In this document: piece by piece, positions 1 through 42,066 of the stretch | How positions within the stretch are numbered: position 1 is the first letter of the stretch | How the letters are laid out: each line of letters begins with the position of its first letter | DNA from: Candidatus Martarchaeota archaeon | GTDB taxonomy: Archaea > Micrarchaeota > Micrarchaeia > Micrarchaeales > CABMGC01 | Assembly (NCBI GenBank): GCA_023379055.1 | Contig: JAMCSX010000004.1 | Span: forward strand, 1 to 42,066 | Length of the DNA stretch: 42,066 nt | Direction of reading: 5' to 3' | The notes under the pieces: model-generated | The model's database searches: none | What the model was told of the DNA's origin: nothing | What the model saw: only the letters and a program-made list of their open reading frames with translations | Program-made: the position numbers and the translations under genes

Positions 1-2
1 GT

Positions 3-191
3 GCGAATGCCGACGTCGGACCTTCTGTCGAATCTCAAAAAGTCATGATCGAGGAAAGCAGATCTGTTCTCCCTGAATTCAGATCATCTCTTTGCAGGCT
101 CAGGCTTACTGATGAGAGAACCAGCAATGCTGGTGCGATAGTAGTGCCAGTGCTTACCGGCTTCTTCAATCTCGGCGTCTTAACAACGTGA
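3..191 (+). pseudogene. Probable C-terminal remnant of a TnpB (IS200/IS605 OrfB) protein
   Basis: An open frame enters from the window edge and stops with TGA at 189-191, giving 62 residues. It contains ANADVGPSVE near the start and DERTSNAG further on. This resembles the tail after the zinc ribbon of TnpB proteins, where an (A)DxN/ADV segment is followed by a poorly conserved end. The stop is followed within a few bases by a hairpin like those at TnpB right ends (see 194-225), which supports the reading. No catalytic residues lie in the window, so it could be the end of an intact gene beginning to the left. Assignment is by resemblance and is tentative. Confidence 0.4.
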
Positions 192-193
192 GC

Positions 194-242
194 GGGAAAT
201 CCCACACTCTTTTCAGAGGGTTCCCTTTAGAGGGTTCCCTTT
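194..242 (+). repeat. TnpB-type right-end hairpin plus 14-bp tandem duplication
   Basis: GGGAA at 194-198 can pair with a TTCCC downstream, and an inner CTCT-TTTC-AGAG stem-loop lies between them, like the structured right end of IS200/IS605-type elements. Directly after it the 14-mer AGAGGGTTCCCTTT occurs twice in tandem (215-228 and 229-242). The duplication sits exactly at the probable left boundary of the IS110 element, so it may reflect the junction of two mobile elements. Confidence 0.45.
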
Positions 243-270
243 AGACCAACATAATTGATTTCTCCTCCTA

Positions 271-326
271 GCACCTGACGCCGCAACAAGTCAGATAATG
301 TTGCGGCGTGATGTATAAACAGGTGC
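271..326 (+). promoter_or_regulatory. Long hairpin over the transposase ribosome binding site, candidate bridge-RNA part
   Basis: GCACCTG (271-277) pairs with CAGGTGC (320-326), and ACGCCGCAAC (278-287) pairs with GTTGCGGCGT (300-309). This gives 17 base pairs with a 12-nt apical loop and a 10-nt one-sided bulge (310-319). The GGTG Shine-Dalgarno (322-325), five bases before the ATG at 331, is inside the outer stem, so folding would hide it in any transcript entering from outside. IS110 elements are known to encode a bridge RNA in a non-coding end; this structure may be part of one or may only control translation. Confidence 0.55.
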
Positions 327-330
327 AAAC

Positions 331-1308
331 ATGGAAATAGCAATAGACCTCGGAAAGTGGAAGAGTTACGTTGTCATGGAAGACAACGGCAAGATTGTAA
401 AAGAAGGATACACGGGGACGACAAAAGAGGAGTTCTTCGCATTCTTCGGACAAGTAAATAATCCGAAGATAATAGTTGAGGCCAGTAGTACTGTAAACAG
501 GATTGCGAATATTTTTGAAGGATATGACCTTACCGTAGCCCATCCTGCAAAAGTCAAACTGATTGCACAGTCGGTAAAGAAGACAGACAAAGTTGATGCG
601 CATACGATAATGGATCTGTACAAAAAGGACTATCTTCCGAAGTCTTATCTGCCGTCAAAGGAGATAAGGGATATGAGAGACATCTGCAGAGAGAGGTCTT
701 TTCTGGTAGGGCAGAGAACCGCAATCAAGAACAAGATACGTTACCAGTCATATTGCCTCGGAATAGAGTTCAAAACATGGACAAAAAGAAACATAAAAAT
801 GCTGAAGGAAGAACCAAAACTGAGGCTCCTGATGACACAACTTGAGTCTACTACTCATACAATAACCTAATATGAACGTATGATAAAAGACGCGGCAGTA
901 GAAGACGCCAATGCAAGACTGATAGACACAATACCTGGAATCGGAAAAGTAAGTGCATTGATCATTGCATCTGAAATAGGAGATGTAAATCGTTTCCCAT
1001 CAGAGGAAAACATCTTCGCATACACGGGATTGGTGCCAAGAATATACCAGTCTGGCAATAAGGAATGGAAGGGCCACATTACAAAAGGCAATGGCTTCCT
1101 GAAGTGGACGTTGGTAGAATGTGTAGGGATACACATAATGAACTCTACAGATTCGCCTATAACTGCAGCCTATGAACGCATACGAGAAAGAAGAGGAAAC
1201 AAAAAGGCAAAGATTGCAGCTGCAAGACATATGCTGCGGGCAATCTATTATATGCTCAAACGGAATCAGAATTTTGATTCCTATTTGGGAGGCAGGAGGA
1301 TGCGTTGA
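331..1308 (+). pseudogene. IS110-family transposase (DEDD recombinase), interrupted by a stop codon
   Basis: The N-terminal half has the RuvC-like start AIDLGKWKS, a VEAS motif and KTDKVDAHTI, the expected acidic positions of the DEDD domain. The C-terminal half is the Transposase_20 region: IPGIGKVSALIIASEIGD, AYTGLVPR, and QSGNKEWKGHITKGN holding the catalytic serine. Both halves are in one frame; a single TAA at 868-870 (codon 180) separates them, and reading on gives YERMIKDAAVEDANARL with no loss. Most IS110 proteins would have a sense codon such as CAA here, so one C-to-T change explains it. Full length would be 325 residues, normal for the family. A GGTG ribosome site precedes the ATG. 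Confidence 0.9.
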
Positions 1309-1345
1309 TCCCACCGTGTTGCGATGCAACGTGCTTTAGACTAAC

Positions 1346-1784
1346 GCCCTCCTGCCCTAATGAAAGTCAGAATATCGCACTGCGATGAATAGTAGAGCAT
1401 TATGAAAGTATTAAAAGATGAATGGTGATAAATGATTAACCGAGAACATTATTCTGGCCACGCGGCTCTTGCCGCTAGGTCGGAGGAATTAACATAGTAG
1501 CCGGTGTTGAGAAGCTGTTAAAGCAGTAATCATGTCCCGGATCCGGGTCAAGGTGCTTCATATTTTTGTCGTCGTGCGTATGTTGTTGTATTAAAGGACT
1601 AGAAGTGACTTATGTCCCAATCCTCCCATTCATAGAAAGGTTTAAATATCACATGAATTAATCGATATATTGTGTTGTTAGTGGCTAGCAAAGTTGCAAA
1701 TCTGAATTGCATGAAGTTCATGTCATCATTGCTAGTCCCAAATATGTGGGTAACATCGATATATTTCCCCATATTGGTTGCATA
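1346..1784. other. Intergenic region with several small palindromes, no gene seen
   Basis: No convincing reading frame lies between the IS110 right end and the promoter of the next gene. Small structures occur: TCGCACTGCGA near 1375-1386, the hairpin GCGGC-TCTT-GCCGC at 1462-1475, and the palindrome CCCGGATCCGGG at 1536-1547. I compared it by eye with tRNA, SRP RNA and RNase P core motifs and found no match. A structured RNA is possible but unproven; part of it may also be non-coding IS110 right end. Confidence 0.4.
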
Positions 1785-1823
1785 AGAGCACGACACATAT
1801 ATCTTTTTTTAAAAAGGTGCTCT
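1785..1823 (+). promoter_or_regulatory. Promoter flanked by an inverted repeat
   Basis: AGAGCAC (1785-1791) and GTGCTCT (1817-1823) are perfect inverted arms. Between them lies a TATA-like ACATATATC (about 1795-1803), placing the transcription start near 1825. The right arm includes the GGTG ribosome site of the gene starting at 1826. The arms could be an operator bound by the winged-helix protein itself, or an RNA stem hiding the ribosome site if transcription starts upstream. Confidence 0.4.
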
Positions 1824-1825
1824 GG

Positions 1826-2167
1826 ATGCAACAAAACTATACTATTAGGAACAAGAACTTAGGCTTAAGGCTCACTGATAAGGAGCTTATGGTCCTATAC
1901 GAGATTGGGCTCGACTTAATCCCTACTGCCACGGACCTTGTTGAGAATATATCCATAAAGCATATGATATCCCAGAGTGGGGTGTGGTATACACTGAAAA
2001 AGCTGAAGGCCTACGGACTAATAGACTTTGCAGAGAAAGGAGAGGTACACAGGCCCCTTACCCTCTCAGAACTTGGTACGCATGTAATCAGGAGCAGGAT
2101 AGTGGATGTAGAGAACAGGCAGTACCATTATATTATCGGAGTTAAGCCTATTCAAGCAACGGTGTAA
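1826..2167 (+). CDS. Small winged-helix DNA-binding protein
   Basis: The start at ATG 1826 is chosen because GGTG lies at 1816-1819, seven bases before; an upstream in-frame ATG at 1778 has no such site and would run through the promoter. The product is 113 residues. LTDKELMVLYEI and a second helical segment lead to SQSGVWYTLKKLKAYGLI, a likely recognition helix, followed by a basic wing around DFAEKGEVHRPLTLSELG. This is the layout of an archaeal transcription regulator or a mobile-element control protein. Its promoter is bracketed by an inverted repeat, consistent with autoregulation. Ligand and targets cannot be told. Confidence 0.7.
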   Translation: MQQNYTIRNKNLGLRLTDKELMVLYEIGLDLIPTATDLVENISIKHMISQSGVWYTLKKLKAYGLIDFAEKGEVHRPLTLSELGTHVIRSRIVDVENRQYHYIIGVKPIQATV

Positions 2168-2169
2168 GG

Positions 2170-2349
2170 ATGTCGCTACAAAAAACAAGAGAAATCTCAG
2201 CAGGAAATCGGTATTCCTTCCTGAGAAAGGCCGAAAAAGATTCAACCCCACGCGATTCCGTTATGCTGGCTCACTGGACGGACGGCACGCCAACCATGAT
2301 ATGGATTTGGTTAGACAATAGATTTTTAAGCTTAGCTTGTTGGATTTAA
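2170..2349 (+). CDS. Possible 59-residue hypothetical protein
   Basis: An ATG two bases after the stop of the winged-helix gene opens 59 codons ending TAA at 2347-2349. The product starts MSLQKTREISAG and is mixed charged then aromatic (HWTDG, MIWIWLDN). I recognise no family. Position close behind the regulator suggests coupling, but the last 20 codons run across the TATA-like stretch upstream of the next gene (around 2330), which argues against it being real. Confidence 0.25.
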   Translation: MSLQKTREISAGNRYSFLRKAEKDSTPRDSVMLAHWTDGTPTMIWIWLDNRFLSLACWI

Positions 2350-2370
2350 ATTATTAAAAATGGTAGAAAT

Positions 2371-4134
2371 ATGGAGAACAAACCAATCCCGCTTGTTACC
2401 AGAAGCGACCACGAATCCCTTAAGCTACATCGAAGGGGCGAGGCCAGTCCGGTATCTGTAAGTTATCCTCAGATAGGTCATACACTCCTTGATTTTGGCA
2501 ATGTGGGGGGCCTTGACAAGCAGGTAAAGGAACTTATAAAGCGCGTCTGCATACCCGCCGAGCATAGGACATTATTTGAACAAAAAGGACCTGAAAATTC
2601 CCACGGAATATTGATCCATGGCCCACAGGGAACAGGGAAGACTCTTTTGGCTAAAACGTTCATGTCTGAAGTCAACAAAAATTATAAGGATAATGATATC
2701 GGGTATGTTGACTGTGGTAATCTACATGGCGCTTCAGATCTGCAAGAAATCCTATTGGTTATCCTAAATAATATAAAAACGCCGAGTCAAACTAAATATT
2801 CGGCATTAATCATAGACAACCTAGATGTATTATCTTTTCATGACACTTTCCCTGCCCATATGGGTATACTAATCAGGCTACTAATGGAAAACAATGTCAC
2901 GATAATCGGAATAGCCAAGGATAAAGATCGCATTGGCAGTAACTTATTTGAATATGAGATTGAAACGGAGATTCCGGATAAGCGGGCAAGGCTGGAAATA
3001 CTCAAAATACTTACAAAGAATATGGATATTGATCCCAGACTGGATCTACAGGAGGTTGCAAATATGACCGAAGGATACACTGGTAGAGATTTAAAGCTGC
3101 TTCTGGGCGAAGCTACGCTCATATCAGTAGATGGCGCATTGAACAGGGCATTGTCAGTATCTGGCGGAACATACAGCATTAATGATATCGCGCTGGATAA
3201 TATCAGGGGCAGGCCGCAGTACAGGATTAATCAGGTGCACATACTGGCGGCATTAGCAAGGGTCAAACCAAGCGTACTGAAAGGTTCGGAAGTCTGCATA
3301 CCTGATATCAGATGGAAGTCAGTAGGCGGGCTTGAAAAAGTGATAGCCGAGCTGAAGGAGGCTGTTGAGCTTCCCCTCAAAAACCCTGGCGCATTCAAGA
3401 AGTTTGGGATACGCCCAGTCCGGGGCATCATACTTTATGGCCCTCCGGGAAACGGCAAAACCCTCCTTGCGAAGGCAGTTGCAAACGAGAGCAACGCAAA
3501 TTTCATCTCAGTAAAGGCGACTGAGCTATTCAATAAGTATGTCGGTGAGAGCGAAGCGCTCACAAGGCAGCTGTTCAAGAAGGCAAGGGCCGCCGCACCC
3601 AGCATAGTATTCATAGACGAGATAGACGGATTGGGAAAGTCAAGAACCGGAAACATGCTGGACTCAGGAGTGAGGGAAAGCGTGCTTAACACGCTGCTGA
3701 TGGAACTTGACGGCGTCGAAGAGCTTAATGGCGTGGTAGTTATTGGAGCAACCAACAGGCCTGACCTGCTTGACGGCGCATTGCTGAGGCCAGGAAGATT
3801 CGATAACCTTATTGAGATACCTCTGCCAAATGAAGCAGGGAGGCTGGAAATATTCAAGGTGCACACGTCAGGCATGCCGCTTGATCAGGATGTCAAATTT
3901 GTCCAGCTCGCAAAGGCAGCAGAAGGATATAGTGGTGCTGAGATAGAGAATGTATGCAGGGAGGCCGGCATGAATGCCATAAGGCACAAGGAAAAGTCTG
4001 TCCACGCAGAGGATTTTGCATATGCATTAGGTAAGATAAAACCTATGGTGAATGAGAATATAAAAGAATACAGGATGCTCAGACGGGATGAAAGGAAGCC
4101 AATCGGATTCAGCCCTAATCATACTTCCAAATAA
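2371..4134 (+). CDS. Cdc48-like double AAA+ ATPase without N domain, D1 site decayed
   Basis: The 587-residue protein has two AAA modules but only about 40 residues before the first, so the double-psi barrel N domain of Cdc48/VAT is missing. D1 keeps Walker A GPQGTGKT (84-91), but Walker B reads LIIDNLD (147-152) with Asn for the catalytic Glu, and the second region of homology (GIAKDKDRIGSNLFE) lacks the arginine fingers. D2 is complete: GPPGNGKT (357-364), IVFIDEID (412-419), ATNRPDLLDGALLRPGRFD (460-478) and a pore-loop region KATELFNKYVGESE. D1 probably binds but does not hydrolyse ATP, as in NSF- or Pex-type asymmetric ATPases. It likely unfolds or remodels proteins; substrates are unknown. 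Confidence 0.85.
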   Translation: MENKPIPLVTRSDHESLKLHRRGEASPVSVSYPQIGHTLLDFGNVGGLDKQVKELIKRVCIPAEHRTLFEQKGPENSHGILIHGPQGTGKTLLAKTFMSEVNKNYKDNDIGYVDCGNLHGASDLQEILLVILNNIKTPSQTKYSALIIDNLDVLSFHDTFPAHMGILIRLLMENNVTIIGIAKDKDRIGSNLFEYEIETEIPDKRARLEILKILTKNMDIDPRLDLQEVANMTEGYTGRDLKLLLGEATLISVDGALNRALSVSGGTYSINDIALDNIRGRPQYRINQVHILAALARVKPSVLKGSEVCIPDIRWKSVGGLEKVIAELKEAVELPLKNPGAFKKFGIRPVRGIILYGPPGNGKTLLAKAVANESNANFISVKATELFNKYVGESEALTRQLFKKARAAAPSIVFIDEIDGLGKSRTGNMLDSGVRESVLNTLLMELDGVEELNGVVVIGATNRPDLLDGALLRPGRFDNLIEIPLPNEAGRLEIFKVHTSGMPLDQDVKFVQLAKAAEGYSGAEIENVCREAGMNAIRHKEKSVHAEDFAYALGKIKPMVNENIKEYRMLRRDERKPIGFSPNHTSK

Positions 4135-4270
4135 CGAATTATCGTCGAAATCCATATACTTGGGATTAAGTCGTATTTTTATGAGAAATTGCCAAGTCGC
4201 TAAGAGTCAAACACACAGCAAAGCTTAAATAACATTAGCAAAATATAATTGTGATTGCTTTAACGGTGTT

Positions 4271-4630
4271 ATGATGCAGGTTTATGTTGAAAAGCCAAAA
4301 TGCACGGGATGTTCTCATTGCTTTGATGTCTGCCCTGTAGCAGTATTCGAGATGAAGGATAGGGACTCCCCCGACGTGAATAATGATTCTGCCCCAGAGG
4401 AAGCAAAATGGAAAGGGCAGCATACCCCAGAGATAACTGCAAAATGGTCCAATGTACAAGATGGACACAAGCATTTTGCGGAAAAGCACGAGGGAGGGAG
4501 TGGAGGCATATCAGTGGCTGTTAACGGCCCCTCATGCATACTCTGCCAGGCCTGTCTTGTAGAGTGCGAGGGTGAGTGCATAGTAATAACCGACGACACC
4601 AACAACGTATATCATTCGATATACAAGTAG
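4271..4630 (+). CDS. Ferredoxin with two [4Fe-4S] motifs separated by a long insert
   Basis: The 119-residue protein has CTGCSHCFDVCP (Cys 11, 14, 17, 21) and a second set SCILCQACLVEC (Cys 89, 92, 95, 99, with another Cys at 103). Ordinary 2[4Fe-4S] ferredoxins place the motifs about 20-30 residues apart; here about 60 polar residues rich in Asp, Glu, Lys and His intervene. The second motif has Glu where Pro is usual. The role is probably soluble electron transfer. A GGTG site precedes the start (ATG 4271 or 4274), and a TATA-like GCTTAAATAA is near 4222. The insert could bind a further metal, but that is a guess. Confidence 0.8.
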   Translation: MMQVYVEKPKCTGCSHCFDVCPVAVFEMKDRDSPDVNNDSAPEEAKWKGQHTPEITAKWSNVQDGHKHFAEKHEGGSGGISVAVNGPSCILCQACLVECEGECIVITDDTNNVYHSIYK

Positions 4631-4638
4631 CTACCTCT

Positions 4639-5673
4639 TTATGGTGACTTCATGATCACGAAGTCCACCACTATCTCTATATCTTTTGGTGAGTATGGCC
4701 TTACTATCCTCTTGAAGATTACCTTAAATTTCCTCCCATGCGACTTGAAGAAGTTCCTTAATCTGCCTATGTGCTCCTTGAATGCCGTGTCCTTCCTGCC
4801 AAAAGCGTAGTAGTGCACTATGCACCTTCTTTTCGCTACCTTAAGCACTGAATCTAAAAATTCGAAAGAATCCTTTGGAAGCGGCATGATTATGCGGTCT
4901 GCAAAATGCCTATATGACTTGGATACCTCCTTCACATCTCCAAGAACAGCATCCACATTCTTTGTTTTGTTAAGCCCTATATTCCTAATCATGTATCTGT
5001 ATGCTTGCTTGTTCAGTTCCACTGCAACTACTTCGGCGTCTTTATGGCATTTTGCAATCTCTATTGCAAATGGTCCAACACCAGCAAACATTACCATTAC
5101 CTTCTCTCCTTTCCCAACAATTCCGTTTATCCTACCTCTTTCATATGCAAGTCTCGGAGAGAAGAATGATTTTCTTACGTCTATATTGAATACCGCCCCA
5201 TTTTCCCTGTAAATAGTATCGTATTTTCTCTTTCCCCAAACGTATTCGTACTTTCTTATTCTATACCTTCCGCTTACCGGGCCCGTTTTCCTTATAACAG
5301 TCTTCACATTCTTGTTTATCGACGCAACAGCCCTAGCGACTTTCAACGCATTTTTTCTGTTTTTTGACTCTATGGTGGCTATGTCACCAATTATATCATA
5401 CCCCTTTATCGCATTGCCGTATTCTTCGCCAAGCTGTTCCATGAGCTTCTCCCTGTATGTCGGTTTGCGAGGAATTTCCTTCGAATTCCTATTAACTATT
5501 CCTGCATTGTGTCTGCTTAGAAAGGCGCGTAACCCCGCGTCCGTGCCGCTTATGGGAAAGTATATAAATTCGTCAGCACTAATTATCCTATAATTATTGA
5601 CCATTAGTTTGTGCCTTGCAAGGTATTTTCTTACCTTCTCGGCATTGGACCTCAGTGTCTTGACGCAACGCAT
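4639..5673 (-). CDS. trm5: tRNA (guanine-37 N1)-methyltransferase, Trm5 family
   Basis: This enzyme transfers methyl from S-adenosylmethionine to G37 beside the anticodon, preventing frameshifts. The 344-residue chain has RYRIRKYEYVWG, then YRENGAVFNIDVRKSFFSPRL and AYERGRI typical of the Trm5/TYW2 core, followed by the SAM-binding MFAGVGPFAIEIAK, the acidic VAVELNK strand end, and MPLPKDSFEFLD in place of the NPPY-type motif. Archaea use Trm5 or its Trm5-like paralogues for G37 and wyosine chemistry, so a Trm5a/b split cannot be made here. It is divergent from spt5 with only 37 bases between the starts, so the two promoters overlap. Confidence 0.85.
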   Translation of the reverse strand: MRCVKTLRSNAEKVRKYLARHKLMVNNYRIISADEFIYFPISGTDAGLRAFLSRHNAGIVNRNSKEIPRKPTYREKLMEQLGEEYGNAIKGYDIIGDIATIESKNRKNALKVARAVASINKNVKTVIRKTGPVSGRYRIRKYEYVWGKRKYDTIYRENGAVFNIDVRKSFFSPRLAYERGRINGIVGKGEKVMVMFAGVGPFAIEIAKCHKDAEVVAVELNKQAYRYMIRNIGLNKTKNVDAVLGDVKEVSKSYRHFADRIIMPLPKDSFEFLDSVLKVAKRRCIVHYYAFGRKDTAFKEHIGRLRNFFKSHGRKFKVIFKRIVRPYSPKDIEIVVDFVIMKSP

Positions 5674-5710
5674 AAGATGATATGTGCATATAACAATAAA
5701 AAGTGATTAA

Positions 5711-6157
5711 TTGTACTTCATAGTAAGAGTAACTGCAAGCCAGGAGAAGATAACCTCAGACATACTGCAGAACAAGGTATCGAGGGGAGGCCAGGACATA
5801 TATTCTATAATAATGCCGCATGGCATGCGTGGATATATAATAGTGGAAGCAGCAAGCGAGATTGCATGCAGAGACCTCATATTAAACGAGCCCCATGTTA
5901 AGGGAATGCTTCCAAAGTCGCTTGAGGAGACCGAGCTTGACAAGCTTCTCGCAGCCAAGCAGACCGCACAGGAAATAAACATAAATGATGTAATAGAGTT
6001 CTTTGCGGGTCCATTCAAGGGGTATAAGGCAAAGGTTATAAAAGCAGACTCGTCAAAGGATGAGATAACCGTTGAACTTATGGATGTTGCAGTGCCAATA
6101 CCTGTAACAACTAAGGCAAGCAAGGCAAGGATAATACAAAAAGCAAACCAAGGATAA
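5711..6157 (+). CDS. spt5: Transcription elongation factor Spt5 (NusG-like)
   Basis: The 148-residue protein has the NGN domain (YFIVRVTASQEK to about residue 85) and a KOW motif (DVIEFFAGPFKGYKAKVIKAD, about 95-115), the normal archaeal architecture. It clamps RNA polymerase with Spt4 and raises processivity. The start is TTG at 5711: an in-frame TAA sits just before it and the protein begins at the expected position relative to the family, so no other start is possible. It is followed four bases later by uL11, a conserved archaeal pairing. Confidence 0.93.
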   Translation: MYFIVRVTASQEKITSDILQNKVSRGGQDIYSIIMPHGMRGYIIVEAASEIACRDLILNEPHVKGMLPKSLEETELDKLLAAKQTAQEININDVIEFFAGPFKGYKAKVIKADSSKDEITVELMDVAVPIPVTTKASKARIIQKANQG

Positions 6158-6161
6158 TATT

Positions 6162-6629
6162 ATGACTGAGATAGTAGTTAACGGTCTTATAGAGGGTGGA
6201 AAGGCGACTTCAGGTCCGCCATTCGGGCCTGCACTTGGACCGCTCGGAGTAAATACGGCAGCCATAGTGAATGAAATAAACGAAAAGACAAAGGCATTCT
6301 CAGGTATAAAGATACCCGTAAAGGTAACTGTAATAAAGGAGACGAAAGTGTTCAAGGTTGAGGTAGGCTCTCCAACCACTAGTGCGCTGATACTGAAGGA
6401 GTTAGGGCTTCAGAAGGGGGGGAAGGTGAAGGAAGAGATTGCAGGAAACATAACGCTTGAGCAGGTAAAGAAGATTGCACAGGCAAAGGAGGCATCAATA
6501 TACGGGAACTCGCTGGCTTCGAGGGTGAAGCAGGTCCTTGGCACGTGCAAAAGCATGAATATAACCTGCGATGGCGCAAGCGCAACTGAGGCAATAGCAA
6601 AGATAAATGGCGGCGAAGTCAAAGTATAA
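6162..6629 (+). CDS. rpl11: Large-subunit ribosomal protein uL11
   Basis: The 155-residue protein has the N-terminal signature GGKATSGPPFGPALGPLGVN and the C-terminal RNA-binding helix region ending KQVLGTCKSMNITCDG. It binds 23S rRNA at the GTPase-associated centre. It lies immediately downstream of spt5 as in most archaea, but uL1, uL10 and P1, which often follow, are absent here; a DNA glycosylase gene overlaps its end instead. Confidence 0.96.
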   Translation: MTEIVVNGLIEGGKATSGPPFGPALGPLGVNTAAIVNEINEKTKAFSGIKIPVKVTVIKETKVFKVEVGSPTTSALILKELGLQKGGKVKEEIAGNITLEQVKKIAQAKEASIYGNSLASRVKQVLGTCKSMNITCDGASATEAIAKINGGEVKV

Positions 6630-7311
6630 CGTGCGCTTCATGCACAGCAAAATAACCTTTCCTGAACTATACTCCTGCCTGAGAAACAGATTCGGCTTTT
6701 TAGACTGGTGGCCTGGCGATACTCCAGATGAGATAATAATAGGCGCAATACTGACGCAGAACGCTTCCTGGAAAAACGTAGAAAAGGCGATATCTAATCT
6801 TAAAGATGCAGGATGCCTGAGCCTTTCCAGTATAAAAAAGATTAATACAAAGATGCTTGAGGCGTACATACGGCCATCGGGATTCTTCAGGCAGAAGTCA
6901 AGAAGGCTGAAGATATTTGCAAACTACGTCCTCTCTAATTACGATTCATTGGATGTGATGTTCATGAAACCTGTATCTGCGCTGAGATCAGAGCTTCTGT
7001 GCCTTCATGGGATAGGGAGGGAGACTGCAGATTCTATAATACTCTATGCTGCAGAGAAGCCTGTCTTTGTCATAGATGCATACACAAAAAGGATAACATG
7101 CAGGATTTACGATAATAAGAAAGAGCCGGAGTATGATGAATTGCAGCGCATTATCTCATCAGGCATAAAGAGGAATCTAGGGCTTTACCAGGATTTTCAT
7201 GCCCAGTTCGTTGAGCTTGGAAAGAACTACTGCAGAACAGAACCTTTATGTAGTAAATGTCCAGTAAGAAAATATTGCCTTTTCGGTGCAAGATCTGACA
7301 AATCAAAGTGA
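6607..7311 (+). CDS. HhH-GPD DNA glycosylase with iron-sulfur cluster (endonuclease III superfamily, MpgII-like)
   Basis: This base-excision enzyme has the helix-hairpin-helix LHGIGRETADSIILYA and the catalytic aspartate in FVIDAYTKRI. In endonuclease III the hairpin carries a catalytic Lys (GxGRKTA); here it is Glu, as in monofunctional methylpurine glycosylases of the MpgII type, so strand cleavage activity is probably absent. The C-terminal CRTEPLCSKCPVRKYC supplies four cysteines for a [4Fe-4S] cluster. The ATG at 6607 overlaps uL11 by 23 bases; ATG 6640 (11 residues shorter) is an equally good start. It is part of the spt5-uL11 transcription unit by position. Confidence 0.85.
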   Translation: MAAKSKYNVRFMHSKITFPELYSCLRNRFGFLDWWPGDTPDEIIIGAILTQNASWKNVEKAISNLKDAGCLSLSSIKKINTKMLEAYIRPSGFFRQKSRRLKIFANYVLSNYDSLDVMFMKPVSALRSELLCLHGIGRETADSIILYAAEKPVFVIDAYTKRITCRIYDNKKEPEYDELQRIISSGIKRNLGLYQDFHAQFVELGKNYCRTEPLCSKCPVRKYCLFGARSDKSK

Positions 7312-7315
7312 ATCA

Positions 7316-8332
7316 ATGGACTTTAAGGATTATGTAAGCAGGAATAAGGACGGCATATACTCAAAGATAATGGAGTATCTGCCAGTCAAGGATCCTAAGG
7401 ATCATTATCGTATAGTCCGTGAGTATAGCGAAAGGAGGGGCAATTACAGGAGGCCCGGATTGCTGATGCTGTGCGGCGAGCTATTCGGATCTTCTGCGCA
7501 AGATCTTATCCTTCCTGCAGCGGCAATGCAGCTGTCAGAAGATTGGATACTCATACACGATGACGTTGAAGATAATTCCGAACTTAGGCGTGGCAAGCCC
7601 GCGCTCCACAGGATATATGGAAATGAGATTGCAATAAATGCAGGAGACGCTGTGCACATAGCCATGTGGAAAATGCTAAAAGATTACATGGTGCAGTCCA
7701 GGCAAGGAAGCAAGCTCTTTGACAAATTTTACAACATGCTCGAGTATACTGTGGCCGGGCAGTACATAGAGACAAATTTCGTCTTCAACACAAGAAGCAT
7801 GAAGTCGGCAACAGAGGACCTTTATCTGAGAATAATAGACAGCAAGACCTGCTATTATAGCGTATACGGTCCAATGCAGCTTGGCGCAATAGCTGCTGGC
7901 CAGGGGAACGACATTCTGGGCCTCTTAAAAAAGATAGGTGAGCCTGCAGGCAAGGCATTCCAAATAATCGATGATGTACTTGATATGACGGCAGATGAAA
8001 AGGAGTTCGGCAAGAAGAGATATGGCGACCTTTATGAGGGCAAGCTCACACTCATAATGCTGCAAACATACAAGAATGCAACCGAGAGAGAGAAAGTTCT
8101 GATAGACAGCATATATGGGAAGAGAAGAGAAGAGAAGACACTGCAGGATATAAATACGCTTGTGGAACTTGTAGATAAATATGGCTGTATAGATTATGCA
8201 AGGTCTGTAGCTGAAAAACACGGTATCGCAGCGATGAACGAGATAAAGAAATCTGAAAAAGTGCTTCCTTCAAATGAATATGTCCAGACCCTTCTATCTG
8301 CAATAGAAGAACTGTATACTAGAGAAAAATAA
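7316..8332 (+). CDS. Polyprenyl diphosphate synthase (short-chain, archaeal lipid precursor)
   Basis: The protein condenses isopentenyl diphosphate into geranylgeranyl- or farnesyl-type chains for ether lipids. The first Asp-rich motif is HDDVEDNSELRRGKPALH and the second is QIIDDVLDMTADEKEFGKK, with YEGKLTLIML between substrate and tail. ATG 7316 is preferred because it lies just after the glycosylase stop; an in-frame ATG at 7286 would overlap it by 26 bases. Chain length cannot be fixed by eye. Its stop is one base from the 3' end of the convergent 5S rRNA gene. Confidence 0.87.
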   Translation: MDFKDYVSRNKDGIYSKIMEYLPVKDPKDHYRIVREYSERRGNYRRPGLLMLCGELFGSSAQDLILPAAAMQLSEDWILIHDDVEDNSELRRGKPALHRIYGNEIAINAGDAVHIAMWKMLKDYMVQSRQGSKLFDKFYNMLEYTVAGQYIETNFVFNTRSMKSATEDLYLRIIDSKTCYYSVYGPMQLGAIAAGQGNDILGLLKKIGEPAGKAFQIIDDVLDMTADEKEFGKKRYGDLYEGKLTLIMLQTYKNATEREKVLIDSIYGKRREEKTLQDINTLVELVDKYGCIDYARSVAEKHGIAAMNEIKKSEKVLPSNEYVQTLLSAIEELYTREK

Positions 8333-8333
8333 T

Positions 8334-8448
8334 GCCAAACAGCAATATGCATTTCCACCCATAAGGGCAGTATTTCATATCGTGAGCCGTCTTAGCTTCC
8401 GAGTTCGGAATGAGTTCGGGCGTTTCCCAGCTCCTATGGCCGTTTGAC
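8334..8448 (-). rRNA. rrf: 5S ribosomal RNA
   Basis: Read on the minus strand, the 115-nt sequence begins GUCAAACGGCCAUAGGAGC and ends GCUGUUUGGC. The two ends pair over ten bases (helix I), and the loop B/C region CCGAACUCGGAAGCUAAG is the hallmark of 5S rRNA. The gene is not linked to 16S or 23S, as in some Thermoplasmatales and DPANN genomes. It converges on the polyprenyl synthase gene with a one-base gap. Confidence 0.95.
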
Positions 8449-8940
8449 ATATTTATATGCAACTATGTCTTTAAAAATCTTCCATTGGCGTTCTGCAGAA
8501 CGTGCAGCGCCGTCCACATCCTCGTTGACGTGTATGGACAGTGCCTTAAATATGAATGGGAGCCTATTCGCCGCACTCTCGATTAATCTGTTTACTGCGG
8601 CCGGGCCGTGACCCTGGTCTTTAGCTGTCCTGAGCAGGACCAGCACATTTGGGCATTCATGTTGAAGCACCGCAGCCACCTTCCTCGCATGCATTGGATC
8701 TACGCGTGTATCATTGTCCTAAGACATGAACATTATGGACGTATATTCCTTTCCGGGAATTACATTCACAATTCACCTCCCCCAAACTTGTGGAATTTCA
8801 TCATATTCAATACTGGACATTCACATACCACCGCGCTGAATAACTCCGGCCTCTGCAGCATTACTGATGCTACGAGAAGACCGCCATTGCTTCTTCCGTT
8901 TATTTTTGTATCTCTTCGCAGGGCGTACCTTAGCCTTCCA
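8434..8940 (-). pseudogene. Decayed prolyl oligopeptidase, C-terminal catalytic part
   Basis: Minus-strand translation gives, in order, INGRSNGGLLVASVMLQRPE (nucleophile serine motif) and MMKFHKFGGGE, then a stop; in another frame NVIPGKEYTSIMFMS, a TAG, DNDTRVDPMHARK (catalytic Asp), and finally VLLRTAKDQGHG (catalytic His) with an 86-residue open tail from 8694. These match the C-terminal hydrolase domain of prolyl oligopeptidase in the right order, but with a frameshift, an internal stop and a deletion of roughly 25 residues. The propeller domain and N-terminus are gone. The tail runs 15 bases into 5S rRNA. It cannot make an active enzyme. Confidence 0.85.
8468..8480 (-). promoter_or_regulatory. 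TATA box of the 5S rRNA gene
   Basis: On the minus strand GATTTTTAAAGA is centred about 26 bases before the 5' end of 5S rRNA, the standard archaeal spacing. It lies inside the decayed prolyl oligopeptidase sequence, so the 5S promoter probably arose after or together with the loss of that gene. Confidence 0.55.
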
Positions 8941-8965
8941 CACTACACGCACTGCATTATATCGC

Positions 8966-9006
8966 AAGGTTTAAATATATATTTAAGTAAATATATATTT
9001 ACTTAA
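8966..9006 (+). promoter_or_regulatory. TATA box and 24-bp perfect palindromic operator of the T4SS-like operon
   Basis: AAGGTTTAAATATAT (8966-8980) is a BRE/TATA element. Directly after it, 8983-9006 is a perfect 24-bp palindrome with arms TTAAGTAAATAT. It sits where transcription should start, 16 bases before the ATG of the pilin gene, with a GGTGG ribosome site between. Such a long perfect palindrome over a start site suggests a dimeric repressor. Confidence 0.7.
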
Positions 9007-9021
9007 GTAAAAGGTGGTTTA

Positions 9022-9381
9022 ATGGGAAATATAGAACAAATACACGCATGGAAGTTCCTTATTGTAATGTGCACGGCATTGATACTATTCCAGAAAGTAA
9101 ATGCGCAAGGGTTTGCATCATTTGACATAATATCCACTCTAAATTATGTACAGGCGCTGCTTACGCATATAGGTCCAATCCTTAGCGCTATTTTATTTAT
9201 TGTGGCCGGGATATTCTATGCAATAGGTCAATTATTTCCGTCTCACCAGCGTGCAAGTTTCCACACTACCTCCGGAGACTTAATAATGGGTGCAATAATA
9301 GTTGCCGTACTTTCTGTGGCTGCAAACAGTTTTGCACTTGCATCAACACATCTTCTATCTAATGTCACAAATATAACGTGA
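9022..9381 (+). CDS. TrbC/VirB2-like pilin (Ced/T4SS pilin candidate)
   Basis: The 119-residue protein has an N-terminal hydrophobic signal (about 11-28) with a possible cleavage after VNA at 28, leaving about 91 residues. Two further hydrophobic helices follow (about 46-70 and 86-110), joined by a short loop with His and Arg (SHQRASF). This size and topology match VirB2/TrbC conjugative pilins and the archaeal CedA1/TedC pilins. It opens a run of nine packed genes with a VirB4-type ATPase, which strengthens the call. Sequence motifs alone would not identify it. Confidence 0.7.
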   Translation: MGNIEQIHAWKFLIVMCTALILFQKVNAQGFASFDIISTLNYVQALLTHIGPILSAILFIVAGIFYAIGQLFPSHQRASFHTTSGDLIMGAIIVAVLSVAANSFALASTHLLSNVTNIT

Positions 9382-9385
9382 TAAA

Positions 9386-10414
9386 ATGCCTGCCTTTTCT
9401 GCGTATGATTTTAGTATAGTGATTGCAGTTCTTTCCATAATGATAGCAATAGGCGGCATTGCACTTGGGCTAGGATATGCAATGAACAGCAAGCCCCTGA
9501 AGGAATTTGGGAAGGATGAAATATACCAATCCCTCATAAACGGAGTGATGGTTGGTGGGCTTATTGCGCTTTTCATGCCCTCAGGCATAATAACAACTAC
9601 TGTCAATTCTATAGCTTCGCCTTCAGTATCTGCACAATGCCCCTCGTACCTTGCACAGAATGCTGCAATATGTTTTTCCTATGCATACTTGTCTGGTGCA
9701 GGATATACCTTTAATGGTGTATACCATAGCTCAGTGCTTTCCCTATCAACGATGCTAATGGCTGCACTATTTGCCCTAAACACTGTATTGGGACTTCTCG
9801 CCTCAGTAAAAATGTCAATACTACTCATTACGTTCTCGCCATCAGCAATACTTGCCCCAATACTAAATCAAATACAATTCTTCATAAAGGCGCTTACAAC
9901 CGCGTCGCTAAGCGCGTATGTTCAATCTTCGATACTATCCGCAATTGCGGTAAGTTCGCTCTCAATACTACTCCCGCTCGGCATCATGCTGCGTACATTC
10001 TATCCCTCCCGCAAACTTGGCGGGTTCATGATAGCAACAGTAATTGGACTTTACGTCGTATTTCCACTTACGTACATAATGGATGCGAACATACTCAATT
10101 CCTACTCAACAAGCATAAGCAATGCCTCTATAGTAAATATGACCAACCAGGCAACAAGCCTCAACGGATATGTGTCTGGCATCTCCGTATCAGACGCAAA
10201 CGGGTCTTTTCTATCAAAGATATCAGATGCATTGAAGTCATTGGCAGCGGATTTTTCGTCCCTTGCAAACCAGCTCATGGAAGATGTGGCATATTTCATA
10301 ATGGCAGCATTCATACTTCCAGCCTTTAGCATAGTACTTACGTCAATATCAATTAAGGAGTTTTCAGGCATATTGGGATCAGAGATAAACTTCAATATCT
10401 TCGATGCGGTGTAG
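9386..10414 (+). CDS. Polytopic membrane protein, VirB6/TrbL or CedA-like
   Basis: The 342-residue protein starts four bases after the pilin stop. It has about six or seven hydrophobic helices (roughly 8-30, 50-70, 115-140, 143-165, 182-203, 212-231, 300-322) and a polar segment at 232-298. A conserved-looking stretch LRTFYPSRKLGGFMIATVI followed by GLYVVFPLTYIM links the last central helices; similar R-x-F/Y-P-x-R-x-x-G motifs occur in archaeal membrane proteins of Ced-type clusters as I remember them. Position between pilin and VirB4 parts fits the inner-membrane channel component. Confidence 0.6.
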   Translation: MPAFSAYDFSIVIAVLSIMIAIGGIALGLGYAMNSKPLKEFGKDEIYQSLINGVMVGGLIALFMPSGIITTTVNSIASPSVSAQCPSYLAQNAAICFSYAYLSGAGYTFNGVYHSSVLSLSTMLMAALFALNTVLGLLASVKMSILLITFSPSAILAPILNQIQFFIKALTTASLSAYVQSSILSAIAVSSLSILLPLGIMLRTFYPSRKLGGFMIATVIGLYVVFPLTYIMDANILNSYSTSISNASIVNMTNQATSLNGYVSGISVSDANGSFLSKISDALKSLAADFSSLANQLMEDVAYFIMAAFILPAFSIVLTSISIKEFSGILGSEINFNIFDAV

Positions 10415-10417
10415 TTC

Positions 10418-11134
10418 ATGTACGAAGAAGACAACAAAAAACGTCACGAGTTCTATCTAGTATATGGGCTATCTGCGACAATACTCATTGCGAGTTTTGT
10501 CATGTACTCGCCATTTGCACTAATACTCTCTGCAGTAGTGTTACTACTTGCAGTAATAATGCTGCATTCTGGTCACATCATAAACAACCTTCTTATTAAA
10601 AGATCCCATATAATAGAGATCTCTGGAAATTACCGGCTTGGTAGAAACATAAATTCAATATCACGGAGATACGGAAACTCCTACAGGTCAATCTCAATGG
10701 CCCTCCTAAAACCACGAGCCACACAGGCGAATCCCGCAGTATTCAAGGAGCTTCTTGAAGGCCTAAATGAGCATTTTGAGTTTTCCATAGAGCTTGAAGA
10801 GATCGACAAAGGCAAAATAATAGAGGGACTTCGCACTAAGCTCAGGATGAAGGAGATCGCGCTTACCCGATCAGACCAGAAATCATACGACAAACTCAAT
10901 GCCATAAAGCGCCAGATAGATCTAATAAATGGGGAAATGGCAAACCTTGCCTTTGGAAAGTCATTTCAATTTGATATAAAAATAAAGTCAATATGTATCG
11001 CAGACGACCAATCTGAAGCAGAATTCTGTTCATCGAAGGATATAGAGGCACTTGCAAATAAATTTTCTGCGGCTCTTGGCACCGATTTCCAGATACTTAG
11101 CGGAGAAAAACTACTTACATATTCTGGCGTTTGA
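10418..11134 (+). CDS. VirB3-like membrane pair joined to a VirB4 N-terminal-like domain
   Basis: Residues 14-50 form two close transmembrane helices, like VirB3/TrbD. Residues 60-238 are soluble and rich in charged helices; in VirB4 proteins a comparable alpha/beta domain precedes the motor. VirB3-VirB4 fusions are known, and here the fused protein seems split, with the N-terminal part on this gene and the motor on the next, which starts on the base after this stop. No catalytic motif is present. The assignment rests on order and topology. Confidence 0.5.
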   Translation: MYEEDNKKRHEFYLVYGLSATILIASFVMYSPFALILSAVVLLLAVIMLHSGHIINNLLIKRSHIIEISGNYRLGRNINSISRRYGNSYRSISMALLKPRATQANPAVFKELLEGLNEHFEFSIELEEIDKGKIIEGLRTKLRMKEIALTRSDQKSYDKLNAIKRQIDLINGEMANLAFGKSFQFDIKIKSICIADDQSEAEFCSSKDIEALANKFSAALGTDFQILSGEKLLTYSGV

Positions 11135-12247
11135 ATGACTATGCTAACTTCAAATGAAATATCACGGTTCATGTGCATGCCTTTTGTGCAAGAACCCGAC
11201 AATGATGACGTTCTTAACCTACATGAAACTGGCGTATTTATAGGCAATTCACAAAAGTTCAATATGCCGGTATTTATAAATCCTGAGAATACCCTAAACC
11301 CTCATATGCTTATCTGTGGAATGACCGGCGGCGGAAAGACCTTCCTTGCCCGCAGCATAGTCGCGAGATTACACGTGTTTTTAGGTGCCAATATAATAGT
11401 AGTGGACTTTACCGGCGAGTATGCACAAGTGATGTCAAATCTATCAACATGTCCCACCAACAACATTTCAGGAATGTTCGGCGAATCAATAGGTATATTC
11501 TATTCCGATCTTCATGGGCTTAAAGAGAGACAGAAGATAATGGCTGCATCAAATATGCTGGATGAGATTGCAGATCTTATGAGATCTAGGGAATATGGCT
11601 TTAAAAGGCGCTTATTCATTCTTTTAGACGAAGCCTGGAAGCTTGTAGAAAATAATAAGGGATTGGAAGCCATAATAAGGGAAGGAAGAAAATATGGCAT
11701 AGGCCTAATAACATCGTCTCAGCTTCTGCACGATACAAATTCTAATATCCTATCAAACATGGCGACGTTGTTCATATTTAAGACTACCAGCAAATCAAGT
11801 CTTGAGAGGCTTGCAAAAAGCTACAATCTCTCTGATAAAGAACTTCTTAGCATACAAAACCTGGATCTTGGTGGATGTTTTCTCATCCAGCTGAACAAAT
11901 CTGGATCAAGGTCTGCATTTCAAATAAGAAAAGTCATCGGGATCAACGAATCTGAACTGTTTGGTATTAAATCTGGTGCAAATATGGAGATAAAGATTGA
12001 AAAGGAAAGGCTCTATGCGATAATAGAGTCGCTATGTGGTATACAAAAGCTTGAAATTATTGAAAAGCTCTCCGAAAGCAAATCTGTAGACCTTACTAAG
12101 CTAATCAGCCTGATGATTATGTACGGGGCAGAACGTGCGGCAGTGCTAAAAGAGATTAAAAAGATGGGATTTACGGATCATGACATAGCCGATTCATTCT
12201 CAATTGCTCTTAATGTGATAGACAATGCAAAACAAGAAGACAGATAG
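11135..12247 (+). CDS. VirB4/TraC-type motor ATPase
   Basis: The 370-residue protein has GVFIGNSQKFNMPVFI then HMLICGMTGGGKTF with Walker A at 62-69, the DFTGEY segment at 91-96 typical of HerA/VirB4 proteins, Walker B FILLDEAWKL (161-170) and EGRKYGIGLITSSQ (183-196). These are VirB4/CedB features. It is shorter than usual because the N-terminal domain is apparently encoded by the preceding gene (stop and start abut at 11134/11135). The C-terminal 80 residues are helical with no known motif. It should power pilus assembly or DNA movement at the membrane. Confidence 0.85.
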   Translation: MTMLTSNEISRFMCMPFVQEPDNDDVLNLHETGVFIGNSQKFNMPVFINPENTLNPHMLICGMTGGGKTFLARSIVARLHVFLGANIIVVDFTGEYAQVMSNLSTCPTNNISGMFGESIGIFYSDLHGLKERQKIMAASNMLDEIADLMRSREYGFKRRLFILLDEAWKLVENNKGLEAIIREGRKYGIGLITSSQLLHDTNSNILSNMATLFIFKTTSKSSLERLAKSYNLSDKELLSIQNLDLGGCFLIQLNKSGSRSAFQIRKVIGINESELFGIKSGANMEIKIEKERLYAIIESLCGIQKLEIIEKLSESKSVDLTKLISLMIMYGAERAAVLKEIKKMGFTDHDIADSFSIALNVIDNAKQEDR

Positions 12248-12905
12248 GGGTGGATACCTTTCAAGTATAATATCATTATGCGCCGAACAACGTACCAGCG
12301 TCGCAAAGGCAATGGCTACCCTTTCATGCTATCCAAACATCAAGAAGGTATCGGAAGGTAGCACGCCATCCTACCTGGTCAATATTGATGGAGTTTATGA
12401 TAGATTTTATATTGTGAAGATATGCAAAGACAGGATAGTTGTTACACTTAACTCTAGATCTTCCCCATTATACTTCATCAAAGAACATATCTTACGTTCT
12501 CTAAGCATCATAATGGTACTTTCTGATGACTATAAGGTAGATATGAGTGGACTTATCCCATATGTTGTAGAGGCACTTAACAGAGAGCTTGTTCCAGTGA
12601 TCTCGAAGCAAGAATGTGACCCTGTTGCAGCTACACATGACACTATATTATCAAAGAGGATTGTAAGTCTATTGAATGAGCGTAGTGAGCTAAACCAAAA
12701 AGTAGCAAAATCCAACGCGCTTTCCACATCGCTCATATCAAAATTCATACTCCAAAAATATGCATCTGGGTATGACATTAGAAGGATCGCCTCAGAACTA
12801 AACGTCAATAAAGATTCTGTATCCGAATCCTTGCATTATCTTGAAAAAATGGGATATCGCATGCTATTGGGAAAGGAAGGCACATTTGAGATGGTCAAAA
12901 TATGA
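12225..12905 (+). CDS. T4SS-cluster protein with C-terminal helix-turn-helix
   Basis: The 226-residue protein overlaps the ATPase gene by 23 bases. The N-terminal 110 residues are mixed alpha/beta with two cysteines and no recognised family. The C-terminus (about 165-215) contains ISKFILQKYASGYDIRRIASELNVNKDSVSESLHYLEKMGYRM in outline, a clear winged-helix-like unit with recognition helix VNKDSVSESLHYLEKMG. It may regulate the operon through the upstream palindrome or bind the transported DNA. Translational coupling to the motor gene is likely. Confidence 0.55.
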   Translation: MQNKKTDRGGYLSSIISLCAEQRTSVAKAMATLSCYPNIKKVSEGSTPSYLVNIDGVYDRFYIVKICKDRIVVTLNSRSSPLYFIKEHILRSLSIIMVLSDDYKVDMSGLIPYVVEALNRELVPVISKQECDPVAATHDTILSKRIVSLLNERSELNQKVAKSNALSTSLISKFILQKYASGYDIRRIASELNVNKDSVSESLHYLEKMGYRMLLGKEGTFEMVKI

Positions 12906-13339
12906 ACGGCATACTGTCTTTAATTATGAATAGCTGGCAGATACTGTTTGGTGCCGCTTTCCTAATTGTGCTAAAAACAATAAGAGGCAGAAAGCACTAT
13001 GTATCTATACATTATGAAGAACCTGCTGCCATTGATATGGCCGATGTGGGTGCCTGCGATCCGAATGCGCACACGGATCCGATAAAAGACATTCTGCTTA
13101 TTGCCGGAGTTAATCCGGAAAGTCAGTCAATCTTCAATAATGCATGTTCAAAGCTTGGCATAATATCTAACTCAAATATACAGTCATTAAAAATGCTGTT
13201 GATAAGGCACAGGTATGTTAAGTTAAGGGTATTCCGCGGCAACATTAATCAGATGTCAAGATTCATGCACACACCCTGCTTTACATCTGGCATGCTGCTT
13301 GCATTTATGCTCGACAAGAACCTTGAGGTGATTCAATAA
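12902..13339 (+). CDS. Membrane-anchored hypothetical protein of the T4SS-like cluster
   Basis: It begins in a 4-base ATGA overlap with the previous gene. One N-terminal hydrophobic helix (about 3-26) is followed by about 115 soluble residues with conserved-looking Cys and His (GACDPNAHTDP, FMHTPCFTSGM). No family is recognised. The topology suggests a soluble domain anchored to the cytoplasmic membrane, as expected for an accessory subunit. Confidence 0.55.
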   Translation: MNGILSLIMNSWQILFGAAFLIVLKTIRGRKHYVSIHYEEPAAIDMADVGACDPNAHTDPIKDILLIAGVNPESQSIFNNACSKLGIISNSNIQSLKMLLIRHRYVKLRVFRGNINQMSRFMHTPCFTSGMLLAFMLDKNLEVIQ

Positions 13340-13365
13340 CCCTTGAAGCGCTTTTCTTAACAAAC

Positions 13366-13530
13366 ATGATGCTATTCGGCATAGTGTTCAGCGCAGCAAT
13401 AGACACAATAATTCTATTCAGTATATTCAATGGCAAGATAAGTCATGAAAACATGAGGAAACTGTCCATGCCCCTTGCTCTGTTTCTGCTAATACTCCTA
13501 ATGTACAAGGCTGTTGCATGGACTATATAA
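13366..13530 (+). CDS. Small two-helix membrane protein
   Basis: A 54-residue open frame starts MMLFGIVFSAAIDTIILF and ends LMYKAVAWTI before TAA at 13528-13530. It has two hydrophobic helices separated by a short polar turn (NGKISHENMRK). It fills the gap between two cluster genes and overlaps the next start by 13 bases, so it probably belongs to the operon. The start could be ATG 13366 or 13369. Confidence 0.55.
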   Translation: MMLFGIVFSAAIDTIILFSIFNGKISHENMRKLSMPLALFLLILLMYKAVAWTI

Positions 13531-13781
13531 AGAATGTACTTGATTTTGACCGCAAGACCACATCCAGCGAAGCGCTTTTGGTTATGCCAAACATATTCCT
13601 GACCATACTTCTTATTTTATATCTATCCGGGCTATCAAAATCCTTTGTCAAAGCCCTGTTCATCCTGACAACAATAATTTTTCTATATCTATTGTATGCC
13701 TGCAGGTTATCAACCCGTTCTCGGCATTATGCAATGTTATCATTCATTAATCTGGTAATCGCCGGAACCTTAATACTGTAG
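13518..13781 (+). CDS. Small three-helix membrane protein
   Basis: The 87-residue protein overlaps the preceding 54-residue gene by 13 bases. A short polar N-terminus (MDYIKNVLDFDRKTTSSE) is followed by three hydrophobic helices (about 20-37, 42-60, 69-87) with a basic loop CRLSTRSRHY. No family is recognised. It precedes the HerA-type ATPase by nine bases and is likely a membrane component of the same apparatus. Confidence 0.55.
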   Translation: MDYIKNVLDFDRKTTSSEALLVMPNIFLTILLILYLSGLSKSFVKALFILTTIIFLYLLYACRLSTRSRHYAMLSFINLVIAGTLIL

Positions 13782-13790
13782 GCGAATTGT

Positions 13791-15986
13791 ATGAAGCTAT
13801 ACTATTTCAATATAAATGCCGTATCCGATAGCCTAGACAGAAAGCTATTTCTGGACTATCTTCTTAACAGCGAGTTCATGATGCTCCATGACTTTGGACT
13901 AGGTACCACCTCAATAATCTCAGAGTCACCTGAAAAGGTAGCACAGTTGAACGTGTCTGGCATGGGCATAGACGTTGAGGAAATTAATAGCATAGGCGAT
14001 ACCTCCGGTCGGTTTATGCGCGTTCCTATTGCAATGTTCCAGAATAAAAACTACAAGATAGCGGAAAGAAGATATATCGACGATATGTATGGCGTGTTTA
14101 TGGGATCAGACGTAAAGATGTTCTCATCATTTACGCATCCAAGGAGCAGAAGCATAACCGAGCTTAAGGATAATATCGAAGACAAGATAAGCAGGATAGA
14201 AGTCAGGTATTCCCACAGCACGGGCGAAGCAGCCATACGCCAAACCAGCTCAGCATCTAATGACTCTTATTATGGCTCCTACGAAAAACGGCTCCTATCA
14301 TTATTTCTTGACAACCTCAACGATGCTCTTATCAATAGGGGGCTTGCCTACAATACATCATTCATGATCAGACCTGATAACTACGAGGTTATAAACTATC
14401 TAAAGTCAATTGCCGTGGTGCTTGAACAGGAGACCATAACTGTAAAAAGTATAGAAGACCTATATGACCATGCAAAAAAAGCAGATTCAATACCGCTATC
14501 CTATGCGAATGCGTCCAAGGCAATAGGCATCTCAAACAGAATAAGGAGGGTAATAAACACCAGTTCGGTGGCTAAGACAATGTCAGGAGACATAGAACTT
14601 GGGAGATACATTTCTCCAGGCATATCTACAGGTTTGCAGAAGGCAGAGATAAACTCAAAAGTGCTGAATCTTGGGACCCTAATTACCGGGCTACCCGGAA
14701 CAGGAAAGACCAACGCAAGCAAACTTATAGTGGGCCAAGCCCTAAGGAGAAAGGCATATGCAGTAATAATATCACCAACAGGCGAGTGGGACGAATTTGG
14801 ACATAGTAACTCACTTAATGTAGTAAATCTTGGGAAGCCGCAGATAAATATAAATTTTTTCAAGTGTGAATCTAATAATATCTCAAAATTCTATGAAAAC
14901 CTCGCAATGCTGATCTCTGCAGGCTCGAATTCCGGACCTTACCAGAACTCGATGCACAACTGCCTTCTCTCTGCTTTCTCAAAAATATACGCAAAGACAA
15001 ATAATCCAGAGCCTGAAGAGGCATATGCCGAGATCGAAGATTCTGTAATAGAGCAGCACGCCAAGAGGACTGGTGCAGGAGTCAAATACACCAAGCATGG
15101 GGAGAATATCAGGGCAAGCCTTGAGGGATTAAGGCAAGTGCTCATGAAGCCGCAATTCGCATACTCGGATAGCACCAGCTTCAAGGAACTTGTAAAAAGC
15201 GGCGTAGTTTTTGATCTCTCAGAGTTAAGCAACAACATAAAGCCATTAATCTATGCACTTATCCTTAATCAGGTATACAACATATCTGAGGAATTCGACA
15301 TATATGGGGACAATGAGACAAGGCTCATAATCTGCCTTGAAGAGGCCCAGCTCGTATTTAATGAAGACAACGAATCTAGTGCTACTCTGGATCTGCGGGA
15401 TAGGATACAGAACTTCAGGAAGAATGGAGTTGCGCTTTTAATGATAACTCACAACATAAATGATATAAGCCCAAACATCAGGAGGCTGTGCCAGAACAAG
15501 CTCTATTTCAGGCAAAGTGCAGATGTTGCAAAATATGCTGCCAATGATTTAATATTCAATGAGGCAGATTACGACAAAATAGTGGAATTAATGAAGACAC
15601 TTGGGCATAGGGAGTGTGCAGTGAATGTGGTTGAGATGTCAAGCCACGGAAAGAACATACCCAACTCATCCTTTGTCAGAATAATGGACTACCGAGAGAA
15701 TACTTATGGCGCAAGCGATGAGCATATTCCACCAGAGTCAAACACTGCAATAAGGATAGTATCTGGCAGTCCAGATTCAAGTTTCCGGTATGAGATCCAT
15801 TATTTAGGTGAACGCATACGTTCTGGAATGTCTGGACAGCATGTGTCCATTGAAAAAGGTCTCCTGCCAAATAAAAAATACAGGCTCTTAGTGCTTGGTG
15901 ACAAAAAGAAGGAGAACAGAGAATTCCAGATCATCGGAGGTACGGATTGCGAGATAATAATGCAATCTGAGCATAAAACTACTTAG
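13791..15986 (+). CDS. HerA/VirD4-type ATPase of the T4SS-like cluster
   Basis: The 731-residue protein has an N-terminal region of about 290 residues of unknown fold, then the motor: Walker A ITGLPGTGKTNASK (300-307), VIISPTGEWDEFG, Walker B RLIICLEEAQLVF (511-523, with Leu-Glu-Glu instead of Asp-Glu, as seen in many archaeal HerA-like proteins), FRKNGVALLMITHN as sensor/arginine region. The last 90 residues look beta-rich (TAIRIVSG, FRYEIHYLGERI, YRLLVLGDKK) and resemble no domain I know. By position it may be the coupling ATPase or second motor beside the VirB4-like protein. Confidence 0.8.
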   Translation: MKLYYFNINAVSDSLDRKLFLDYLLNSEFMMLHDFGLGTTSIISESPEKVAQLNVSGMGIDVEEINSIGDTSGRFMRVPIAMFQNKNYKIAERRYIDDMYGVFMGSDVKMFSSFTHPRSRSITELKDNIEDKISRIEVRYSHSTGEAAIRQTSSASNDSYYGSYEKRLLSLFLDNLNDALINRGLAYNTSFMIRPDNYEVINYLKSIAVVLEQETITVKSIEDLYDHAKKADSIPLSYANASKAIGISNRIRRVINTSSVAKTMSGDIELGRYISPGISTGLQKAEINSKVLNLGTLITGLPGTGKTNASKLIVGQALRRKAYAVIISPTGEWDEFGHSNSLNVVNLGKPQININFFKCESNNISKFYENLAMLISAGSNSGPYQNSMHNCLLSAFSKIYAKTNNPEPEEAYAEIEDSVIEQHAKRTGAGVKYTKHGENIRASLEGLRQVLMKPQFAYSDSTSFKELVKSGVVFDLSELSNNIKPLIYALILNQVYNISEEFDIYGDNETRLIICLEEAQLVFNEDNESSATLDLRDRIQNFRKNGVALLMITHNINDISPNIRRLCQNKLYFRQSADVAKYAANDLIFNEADYDKIVELMKTLGHRECAVNVVEMSSHGKNIPNSSFVRIMDYRENTYGASDEHIPPESNTAIRIVSGSPDSSFRYEIHYLGERIRSGMSGQHVSIEKGLLPNKKYRLLVLGDKKKENREFQIIGGTDCEIIMQSEHKTT

Positions 15987-16335
15987 GTAGGACTGCCAAA
16001 AGGATTGATTACTATGGTAACAGTCAATAAAATACCAAATAACTAGGATATATAAGTACGGCGATAACCTGGCTTTGTTCCTGGATAGAATGACTGACAA
16101 CCAATGGCCGGAAACTCCATCTATGTAAAAAACGCCGTTACTATTACCTCTTAACATTTACATTTCTATAATCAACCTGCCAACGGTAAAAGTTTTTGAA
16201 TCTGGTAAATGCACGGTATGGGATCAAGTTTATCAATCAAAAAATACCATTGGAAGCCAATGACCTTCAGTCATTGGAGGATGTCACATTAGGCAGTAAT
16301 AAACTGGTGGAGAAACAGGCATAAGGATAACTAAA
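15987..16335. other. Intergenic region after the T4SS-like operon
   Basis: No gene is seen. ATTGA (16004-16008) and TCAAT (16024-16028) with TTAC/GTAA inside form a weak hairpin that could end the operon transcript. A good TATA-like GATATATAAG lies at about 16048-16057, so a transcript could start near 16077 and run into the TnpB-type hairpin at 16257-16277, giving a candidate RNA of about 200 nt. This is a suggestion from layout only. Confidence 0.35.
16252..16287 (+). repeat. TnpB-type right-end hairpin (relic)
   Basis: GGAAGCC is followed by a perfect 8-bp stem, CCAATGAC / GTCATTGG with a CTTCA loop (16257-16277), then AGGATGTCAC. The layout GGAAGC - stem - GGAGGAYGTCAC matches the right end of IS200/IS605-type elements, where the omega RNA scaffold ends, and closely resembles the copy at 41105-41139. 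No tnpB reading frame remains upstream. Confidence 0.5.
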
Positions 16336-16346
16336 AAGATATATAA
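16336..16346 (+). promoter_or_regulatory. TATA box of the TPR-AAA gene
   Basis: GATATATAAAG lies about 40 bases before the GTG start at 16381, placing transcription initiation near 16368. A GTGGT ribosome site then precedes the start. Confidence 0.5.
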
Positions 16347-16380
16347 AGATTGGAATATCATAATACTAAAGTGGTAAGCA

Positions 16381-17874
16381 GTGTCCCAGCAGGAATCCGA
16401 GACCAAACCAAAAAGCGATACTCCGAATCCTAAGGCAAAGGAGCTGTACAAACAAGCAGGAGTGCTTTTTGAAGAGAACAAATTCGAGGATGCTATAGCC
16501 ACATACGGCCAGGCAATATCTGAGGACCCAAATTATTCCAGTGCATACTTCAACAGGGCGCTTGCGTATGCAATAATAAACAAATACAGCGAGGCAACGC
16601 GGGATGCAGAGAAAGTACTTGACATAGAGCCTGATAGCTATGATGCCCCCTATGTAATGGGCATAATCGCGGAATACCAAAACGATTTTCAGGGAGCTAA
16701 GGAGTGGTATGATAAGGCACTATCCCGGAATCCTAAATATGAACAGGCACGTGGAAGGCTAGAGGCACTCAAAGCAAAGATGAACAAGCATCCGGAGATA
16801 CCCATATCAAAAGGTGCCAAGAAATCTGAAGATGAAACTGTAGTTGAAGAAGGCCAGATTAAGAAGGTCAAGTTCTTCAAGTCCAGCATAACGTTCAGCG
16901 ACGTGGTGGGCATGGACAAACAGAAGAAGGTGATCCATGACAACATAGTCCTTGCCATAACTAAGCCTGACCTTCTGAGGGCGTATGGCAAGAAGCTTGG
17001 TCTCGGCGTGATATTCTATGGCCCGCCAGGTAATGGAAAAACTTATTTGGTCAACGCTATCGCCGGCGAAACCAAGTCCAATGTGATAATCGCGCAAATA
17101 AACCAGATAGTGGATATGTATGCCGGAAATACAGAAAAGAACATGCATGCCATATTCCAGCAGGCCAGGGAAGCTGCGCCATGTATAGTCTTCTTCGATG
17201 AACTCGACGCCCTGGGAGTCAAAAGGGGCGGCGACGGCGGAGGCGGCGGAGAAGGACAGAGTTTTATGAGGATGGCAGTAAATCAGTTCCTGCAGGAGAT
17301 GGATGGGGTTGAAAAGAATCCGGAAGGCCTGTTTGTTATAGGTGCTACCAATGCGCCGTGGGACATTGACCCTGCCCTCAAGAGGTCAAAGAGGTTCGGC
17401 GAGACAGTATACATGCCTCCACCGGATTATAAGACGCGGAAAGGTGCATTCAAGTATCATACAAGAAAGATGCCGATATCCCACGTAAACTTTGATAGAC
17501 TAGCCAGGTCGACTATGGGATTTTCATCTGCAGATATAGAGGAGATATGCGATAAGGCAGCACTTATACCTGCAGTAGAGGAAGACAGGACGGGAAAGAG
17601 GAGGAAGATAACAATGAACGACTTTCTTAAGATGATAAAAACCCATGGCAATACTCTTGACGAATGGTATGGGATGGTGAAAAAAGATATAATAAGCAAA
17701 ACGGAAACACAGATAGTAGATGGAAAGAAGCAAGTCATAGTAAAGGAAGGAAAGCTTGGTCCGGAAGAGAAGCAGAAATACAAAGCCCTTGTGAAGGATG
17801 TGAAGAGAAATTCAAACGCATTTTACATATTCATCAAGAAATTGGTAAGGTCTTTTTCGCTATATGTCATCTAA
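16381..17874 (+). CDS. TPR-AAA+ fusion ATPase (Vps4-like AAA domain)
   Basis: The 497-residue protein begins with three TPR units (about 18-51, 52-85, 86-119), each of the classic AxxxYxxAI...DP pattern, followed by a charged linker and one AAA module: DVVGMDKQKK, Walker A GPPGNGKT (214-221), Walker B CIVFFDELDAL (268-278), a Gly-rich insert GGDGGGGGEG, and GATNAPWDIDPALKRSKRFG (321-340) with arginine fingers. The C-terminal 100 residues are charged and helical. TPRs normally bind partner peptides; fusion to a Vps4/spastin-like motor suggests a remodelling machine with its own adaptor. The GTG start follows GTGGT. Its partner may be the next gene. Confidence 0.8.
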   Translation: MSQQESETKPKSDTPNPKAKELYKQAGVLFEENKFEDAIATYGQAISEDPNYSSAYFNRALAYAIINKYSEATRDAEKVLDIEPDSYDAPYVMGIIAEYQNDFQGAKEWYDKALSRNPKYEQARGRLEALKAKMNKHPEIPISKGAKKSEDETVVEEGQIKKVKFFKSSITFSDVVGMDKQKKVIHDNIVLAITKPDLLRAYGKKLGLGVIFYGPPGNGKTYLVNAIAGETKSNVIIAQINQIVDMYAGNTEKNMHAIFQQAREAAPCIVFFDELDALGVKRGGDGGGGGEGQSFMRMAVNQFLQEMDGVEKNPEGLFVIGATNAPWDIDPALKRSKRFGETVYMPPPDYKTRKGAFKYHTRKMPISHVNFDRLARSTMGFSSADIEEICDKAALIPAVEEDRTGKRRKITMNDFLKMIKTHGNTLDEWYGMVKKDIISKTETQIVDGKKQVIVKEGKLGPEEKQKYKALVKDVKRNSNAFYIFIKKLVRSFSLYVI

Positions 17875-17956
17875 AGAGAAAAACTAACAGTCGTTACCTT
17901 ACTATAACAAACATACGTGAAAGCTTTAAATTAGTTGACTATCATAATCTCTTCTT

Positions 17957-17980
17957 GTTATTCGGGCGACCGCGAATAAC
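17957..17980 (+). promoter_or_regulatory. Inverted repeat upstream of the next gene
   Basis: GTTATTCG (17957-17964) and CGAATAAC (17973-17980) form a perfect 8-bp inverted repeat with an 8-base spacer. A TATA-like GCTTTAAATTAG lies upstream at about 17923-17935, so the repeat is at or just after the expected transcription start, a usual operator position. Confidence 0.4.
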
Positions 17981-18000
17981 TAACTCCATGGGATGTTGCA

Positions 18001-18660
18001 TTGACTACACTGGCTAGAGACACATCGCAGCAATCGGTTTCAGAATCAGATAATCCTTCAATAAACTTTCTGAAGGGAATGGTTAGGCAGCAGTGGGTCA
18101 GCAAGCTCGAAAACATCATAAGCGACAAGCAAACCGGCAAGCAGATGGTCGCATACATGGAGGCACACATATCAAACATGGGTGGAATTATAGACCCGCT
18201 TGACTATGAGGTATTCTGCATACCGCAAATAATTTCGCATTCGAGACACATGACAAAAGGTGAGTTGTATAAATATCTGTGCGTTTTGGAATCTGTTGCA
18301 GTTGGATATTCATCTATACACGGAAAGAATACTGCATGCCTTCTCATGATAGGGCTTACTGCAAAAGCAAAAAACCTTGGATGTGCGGAAAAATATTACC
18401 AAAACGTTTCAGATAATATGGGATCAAAAATTACTGTATGCAATGGCTTGATAGAGAAGAGGCAAGCCAGAATAATGCGGCTTTCAGGCATGGCGGATAG
18501 GTATAGCAAAGGCATATTCAGGATATTCAGAAGGAGAAAAATCGCTACAATAATGAGAAAGATAGATAAGAACAGAAAGGTTGCTGAGTCATTAAATAAG
18601 AGGATGTGTTCAATAAGTAACACATATAGGAGCATGAAGCTTAGGGCAGGTGCCCAGTAA
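18001..18660 (+). CDS. Hypothetical basic helical protein
   Basis: The 219-residue product is mostly helical, with a highly basic C-terminal third (IEKRQARIMRLSGMADRY, IFRRRKIATIMRKIDKNRK) that could be a coiled coil or bind nucleic acid or lipid. No family is recognised. The start is uncertain: TTG 18001 gives the longest product, and ATG 18082 (MVRQQWVSK) is an alternative. It lies behind the TPR-AAA gene with its own TATA-like box and a candidate operator, so joint function is only a suggestion. Confidence 0.55.
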   Translation: MTTLARDTSQQSVSESDNPSINFLKGMVRQQWVSKLENIISDKQTGKQMVAYMEAHISNMGGIIDPLDYEVFCIPQIISHSRHMTKGELYKYLCVLESVAVGYSSIHGKNTACLLMIGLTAKAKNLGCAEKYYQNVSDNMGSKITVCNGLIEKRQARIMRLSGMADRYSKGIFRIFRRRKIATIMRKIDKNRKVAESLNKRMCSISNTYRSMKLRAGAQ

Positions 18661-18694
18661 ATAATCTACACTATTCCTGCCGTATATCTTGATT

Positions 18695-18790
18695 CATTGG
18701 CCTAGATCCGACTGGTAAAAGTCAAGATGGGGATTCTAGGCTTGGTCACTTGGTTAGTTCGAAGCAACGAAGCCAAGTAGACAACGGAAT
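18695..18790 (+). ncRNA. Possible structured RNA with two hairpins and an ACA end
   Basis: CCTAGA (18701-18706) pairs with TCTAGG (18735-18740), with an inner GACT/AGTC stem. A second hairpin pairs CTTGG (18749-18753) with CCAAG (18773-18777) and TTCG with CGAA inside. ACA follows three bases after the second stem (18781-18783), the arrangement of an H/ACA-type guide RNA. A weak TATA-like TATATC lies upstream near 18683. No kink-turn motif was clear to me, so this stays a weak candidate. Confidence 0.22.
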
Positions 18791-18830
18791 CTGATTGGAC
18801 ATAAGTCTTTAATCTCCTTAGTTACTATCT

Positions 18831-20042
18831 ATGGAAAAACAAGGCCGCGCTCAGAAAATATTAGCACTGCGGAGTGACTACATGCCAAGGATATCCAGGA
18901 CAACCTACATAATAATACTTCTTGGCATAGTCAGCCTGTTTGCGGACTTCACGTATGAGGGTGGGCGAAGTATAATTCCTCAGTTCTTCACTACTACGCT
19001 TGGAGGATCCGTATCACTTCTCGGGATAGTGGTGGGGCTTGCGGATTTTATTGGCTATGGGTTCAGGATAGTCAGCGGGCGGCTGGTAGACAAAACAAGG
19101 AAATATTGGGCGCTAATATTCTCTGGCTATGCTATAAATCTCGCATCACTGCCCCTTCTTGCAATTACCGGGAACTACTGGATAGCTGCAGTATTGATCT
19201 TCTCAGAGCGCTTTGGTAAGGCTGTTCGTTCCCCTCCGAAGGATTTCGTAGTCTCAACGCTTGCAAAGAGCGGGAGAGTAGGCCGGGCATTTATGATAAA
19301 CCAGGCCCTTGACCAGACCGGAGCAGTTATGGGTGCCATAGCAATGTCTGTTGTGCTGCTTCTAGGATACGGGTACAGGTCGGGATTCGCAATCCTCGCT
19401 GTACCTGCCCTGCTCAGCATGGCCTTCCTGTTTGTATCTTACAGGAGATACATGGCGGCAAGGCTGCCAAGGAGAAAGGTAAGCGCTGCAGCAGGGCTCA
19501 CTAAGGGGCAGTTCCTCTTGTATTCTGCTGGTGTTGGGATAAGCGCTGCAGGTCTGTACAATGTTGCATTCATGCTCTACGGATCGCAGGCAGTGGCTAG
19601 CCGGTTTGTGATACCGCTCATATTCCTTGTTGCAATGATAGGCGAGGGGGCTTTCGGTGCATTGTTCGGATTTTTATATGACAGGATGGGCAAGAACCTT
19701 GCATACTTCGGTCTATTATTCGCTATTGCGATTCCAATGGCTATAGCAGTGCCTTCATTAACAGCATTCGTTATCGGAGCGTTGCTGTTCGGGGCTGCGA
19801 TGGGAATACACGACACTGTGATGAGGTCCGTAGTCGGTGACCTTGTGAAAAAGGAGAACAGGGGATATGCATTTGGAGTGTTCAATGCGTTTTATGGTTC
19901 AGGGCTGTTCATTGCAAGCGCAGTGGTGGGCATCATGTACTCTTCGTCGGCGTTCGTAACTTATTATGTAGCGGCAATGCAGGCTGTTGCTGCGATAATA
20001 ATGTTCGTATCGTTCAGGCGTCAGGCAATCCAAATAAGGTAG
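18831..20042 (+). CDS. MFS transporter, 12 transmembrane helices
   Basis: The 403-residue protein has the pattern of a major facilitator permease: helix 1 with FADFTYEGGRSIIPQF, the helix 2-3 loop GRLVDKTRKYWA (motif A type), RFGKAVRSPPKD in the helix 4-5 area, and a second half with FGFLYDRMGKNLA. The RSPPKD and DxTYEG elements occur in a group of archaeal and bacterial MFS proteins of unknown substrate. ATG 18831 is about 26 bases after a TATA-like TCTTTAATC, so the message is probably leaderless. Confidence 0.8.
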   Translation: MEKQGRAQKILALRSDYMPRISRTTYIIILLGIVSLFADFTYEGGRSIIPQFFTTTLGGSVSLLGIVVGLADFIGYGFRIVSGRLVDKTRKYWALIFSGYAINLASLPLLAITGNYWIAAVLIFSERFGKAVRSPPKDFVVSTLAKSGRVGRAFMINQALDQTGAVMGAIAMSVVLLLGYGYRSGFAILAVPALLSMAFLFVSYRRYMAARLPRRKVSAAAGLTKGQFLLYSAGVGISAAGLYNVAFMLYGSQAVASRFVIPLIFLVAMIGEGAFGALFGFLYDRMGKNLAYFGLLFAIAIPMAIAVPSLTAFVIGALLFGAAMGIHDTVMRSVVGDLVKKENRGYAFGVFNAFYGSGLFIASAVVGIMYSSSAFVTYYVAAMQAVAAIIMFVSFRRQAIQIR

Positions 20043-20046
20043 TATG

Positions 20047-20157
20047 TCAGAAGAGATGGAATACAAGTGCAAGAGCCATTGCAAGCACGACCACTAAGGA
20101 CAAGGCCATTGCCATTATTCTTGGCCTGCTCATGCCCCATTTCAGTGCAGTATCCAT
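20047..20157 (-). CDS. 36-residue single-helix membrane peptide coupled to the MFS gene
   Basis: The start ATG overlaps the stop codon of the minus-strand MFS gene by one base (TGATG), a strong sign of coupled translation. The peptide begins [19 protein letters not shown] and continues as one hydrophobic helix ending LVFHLF before TGA. A positively charged N-terminus followed by a single helix is typical of small membrane regulators of transporters. It is too short to be caught by usual gene calling. Confidence 0.45.
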   Translation of the reverse strand: MDTALKWGMSRPRIMAMALSLVVVLAMALALVFHLF

Positions 20158-21980
20158 CAACGCCAACGTGACACCCTACCACCATTATGCCTGGAATCGA
20201 GAGGAGCATCGCTCCGCCCTCTTCCGCGCCCAGAGCCAAGCCGCTCTTCAATTTTCCTTATCCTTACTTCGTCTGCAGCCTCCTCTTCGCCTATCTCCCT
20301 CTCGAGCTTGTCCTCCGGAGCGCCGTGGACATACTTCTTGCCTCTCATCAACGACGCTGCCGCCGCAATGAAAGACAGTGCAGCACCTATGTAGAAAGAC
20401 AGGTCAAGCGACTGCATAAACGAAGGCGCTATGGCATTTGGGAACCAGCTCTGTGAGGTTATTGTTGCAAGGGTCTTGTTAGTAATCGCAGCTACATCAG
20501 ACTGTGGGAGCTGCATTAAAAGTGACTTTACCGGATTGTAGCCGAGGAATGTGGCGAAAAGCGCAGTAGTAGGCGGGATCCTTGCCGCATCGTTAGCAAC
20601 TATCTGCGGCGCGCCTGCCATGGATATTGCGTGTGAGAGTGCTGCTGGCAGCGATGCGGAAAGGCTGAGTATAACTATTGTAAAAAATATGGCAAGGCTT
20701 GCGGTTGCTCCTGTATTCTGCAATGTTGCGCGCATTCCTGATGCCGCGCCCCTATTCTCAGGAGGTACCGAATTCATTATAGATGCAGTATTTGGGGCAG
20801 CAAACATGCCACTCCCCATTCCCATGACCAGGAGTATTGCAGCAAATTCAAAATACGTGAAGTTGAAAGGCAATGCTGCAAGTATTATGAATGCTATACC
20901 TGAGACGACCATGCCTCCAGTTGCAAGAATCCTTGCACCATGCTTGTCAGAAAGCCAGCCGCTTAAAGGCCCCATAAATACGAATCCGAACAGCATCGGT
21001 ATCATGTATATACCTGACCAGAATGGCGTTTCAGCGAAGCTGTATCCATGAAGTGGTAGCCATATGCCCTGCAGAAGTATTATTAGGAGGATGAATACGC
21101 CTCCACGCGCCATGGACCCGAGCATGCCTGCGATGTTTGCGGCAGAGAACATCCTTATGCTGAACAGTTCCAGCCTGAACATGGGATCCCTCGCCGCTTT
21201 TTCTACAAATATGAACGCTATAAGAAGGACGAATCCTGTTGCAAGGCTTGCCATGACAAATGGGTTTGACCATCCCATCGGGCTGCTCCCGTATGGCAGA
21301 AGCCCGTACGTTACCCCTACAAGAAGCAGGGTCAGTCCTATGGCGAATGTGGCATTTCCGTATATGTCGAGCATCTGGCCCTTCTTCTGCTTCCCAAGCT
21401 CCCTGAGCTTGAGATATGACCATATCGTTCCGGCTATTCCCACTGGCACGCTTACAAGGAATATTATCCTCCAGTCTATTACTGCAAGGATCCCGCCAAG
21501 CAGTAGACCGAGCAGAGACCCCACAAGCGCAGCGACCTGGTTTATTCCAAGCGCCTTGCCCCTCTCGTTGTATGGAAATGCGTCTGTGATTATTGCGGCG
21601 CTGTTTGCAAAAAGGAATGCGCTTCCTATTGCCTGAATAATCCTAAATGCTATAAGTTCCAATGCGCCTGCTGCGCCTGTGCCAGGCGTAAGGAACAGAA
21701 GCACCGAACCTATTGTAAATATAAGGAATCCCATGTTATACAGCCTTACCCTGCCGAACATGTCGGATAATCTCCCAAATGTAACAAGGAGCGTGGCGGT
21801 TATTATGTTGTATCCAAAGAGAAGCCAAAGCAGATACTGGAACGCATTCCCTGAAAGAGGATTCAGGTGTATTCCGTTGAATATGGCTGGGATAGAGATC
21901 AGTAGGATGTTGGAGTTTATGGTGGCCATAAGTACTCCAAGCGTTGTGTTCGACAATGCAATCCATTTATACTGAACCAT
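20157..21980 (-). CDS. MFS transporter of the DHA2 (EmrB/QacA) type, 14 helices
   Basis: The start at ATG 21980 ([14 protein letters not shown]) is preferred; an in-frame TTG at 22001 adds seven residues. The protein has [16 protein letters not shown] in helix 1, the motif A loop [13 protein letters not shown] and [12 protein letters not shown] in helix 5-6, all typical of DHA2 drug:proton antiporters, with about 14 hydrophobic helices. The last 70 residues are cytoplasmic and charged ([18 protein letters not shown], then GRGRGRS). Likely exports toxic organic compounds. The following 36-residue peptide overlaps its stop. Confidence 0.85.
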
Positions 21981-22006
21981 GAGACCAACTGACCTGAACA
22001 AATAGC

Positions 22007-22168
22007 TTGGAGGTATATCTGCGCCAGCTTCTAATAAAGCTTTCGAAAGATCCTCTTATTTTGTATGCGGCTGCAGTGGGCGCTGCGACATTGGCACTGG
22101 GATATTTCACCAAAGATGATCCGCAGAAGCTTAAGGGGAGTATGGGGCCACTGATTAAGAAACGTTGA
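22007..22168 (+). CDS. Possible 53-residue single-helix protein or remnant
   Basis: An open frame ending at TGA 22166-22168 reads [19 protein letters not shown] then [17 protein letters not shown] to KKR. It looks protein-like (amphipathic start, one hydrophobic helix, charged tail), but the only in-frame starts are TTG 22007 or CTG 22019 and it runs through the promoter area of the divergent MFS gene. It may be a real small membrane protein or the end of a decayed gene. Confidence 0.28.
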
Positions 22169-22197
22169 TCTGGTTGCAGGTATGCGGTCCATGCCGC

Positions 22198-22465
22198 CTA
22201 ATGTGCATGTTCAATCCTACAGTGATAGTTCCTTCTGTAGATTGAATCGATAAGGAATCTCTGCCGTTTGCTCCATTCTTTATTGCTGGTGTGCTTAAGT
22301 CACTCTGCATAGAGCTTTACAAACCTCCGGTTGTCTTCAAAATTCTGTTTCTTGCTTTCTTCAAGTTCACGAAAGAACTTTCTGCGATTTTTTACGCCAA
22401 GTATATTTGTTATACGTCTTCCAGTATTCTTTTAGCTGGTTACCAACGCCGCTTGTCTCGTCCAT
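22198..22465 (-). pseudogene. Frameshifted remnant of a small basic protein
   Basis: Three minus-strand frames in succession give protein-like text: MDETSGVGNQLKEYWKTYNKY from ATG 22465; then LGVKNRRKFFRELEESKK and FEDNRRFVKLYAE; then KHTSNKEWSKRQRFLIDSIYR ending at TAG 22198-22200. The pieces join in order with one shift each, as for a gene of about 85 codons with two frameshifts. I recognise no family. The region is otherwise empty. Confidence 0.45.
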
Positions 22466-22561
22466 ATGCTTACTGTAGTTTGGGGTTGCGGATATATGGC
22501 GTTAACGTCGCAATTGGGCTTTGTACGCTTAAATATAGCTGCGTATATACGAGCAGTCCGG

Positions 22562-22945
22562 CTATCCTTCGTATTTGATTCCCACTATACTTCCTGCAAA
22601 TGCAAACACGAAACCTAAAAAGAATCCGCCAAAAGCCACTGCAAGGCTGAAGAAACTTAATAACATTGCAAGTATAGACCACACCTTGACTCTGCTTACG
22701 TCCGTACTGTTTACCATGAAACCGCAGCCAATTAAGGCTATACCACAAAGTGCTGCAGGTAGCCATATAAATGCAACCAAGCCATTGAAAAATATGTACG
22801 CAAGGCTCAAGTGGAATATGTATGGATACACTTTCAAGTAATATAATGCGAAGAATGCTGCAAGGCTTTCTGCCAATACTAACAATCCGCCCAATACGAG
22901 CAAAATCACCGCAGTAACAGGCTTCCTTTTTGCTACCAAAGACAT
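22562..22945 (-). CDS. Small four-helix membrane protein
   Basis: The 127-residue protein has four hydrophobic helices (about 10-32, 42-66, 70-88, 92-122), with short loops and a C-terminal GIKYEG. I do not recognise the family; the shape resembles small DUF membrane proteins that are common in archaea. It starts divergently from the AIM24 gene and seems to use the shared TATA element, which would give a leaderless message. Confidence 0.6.
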   Translation of the reverse strand: MSLVAKRKPVTAVILLVLGGLLVLAESLAAFFALYYLKVYPYIFHLSLAYIFFNGLVAFIWLPAALCGIALIGCGFMVNSTDVSRVKVWSILAMLLSFFSLAVAFGGFFLGFVFAFAGSIVGIKYEG

Positions 22946-22964
22946 ATGAATCTATCTGACAGAA

Positions 22965-22977
22965 AGCGTTTTATACC
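22965..22977. promoter_or_regulatory. Shared bidirectional TATA element
   Basis: GCGTTTTATACC reads as TATA on the plus strand and GGTATAAAACGC on the minus strand. It lies about 26 bases from the ATG of the minus-strand gene (22945) and about 35 from ATG 23006 on the plus strand, so one element could serve both. This placement also argues for the shorter start of the AIM24 gene. Confidence 0.45.
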
Positions 22978-23005
22978 TTTCCATGTAAAGGTGAGCGGAG
23001 ATCAT

Positions 23006-23665
23006 ATGAAATATATTATTGTTGGAGAAGATATGCAGACACTTAGTGTAAATCTCAAGAAGGGCGAAACATTTTATGCAAATCCAGGGCATTTTGTCAG
23101 GAAGGATAACAATATAAATATGAGCGCGCGGGCAGTAGGGGGCGCAACAGGCGGGCTTGTTAGGGCATTCACTGGAACAGGCATTTTTCTCGCAGAATTC
23201 ACTGCAAACGATGATGGCGCGGTGGCTCTTGCAGGCATTCTGCCAGGCAAGGTATTACAATTTGACCTTGAGGAAGGCGAGGAGATTCTTGTGGAGCATT
23301 TCGCTTACCTCGCTTCCACAACAGGAAACATAGAGATCCAGACTGTGTCGCTAGGATCTGCATTCTTTGGCGGTGCAGGCTTATTCTTACAAAGGCACAA
23401 GGGGCCACAGACAATCTTTATACATGTGATTGGAGGCGCAGTTGAAGCGGACCTTGATGGTAAATTAGAAGTGCAGATAGAGCCAGGTCATTTGGCAGCC
23501 TTCCAACCCTCACTAAATTATGATATAAAATATGTGGGTAATCTTAGAGCTGCAGTACTTGGTGGGGCTGGGCTCTTCTTTGCAAACTTTACTGGTAAGG
23601 GCAAGATTATCTGCCATAGCGCATCAAGGTTCGCCTTCATGTCTCAATCTGGAGGCAGACGGTAA
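23006..23665 (+). CDS. AIM24 / TIGR00266 family protein
   Basis: The protein begins MKYIIVGEDMQTLSVNLKKG and continues with the repeated glycine-rich beta pattern of the AIM24 fold (AVGGATGGLVRAFTGTGIF, GSAFFGGAGLFLQRHKG, LGGAGLFFANFTGKGK). Members form a beta-prism-like fold; mitochondrial Aim24 supports inner-membrane organisation, while archaeal and bacterial functions are unknown. ATG 23006 is chosen because the family starts there and the TATA lies between the two candidate starts; ATG 22946 would add 20 residues that do not fit. Confidence 0.8.
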   Translation: MKYIIVGEDMQTLSVNLKKGETFYANPGHFVRKDNNINMSARAVGGATGGLVRAFTGTGIFLAEFTANDDGAVALAGILPGKVLQFDLEEGEEILVEHFAYLASTTGNIEIQTVSLGSAFFGGAGLFLQRHKGPQTIFIHVIGGAVEADLDGKLEVQIEPGHLAAFQPSLNYDIKYVGNLRAAVLGGAGLFFANFTGKGKIICHSASRFAFMSQSGGRR

Positions 23666-23727
23666 ACGCGAACTCGGTTCAGACCTCGCCTCTTAGGTAA
23701 ACTATCCAATTCTAACCTTACGTCGGA

Positions 23728-23870
23728 TGGGGTTGCCGGGATTTGAACCCGGATTTGCAGGTGGCACCTATTCACAAAATCATTGCTCCAAATCCTAATC
23801 ACAGCCATCTGCTCATAAATTTTTATAAACATCTGGAGCCTGCCGCGCTGCCAAGTTACGCTACAACCCC
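23728..23870 (-). tRNA. trnW: tRNA-Trp (CCA) with an intron of about 70 nt
   Basis: On the minus strand the acceptor GGGGUUG pairs with CAACCCC and is followed by discriminator A (23728). The D arm GCGU..GGCA..GCGC, the anticodon stem GCAGG / CCUGC and the T arm CCGGG-UUCAAAU-CCCGG are all intact. The anticodon CCA is at 23834-23836, and about 70 extra nucleotides lie between the anticodon loop and the 3' half of the stem. CCA is not encoded. The archaeal tRNA-Trp gene commonly has an intron at 37/38; the exact splice site was not resolved by eye. Confidence 0.92.
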
Positions 23871-23895
23871 TCTCAGTATTACTTGGGAATACTAA

Positions 23896-23903
23896 TTTTT
23901 ATA
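23896..23903. promoter_or_regulatory. TATA box between tRNA-Trp and the proline dehydrogenase gene
   Basis: TTTTTATACG on the plus strand is CGTATAAAAA on the minus strand, about 30 bases before the tRNA 5' end and about 40 before ATG 23941. It could drive either or both genes. Confidence 0.4.
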
Positions 23904-23940
23904 CGTTAAGTATGCCATATATTCATTACTGTTGGATTCA

Positions 23941-24789
23941 ATGTCTTTTGTAAATAAGGCAGGCATGATATTTGCAAGGAAATGGATAGGTGGAATAACA
24001 ATCAGTGACGTACTTGCAGTGTGCAAGAACCTCAATAACCATGGTGAGCATGTAATAATAAATTACCTTGGAGAAGACTATACCGACGAATTAAAGACCA
24101 AATCAAGCACTGGCAAATACGTTTGCCTTATACGTGAGATGAAGAAGCTCAAAATAAATGGCGACATAGCATTGAAGCCCACGCAGCTCGGCCTCAGAAT
24201 AAATTACGGCATGTTTCTATCAAATTATGAAAAAATAGTGAATTATGCGGATAGGCACAGAATACGCGTGTGGCTGGATATGGAGGATTATATGTTAGTT
24301 GACGATACGATACGTGCATACCTGCATGAGCTTAAGTTACACAAAAATGTTGGCATATGCATCCAGTCCAAGCTTAAGAGAAGCACTGATGACATAAGGC
24401 GAATAACCGGGAAGGGGGGCATGATAAGACTGGTCAAGGGTGCATATCCTGCAAGAAGTGGCATAACCTATCTTAATAAGTGGGACATAGATACAAGCTA
24501 TATACATTGTATGAAATACCTATTCAAGCACTCGAATCGATTCATGATAGCTACGCATGACGATAGTATGATAGACCTTGCCCGAGATCTTGAGATTGAT
24601 TACAATAAGAGCGTGATGTTTGCGATGCTGAAGGGCATAAGGGGGAAGCTGGCATTACAGCTGGTCTCTGATAAAGAGAACGTTTACATCTACGTTCCGT
24701 TCGGGGAAGACTGGGTAGAATACTCGGCAAGGAGGCTTAAAGAACTTGAGCACTCACTGCTTATATTGCGTTCAATAATAAGTGGATGA
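23941..24789 (+). CDS. Proline dehydrogenase family protein
   Basis: The FAD-dependent enzyme oxidises proline to pyrroline-5-carboxylate. Family features are IALKPTQLGLRINYG, RVWLDMEDYMLVDDT, GICIQSKLKRSTDDI, MIRLVKGAYPARSG, FMIATHDD, and the end EDWVEYSARRLKELEH, which holds the paired arginines that bind the substrate carboxylate. Size (about 282 residues) fits monofunctional PRODH. ATG 23941 is used; TTG 23932 would add three residues. A P5C dehydrogenase is not in this window. It overlaps or abuts the HAD gene, and prolyl-tRNA synthetase follows. Confidence 0.85.
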   Translation: MSFVNKAGMIFARKWIGGITISDVLAVCKNLNNHGEHVIINYLGEDYTDELKTKSSTGKYVCLIREMKKLKINGDIALKPTQLGLRINYGMFLSNYEKIVNYADRHRIRVWLDMEDYMLVDDTIRAYLHELKLHKNVGICIQSKLKRSTDDIRRITGKGGMIRLVKGAYPARSGITYLNKWDIDTSYIHCMKYLFKHSNRFMIATHDDSMIDLARDLEIDYNKSVMFAMLKGIRGKLALQLVSDKENVYIYVPFGEDWVEYSARRLKELEHSLLILRSIISG

Positions 24790-24793
24790 TGCA

Positions 24794-25396
24794 ATGAAAA
24801 AATTAATATTATTTGACCTTGGCGGTGTAGTGAACAAATATGCTGATGAAGCATACTACAACTACTTCTACAGGCTAAACGGATTTACAAAGAAGCAGGT
24901 AGATCGTAAGCTCAGAAATACTGTAAATAAATTTGAAAGTGGCATGCTAAGTCTATCTGAATTCGAGAGATGCGTGGCAGTTGACTTTGGCATACTTCCT
25001 GAGCAGGTAAAATGGATAGAATTCTTCAAAAAACTCGCAAGGCTGGACCATGGGACGGTCTCTATAATAAAGCGACTTAAGCCCAACTACAAGATTGCTT
25101 TTCTGTCAAATGTGGACCGATGGAGGTATAACTACGCAATGGTCCACACCTACAATAAGACAAAAAAACTCTTTGATTATAAATTTGCATCCTTCAAACT
25201 TGGTTTAGTCAAGCCAAATCCGCTCATATACAAAAAAGTGCTGAAGGCAACAAGAACAAAGCCTTCGGAGGTCGTATTCATAGACAATTCCATTAAAAAC
25301 GTAAAGGCCGCCCGCTCAATTGGCATAACCTCAATACATTTCAGAAATGCCAGAAAGCTAAGGTTACAATTAAAAAGGTTGGGCGTCAAATTCTAA
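24794..25396 (+). CDS. HAD-superfamily phosphatase, YihX-like
   Basis: Motif I is LILFDLGGVVN, with Gly at the second acid position as in the subfamily of YihX-type sugar phosphatases; motif II is FLSNVDRW; the Lys is in GLVKPNPLIY; motif IV is VVFIDNSIKNVKAA. The cap is helical and of the C1 class. ATG 24794 (MKKLILFDLGG) is the natural start; ATG 24782 overlaps the preceding stop and adds four residues. The substrate is unknown. The stop overlaps the prolyl-tRNA synthetase start by one base. Confidence 0.82.
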   Translation: MKKLILFDLGGVVNKYADEAYYNYFYRLNGFTKKQVDRKLRNTVNKFESGMLSLSEFERCVAVDFGILPEQVKWIEFFKKLARLDHGTVSIIKRLKPNYKIAFLSNVDRWRYNYAMVHTYNKTKKLFDYKFASFKLGLVKPNPLIYKKVLKATRTKPSEVVFIDNSIKNVKAARSIGITSIHFRNARKLRLQLKRLGVKF

Positions 25397-26856
25397 TGGT
25401 GCTGAGTTTGGCTGAAAAGGAGATGGTAGGGCATATAAATGCCAAGAAGTCAGAGAATTTCTCTGAATGGTATACTCAGGTGCTGATAAGGTCTGGATTC
25501 ATTGATTATAGCGAAGTATCCGGGTGCATAATTTTCAGGCCTCCGGCATATGCGGCTTGGCAGCTAGTCGTAGACGCTACAGATCGGGAATTCAAGAAGG
25601 ATGGCATAGATGACGTATACTTCCCGCTTCTTATACCTGAAAAGCTGCTGCAAAAAGAGCAGGAGCACCTCAAGGGCTTTACTCCAGAGGTTGCGTGGGT
25701 AACACATACTGGCAATACAAAGCTTGATGAACGGCTTGCAGTAAGGCCAACATCAGAGACCATAATGTACGCAAGCTATTCGAAGTGGATAAGGTCATGG
25801 AGAGATCTGCCCCTTAGGTATAATCAGTGGAACAACGTCCTGAGATGGGAGTTTAAGCATCCGACACCATTTATACGCTCCAGGGAGTTTCTGTGGAATG
25901 AAGGCCATAGCGCATTCGCTTCTAAAGAGGATGCAATCGCAGAGAGGGACAGGATAATAAAAATATACCTGCGAATCCTGAAAGACTATCTTGCACTTCC
26001 TGGAATAGTGGGTAAGAAGACTGACAGCGAGAAATTTGCAGGAGCTGTAGAGAGTTACAGCATAGAGCACATAATGCCTGACGGATTGGCATTGCAGGGT
26101 CCTGACCATCACTTTGACGGTCAGAATTTTTCAAAACCTTTTGAAATCAAATTTCTGGATAAGGACGGGGCTTGGGACTATGCATGGCAGACGACTTACG
26201 CAATCTCAACGAGAGAATTCGGCGTGATGGTTGCAACGCATGGTGATGATAAGGGGCTTGTAATACCACCGAAGCTTGCCTACCTGCAGGTCGTAATAGT
26301 GCCGATATATAGGAAGGACAATAAAGAAGCGGTAAATCAGTACTCCTCAAACGTGTACGGCGTGCTCAATATGCATTTCCGTACAAGGCTTGATGATAGG
26401 GAGGGATATTCGCCAGGTTTCAAGTACAACGAGTGGGAGATGAAGGGCGTACCTATACGAATAGAAATTGGTGAAAGGGACATGTCAGCTAATATGGTAA
26501 CTGTTATTAGAAGGGATACTGGGGAGAAGCAGCAGGTAAATGTTAACGACATACACAGCAAGGTTGCAAACCTTCTGGAAGAGATACATTCTAATCTCTA
26601 TGAGAATGCAGTCAGATTCCTAAACGACCACGTACATGTAGCAAACACATACGACGAATTCAAAAAGATCCTCAAGGAAAAAGGAGGTATAATAACTGCG
26701 CCTTGGTGCGGAAGTGCCGGGTGTGAAGCAAGGATGAAGGAGGAAAATGGGACAAAAATAACAAATCTGCCGCTCGAACATGAAAAGGTAGCAGACAAAT
26801 GCATATACTGCGGAAAGGAATCCGGTATTGCAGCTAATTTTGCAAGATCTTATTGA
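25396..26856 (+). CDS. proS: Prolyl-tRNA synthetase (archaeal/eukaryotic type)
   Basis: The class II synthetase lacks the bacterial insertion domain and is 486 residues long. Motif 2 and neighbours are seen as LAVRPTSETIMYASYSKWI, NNVLRWEFKHPTPFIRSREF and EGHSAF; the C-terminal anticodon-binding part has LDDREGYSPGFKYNEWEMKG. A cysteine set near the end (CGSAGCEARMK, CIYCGKES) fits the zinc-binding C-terminal domain of archaeal ProRS. Start at ATG 25396 shares a base with the previous stop. Confidence 0.96.
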   Translation: MVLSLAEKEMVGHINAKKSENFSEWYTQVLIRSGFIDYSEVSGCIIFRPPAYAAWQLVVDATDREFKKDGIDDVYFPLLIPEKLLQKEQEHLKGFTPEVAWVTHTGNTKLDERLAVRPTSETIMYASYSKWIRSWRDLPLRYNQWNNVLRWEFKHPTPFIRSREFLWNEGHSAFASKEDAIAERDRIIKIYLRILKDYLALPGIVGKKTDSEKFAGAVESYSIEHIMPDGLALQGPDHHFDGQNFSKPFEIKFLDKDGAWDYAWQTTYAISTREFGVMVATHGDDKGLVIPPKLAYLQVVIVPIYRKDNKEAVNQYSSNVYGVLNMHFRTRLDDREGYSPGFKYNEWEMKGVPIRIEIGERDMSANMVTVIRRDTGEKQQVNVNDIHSKVANLLEEIHSNLYENAVRFLNDHVHVANTYDEFKKILKEKGGIITAPWCGSAGCEARMKEENGTKITNLPLEHEKVADKCIYCGKESGIAANFARSY

Positions 26857-27244
26857 GAAAATGTCAGAGACTCTCTTTTTCATCATTAATCAGAAATACC
26901 TCGTCTCATCATCCAATATTTATGGGAAACACTGAAATAATAAGTTGATGTCTTCGTATATCTAAACACATTCCTCCACTGTCATCGGTTTATCAACTTA
27001 ATCATCATCGAATCAGAAATACCCTACCCTCCACACAAACATAACACTATGGAGATATCTGCAAATACAGATGCAGCATATGGCGCAAGAAATGCTGCAG
27101 GGATCTGTATATGTCCTATCACACACCATTGGGGTACTGTCTACAAATAAAATGCCACGGCATAAAATTTGGATTATTGAATTCCGCAGAGTGTGGTGCT
27201 TTGACGATTGCAAAGAAGGGATGAAGTCGTTTGCTAGGCCAAGT
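26857..27244. other. Intergenic region without a clear gene
   Basis: Several short frames overlap here on both strands but none shows family motifs, a ribosome site or convincing composition. A minor plus-strand frame reads TDAAYGARNAAG and later LNSAECGALTIAKK, which recalls transposase tails, but no zinc ribbon or hairpin supports it. I regard it as non-coding or eroded sequence. Confidence 0.4.
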
Positions 27245-27278
27245 TATTTAATGTTTATTACTATTTAATGTTTATTAC
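27245..27278 (+). repeat. 17-bp tandem duplication in the promoter of the next gene
   Basis: TATTTAATGTTTATTAC occurs twice head to tail (27245-27261 and 27262-27278). Each copy has a TATA-like core, so the gene at 27300 may have two alternative TATA elements 17 bases apart. The upstream copy is at a better distance for a start near 27288. Confidence 0.6.
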
Positions 27279-27299
27279 GTTAGATAGGTGGATGTGGAT

Positions 27300-28916
27300 A
27301 TGGCAAACGATGTCGCAAAAGAGAGATACGTAGAAGAGAAATACGTAGATCTGTACGGTGAGATCAATGTACCTCCCAACGTATACAATGCGCCACACAA
27401 GGGATACAAGCACTCAATGCGTACATATGTGTGGATTACCCTGCTGATACTTGGGGTTATGTCGGCGTTATGGTTCGTACTGGGCATAGTGCCGAACGCG
27501 GGAGGTACAATACCTCCCTCATTTGTCTTCGGGCCTTCAGACATGTTCTTCCATTCTATCGCGATAGGCATAACCGCGCTGATTGTATATTTTGTAATAA
27601 TGGCATTTGACTTGGACAAATACGAGCCGAACATAGACTTCCCCATAGCGTACAGGGCGCTCATTGCCACAATACTCGGGGCAGTCGCGGCATTTTTCTA
27701 CTTATCCCCGATCTTCAATGCAGCTACCGAACCAATAACTGATATAATCATGTTCTTGGCGCTCCTGTTCCTCGCTGATGTTGGTGGGGCACTTATAGTT
27801 GAGCTATACCTGCTTCCGGTGAAGCTCACTGGAAAATACAACCCAAGAAATAATTGGATGGGGATGTTCCCCCGCTGGAAAGAGCTCCCGAAATGGAGCG
27901 ACTTTAGAAAGATGGATTCAGCGTATTGGTTGGTACTTACCGCGGTTGTCGTCACGTTTGTGGCCGGAATAATGGGTTTCATTGCGCTCTGGGTTAATCC
28001 ATATCACGTGTTCATAGCCGCTCCAGCATTCCTCAACGGATATGAGAACTGGCTCGGAGGCACTGCAGCGTTCATTAATGCGCTGGTAGGATCACACTCG
28101 CATGTCATAGGCATGTCAGTGATACTGGGCGTCGTGGCCGTGGTTGCAAAGAGGTTCGGGGTGCTGGACCTTAAAGGGCTGAAAAGGAGCGTTGCAAAGT
28201 TTGGCATGTGGGTCAGCATTACGGGTCTCATTATAATGACTGTGGTTTTCCTCTTTGAAGCATTTGCCGCATTTACGCCTCCGCTGCTGTTTGCAAGCAA
28301 CCCCGGAGGACCGCTGCAGCTCATATCGTATACCGCAGTCAACGGAATGGCGAGTGATGACAGCACGATGTTCCTCGCCAGTATAGGGGCTATGATAATG
28401 CTAATTCCATTGATGCTCACGGAAATAAAGGGCAGGTCTGCGTGGAAGGATCCGCTGAGGCTCTCCATACTGGCCACTTGGGTAATCGCCTACATAGCGA
28501 CGCCTATAGAGGGCTTCTATATTGAGTTCCATGAGGCCACCTTAAGCGGCATGCCACCGGACATAGTCTTTGGCAACCTGCAGTACTTCGCGCTTTTCGC
28601 AATAACCATGATCACGCTTGCGTTCCTCGCGGTCGACTTCTTTCAAGCAGATAAGAAAGCTAGGAAGATGGTGTCCGTAGCCGGAATACTCGTGACTCTG
28701 TTTGCTCTCGTCACAGGATTCATATATGTGTTTCTCGACCCTGGCGCACTGGAAGGCAACCATCTTGCAGGCACGACCACATGGGGCTATGTGTTCTCAT
28801 TCGGATTGGTGCTGATATCTGCGGTGGTCATATACGCAATGCTTAAGGTGCACTCAGGCAGCAAGCACCAGATACCTATGGTAAGGCCAATCGCAGCAAA
28901 GAGCATTACAACATAA
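27300..28916 (+). CDS. Large polytopic membrane protein linked to heme O synthase
   Basis: ATG 27300 follows GGTGG (27287-27291); an in-frame GTG at 27288 is less likely. The 538-residue protein has about 12-13 hydrophobic helices after a 45-residue polar N-terminus. Histidines in or at the ends of helices (FFHSIAIG, VGSHSHVIGMSV, FHEATLSG, EGNHLAG) are candidate heme or metal ligands; HSHVIG recalls the HxHxxG pattern of heme-copper and NorB-type proteins. The next gene is heme O synthase, which is needed only when a heme-O/A protein is made. I infer a respiratory or oxygen-binding enzyme but do not recognise a known subunit I. Confidence 0.6.
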   Translation: MANDVAKERYVEEKYVDLYGEINVPPNVYNAPHKGYKHSMRTYVWITLLILGVMSALWFVLGIVPNAGGTIPPSFVFGPSDMFFHSIAIGITALIVYFVIMAFDLDKYEPNIDFPIAYRALIATILGAVAAFFYLSPIFNAATEPITDIIMFLALLFLADVGGALIVELYLLPVKLTGKYNPRNNWMGMFPRWKELPKWSDFRKMDSAYWLVLTAVVVTFVAGIMGFIALWVNPYHVFIAAPAFLNGYENWLGGTAAFINALVGSHSHVIGMSVILGVVAVVAKRFGVLDLKGLKRSVAKFGMWVSITGLIIMTVVFLFEAFAAFTPPLLFASNPGGPLQLISYTAVNGMASDDSTMFLASIGAMIMLIPLMLTEIKGRSAWKDPLRLSILATWVIAYIATPIEGFYIEFHEATLSGMPPDIVFGNLQYFALFAITMITLAFLAVDFFQADKKARKMVSVAGILVTLFALVTGFIYVFLDPGALEGNHLAGTTTWGYVFSFGLVLISAVVIYAMLKVHSGSKHQIPMVRPIAAKSITT

Positions 28917-28981
28917 CGCCCCCACCTACATCAGAGTAATAAAAAAGATGAAAACTCCCACAAGGATAGAAAGTGGATCAA

Positions 28982-29827
28982 ATGGATTCCATCCGGAACT
29001 ACGCCAGCCTGATGCAGTTTAAGATAGTAGCGCTGCTTGTGCTATCGTCAGCTGCAGGCTTCGCTATCGCCTACAGAAGCTATCTTGGCGCATTTACGGC
29101 TTTCATATTTGTAGTAATAGGTATAACATTCAGTAGCTCCGGCGCGGAGGTGCTTAACAAGGTCCTCGAGAGGGATATTGACAGAAAGATGAACAGAACC
29201 CGCCAGCGCGCGTCAGTGACTGGGAAGATAGACCATAGAAATGGCATAATAGTGGGAATCGTTCTATCTGCAATAGGGATTGGACTCGGCTACATGGTTA
29301 ACGACTTAACTGCATTGATGATCCTCCTTGGATTCGCGTTCTACATAATCATATATACTGGGATACTGAAGACTAGAAGCAGGTTCAACATAATAGTGGG
29401 CAGCCTAGCCGGAAGCTTTTGCGTCTGGGCAGGAGTGACGGCAGCTGCTGGCACGATTACTATGCCTGGATTCCTTCTCGGGCTGCTTATCTTCCTATGG
29501 GTTCCGGGACATATCTGGTCGTTCGCAATAAAGTACCGAAAGGATTATATCCGGGCTGGGGTGCCAATGCTCACCGCGGTTGAAAGCACAAGCACCGGAA
29601 CGAAGGTCATCGCATTCTTCAACATACTTATGGCAGCCTTCTCTGCACTCCTTATACCCTACCTTGGGGTTTACTACATCGTGATACTGGCAATACCTCT
29701 TGCTGTTCTTCTATGCCTGAGTTTTAAGACTTTGGTAGACAGCTCAGCTACATGGATCCTATTCAAGTTCTCATCTGTATTTCTGACGTTCGTCTTCCTT
29801 GCAGTGATCGTGGCAAGACTACTCTGA
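28982..29827 (+). CDS. ctaB: Heme O synthase (protoheme IX farnesyltransferase), UbiA family
   Basis: The protein has nine-odd hydrophobic helices with the two Asp-rich prenyltransferase motifs: NKVLERDIDRKMNRTRQRA and, in the second half, YRKDYIRAGVPMLTAV. NxxxDxxxDxxMxRTxxR followed later by DxxxAGVPML is specific to CtaB/CyoE within the UbiA superfamily. It attaches farnesyl to protoheme IX to make heme O for terminal oxidases. ATG 28982 is used; GTG 28973 adds three residues. It sits 65 bases behind the large membrane protein, likely in one unit. Confidence 0.88.
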   Translation: MDSIRNYASLMQFKIVALLVLSSAAGFAIAYRSYLGAFTAFIFVVIGITFSSSGAEVLNKVLERDIDRKMNRTRQRASVTGKIDHRNGIIVGIVLSAIGIGLGYMVNDLTALMILLGFAFYIIIYTGILKTRSRFNIIVGSLAGSFCVWAGVTAAAGTITMPGFLLGLLIFLWVPGHIWSFAIKYRKDYIRAGVPMLTAVESTSTGTKVIAFFNILMAAFSALLIPYLGVYYIVILAIPLAVLLCLSFKTLVDSSATWILFKFSSVFLTFVFLAVIVARLL

Positions 29828-30016
29828 CCATCTCAACATCCCAGTCCTATGAACTAACTCTGGCAATGTCGGAAGAGACCCGACACTCCCCCTCACCACA
29901 TTGCTGCACCAATGTCCTGTCTCACTATCTATCAAAATCTTTATCAGGAATTTTCGTATACTCAAGTAAAATCACTTATACTGGTGGCTCCCGCATTTAC
30001 GATTAATTAAATAAAT

Positions 30017-30391
30017 ATGAACGCAAAATGTCAATGGGAATGCGTAATGAATATGGGACTAGATTTTGACGACACGATAACCGTTAATCCAAGATTTTTC
30101 AGCAAATTTACCAATGACCTATCCAAGCACGGCAATAAGATATACATAATCTCCTCATGTGATAAAATAAGCGAGCCTTTTTTTGAGGAAATGTTTGAAA
30201 ACAAGACAAGAAGGTTAAAGGAGTGGCACATACTCTACGAAGCACTTGAGCTCGTAAAGGAGCCTGTGCCAGAAAATAAGGCATTGCTGTGCAAGAAACT
30301 CAACATATCCGTTATGATAGACAATGACCGAGAAAACCTGACTGCGATAAAGGGTCTTGATAAAGCAATACTCTGTCTGCAGGTAATATGA
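30017..30391 (+). CDS. Short HAD-like phosphatase
   Basis: Motif I is GLDFDDTITVNP, motif II IISSCDK, and motif IV VMIDNDREN, giving a capless HAD core of about 115 residues, similar to small nucleotidases. No substrate can be given. ATG 30017 is the longest start; ATG 30047 or 30053 (MGLDFDD) would give a product beginning right at motif I and may be the true one. It overlaps the glycosyltransferase start by four bases, so the two are co-transcribed. Confidence 0.7.
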   Translation: MNAKCQWECVMNMGLDFDDTITVNPRFFSKFTNDLSKHGNKIYIISSCDKISEPFFEEMFENKTRRLKEWHILYEALELVKEPVPENKALLCKKLNISVMIDNDRENLTAIKGLDKAILCLQVI

Positions 30392-31719
30392 TGGCAAGAA
30401 GGATAAAGCTAGGCATCGTGTCACAGACGCCTGTAATAAGGTTCACAAAAAGCATGCGCACAGCAGATTCCATAAGGCTATCCGACATAGACCGTTCAAC
30501 CTACATGTACACTGTGGGAGGCGTAACTCCCATGGTAATGTCACAGCTTAAGGGACTGCTCAATGAGAAGGTAATATCCGGCGCAGTATGGTTCTCATTA
30601 AATCAGGACGCCCCCAGCCACATATCAATATCTAGGCTTCTCGACGCAATAAACATCTCGCTTTCACCAGAAAGCAGAAGCGATTATGCTAATTTTAAGC
30701 AGATACTCTGGGACAATGTGCATAATATAAGCTCACGCAATTTCAGCACAAGGGAGTATCTTGGCTATTTCAGGTACAACTCAAAACTTGCTAGGACAAT
30801 ACTCCAGGACTATGGAAAAATAGACCTTTTCGAGATACACGATTTCCAGCAACTCCTTCTAGGCGCAATGCTTGGGCCGTCATTTCCCACGGTATTCCGG
30901 TGGCATATACCATTCATTCCGGAGATACTCAATCCAAAGATCAGGAAATTCATAATAAACGGGATGGAAGGCAATGATGCCATAATAGTCAGTACGAGAA
31001 GGAATCTGGAAGGGTTGATAAGGTCCGGGTTCAAGGGAAAGGCGTATCAGATATACCCTCATCTTGATCCGTCCATATTCAAGAGGCCCACCAGATCTGA
31101 ACTTGAGGAATTTGTGGATAAATACGGAATCAATAAAGATGACTTCGTTGTACTTAATGTTGCAAGAATGGATAGCATGAAGTCTCAAGATGATCTCATC
31201 AAGTCCATTTCATTGATAAATGACAAGAAAGTAAAGTTGATGTTGGTGGGCAATGGTTCATTTACGTCAAACTCTCTGGGGCTCTCAAAAGGGGGTGAAT
31301 GGAAGGCATACCTTGAAGGTCTCGTTAAAAAATTTGGGATGGAAAATAGGGTCATATTCACAGGATATATGTCTTCTGAGCATCTGAGGTCAGCATATGA
31401 GCGAGCTGACCTGTTTGTGCTGCCTTCCAGGTCAGAAGGTTTTGGGCTTGTAGCTGTAGAGGCATGGTTATATGACACTCCGACCATAATAAGCAACGGA
31501 GCAGGGGTATCTGAGCTTGTGGTAAAAGGCCTGAATGGGGATACATATAAATCCGGAGATTACAAGGAGCTATCCGTGCACATCAAAAGGTTCTACAGAC
31601 ATTCTCAGCTTAGGGAGGAGATAGGGATAAATGCACATCGGATGGCAAGGTCATGTTTTATATCCACCGCACTTCCTGCACTCAAATCAATATATGCGAA
31701 GACTATCGCCGACTTCTAA
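30388..31719 (+). CDS. Family 4 glycosyltransferase (trehalose synthase TreT-like)
   Basis: The GT-B fold is shown by an N-terminal domain with IHDFQQLLLGAMLGPSFP and the C-terminal domain with VVLNVARMDSMKSQDDLI, VKLMLVGNGSF, VIFTGYMSSEHLRSAYERAD, and the donor-binding EGFGLVAVEAW (EX7E motif). The acceptor-domain HDFQ and FRWHIPF recall archaeal TreT, which makes trehalose from nucleotide-glucose and glucose, but other sugar transfers are possible. Soluble, no membrane helix. Coupled to the HAD gene by an ATGA overlap, which would fit a synthase-phosphatase pair, though TreT needs no phosphatase. Confidence 0.78.
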   Translation: MMARRIKLGIVSQTPVIRFTKSMRTADSIRLSDIDRSTYMYTVGGVTPMVMSQLKGLLNEKVISGAVWFSLNQDAPSHISISRLLDAINISLSPESRSDYANFKQILWDNVHNISSRNFSTREYLGYFRYNSKLARTILQDYGKIDLFEIHDFQQLLLGAMLGPSFPTVFRWHIPFIPEILNPKIRKFIINGMEGNDAIIVSTRRNLEGLIRSGFKGKAYQIYPHLDPSIFKRPTRSELEEFVDKYGINKDDFVVLNVARMDSMKSQDDLIKSISLINDKKVKLMLVGNGSFTSNSLGLSKGGEWKAYLEGLVKKFGMENRVIFTGYMSSEHLRSAYERADLFVLPSRSEGFGLVAVEAWLYDTPTIISNGAGVSELVVKGLNGDTYKSGDYKELSVHIKRFYRHSQLREEIGINAHRMARSCFISTALPALKSIYAKTIADF

Positions 31720-31757
31720 TTATTTAAGCATATACTAACCAATATCTTCAGTATTCC

Positions 31758-33056
31758 ATGATAAGCACTAGTTTATTGTTCATATTTCTGGCAGGCATAG
31801 CCTTTCTTGGATTCATAATTAGCATATTCTCGAGCAAGATCAGAATAACAAAAACTATGCCATTGATGATTATAGGTCTGATTGCAGGTCCTGTCCTCGG
31901 AGCGGTAGCCACCGGGCCTACCAGCACAATATCAAAGCTCTCCCCGATCATAACATCGATAGCAATAGCATTTATACTCTTTGATGTTGGCATTAACATG
32001 GACCTGTCAAAGCTCTCTAAGGTCATAAAGCTTTCTACTGCGTTCACACTTATGCTGGCGATATCTACCGGCATCGTGCTTGGCGTAATAGCATACCTGA
32101 CTTTTCACTGGACTCTGATAGAATCACTCATATTCGGATTCGCATTGAGCGGCCCGAGCAGCATAATAGTGCCGACGCTGATGAAGTCCATAAGCGCAAA
32201 AAGCGAGATGAAAACTGCACTTGTATACGAGAGCGTAGCATCAGACTCCGTAGAGCTTATAATTCCTATCCTCCTGCTCAAGGTAATGTTAAGCGCAAAT
32301 CCCACAATAACCTTGGTGGCTATGATGGTGTTTGACGCGATAGCAGGATCTATAATCTTTGGCACCGCCCTTGCACTTCTATGGCTGTATCTGCTTAAGA
32401 GATTTGGCAGCCTCGGCAGGAACTACGGCTGGACCCTTACAATAACAATGGTGATAGCAACCTATGGCCTCGCGCAGCAATTCGGGTTCAATGGCGCATT
32501 TACGATATTCGTGTTTAGCCTTGCGTTTGCAAACATAGGCAATCTATCCACTAAGATATACCGACTGACAGCGAATCCCAGATCAAAGACCTCGATACCC
32601 GAGGAGATAATGTCTAAATATTTCAGTTTTCCTGATGTGTCATACATAAAGAACTACCACAAGGAGATAGAGTTCTTTACAAGCACATTCTTCTTCGTGT
32701 ACATAGGACTGCTTTTTACAATATCAGGAATAAGCACTACGCTTATTGCAGTTTCAGTAATAGCCACAGTTATAATTATAGCATTAAGATACCTATTCTT
32801 CCCCATCCTCAAAAAGTTTGCATCTTCCGACGTGAACGAGTTCAATGCCACGCGGGCAATGGTGGCCTTTGACATCCCCCGCGGTCTTTCCCCTGCAATA
32901 GTTGCAACATTGCCACTCGCGCTGGGAATAATAATACCAAATTTCCTAAACCAGATATTTATGGTAATATTTGTCACGAACCTTATATCAACAATAGGCA
33001 TGTTCTTAGTCTACCGCAAAAAACGCATTAATCCGGCGATTCTGGTTCAGACCTAG
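31758..33056 (+). CDS. Cation/proton antiporter (CPA, Kef/NhaP type)
   Basis: The 432-residue membrane protein has about 12-13 helices. Hallmarks are MIIGLIAGPVLGAVATGP in helix 2-3, ILFDVGINMDLSKLSKV, SGPSSIIVPTLMK and YESVASDSVELIIPIL; the last contains the Asp of the transport site. The C-terminal TrkA-type regulatory domain is absent. It likely expels Na+ or K+ in exchange for protons, useful in acidic habitats. It ends four bases into the convergent oxidoreductase gene. Confidence 0.82.
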   Translation: MISTSLLFIFLAGIAFLGFIISIFSSKIRITKTMPLMIIGLIAGPVLGAVATGPTSTISKLSPIITSIAIAFILFDVGINMDLSKLSKVIKLSTAFTLMLAISTGIVLGVIAYLTFHWTLIESLIFGFALSGPSSIIVPTLMKSISAKSEMKTALVYESVASDSVELIIPILLLKVMLSANPTITLVAMMVFDAIAGSIIFGTALALLWLYLLKRFGSLGRNYGWTLTITMVIATYGLAQQFGFNGAFTIFVFSLAFANIGNLSTKIYRLTANPRSKTSIPEEIMSKYFSFPDVSYIKNYHKEIEFFTSTFFFVYIGLLFTISGISTTLIAVSVIATVIIIALRYLFFPILKKFASSDVNEFNATRAMVAFDIPRGLSPAIVATLPLALGIIIPNFLNQIFMVIFVTNLISTIGMFLVYRKKRINPAILVQT

Positions 33057-34225
33057 CTACTGTGATCAAACGCATTCGCAGCTCCGTCCTGTTCAAAGTT
33101 GTTCACTTCTTTTTGGTCCGTTATTAGGCGTGTGCTCTTCATAAGCTTCTGATATTTCCATTGCGGCTCATATATAATGTCCAGGTCTTCGAGCGTGAAT
33201 CCGCGGTTTCTCCCCCTGCACAGCTCAAGTATATCATTGACAAGAACGTCTGAAGATGTTGGGCCCCTTGGAGATTCGGATGCAATAACCTTGCCCCCTA
33301 TCCCCTCGAGCAGCTCCCAGAATCCTCTGTTTTCCGTTTCAAACTCTACTTCAGAGTCTATAAAGTGGAGGTCAAGGCATTGGCCACTCTCAAATAGGAA
33401 CCGCATTGATTTAGTTCCACTGGTCTTTAGTCCCATACCAACTCTTATATGTGCATACGCATTTTCAGCAAAGAACATGCCATCTATCTTAACCTTTGCA
33501 TATACCCCGGTAGGGTTTACCCTGTCATACTCCTGGTTAACTATTAATGCACTTATGTCCTCAAGCTCAAGGGTCTTTGCAAGCGCACCTTTGTAATAAG
33601 TCTCAAACGGATGCATGAGGTCCATGAATATCCCCCCATTCTTGGGATTCAGAAGCCAAAGCCTCCTCATCCTGACATCGTCAACCTCCTTCTCGAATAA
33701 CGTGGTGGAAGTAGATAGTATCTTTCCATACTCTTTAGTAAATCTCTTAAGCATATCGGGCAGCTGGAGTGTTAGTAGCTTATGAGCATAGTGAAGGTGT
33801 AGATAAGACCTGTTTTCTAAATTATTTGCCTTTATGTAATTCATCACATTCTCAAACTCCTCACGGTTTACTCCATAAGTCTTCTCAGTTATCGTTATCT
33901 TACCCTTCTTCAGCGATTGAAGTGTCTGTGCCGCGTGGAATTCATTCGGATCGGAGATATGCACTATATCAACTCCATCAAAGAATTCCTCAGGAACGGG
34001 TCTTCCTGGCTCTATCCTATAGTAGTCGAAGTCCGGGAGTTTAAGCCTTTCAAGCTGCGCCTTATGCTTCTCAAGTCCGCTTGCACTTGCAACTTTTATA
34101 AGCTCTATTTCATCTGTCTTTATCATGCCTTTGTGTAGTCTCTCAAACCAATGTCCTATTCCAATCACTCCAATAGTATGCGTCAATGAATCACTTTTTC
34201 TTAATCTGGTGGCCACCGAATTCAT
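33053..34225 (-). CDS. Gfo/Idh/MocA-type oxidoreductase, possible glucose-6-phosphate dehydrogenase analogue
   Basis: The Rossmann start IGVIGIGHWFERLHKG is followed by VDIVHISDPNEFHAAQ and KGKITITEKTYG, where the EK motif is that of Gfo/Idh/MocA enzymes (and of EKPFG in G6PDH). It overlaps gnd by 35 bases when ATG 34225 is used; TTG 34186 would start just before the Rossmann fold without overlap and may be real. The tight pairing with 6-phosphogluconate dehydrogenase suggests it supplies that enzyme's substrate, i.e. oxidises glucose-6-phosphate or a related sugar. The family assignment is better than the substrate. Confidence 0.68.
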   Translation of the reverse strand: MNSVATRLRKSDSLTHTIGVIGIGHWFERLHKGMIKTDEIELIKVASASGLEKHKAQLERLKLPDFDYYRIEPGRPVPEEFFDGVDIVHISDPNEFHAAQTLQSLKKGKITITEKTYGVNREEFENVMNYIKANNLENRSYLHLHYAHKLLTLQLPDMLKRFTKEYGKILSTSTTLFEKEVDDVRMRRLWLLNPKNGGIFMDLMHPFETYYKGALAKTLELEDISALIVNQEYDRVNPTGVYAKVKIDGMFFAENAYAHIRVGMGLKTSGTKSMRFLFESGQCLDLHFIDSEVEFETENRGFWELLEGIGGKVIASESPRGPTSSDVLVNDILELCRGRNRGFTLEDLDIIYEPQWKYQKLMKSTRLITDQKEVNNFEQDGAANAFDHSS

Positions 34226-35114
34226 GCCTTAGCGCAGCTATTATCCTGTCAGCAAACCTCTTCTGTGACCTTGAATTGAAACGCTCGTAGAGCGAACTCG
34301 ATATGGCATTAAACGGTATGCTATACTCTATGGCCTCCTTGACAGACCATCTCCCCTCTCCAGTATCCTCAACATACGGCGCTACGTCGTCCAGATGCTG
34401 ATCACCCTCAAGTGCCTTCTCTGCAAGTTCCATGAGATAACCCCTTATCACTGATCCATTTTTCCACAGCCCGGCAAGACCCGAGATATCCAAGTCCCCG
34501 CTGAACGGCCCGTTCTCGAGAAGGTCAAATCCCTCGCCTATGGACTGCATCATGCCATATTCTATTGCATTATGCACCATCTTTGTAAAGTGTCCAGATC
34601 CTGGCCTTCCGGTGTACATATATCCATTCTTTACGCTCAGGTCACTGAAGAGGGATTCAACACTGTCAAATGACTTCTTGTCACCTCCTACCATTATGCA
34701 CATGCCGTTAAGCGCACCGCTTGGACCTCCGCTGCACCCTGCATCAAGGTATGCTATACCATTCCTCTTCAGCTCTTCATGCAACACAACAGACTCCTTG
34801 TAATATGAATTTGATCCGTCTATGATAATGTCCCCATTCCCGCAATATCCTGCAATTTCCCTTATTATCTCAATTGTAGGTCCTCCTGCAGTGAGCATAA
34901 CCCATATTATCCTACTGCCCTGCTTCATCCCATTCACAAGCTCACGCAGCGAATCCGCCTTCTTCGCACCATTTGCCCCAACTTCCTCAAGAGGTTCAGG
35001 CGACCTGTTGTAAGCGATTACTCCGTATCCCTTCCCAAGCATCTGCAGGGCTATGTTCTTACCCATCTTCCCCAAGCCTACGATTCCTACATTCTTTGCA
35101 TCCATCAAAACCAC
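34191..35114 (-). CDS. gnd: 6-phosphogluconate dehydrogenase, decarboxylating (short type)
   Basis: The 307-residue protein has GIVGLGKMGKNIALQML (NADP site), IIIDGSNSYYKES, YLDAGCSGGPSGALNGMCIM, and HFTKMVHNAIEYGMMQ with the catalytic Lys, all typical of Gnd of the short YqeC-like class. It converts 6-phosphogluconate to ribulose-5-phosphate and CO2. The start is ATG 35114 (ATG 35105 is close). It is first in the minus-strand pair with the oxidoreductase. Confidence 0.9.
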   Translation of the reverse strand: MVLMDAKNVGIVGLGKMGKNIALQMLGKGYGVIAYNRSPEPLEEVGANGAKKADSLRELVNGMKQGSRIIWVMLTAGGPTIEIIREIAGYCGNGDIIIDGSNSYYKESVVLHEELKRNGIAYLDAGCSGGPSGALNGMCIMVGGDKKSFDSVESLFSDLSVKNGYMYTGRPGSGHFTKMVHNAIEYGMMQSIGEGFDLLENGPFSGDLDISGLAGLWKNGSVIRGYLMELAEKALEGDQHLDDVAPYVEDTGEGRWSVKEAIEYSIPFNAISSSLYERFNSRSQKRFADRIIAALRHEFGGHQIKKK

Positions 35115-35188
35115 TACGGAACCGCAGAAAATCCCGCAATCAGGAATTGGCAGTATTTCCTTATAAACCTATATTGCATCTATAGATC

Positions 35189-35761
35189 ATGTCAAATAAA
35201 ATCCGGCATAGCAGTTGCTCTGAAAAGGATCTGTTCATGGGCTACTTCTACGGTGAGTTCACAGAGCATCTTGCAAGGATCAAGCTCTCTGGCATGCTTC
35301 AGAAGGGACGCGAATTCATTGACGGCCACGAGCCGTTTGAGGCGCCTAATTTCTCGGCGTTGCATTCGCAGAGAGGCATTAGGCCGAAGAATCTTGACCT
35401 TGTGGAGATAGACAGTGCAACTGGCATAGTAAAGGCCATATACGAAGTGAAAAGCACCTTGTCAAGTGATAAGCGGGAATTCGAAGTGAATGGCCAGTGC
35501 GGGATGTTCATGGAGCTTGCAAGGAACCTGCAGATACCAACCTATCTTGTCGTAGTGCGATTGGACAGGGAGATAAATCCCGATGTGCTTAAAGAAAATG
35601 GTAGCGACATAACCATTGACCATACAACATACTCTGAGGAAATCCGCCACTTTCTAAGCAATGCCAGGTTTGAATTATACGATAATGGCCAATTCAGAAT
35701 CCGAGAAGGAAAGTTCTCGATCTCCGACCTTCCCAGAATACTATGGAGAAAAAGACAATAG
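35189..35761 (+). CDS. Putative PD-(D/E)xK nuclease-like protein
   Basis: The 190-residue protein contains NLDLVEIDSATG followed by AIYEVKSTLSS, i.e. an Asp, then E-V-K after a strand, as in PD-(D/E)xK nucleases. FNGQCGMF-like helices and a strand TYLVVVRLDREI follow, which fits the core fold. There is no neighbouring methylase to suggest restriction. It is alone on its strand, with gnd divergent. Nuclease assignment rests on this motif only. Confidence 0.5.
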   Translation: MSNKIRHSSCSEKDLFMGYFYGEFTEHLARIKLSGMLQKGREFIDGHEPFEAPNFSALHSQRGIRPKNLDLVEIDSATGIVKAIYEVKSTLSSDKREFEVNGQCGMFMELARNLQIPTYLVVVRLDREINPDVLKENGSDITIDHTTYSEEIRHFLSNARFELYDNGQFRIREGKFSISDLPRILWRKRQ

Positions 35762-35884
35762 GTATGCTGTAACGGTTACCATGGTCCTAAGCTCCTGATT
35801 TCTCTATGGCGTTTGGGCTTAAAAGTCTCTGACCTGTTACATATGCCTTTTTCGAGCCTTACAAAATGTTAAGTTCAAAAGAAA

Positions 35885-36445
35885 CTATCTGCGTACCACG
35901 CCTCTTAATACTCCTATCTCAGTTTCATCAAGGTCATTATTCCTATCCATAAACTTCTGCATGTCAGCTAGCGAAGTCATTGTAAGCACCTGGCTTGTGC
36001 TTATCACATCTCTCCATATGTCCTTGAATGCCTCAGAATCGATAAATCTTTTGCTGGCATACCTGTTGTTTTCGATAAGGCTTAGGAGCCCTTTCATTCC
36101 AGTCTCATATCTTTCCATTACATCGAAGACAAGTGCAGTCCTCTCTGTTGTAGATCCCTCCGGCTTATGTGCACTTAATTTGAACATGGTGTCCTTTACA
36201 GTTTCTGCAGTCATCCTATACAGATAGTCTTCCACATCCTTCACAGGCACAAATCCAGTAAAAGGGTTCTTCCTTATTGCTCTAAGAAGCTCCCTCGTTA
36301 CGGGTACCTCATCAAATCCACGTGTTTTTCTGTTCAACTGAAGATATTTCTCTTCCTTTAACATTCTGTATAATCTGTCCAGCGCAGCATCCTCAATATC
36401 CATTTTTGAAGACTTCGCACCGACGCCTTTCTTGCCTATAACCAT
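35885..36445 (-). CDS. Hypothetical helical protein
   Basis: The 186-residue protein is basic at the N-terminus and otherwise amphipathic helical, with no cysteine or glycine-rich motif and no membrane helix. Its C-terminus (DLDETEIGVLRGVV) resembles the end of the hypothetical protein at 40376-40945 (LNESEIRLLRSS), so the two might be distant relatives. Function unknown. Confidence 0.6.
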   Translation of the reverse strand: MVIGKKGVGAKSSKMDIEDAALDRLYRMLKEEKYLQLNRKTRGFDEVPVTRELLRAIRKNPFTGFVPVKDVEDYLYRMTAETVKDTMFKLSAHKPEGSTTERTALVFDVMERYETGMKGLLSLIENNRYASKRFIDSEAFKDIWRDVISTSQVLTMTSLADMQKFMDRNNDLDETEIGVLRGVVRR

Positions 36446-36522
36446 CTTGATCCCAACCCCAAACGTATATAATCTCTAATACACCTATTTAAGCAATATC
36501 TGCAGATTTTAGGTAGAAAACA

Positions 36523-36984
36523 ATGTATCCTTCCAGGGCTGTTATTGCAATTGCCCTAATTGCCATAATTTTGCTATTATTGCTTGTTCATGCCCGGGCC
36601 CATACTGCGCAATTTCCAGGTTTCACTTTCAACAACAAGACATGGGCCTTCACATATATTGCAACTACTCCTGCAGAATGGGATTCGGGCCTGATGAACA
36701 AGACCGTAGGGAACAACACCTTCGAGCTCTTTGTGTTTCCCAAGCCCGCAATATACCCATTCTGGATGAAGAATACCTACTATCCTTTAGATATGATATG
36801 GATAAACGGCAGCAAAGTTGTCTATGTTGCACATGCTATTCCATGCATATCTTACAGTATCACGCAATCAAACTGCACCATCTACAACCTTAAATATGTT
36901 GCAGACTACGTGATTGAGGCCAGATCCGGATTTACAAATTCCACTGGCCTTGTGGTAGGCAGCACTGTGCATATAATTACCTGA
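36523..36984 (+). CDS. Secreted or membrane-anchored DUF192 protein
   Basis: A 25-residue hydrophobic N-terminus (IAIALIAIILLLLLV) acts as signal or anchor. The rest shows the DUF192 pattern: WDSGLMNKTVG, FVFPKPAIYPFWMKNT, PLDMIWINGSKVVYV, and the late GFTNSTGLVVG. Members are small extracytoplasmic proteins of unknown role. It carries several N-x-S/T sequons (NNKT, NGS, NCT, NST) that could be glycosylated. Ends eight bases into the convergent HerA-like gene. Confidence 0.82.
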   Translation: MYPSRAVIAIALIAIILLLLLVHARAHTAQFPGFTFNNKTWAFTYIATTPAEWDSGLMNKTVGNNTFELFVFPKPAIYPFWMKNTYYPLDMIWINGSKVVYVAHAIPCISYSITQSNCTIYNLKYVADYVIEARSGFTNSTGLVVGSTVHIIT

Positions 36985-38596
36985 ACTTCGAAGCAAAATC
37001 ATCTGAATCAAGCCTTGACAATCTGACTGCATCATCAAACCTATCCGAGTATTCCTTGTATTTTTTATCATTCACTACCACTACTGTCTTGGAATACTTT
37101 CCCTTCCTGGATTCCACCATCTTTACGGTCGATTCAAGATCTTTGCTTCCTGTCTCGTATTCTATTGCAATGCTCTTTCCATTGCAGAAGGCTACAATAT
37201 CCGGTCCATAAGAATTGTTGTATACCCTATTCTTAACCCCTATCGAGAGCAAGTGTGCGCTTATCATTTTTACTGCTACATCATGCTCGGCGCTGTTGTG
37301 GCTTTCAGAAATATACCATACTCCGGAATACCTACCGCAGTCCATAACGCATGACCTGATCTTCCCACATTTCGTCAGGGACTCTAATTCTGCTTCTATA
37401 TCCGCATCACCATGCATCTTAAGGACTTCTCTAAGTCCAGTGACATTAATGCCATCCCTTGCAGCCTGAAGTATGGAGAAACTTATATTATCTTCGCTCC
37501 TAACTCCCTCAAATCTTACTATAAACGGATTCCTTCCCTGGGCTTTTGACACTATGCCATATCCCCTGCGAAGATTCCTTACCGCTTTCTTGACCTCTAT
37601 ATATCTGCCCATCTCATTTCCTCCTGCAATGAAGTTAGATATATAATTTAGCTCTTCCGGCTCCCTCACATTAAACGATATGAACATGGCAGCATTTCCG
37701 CGAAGGTCATTGTCTATTGGCTTTGCCCTTTGCGACACCGCTATAATCCCGACGCCGTATTTCCTGCCCTCTGCAGCAAGCTTGCCTATTATCGGATTAT
37801 CACCAAGCTTCTCAGCCTCGTCTATTACAATGTAAAGCATCCCAGAGTCTTTGTGCCTGCATGAGAGCATATATGAATATACTTTCCTGAGAAATCCCTC
37901 TATGTATATGCTCTGCGCCTCTGGCGTGTGCAGGCCAGACAGGAGAAATATGCTGTTCATGGAGACTACCTCATTCATACCTACACTCCTGTGAAATGCG
38001 CCAGTATCAAGCAAGGATAGTCTCCTTTCGATTCCTTCAAGCACATTTTTTTCAGAAGTAGTATTTGAATTCCTCTTAAATATCTTCACCGAGTATATGA
38101 GATCATGTATGTTGGGCGTTCTGCCCCTTGCAGACATTACGTTGTAGGTGTACATTATGCACCTGTAAAGCGTATATCCTTGCACCTCCCCGAGTCTGAA
38201 GTTTCTCTTAAGCATTCCTGTTATCTCGCTTGCACGCTCACGCTCGCTTATGCCATCAAGGTCAAAGATATTTATTCCGTTTGTCGAGGCATCGTATATT
38301 TCTGCAGATATGCGCTTTGATATTCCTATATACTCATTATGGGGGTCAAGTATTGCAATTTTTGTACCAGATTCGTGCAGAGATATTACAATCGACTTTG
38401 TTGCATTAGACTTTCCCACCCCGCTCTCGCCAACTATCACTGTGTGGGGGTTTATTCCCTCGTAGGGATTAATGGAGAATCTAGAGAAGTATCTTTTCTT
38501 CCATCTCCATGCCCGTTCACCAAAACAAAAAGATTTAAATCCAAGTTCACTAACAACATTTCCAATAACCATGTTTTTTTTGTTCATAAAAACCAC
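36977..38596 (-). CDS. HerA-type ATPase fused to winged helix and nuclease-like C-terminus
   Basis: The 539-residue protein has Walker A IVGESGVGKSNATK (56-63), ILDPHNEYIG, Walker B LYIVIDEAEKLG (254-265) and EGRKYGVGIIAVSQR (276-290), the HerA/VirB4 motor order. Residues about 375-430 look like a winged helix (VTGLREVLKMHGDADIEAEL). Residues 433-515 hold SYGPDIVAF and KSIAIEYETGSKD, an Asp followed by E-x-E as in PD-(D/E)xK-like folds. This recalls HerA-NurA end-processing, but on one chain. It follows nfo by seven bases on the same strand, so a DNA-repair role is plausible. Confidence 0.75.
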   Translation of the reverse strand: MVFMNKKNMVIGNVVSELGFKSFCFGERAWRWKKRYFSRFSINPYEGINPHTVIVGESGVGKSNATKSIVISLHESGTKIAILDPHNEYIGISKRISAEIYDASTNGINIFDLDGISERERASEITGMLKRNFRLGEVQGYTLYRCIMYTYNVMSARGRTPNIHDLIYSVKIFKRNSNTTSEKNVLEGIERRLSLLDTGAFHRSVGMNEVVSMNSIFLLSGLHTPEAQSIYIEGFLRKVYSYMLSCRHKDSGMLYIVIDEAEKLGDNPIIGKLAAEGRKYGVGIIAVSQRAKPIDNDLRGNAAMFISFNVREPEELNYISNFIAGGNEMGRYIEVKKAVRNLRRGYGIVSKAQGRNPFIVRFEGVRSEDNISFSILQAARDGINVTGLREVLKMHGDADIEAELESLTKCGKIRSCVMDCGRYSGVWYISESHNSAEHDVAVKMISAHLLSIGVKNRVYNNSYGPDIVAFCNGKSIAIEYETGSKDLESTVKMVESRKGKYSKTVVVVNDKKYKEYSDRFDDAVRLSRLDSDDFASKFR

Positions 38597-38603
38597 GTTT
38601 TTT

Positions 38604-39425
38604 TCAGTGCAGGAGGGATTTTATCCTGCGTATTTCATCAGACTCGCTTATCTCAGTGCTTACTGGGGTTTCAAGTATAAGTATCTTTGACCGAATCCCC
38701 TTATAACTAAGAAATCTGCCAAATCCTTCTGTGCCAATATGTCCATATCCTATATTGGCATGTCTGTCCTTATGCGAACCAAGTCCAAATTTCGCATCGT
38801 TTATGTGTATTGCATGTACATTATCCAAGTTAATCTCGTCAAATATCCTGTCAAGTTCTTCATGATCTGCTATGTCGTATCCTGCTGCGTACAAGTGGCA
38901 TGTGTCCAGGCAGAATCCAAGTCTGCCCTCCCCTACTGTATCATATACTTCCGCCATGTCGTTTACAGTATCGCCCACACTGTTTCTATGTCCTGCCTCA
39001 TTCTCAAGAAGTATATACGTTCCGGATTTGCCCTCCAGCGCCTCTTCTACAGCACTGACTATGTTACCTATTGCAATCTTCTTCCCGTTGCCCATATGGC
39101 TCCCCATATGTACTACTAGATATCCTATTCCAAGATTGCTGCATCTGGAGATGTTATCCGCAAGCGACTTCACCGACTTTGCGAATATGTTACTCTTCGA
39201 CGAAGAGATATTCGGGAGATATGGCATGTGAGCCACTGTCACTATTCCTGTGGACTTCATTTCAGATCTAAATTCCGATGCTGACTGCTCATCAAGCGGT
39301 CCAAGCTGCCATGCTCTCGGATTTGTGACGAAGATCTGCATTGCAGTGCACTGCAATGCAACTGACATGTCAAGGGCATTTTTTAGTCCGCCTGCAATTG
39401 ATACGTGCCTGCCCAGAAGGACCAT
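38604..39425 (-). CDS. nfo: Endonuclease IV (AP endonuclease)
   Basis: This zinc enzyme cleaves at abasic sites. The 273-residue TIM barrel shows LLGRHVSIAGGL, AMQIFVTNPRAW, VAHMPYLPNISSS, LVVHMGSHMG, ILLENEAGH, GFCLDTCHLYAAGYDI, HINDAKFGLGSHKDRHANIG and ILETP, supplying the nine zinc ligands expected (His, Glu and Asp). It is upstream of the HerA-type gene, and likely shares a promoter with it. Confidence 0.95.
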   Translation of the reverse strand: MVLLGRHVSIAGGLKNALDMSVALQCTAMQIFVTNPRAWQLGPLDEQSASEFRSEMKSTGIVTVAHMPYLPNISSSKSNIFAKSVKSLADNISRCSNLGIGYLVVHMGSHMGNGKKIAIGNIVSAVEEALEGKSGTYILLENEAGHRNSVGDTVNDMAEVYDTVGEGRLGFCLDTCHLYAAGYDIADHEELDRIFDEINLDNVHAIHINDAKFGLGSHKDRHANIGYGHIGTEGFGRFLSYKGIRSKILILETPVSTEISESDEIRRIKSLLH

Positions 39426-39501
39426 AAAGCCATCCGTTTGTACTGTTTAGTGTGGCCACATCACAATATTAAATCTTATTGTTTCCTAGTAATAAGATTC
39501 A

Positions 39502-40389
39502 ATGATAATTGTTGGAGTAAATGGCGGTGGCACAAAGACAGAAGCCATATGCTGCAATGAAAATGGGGAGATTACTGGCAGGTCAAGGGCTGGCCCATCA
39601 AACTATCACAACCTTGGCCTAGAAGCGGCCATGGGCAATGTAAAGGCAGCAGTATCTAGTGCCACCAGTGGAAAGCCAGACATAATATGCGTTGCGCTAG
39701 CAGCAATGGATGCAAAGAAGGACCTTGAGGCTGTCCGTATCAGACTCTTAAAGGAATACGATAATCTCATACTTGAGCATGATGCATTTGCAGAGCTGTA
39801 TGCCGAGGAGCGCGGCAAGCCAGGCATAATAGTAATAGCCGGTACAGGGAGCGTCGTATTGGGATTTGATGGAAAGGAGAGATATAGGAGATGCGATAGC
39901 GGGTGGTTTCTCGGCGATGAAGGATCAGGATATTTCATAGGAAGACAGGGGCTTAAGGCAGCCGCAAAGTCGATATTTGAAGATAAAAAAGAGACTACGC
40001 TGTCAAAGGCAGTGGTAGAGAGCCTTGGCTTATCCGATCAGGAGGACATAATGGAGTGGTCATATTCTGGCAAGAATACTGTTGCAGGGGTGGCATCAGT
40101 AGCAAAGGCAGTATTTGCTGCAGCAGAGAGCGGCGATATCACTGCAAAAAACATAATATATGCTGCAAGCTCAAATGTCGCAAATGCGGCAAGCGACCTT
40201 GCAGGCAGGCTCAGCATAGGCAAAGTGCACATAAAAGGCGGACTTGTGAAATCCAGCATTTACTATTCAAACTTCTCTGGAATGTTAAAGGAAAAAGGGA
40301 TAAAATGTTTTAAGGCAAAAAGGCATGGCGCGGAAGGGGCATTGCTTATGGCTGCGGATAATATGGGGGTAAGGGTTAAGATACGCTAG
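39502..40389 (+). CDS. BadF/BadG-type ASKHA kinase, N-acetylglucosamine kinase-like
   Basis: The 295-residue protein has the phosphate loop VGVNGGGTKTEAI, a second loop IVIAGTGSVVLGF, and SGWFLGDEGSGYFIG, which is the BadF/NAGK signature. Such kinases phosphorylate amino sugars such as N-acetylglucosamine or glucosamine. It is divergent from nfo, and ends 14 bases into the convergent unknown gene. The sugar cannot be stated. Confidence 0.82.
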   Translation: MIIVGVNGGGTKTEAICCNENGEITGRSRAGPSNYHNLGLEAAMGNVKAAVSSATSGKPDIICVALAAMDAKKDLEAVRIRLLKEYDNLILEHDAFAELYAEERGKPGIIVIAGTGSVVLGFDGKERYRRCDSGWFLGDEGSGYFIGRQGLKAAAKSIFEDKKETTLSKAVVESLGLSDQEDIMEWSYSGKNTVAGVASVAKAVFAAAESGDITAKNIIYAASSNVANAASDLAGRLSIGKVHIKGGLVKSSIYYSNFSGMLKEKGIKCFKAKRHGAEGALLMAADNMGVRVKIR

Positions 40390-40945
40390 TCTTGTACTCC
40401 TCAAATGAACTACGCAACAACCTAATCTCGGATTCATTAAGTGTGCCACTCTTCATGAACCTGCTGCTACCGAGTGCAAATTCAAGGACCTCTGCCCTGT
40501 CTTCAGTAGTCTTCAATGTATCAGAAATTATGAGCCTCATATCTCCAGCACCCTGATACCGTCCAGTATCCTCAGCCCATTTCTCAAGCACGTGGCTGAA
40601 CCTCATCAGCATAGATATGGCATTTACGGAGAGTACGAATTTCTTGAGGTCTTCTATTCCCTTCATCTTTGCGGGATCAGACTCCATTACCTCACCAAGG
40701 TATGGCCCATACCTTGCCATTATCTCACTTTCCTTCTCCATGAGGTTTCCTATTATATACATGTCCCTCTGTATCTCATCTGGCTTATCTGGAAGCAAGG
40801 ATACATATCCACTTACGTCTATTCTCCCAGCATTCATCTCGATGTGCAGTATGTCTATGGCTTCAAGTACAAGTTCGTCCTTGAGCCTTGTCAGTATGTC
40901 CTCAACCAGCATCCATGCCGGCGCGCTCCACGCAGCCTCCATCAA
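40376..40945 (-). CDS. Hypothetical helical protein
   Basis: The 189-residue product is all-helical and acidic, with no known motif. A TATA-like GATATATATAC (about 40967-40977) lies roughly 26 bases upstream of ATG 40945, so the message is probably leaderless. The end (LNESEIRLLRSSFEEYK) weakly resembles that of the protein at 35885-36445. Confidence 0.6.
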   Translation of the reverse strand: MMEAAWSAPAWMLVEDILTRLKDELVLEAIDILHIEMNAGRIDVSGYVSLLPDKPDEIQRDMYIIGNLMEKESEIMARYGPYLGEVMESDPAKMKGIEDLKKFVLSVNAISMLMRFSHVLEKWAEDTGRYQGAGDMRLIISDTLKTTEDRAEVLEFALGSSRFMKSGTLNESEIRLLRSSFEEYKTSVS

Positions 40946-40984
40946 AAGAGAATCTATCAGAAAAGTATATATATCTCCGATACT

Positions 40985-41139
40985 GGCATGGCTTCATATC
41001 AGTAGGCAAGCTCTCAAAATGCAAGGGCGTGCTGCAAACGGACTTGAAGAACTGAGAACCGATAAAACACATCCTTTGCGGATGCAGTGATTGCATAATG
41101 CAGAGGAAGCCCACGCCGTTTACAGGTGGGGGACGTCAC
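40985..41139 (+). pseudogene. TnpB 3' remnant with right-end hairpin
   Basis: A plus-strand frame ends GRAANGLEELRTDKTHPLRMQ-stop at 41088-41090 (with the start of the run before it), like the tail after the catalytic part of TnpB. It is followed by GGAAGC, the stem CCCAC / GTGGG (41110-41114 and 41126-41130) and GGACGTCAC, ending at 41139. The same layout occurs at 16252-16287. The rest of the element is lost. Confidence 0.5.
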
Positions 41140-41487
41140 GTCATCCATAAGGTGATTAGACTTCGCATGCGGCGGAGTGCTGATGGGAAAGAAGGGAGGG
41201 CACTGGCCCGCCCCCTCTAATGTGTTCTGCATTGCAATGCTGCTGTCGGATATGTTCAGCTCGAGTACATACCAGTGCCTCTTTATGTACCCGATCTTGT
41301 TCATTTCGCTGACAGTCTTCATATCCTCTGCCACAGTACTCACGGCCTTGCATAGCTGCGATACTGCGTCGTCTGCGGCGTCTATGTCGAACTCCCCTGG
41401 CAAACCACTTTCGATTACGCTCCAGATAGCCCTTCTCAACACCGCCATACGCCTCCTGTCTCCCACATATTTTATGCTAGCTCCCAT
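41014..41487 (-). CDS. Hypothetical protein, C-terminus replaced by mobile-element sequence
   Basis: ATG 41487 has a strong GGTGAG site just upstream and a TATA-like GCTATATAAATAG at about 41509-41521. The first 95-100 residues look native: YVGDRRRMAVLRRAIWSVI, EFDIDAADDAVSQLCKAV, and NKIGYIKRHWYVLELNI. The remainder (from about 41200 down to the TGA at 41014, including DDVTSPTCKRRGLPLHYA) is antisense to the TnpB remnant, so the original end was probably lost and the frame now runs into the relic. Function unknown. Confidence 0.5.
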   Translation of the reverse strand: MGASIKYVGDRRRMAVLRRAIWSVIESGLPGEFDIDAADDAVSQLCKAVSTVAEDMKTVSEMNKIGYIKRHWYVLELNISDSSIAMQNTLEGAGQCPPFFPISTPPHAKSNHLMDDVTSPTCKRRGLPLHYAITASAKDVFYRFSVLQVRLQHALAF

Positions 41488-41604
41488 TAACTCACCTAGA
41501 ATAAGTCTGCCTATTTATATAGCGCAGGCAAACGCTTTTGCTCACTGATTTTACTCAGGTAAAGTATATATACCTTACTACAAGATTATATAGTCAAAGA
41601 AACA

Positions 41605-41692
41605 TTTATATAATAAAAGTGCGTAATCATAGTGTCGGCGGAGTGCTGGCATCACCTAGAAAACAGTCTGGGGCGGCATTGCCGCCCCTTAT
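41605..41692 (+). ncRNA. Candidate small RNA with TATA box and terminator
   Basis: TTTATATAA at 41605-41613 would start transcription near 41635. About 35 bases later a perfect GC hairpin, GGGGCGG-CATTG-CCGCCCC (41670-41688), is followed by TTATACT, a terminator-like end. The interval has no reading frame, so a 55-60 nt RNA is the simplest reading. It could instead be the 3' end signal of another unit. Confidence 0.35.
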
Positions 41693-41724
41693 ACTAAAAT
41701 ATACTCCAAACAAGTGGCTGTATC

Positions 41725-42066
41725 TCATCCGATGCTTATTGCAACTGCCCCTGCAACTGCAAGCACCAATCCAATCTTCTGCAATTGCGTTATCCTATCC
41801 TTGTAGAACAGCCTTCCAAAAAATGCAACTACTACGGGGCTTGCTGCCAGTATCGCACTTCCTATGGCTATCAGCCCCACACCAACAACGAATCCAAATG
41901 ATATATTCATAAGGCTGTCAAGCACACCGCTTATGATAAGCATTATGATCACAATATTCTTTCCCCTACTCAGATCATGGGTGCTGCTTCCCTCAACGCT
42001 TCCTGTTGCAAGCACATACACAAGCATGAGCACGAAACCGAATGGAGAAGGAAAGTGAGATAATGG
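41725..42066 (-). CDS. EamA/DMT-family transporter, C-terminal part (runs off the window)
   Basis: The minus-strand frame is open to the window edge, so the gene continues upstream. About 114 residues are seen, with four hydrophobic helices and the typical EamA end PVVVAFFGRLFYKDRITQLQKIG. LVLAVAGAVAISIG closes the protein. These are 10-helix drug/metabolite carriers; the substrate is unknown. A GTG at 42033 is an internal start candidate but the upstream frame (FPSPFGFV) looks coding. Confidence 0.75.
   Translation of the reverse strand, partial: PLSHFPSPFGFVLMLVYVLATGSVEGSSTHDLSRGKNIVIIMLIISGVLDSLMNISFGFVVGVGLIAIGSAILAASPVVVAFFGRLFYKDRITQLQKIGLVLAVAGAVAISIG

Follow-up and report, generated by a model that had tools for sequence, protein, structure and literature searches.

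A conserved Micrarchaeota operon as a candidate Ced/Ted-like machine derived from type IV secretion

The window, i.e., the whole stretch of DNA that was analysed, comprises 42,066 nt from a Candidatus Martarchaeota archaeon (Micrarchaeota; assembly GCA_023379055.1, contig JAMCSX010000004.1). Positions 9022–15986 hold nine open reading frames (ORFs), g1 to g9, on the + strand. They are packed, with intergenic gaps of 0–26 nt or overlaps of 4–23 nt, as had been predicted from the DNA. The genes and the elements that precede them are as follows:

8970–8978, + strand: TATA-like element TTTAAATAT of the putative operon promoter; read in the sequence, recurs upstream of g1 in most relatives
8998–9011, no strand assigned: palindromic operator TTTACTTAAGTAAA, core TACTWAAGTA; 0 mismatches in the window
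9022–9381, + strand: g1, predicted VirB2/TrbC-family pilin, two transmembrane segments (TM), probable signal peptide (Pfam, hhalign)
9386–10414, + strand: g2, polytopic membrane protein, candidate VirB6/CedA-like channel (topology, operon position)
10418–11134, + strand: g3, membrane hairpin and CedB/VirB4 N-terminal domain, in a gene apart from the ATPase (profile matches, AF2)
11135–12247, + strand: g4, CedB/VirB4-type ATPase domain of the HerA/FtsK superfamily (NCBIfam, DUF87, hhalign)
12225–12905, + strand: g5, N-terminal domain of unknown fold and C-terminal winged helix (Pfam)
12902–13339, + strand: g6, small protein, one N-terminal TM and a soluble domain (same place in 31 loci)
13366–13530, + strand: g7, about 54–82 aa, 2 TM (positional equivalents in most loci)
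13518–13781, + strand: g8, about 87–101 aa, 2–3 TM (positional equivalents in most loci)
13791–15986, + strand: g9, CedD-like HerA/VirB4-family ATPase with its own N-terminal domain (NCBIfam, hhalign)

Conservation was followed in 43 loci fetched through their g4 gene, one of which ends at a contig edge. The same gene order recurs in these Micrarchaeota loci (g1 42/43, g2 42/43, g3 43/43), and the g1-g2-g3-g4 order is kept in all 42 informative loci examined, from two families, across an identity range of 14–69%. The original prediction had called for such a survey of gene order, which proved to be conserved rather than scattered. The later genes are less constant: g5 is present in 38/43 loci, g6 in 31/43, and g9 lies inside the operon in 23/43. 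Both ATPases, g4 and g9, retain their Walker A and Walker B residues across relatives. The system was found in 48 of 60 relatives; when either of two paralogous loci is counted, it is present in 88/96 near-complete Micrarchaeota genomes. The flanks of the loci, judged by eye, consist of chromosomal-looking genes that differ between loci. The predicted lack of a relaxase, VirB8, VirB9 and VirB10 also stood, as Pfam, NCBIfam and hhalign searches of those operon proteins that were tested detected none of them (for VirB8, VirB9 and VirB10, no profile match from g1–g6 or g9). The same searches gave no VirB11 relative, the stretch common to g4 and VirB11 in hhalign being only a 31-column P-loop.

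By its sequence, g1 is a VirB2-family pilin, in keeping with the VirB2/TrbC topology first ascribed to it. PF04956 is matched by 24/34 g1 members (best 1.6e-5) and PF18895, T4SS_pilin, by 23/34 (best 4.8e-7), placing it with CedA1-type pilins at the level of the VirB2 family. Alignment to bacterial VirB2 by hhalign gave E-values of 2e-4 to 3e-4, against 0.08 for a reversed decoy. The g1 profile matched no solved pilin structure among PDB sequences.

The second protein, g2, has about 7 TM and was modelled by AF2 with a pLDDT of 83. Its topology and operon position agree with the VirB6-like character proposed earlier and suggest a VirB6/CedA-like channel role, but no significant VirB6 match was obtained by sequence or fold, even with a broad profile drawn from both loci. 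No match was found in Pfam, NCBIfam or PDB sequences; in the fold search the R388 chain 8rtd_I ranks second, with an E-value of 0.29. Homologues of g2, both loci counted, occur in 263/301 Micrarchaeota, with none in 72,556 plasmids and none in viral contigs.

The motor appears to be divided between two genes. All 38/38 g4 members match the NCBIfam CedB family (best 2e-25), the best curated family for this protein, although the window g4, at 56.8 bits, does not reach the CedB equivalog cut-off (NF041017, 700 bits). A DUF87 match (4.7e-14) and hhalign values of 98% to bacterial VirB4 and 99.7% to archaeal plasmid DUF87 proteins also place it in this family; its matches in the plasmid and viral collections are distant ATPases only. 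However, g4 covers CedB from about position 247 onward and is only the ATPase half of the VirB4 motor that had been assigned to it. Distant g3 proteins align to CedB positions 4–219 of 590 (E 0.0002–0.003), colinear with the g4 span. Since these matches fall where the CedB N-terminal domain lies, g3 and g4 have the appearance of a single CedB/VirB4 divided between two genes. When the two were joined as an artificial read-through chain, AF2 returned a pLDDT of 91, with the g3 part forming an ordered alpha/beta domain (pLDDT about 90). The top Foldseek match of this model is R388 TrwK/VirB4 (E 4e-14, scored for the whole chain). The hhalign match of g3 to the N-termini of VirB4 or archaeal plasmid ATPases is weak, and its profile matched nothing among PDB sequences. 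With moderate support, then, g3 supplies the CedB N-terminal domain, and the pair would amount to a VirB4 with that domain.

The membrane pair ahead of the motor had earlier been described as VirB3-like. The hydrophobic N-terminal hairpin of g3, which is followed by a soluble domain, is real, but plain VirB3 was rejected (hhalign probability 0.3–1% against nine VirB3 sequences), and g3 is better described as a membrane anchor and N-terminal domain of CedB/VirB4.

The operon ends with a second ATPase, g9, anticipated as HerA-type and here placed in the HerA/VirB4 family. CedD is its commonest NCBIfam match (15/21 members, best 1.7e-10); the window g9 scores 38.5 bits, short of the CedD equivalog cut-off (NF053655, 600 bits). 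Its hhalign value to VirB4 is 93%. A place for g9 as a partner in the operator regulon was considered and set aside, since most unlinked copies have no operator.

Between the two ATPases lie four further proteins. The winged helix foreseen in g5 is confirmed by matches to HTH_36 (2.4e-4) and Fe_dep_repress (4.5e-5), both inside residues 175–211 at the C-terminus, and the protein may be a regulator or a component. The three small membrane proteins were likewise recovered in the window, with one TM in g6 and two each in g7 and g8. The g6 alignment is weakly conserved. In most loci the gap between g6 and g9 holds two small membrane ORFs, and candidates for g7 and g8 outscored all 40 of their own shuffled copies in 19/24 and 15/19 cases (leave-one-out profiles). 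Neither Pfam nor NCBIfam offers a family for g6, g7 or g8.

Upstream of g1, TTTAAATAT is probably a TATA box, and the operator TTTACTTAAGTAAA lies near the expected transcription start, just before the gene. The core TACTWAAGTA occurs with 0–1 mismatch within 100 nt upstream of g1 in 33/40 loci, compared to 1.1% of random windows. The long perfect inverted repeat seen at the window promoter was rejected as the conserved unit, as relatives have it only partly in common; it is the 10-base core that they conserve. The operator 12-mer has one other exact copy in the genome, upstream of a type IV pilus-type ATPase operon, which keeps it in 19/29 relatives (12 exact; background about 1%). The pilus-type ATPase family and the system co-occur modestly (37/48 vs 5/12, p=0.03).

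The near-complete genomes checked have, besides this operon, a second locus paralogous to it, in which g2-like genes stand in tandem, g3-like genes are paired and a g4-like gene occurs once. It repeats the order pilin, g2-like, g3-like, g4-like and winged helix, with a g5-type gene directly after the g4-like gene. Neither this locus nor the shared operator figured in the original prediction. The proposal that the phylum keeps two domesticated type IV secretion machines, paralogous to each other, is evenly balanced. One would be compact and Ced-like, with the split VirB4 and the operator shared with the pilus-type operon, as an Ups + Ced module that exchanges DNA or captures it from the host. 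The other would be larger, with some six VirB6/CedA-like proteins in tandem and VirB4 N-terminal proteins in pairs, and in this genome it lies beside a giant surface protein.

A VirB2-type pilin, a CedB-like motor, a CedD-like ATPase, the lack of a relaxase and a conserved order together point to a Ced-like machine. The favoured reading, held with somewhat better than even confidence, is that the nine genes encode a machine of type IV secretion descent, chromosomal and without a relaxase, whose nearest counterparts are the Ced/Ted DNA-import systems. This retains the Ced-like gene set and order of the original prediction, and gives up g3 as a plain VirB3 and g4 as a whole motor. Of the possible functions, DNA import or exchange has the most support, with both the substrate and the direction of transport presumed. 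In the proposed scheme, g1 pilins would be stored in the membrane and would assemble on the g2 channel to give a thin pilus or a conduit. The g3-g4 pair would act as one CedB/VirB4 motor, anchored in the membrane by g3, which would also contribute the N-terminal domain, and with an ATPase ring formed by g4; g9 would act with this motor on DNA as a second ATPase. The proteins g6–g8 would be membrane accessories. Transcription would be controlled by the palindromic operator; because this is shared with the pilus-type operon, pilus cell contact and DNA transfer (import from kin or host) may be switched together, as for Ups and Ced in Sulfolobales. That contact and transfer go together is suggested by the operator and by this parallel.

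The main competing explanation, possible though rather unlikely, is a device for host contact or for protein or metabolite transfer, in which the core of a type IV secretion system (T4SS) was kept but adapted for tapping or manipulating the host cell. The DPANN lifestyle and the missing relaxase are in keeping with it, and similar proposals exist for the T4SS of Patescibacteria and for nanohaloarchaea, which have giant proteins with VirB4-like ATPases (PMC10266531). The Patescibacteria T4SS is encoded on the chromosome, has VirB2-like pilins and in most cases no relaxase, and one strain was found to need it for growth as an epibiont; PF18895 is one of the profiles used there (PMC12102498, PMC12857230). 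At one related locus (L108) the operon runs on into proteins of 710 and 1024 aa with weak Ig-like matches, but no large extracellular protein is encoded in the operon of the window. Against this device also stand the two ATPases, which are closest to CedB and CedD, proteins that serve DNA import, and the fact that a second DNA-pump-like ATPase is retained.

Less probable again is that g1–g4 form the machine and g9 is a separate HerA-type DNA-repair helicase, merely adjacent. It is unlinked from the operon in several genomes and sits on its own long branch near HerA, and HerA and Rad50 genes neighbour Ted loci (PMC9905601). Yet genomes with the system tend to have g9 as well, also where the two are unlinked (42/48 vs 1/12, p=4e-7), and CedD is its best match. 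Three stand-alone g9 genomes also have a 1-mismatch operator core 29–83 nt upstream of the match, a weak point given that 15% of random 330-nt stretches would do the same. It is very improbable that the operon serves the self-transfer of an integrated conjugative element from cell to cell. Archaeal conjugative plasmids carry ATPases homologous to g4 and likewise have no known relaxase (PMC9905601, PMC12857230), but the lack of a relaxase in the operon, the near-ubiquity of the system in the phylum, the chromosomal-looking flanks and the absence of g2 relatives from plasmids and viral contigs argue against mobility. That small membrane proteins with no relation to one another happen to lie next to two ATPases, as the lack of database families for g2 and g6–g8 might suggest, is contradicted by the conserved order and its repetition in the paralogous locus and can practically be dismissed.

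The preferred reading, a Ced-like machine, addresses the question of how host-dependent, tiny-genome DPANN archaea exchange DNA or tap their hosts. No paper on such a system in Micrarchaeota was found in the literature searched; the operator common to the system and the pilus-type operon and the second locus are new here. The conserved operon, its defined operator, the split motor and the co-regulated pilus-type operon provide named genes for testing. If true, the reading would carry the range of Ced/Ted-type machines beyond Thermoproteota into DPANN. It would also provide a counterpart to the T4SS of Patescibacteria, which with DPANN make up the two great groups of ultrasmall cells, and would inform the question of how the VirB4 N-terminal domain came to be common to CedB and CedD, which match different parts of it in Sulfolobales (PMC11868833).

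Among known systems, the Ced machine of Sulfolobales (CedA, CedA1, CedB, CedD and CedE) has a similar 2-TM VirB2-like pilin, polytopic channel candidate and pair of CedB-like and CedD-like ATPases, without a relaxase or VirB8–10. Ups and Ced are both induced by DNA damage (PMC11868833), and the pilus-type operon of Micrarchaeota is apparently co-regulated as well. Unlike Ced, the Micrarchaeota genes form a single operon, CedB is split into g3 and g4, g5–g8 are additional, and curated Ced cut-offs are not reached. The operator is common to both operons, whereas the ups motif of S. acidocaldarius was not found at its ced loci (PMC5817253). The Ted system of Thermoproteales (TedA, TedB and TedC), likened by its description, places a signal-sequence pilin, a VirB6-like membrane protein and a VirB4-like ATPase close together, often near a HerA-like gene; the available part of that source mentions no split ATPase and nothing like g5–g8 (PMC9905601). 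The T4SS of Patescibacteria (CPR) likewise belongs to ultrasmall dependent cells. It differs in that the bacterial parts VirB1, VirB3, VirB6 and VirB8 are recognised; no VirB3-VirB4 fusions turned up there, and the available parts of the reports do not speak of a VirB4 divided in the manner of g3/g4 (PMC12102498, PMC12857230). The conjugative plasmids pNOB8, pKEF9 and pT33-3 (Sulfolobales, Thermococcus) share a DUF87/CedB-like ATPase homologous to g4, but theirs is unsplit and plasmid-borne.

The nine packed genes, g1 to g9, occupy positions 9022-15986 on one strand, separated by intergenic gaps of no more than 26 nt or joined by short overlaps, and all nine ORFs were recovered exactly where the original prediction had drawn them. 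The source assembly is of Micrarchaeota type (862 kb, 28 contigs), and the named genomes nearest to it are Candidatus Micrarchaeota MAGs. A search with the ATPase g4 covered 60 relatives; 40 neighbourhoods and two public ones were fetched, with genes assigned by iterative profiles. The presence of g4 in this set is by construction, as the loci were selected through it. Wherever a contig end does not truncate the locus, the genes g1-g2-g3-g4 are adjacent and in the same order. The winged-helix gene g5 is present in 38 loci, the small membrane protein gene g6 in 31, and g9, encoding a second ATPase, within the operon in 23; in most loci the g6-g9 interval is filled by a pair of small membrane ORFs, the counterparts of g7 and g8. 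On our reading of the searches, counting strong matches only, the operon itself occurs in 48 of the 60 relatives. Homologues of g2 and g3 are found in 263 and 265 of 301 phylum genomes, respectively, and each in 88 of 96 near-complete ones, paralogues from a second locus included.

Variations on this layout have been noted. In one genome, a transposase-like ORF interrupts g9 (L055:6489-7862), and in one genome of family 2 the g6 counterpart (L072:8156-8974, minus strand) has an extra N-terminal segment ahead of the second TM, which other g6 proteins lack. In other families, g1-g2 and g3-g4 lie at separate loci (L112, L113, L117, L119, L123, L174, L175), in contrast to the single operon of the window. 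The operon of a distant family (L108:5387-10580) runs on into proteins of 710 and 1024 aa with weak Ig-like matches, possibly surface or pilus-tip proteins. An ORF of ~400 aa lies downstream of the operon in nine loci (L037:7499-8704 and eight others), directly adjacent in six; by eye, it looks like the archaeal Nre DNA-repair protein. A further ATPase gene, immediately followed by a 273-aa ORF, is probably the housekeeping HerA:

Window 36977-38596, minus strand: HerA-type ATPase (DUF87), same contig, separate from the operon

The predicted VirB2/TrbC pilin, g1, is borne out by Pfam matches of its members to TrbC/VirB2 (24/34) and T4SS_pilin (23/34). The VirB6-like assignment of g2 fared less evenly. 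Topology and position agree with it, but the model (pLDDT 83) returned no significant match in a fold search, the best R388 chain, from the inner-membrane complex, ranking second at E 0.29. The protein is therefore called VirB6/CedA-like by topology and position only.

CedB ranks first among the curated families for g4 and is matched by 38/38 members, which upholds the proposed VirB4/CedB-like motor; for g9, CedD is the most frequent. Neither match reaches the curated cut-off, so the two proteins are relatives of CedB and CedD and not certified members. In a tree of 49 ATPases, built by a quick method and with some long branches, the g4 proteins cluster together, those of the two loci with those of distant Micrarchaeota (support 92); bacterial VirB4, archaeal plasmid ATPases, VirD4 and g9 all fall outside this cluster.

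The membrane hairpin protein g3 has no obvious family at first sight. Compared with 18,950 NCBIfam models, the g3 proteins of several lineages pick CedB (E 0.0002 to 0.003), covering positions 4-184, 12-219, 112-217 and 10-181 of 590, and two of them also touch VirB4-type models in the N-terminal halves. The g4 matches to CedB begin at ~position 247; g3 and g4 thus resemble the two halves of a single CedB/VirB4, in colinear order. Taken singly, the E-values are weak; the reading is persuasive because one family is chosen repeatedly, at the expected positions, and g4 follows immediately downstream. An artificial read-through chain of g3 and g4, permitted by the adjacent in-frame stop and start, was modelled by AlphaFold2 with a mean pLDDT of 91. 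In the PDB it is matched best by TrwK/VirB4 of R388; the output leaves it unclear whether the alignment takes in the g3 part at all, so this match supports mainly g4.

Faint additional hits obtained with the g2 and g3 profiles pointed to a second locus:

L132 (contig C13 of the window's genome, cut at the contig end), L171, L172, L173, L116, L121, L125: paralogous T4SS-like gene sets with about six g2-like polytopic proteins in tandem, two of g3 type, a single g4-like ATPase and a wHTH protein
L132:2252-9544, minus strand: 2430-aa ORF adjoining the second locus in the window's genome

Three of the loci (L171-L173) were read from end to end: each has pilin-like proteins and a 6-TM protein, six g2-like proteins in tandem together with two of g3 type, and a g4-like ATPase of ~500 aa, along with a short ORF resembling the g4 tail and a winged helix similar to g5. 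Profile matches suggest the same content in two further genomes (G013, G058). Profile-profile comparison establishes true homology of the g2-like proteins to g2 (99.9%; reversed decoy 3%) and of the g3-like proteins to g3 (99.6%; reversed decoy 2%).

Expression of the operon may be tied to a palindromic operator with the core TACTWAAGTA:

Window 8998-9011: operator TTTACTTAAGTAAA, upstream of g1
Window 8970: TATA-like TTTAAATAT, ahead of the operator
L195:773-2266 (G000:C16:18272-19765), minus strand: operon of a type IV pilus/secretion ATPase, preceded by the same operator at a distance of a few bases and conserved in relatives

The core, at 0-1 mismatch and within 100 nt upstream of g1, occurs in 33/40 loci, against 1.1% of random windows. 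The 12-mer TTACTWAAGTAA has only two exact occurrences in the genome, before g1 and a few bases before the gene for a 498-aa ATPase. In the PDB, this ATPase is most closely matched by the type II secretion-type protein 2oap, CpaF and FlaI; the following gene, read by eye, looks like a pilus platform. Of the orthologues of the ATPase gene in relatives, 19/29 have the core, with one mismatch at most, no farther than 45 nt from a start codon (12 exact; background 1%). Across 15 genomes, 9/12 exact 12-mer places are at the Ced-like and pilus-type operons. Two of the remaining three lie within 600 bases of each other in one genome (G054), where a downstream ORF, judged by eye, carries a pilin-type signal; the third (G009) is near what looks like a mobile element. 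The operator is thus common to a Ced-like and a type IV pilus-type operon.

DNA import or exchange is the favoured prediction for the operon: it encodes two Ced-type ATPases, has its operator in common with a pilus-type operon and lacks conjugation genes. A device directed at the host is a serious rival, with the T4SS of Patescibacteria as precedent (PMC12102498, PMC12857230). The open-licence literature searched for Ced, VirB4 or type IV secretion in Micrarchaeota yielded no description of this operon, which is not proof of novelty. The operon is a variant form of the Ced/T4SS type. DNA damage induces both the Ups pilus and Ced in Sulfolobales, where DNA exchange requires the two of them (PMC11868833). 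The ups promoter motif was not detected at the ced loci of S. acidocaldarius (PMC5817253), whereas in Micrarchaeota one operator would serve both the Ced-like and the pilus-type operon.
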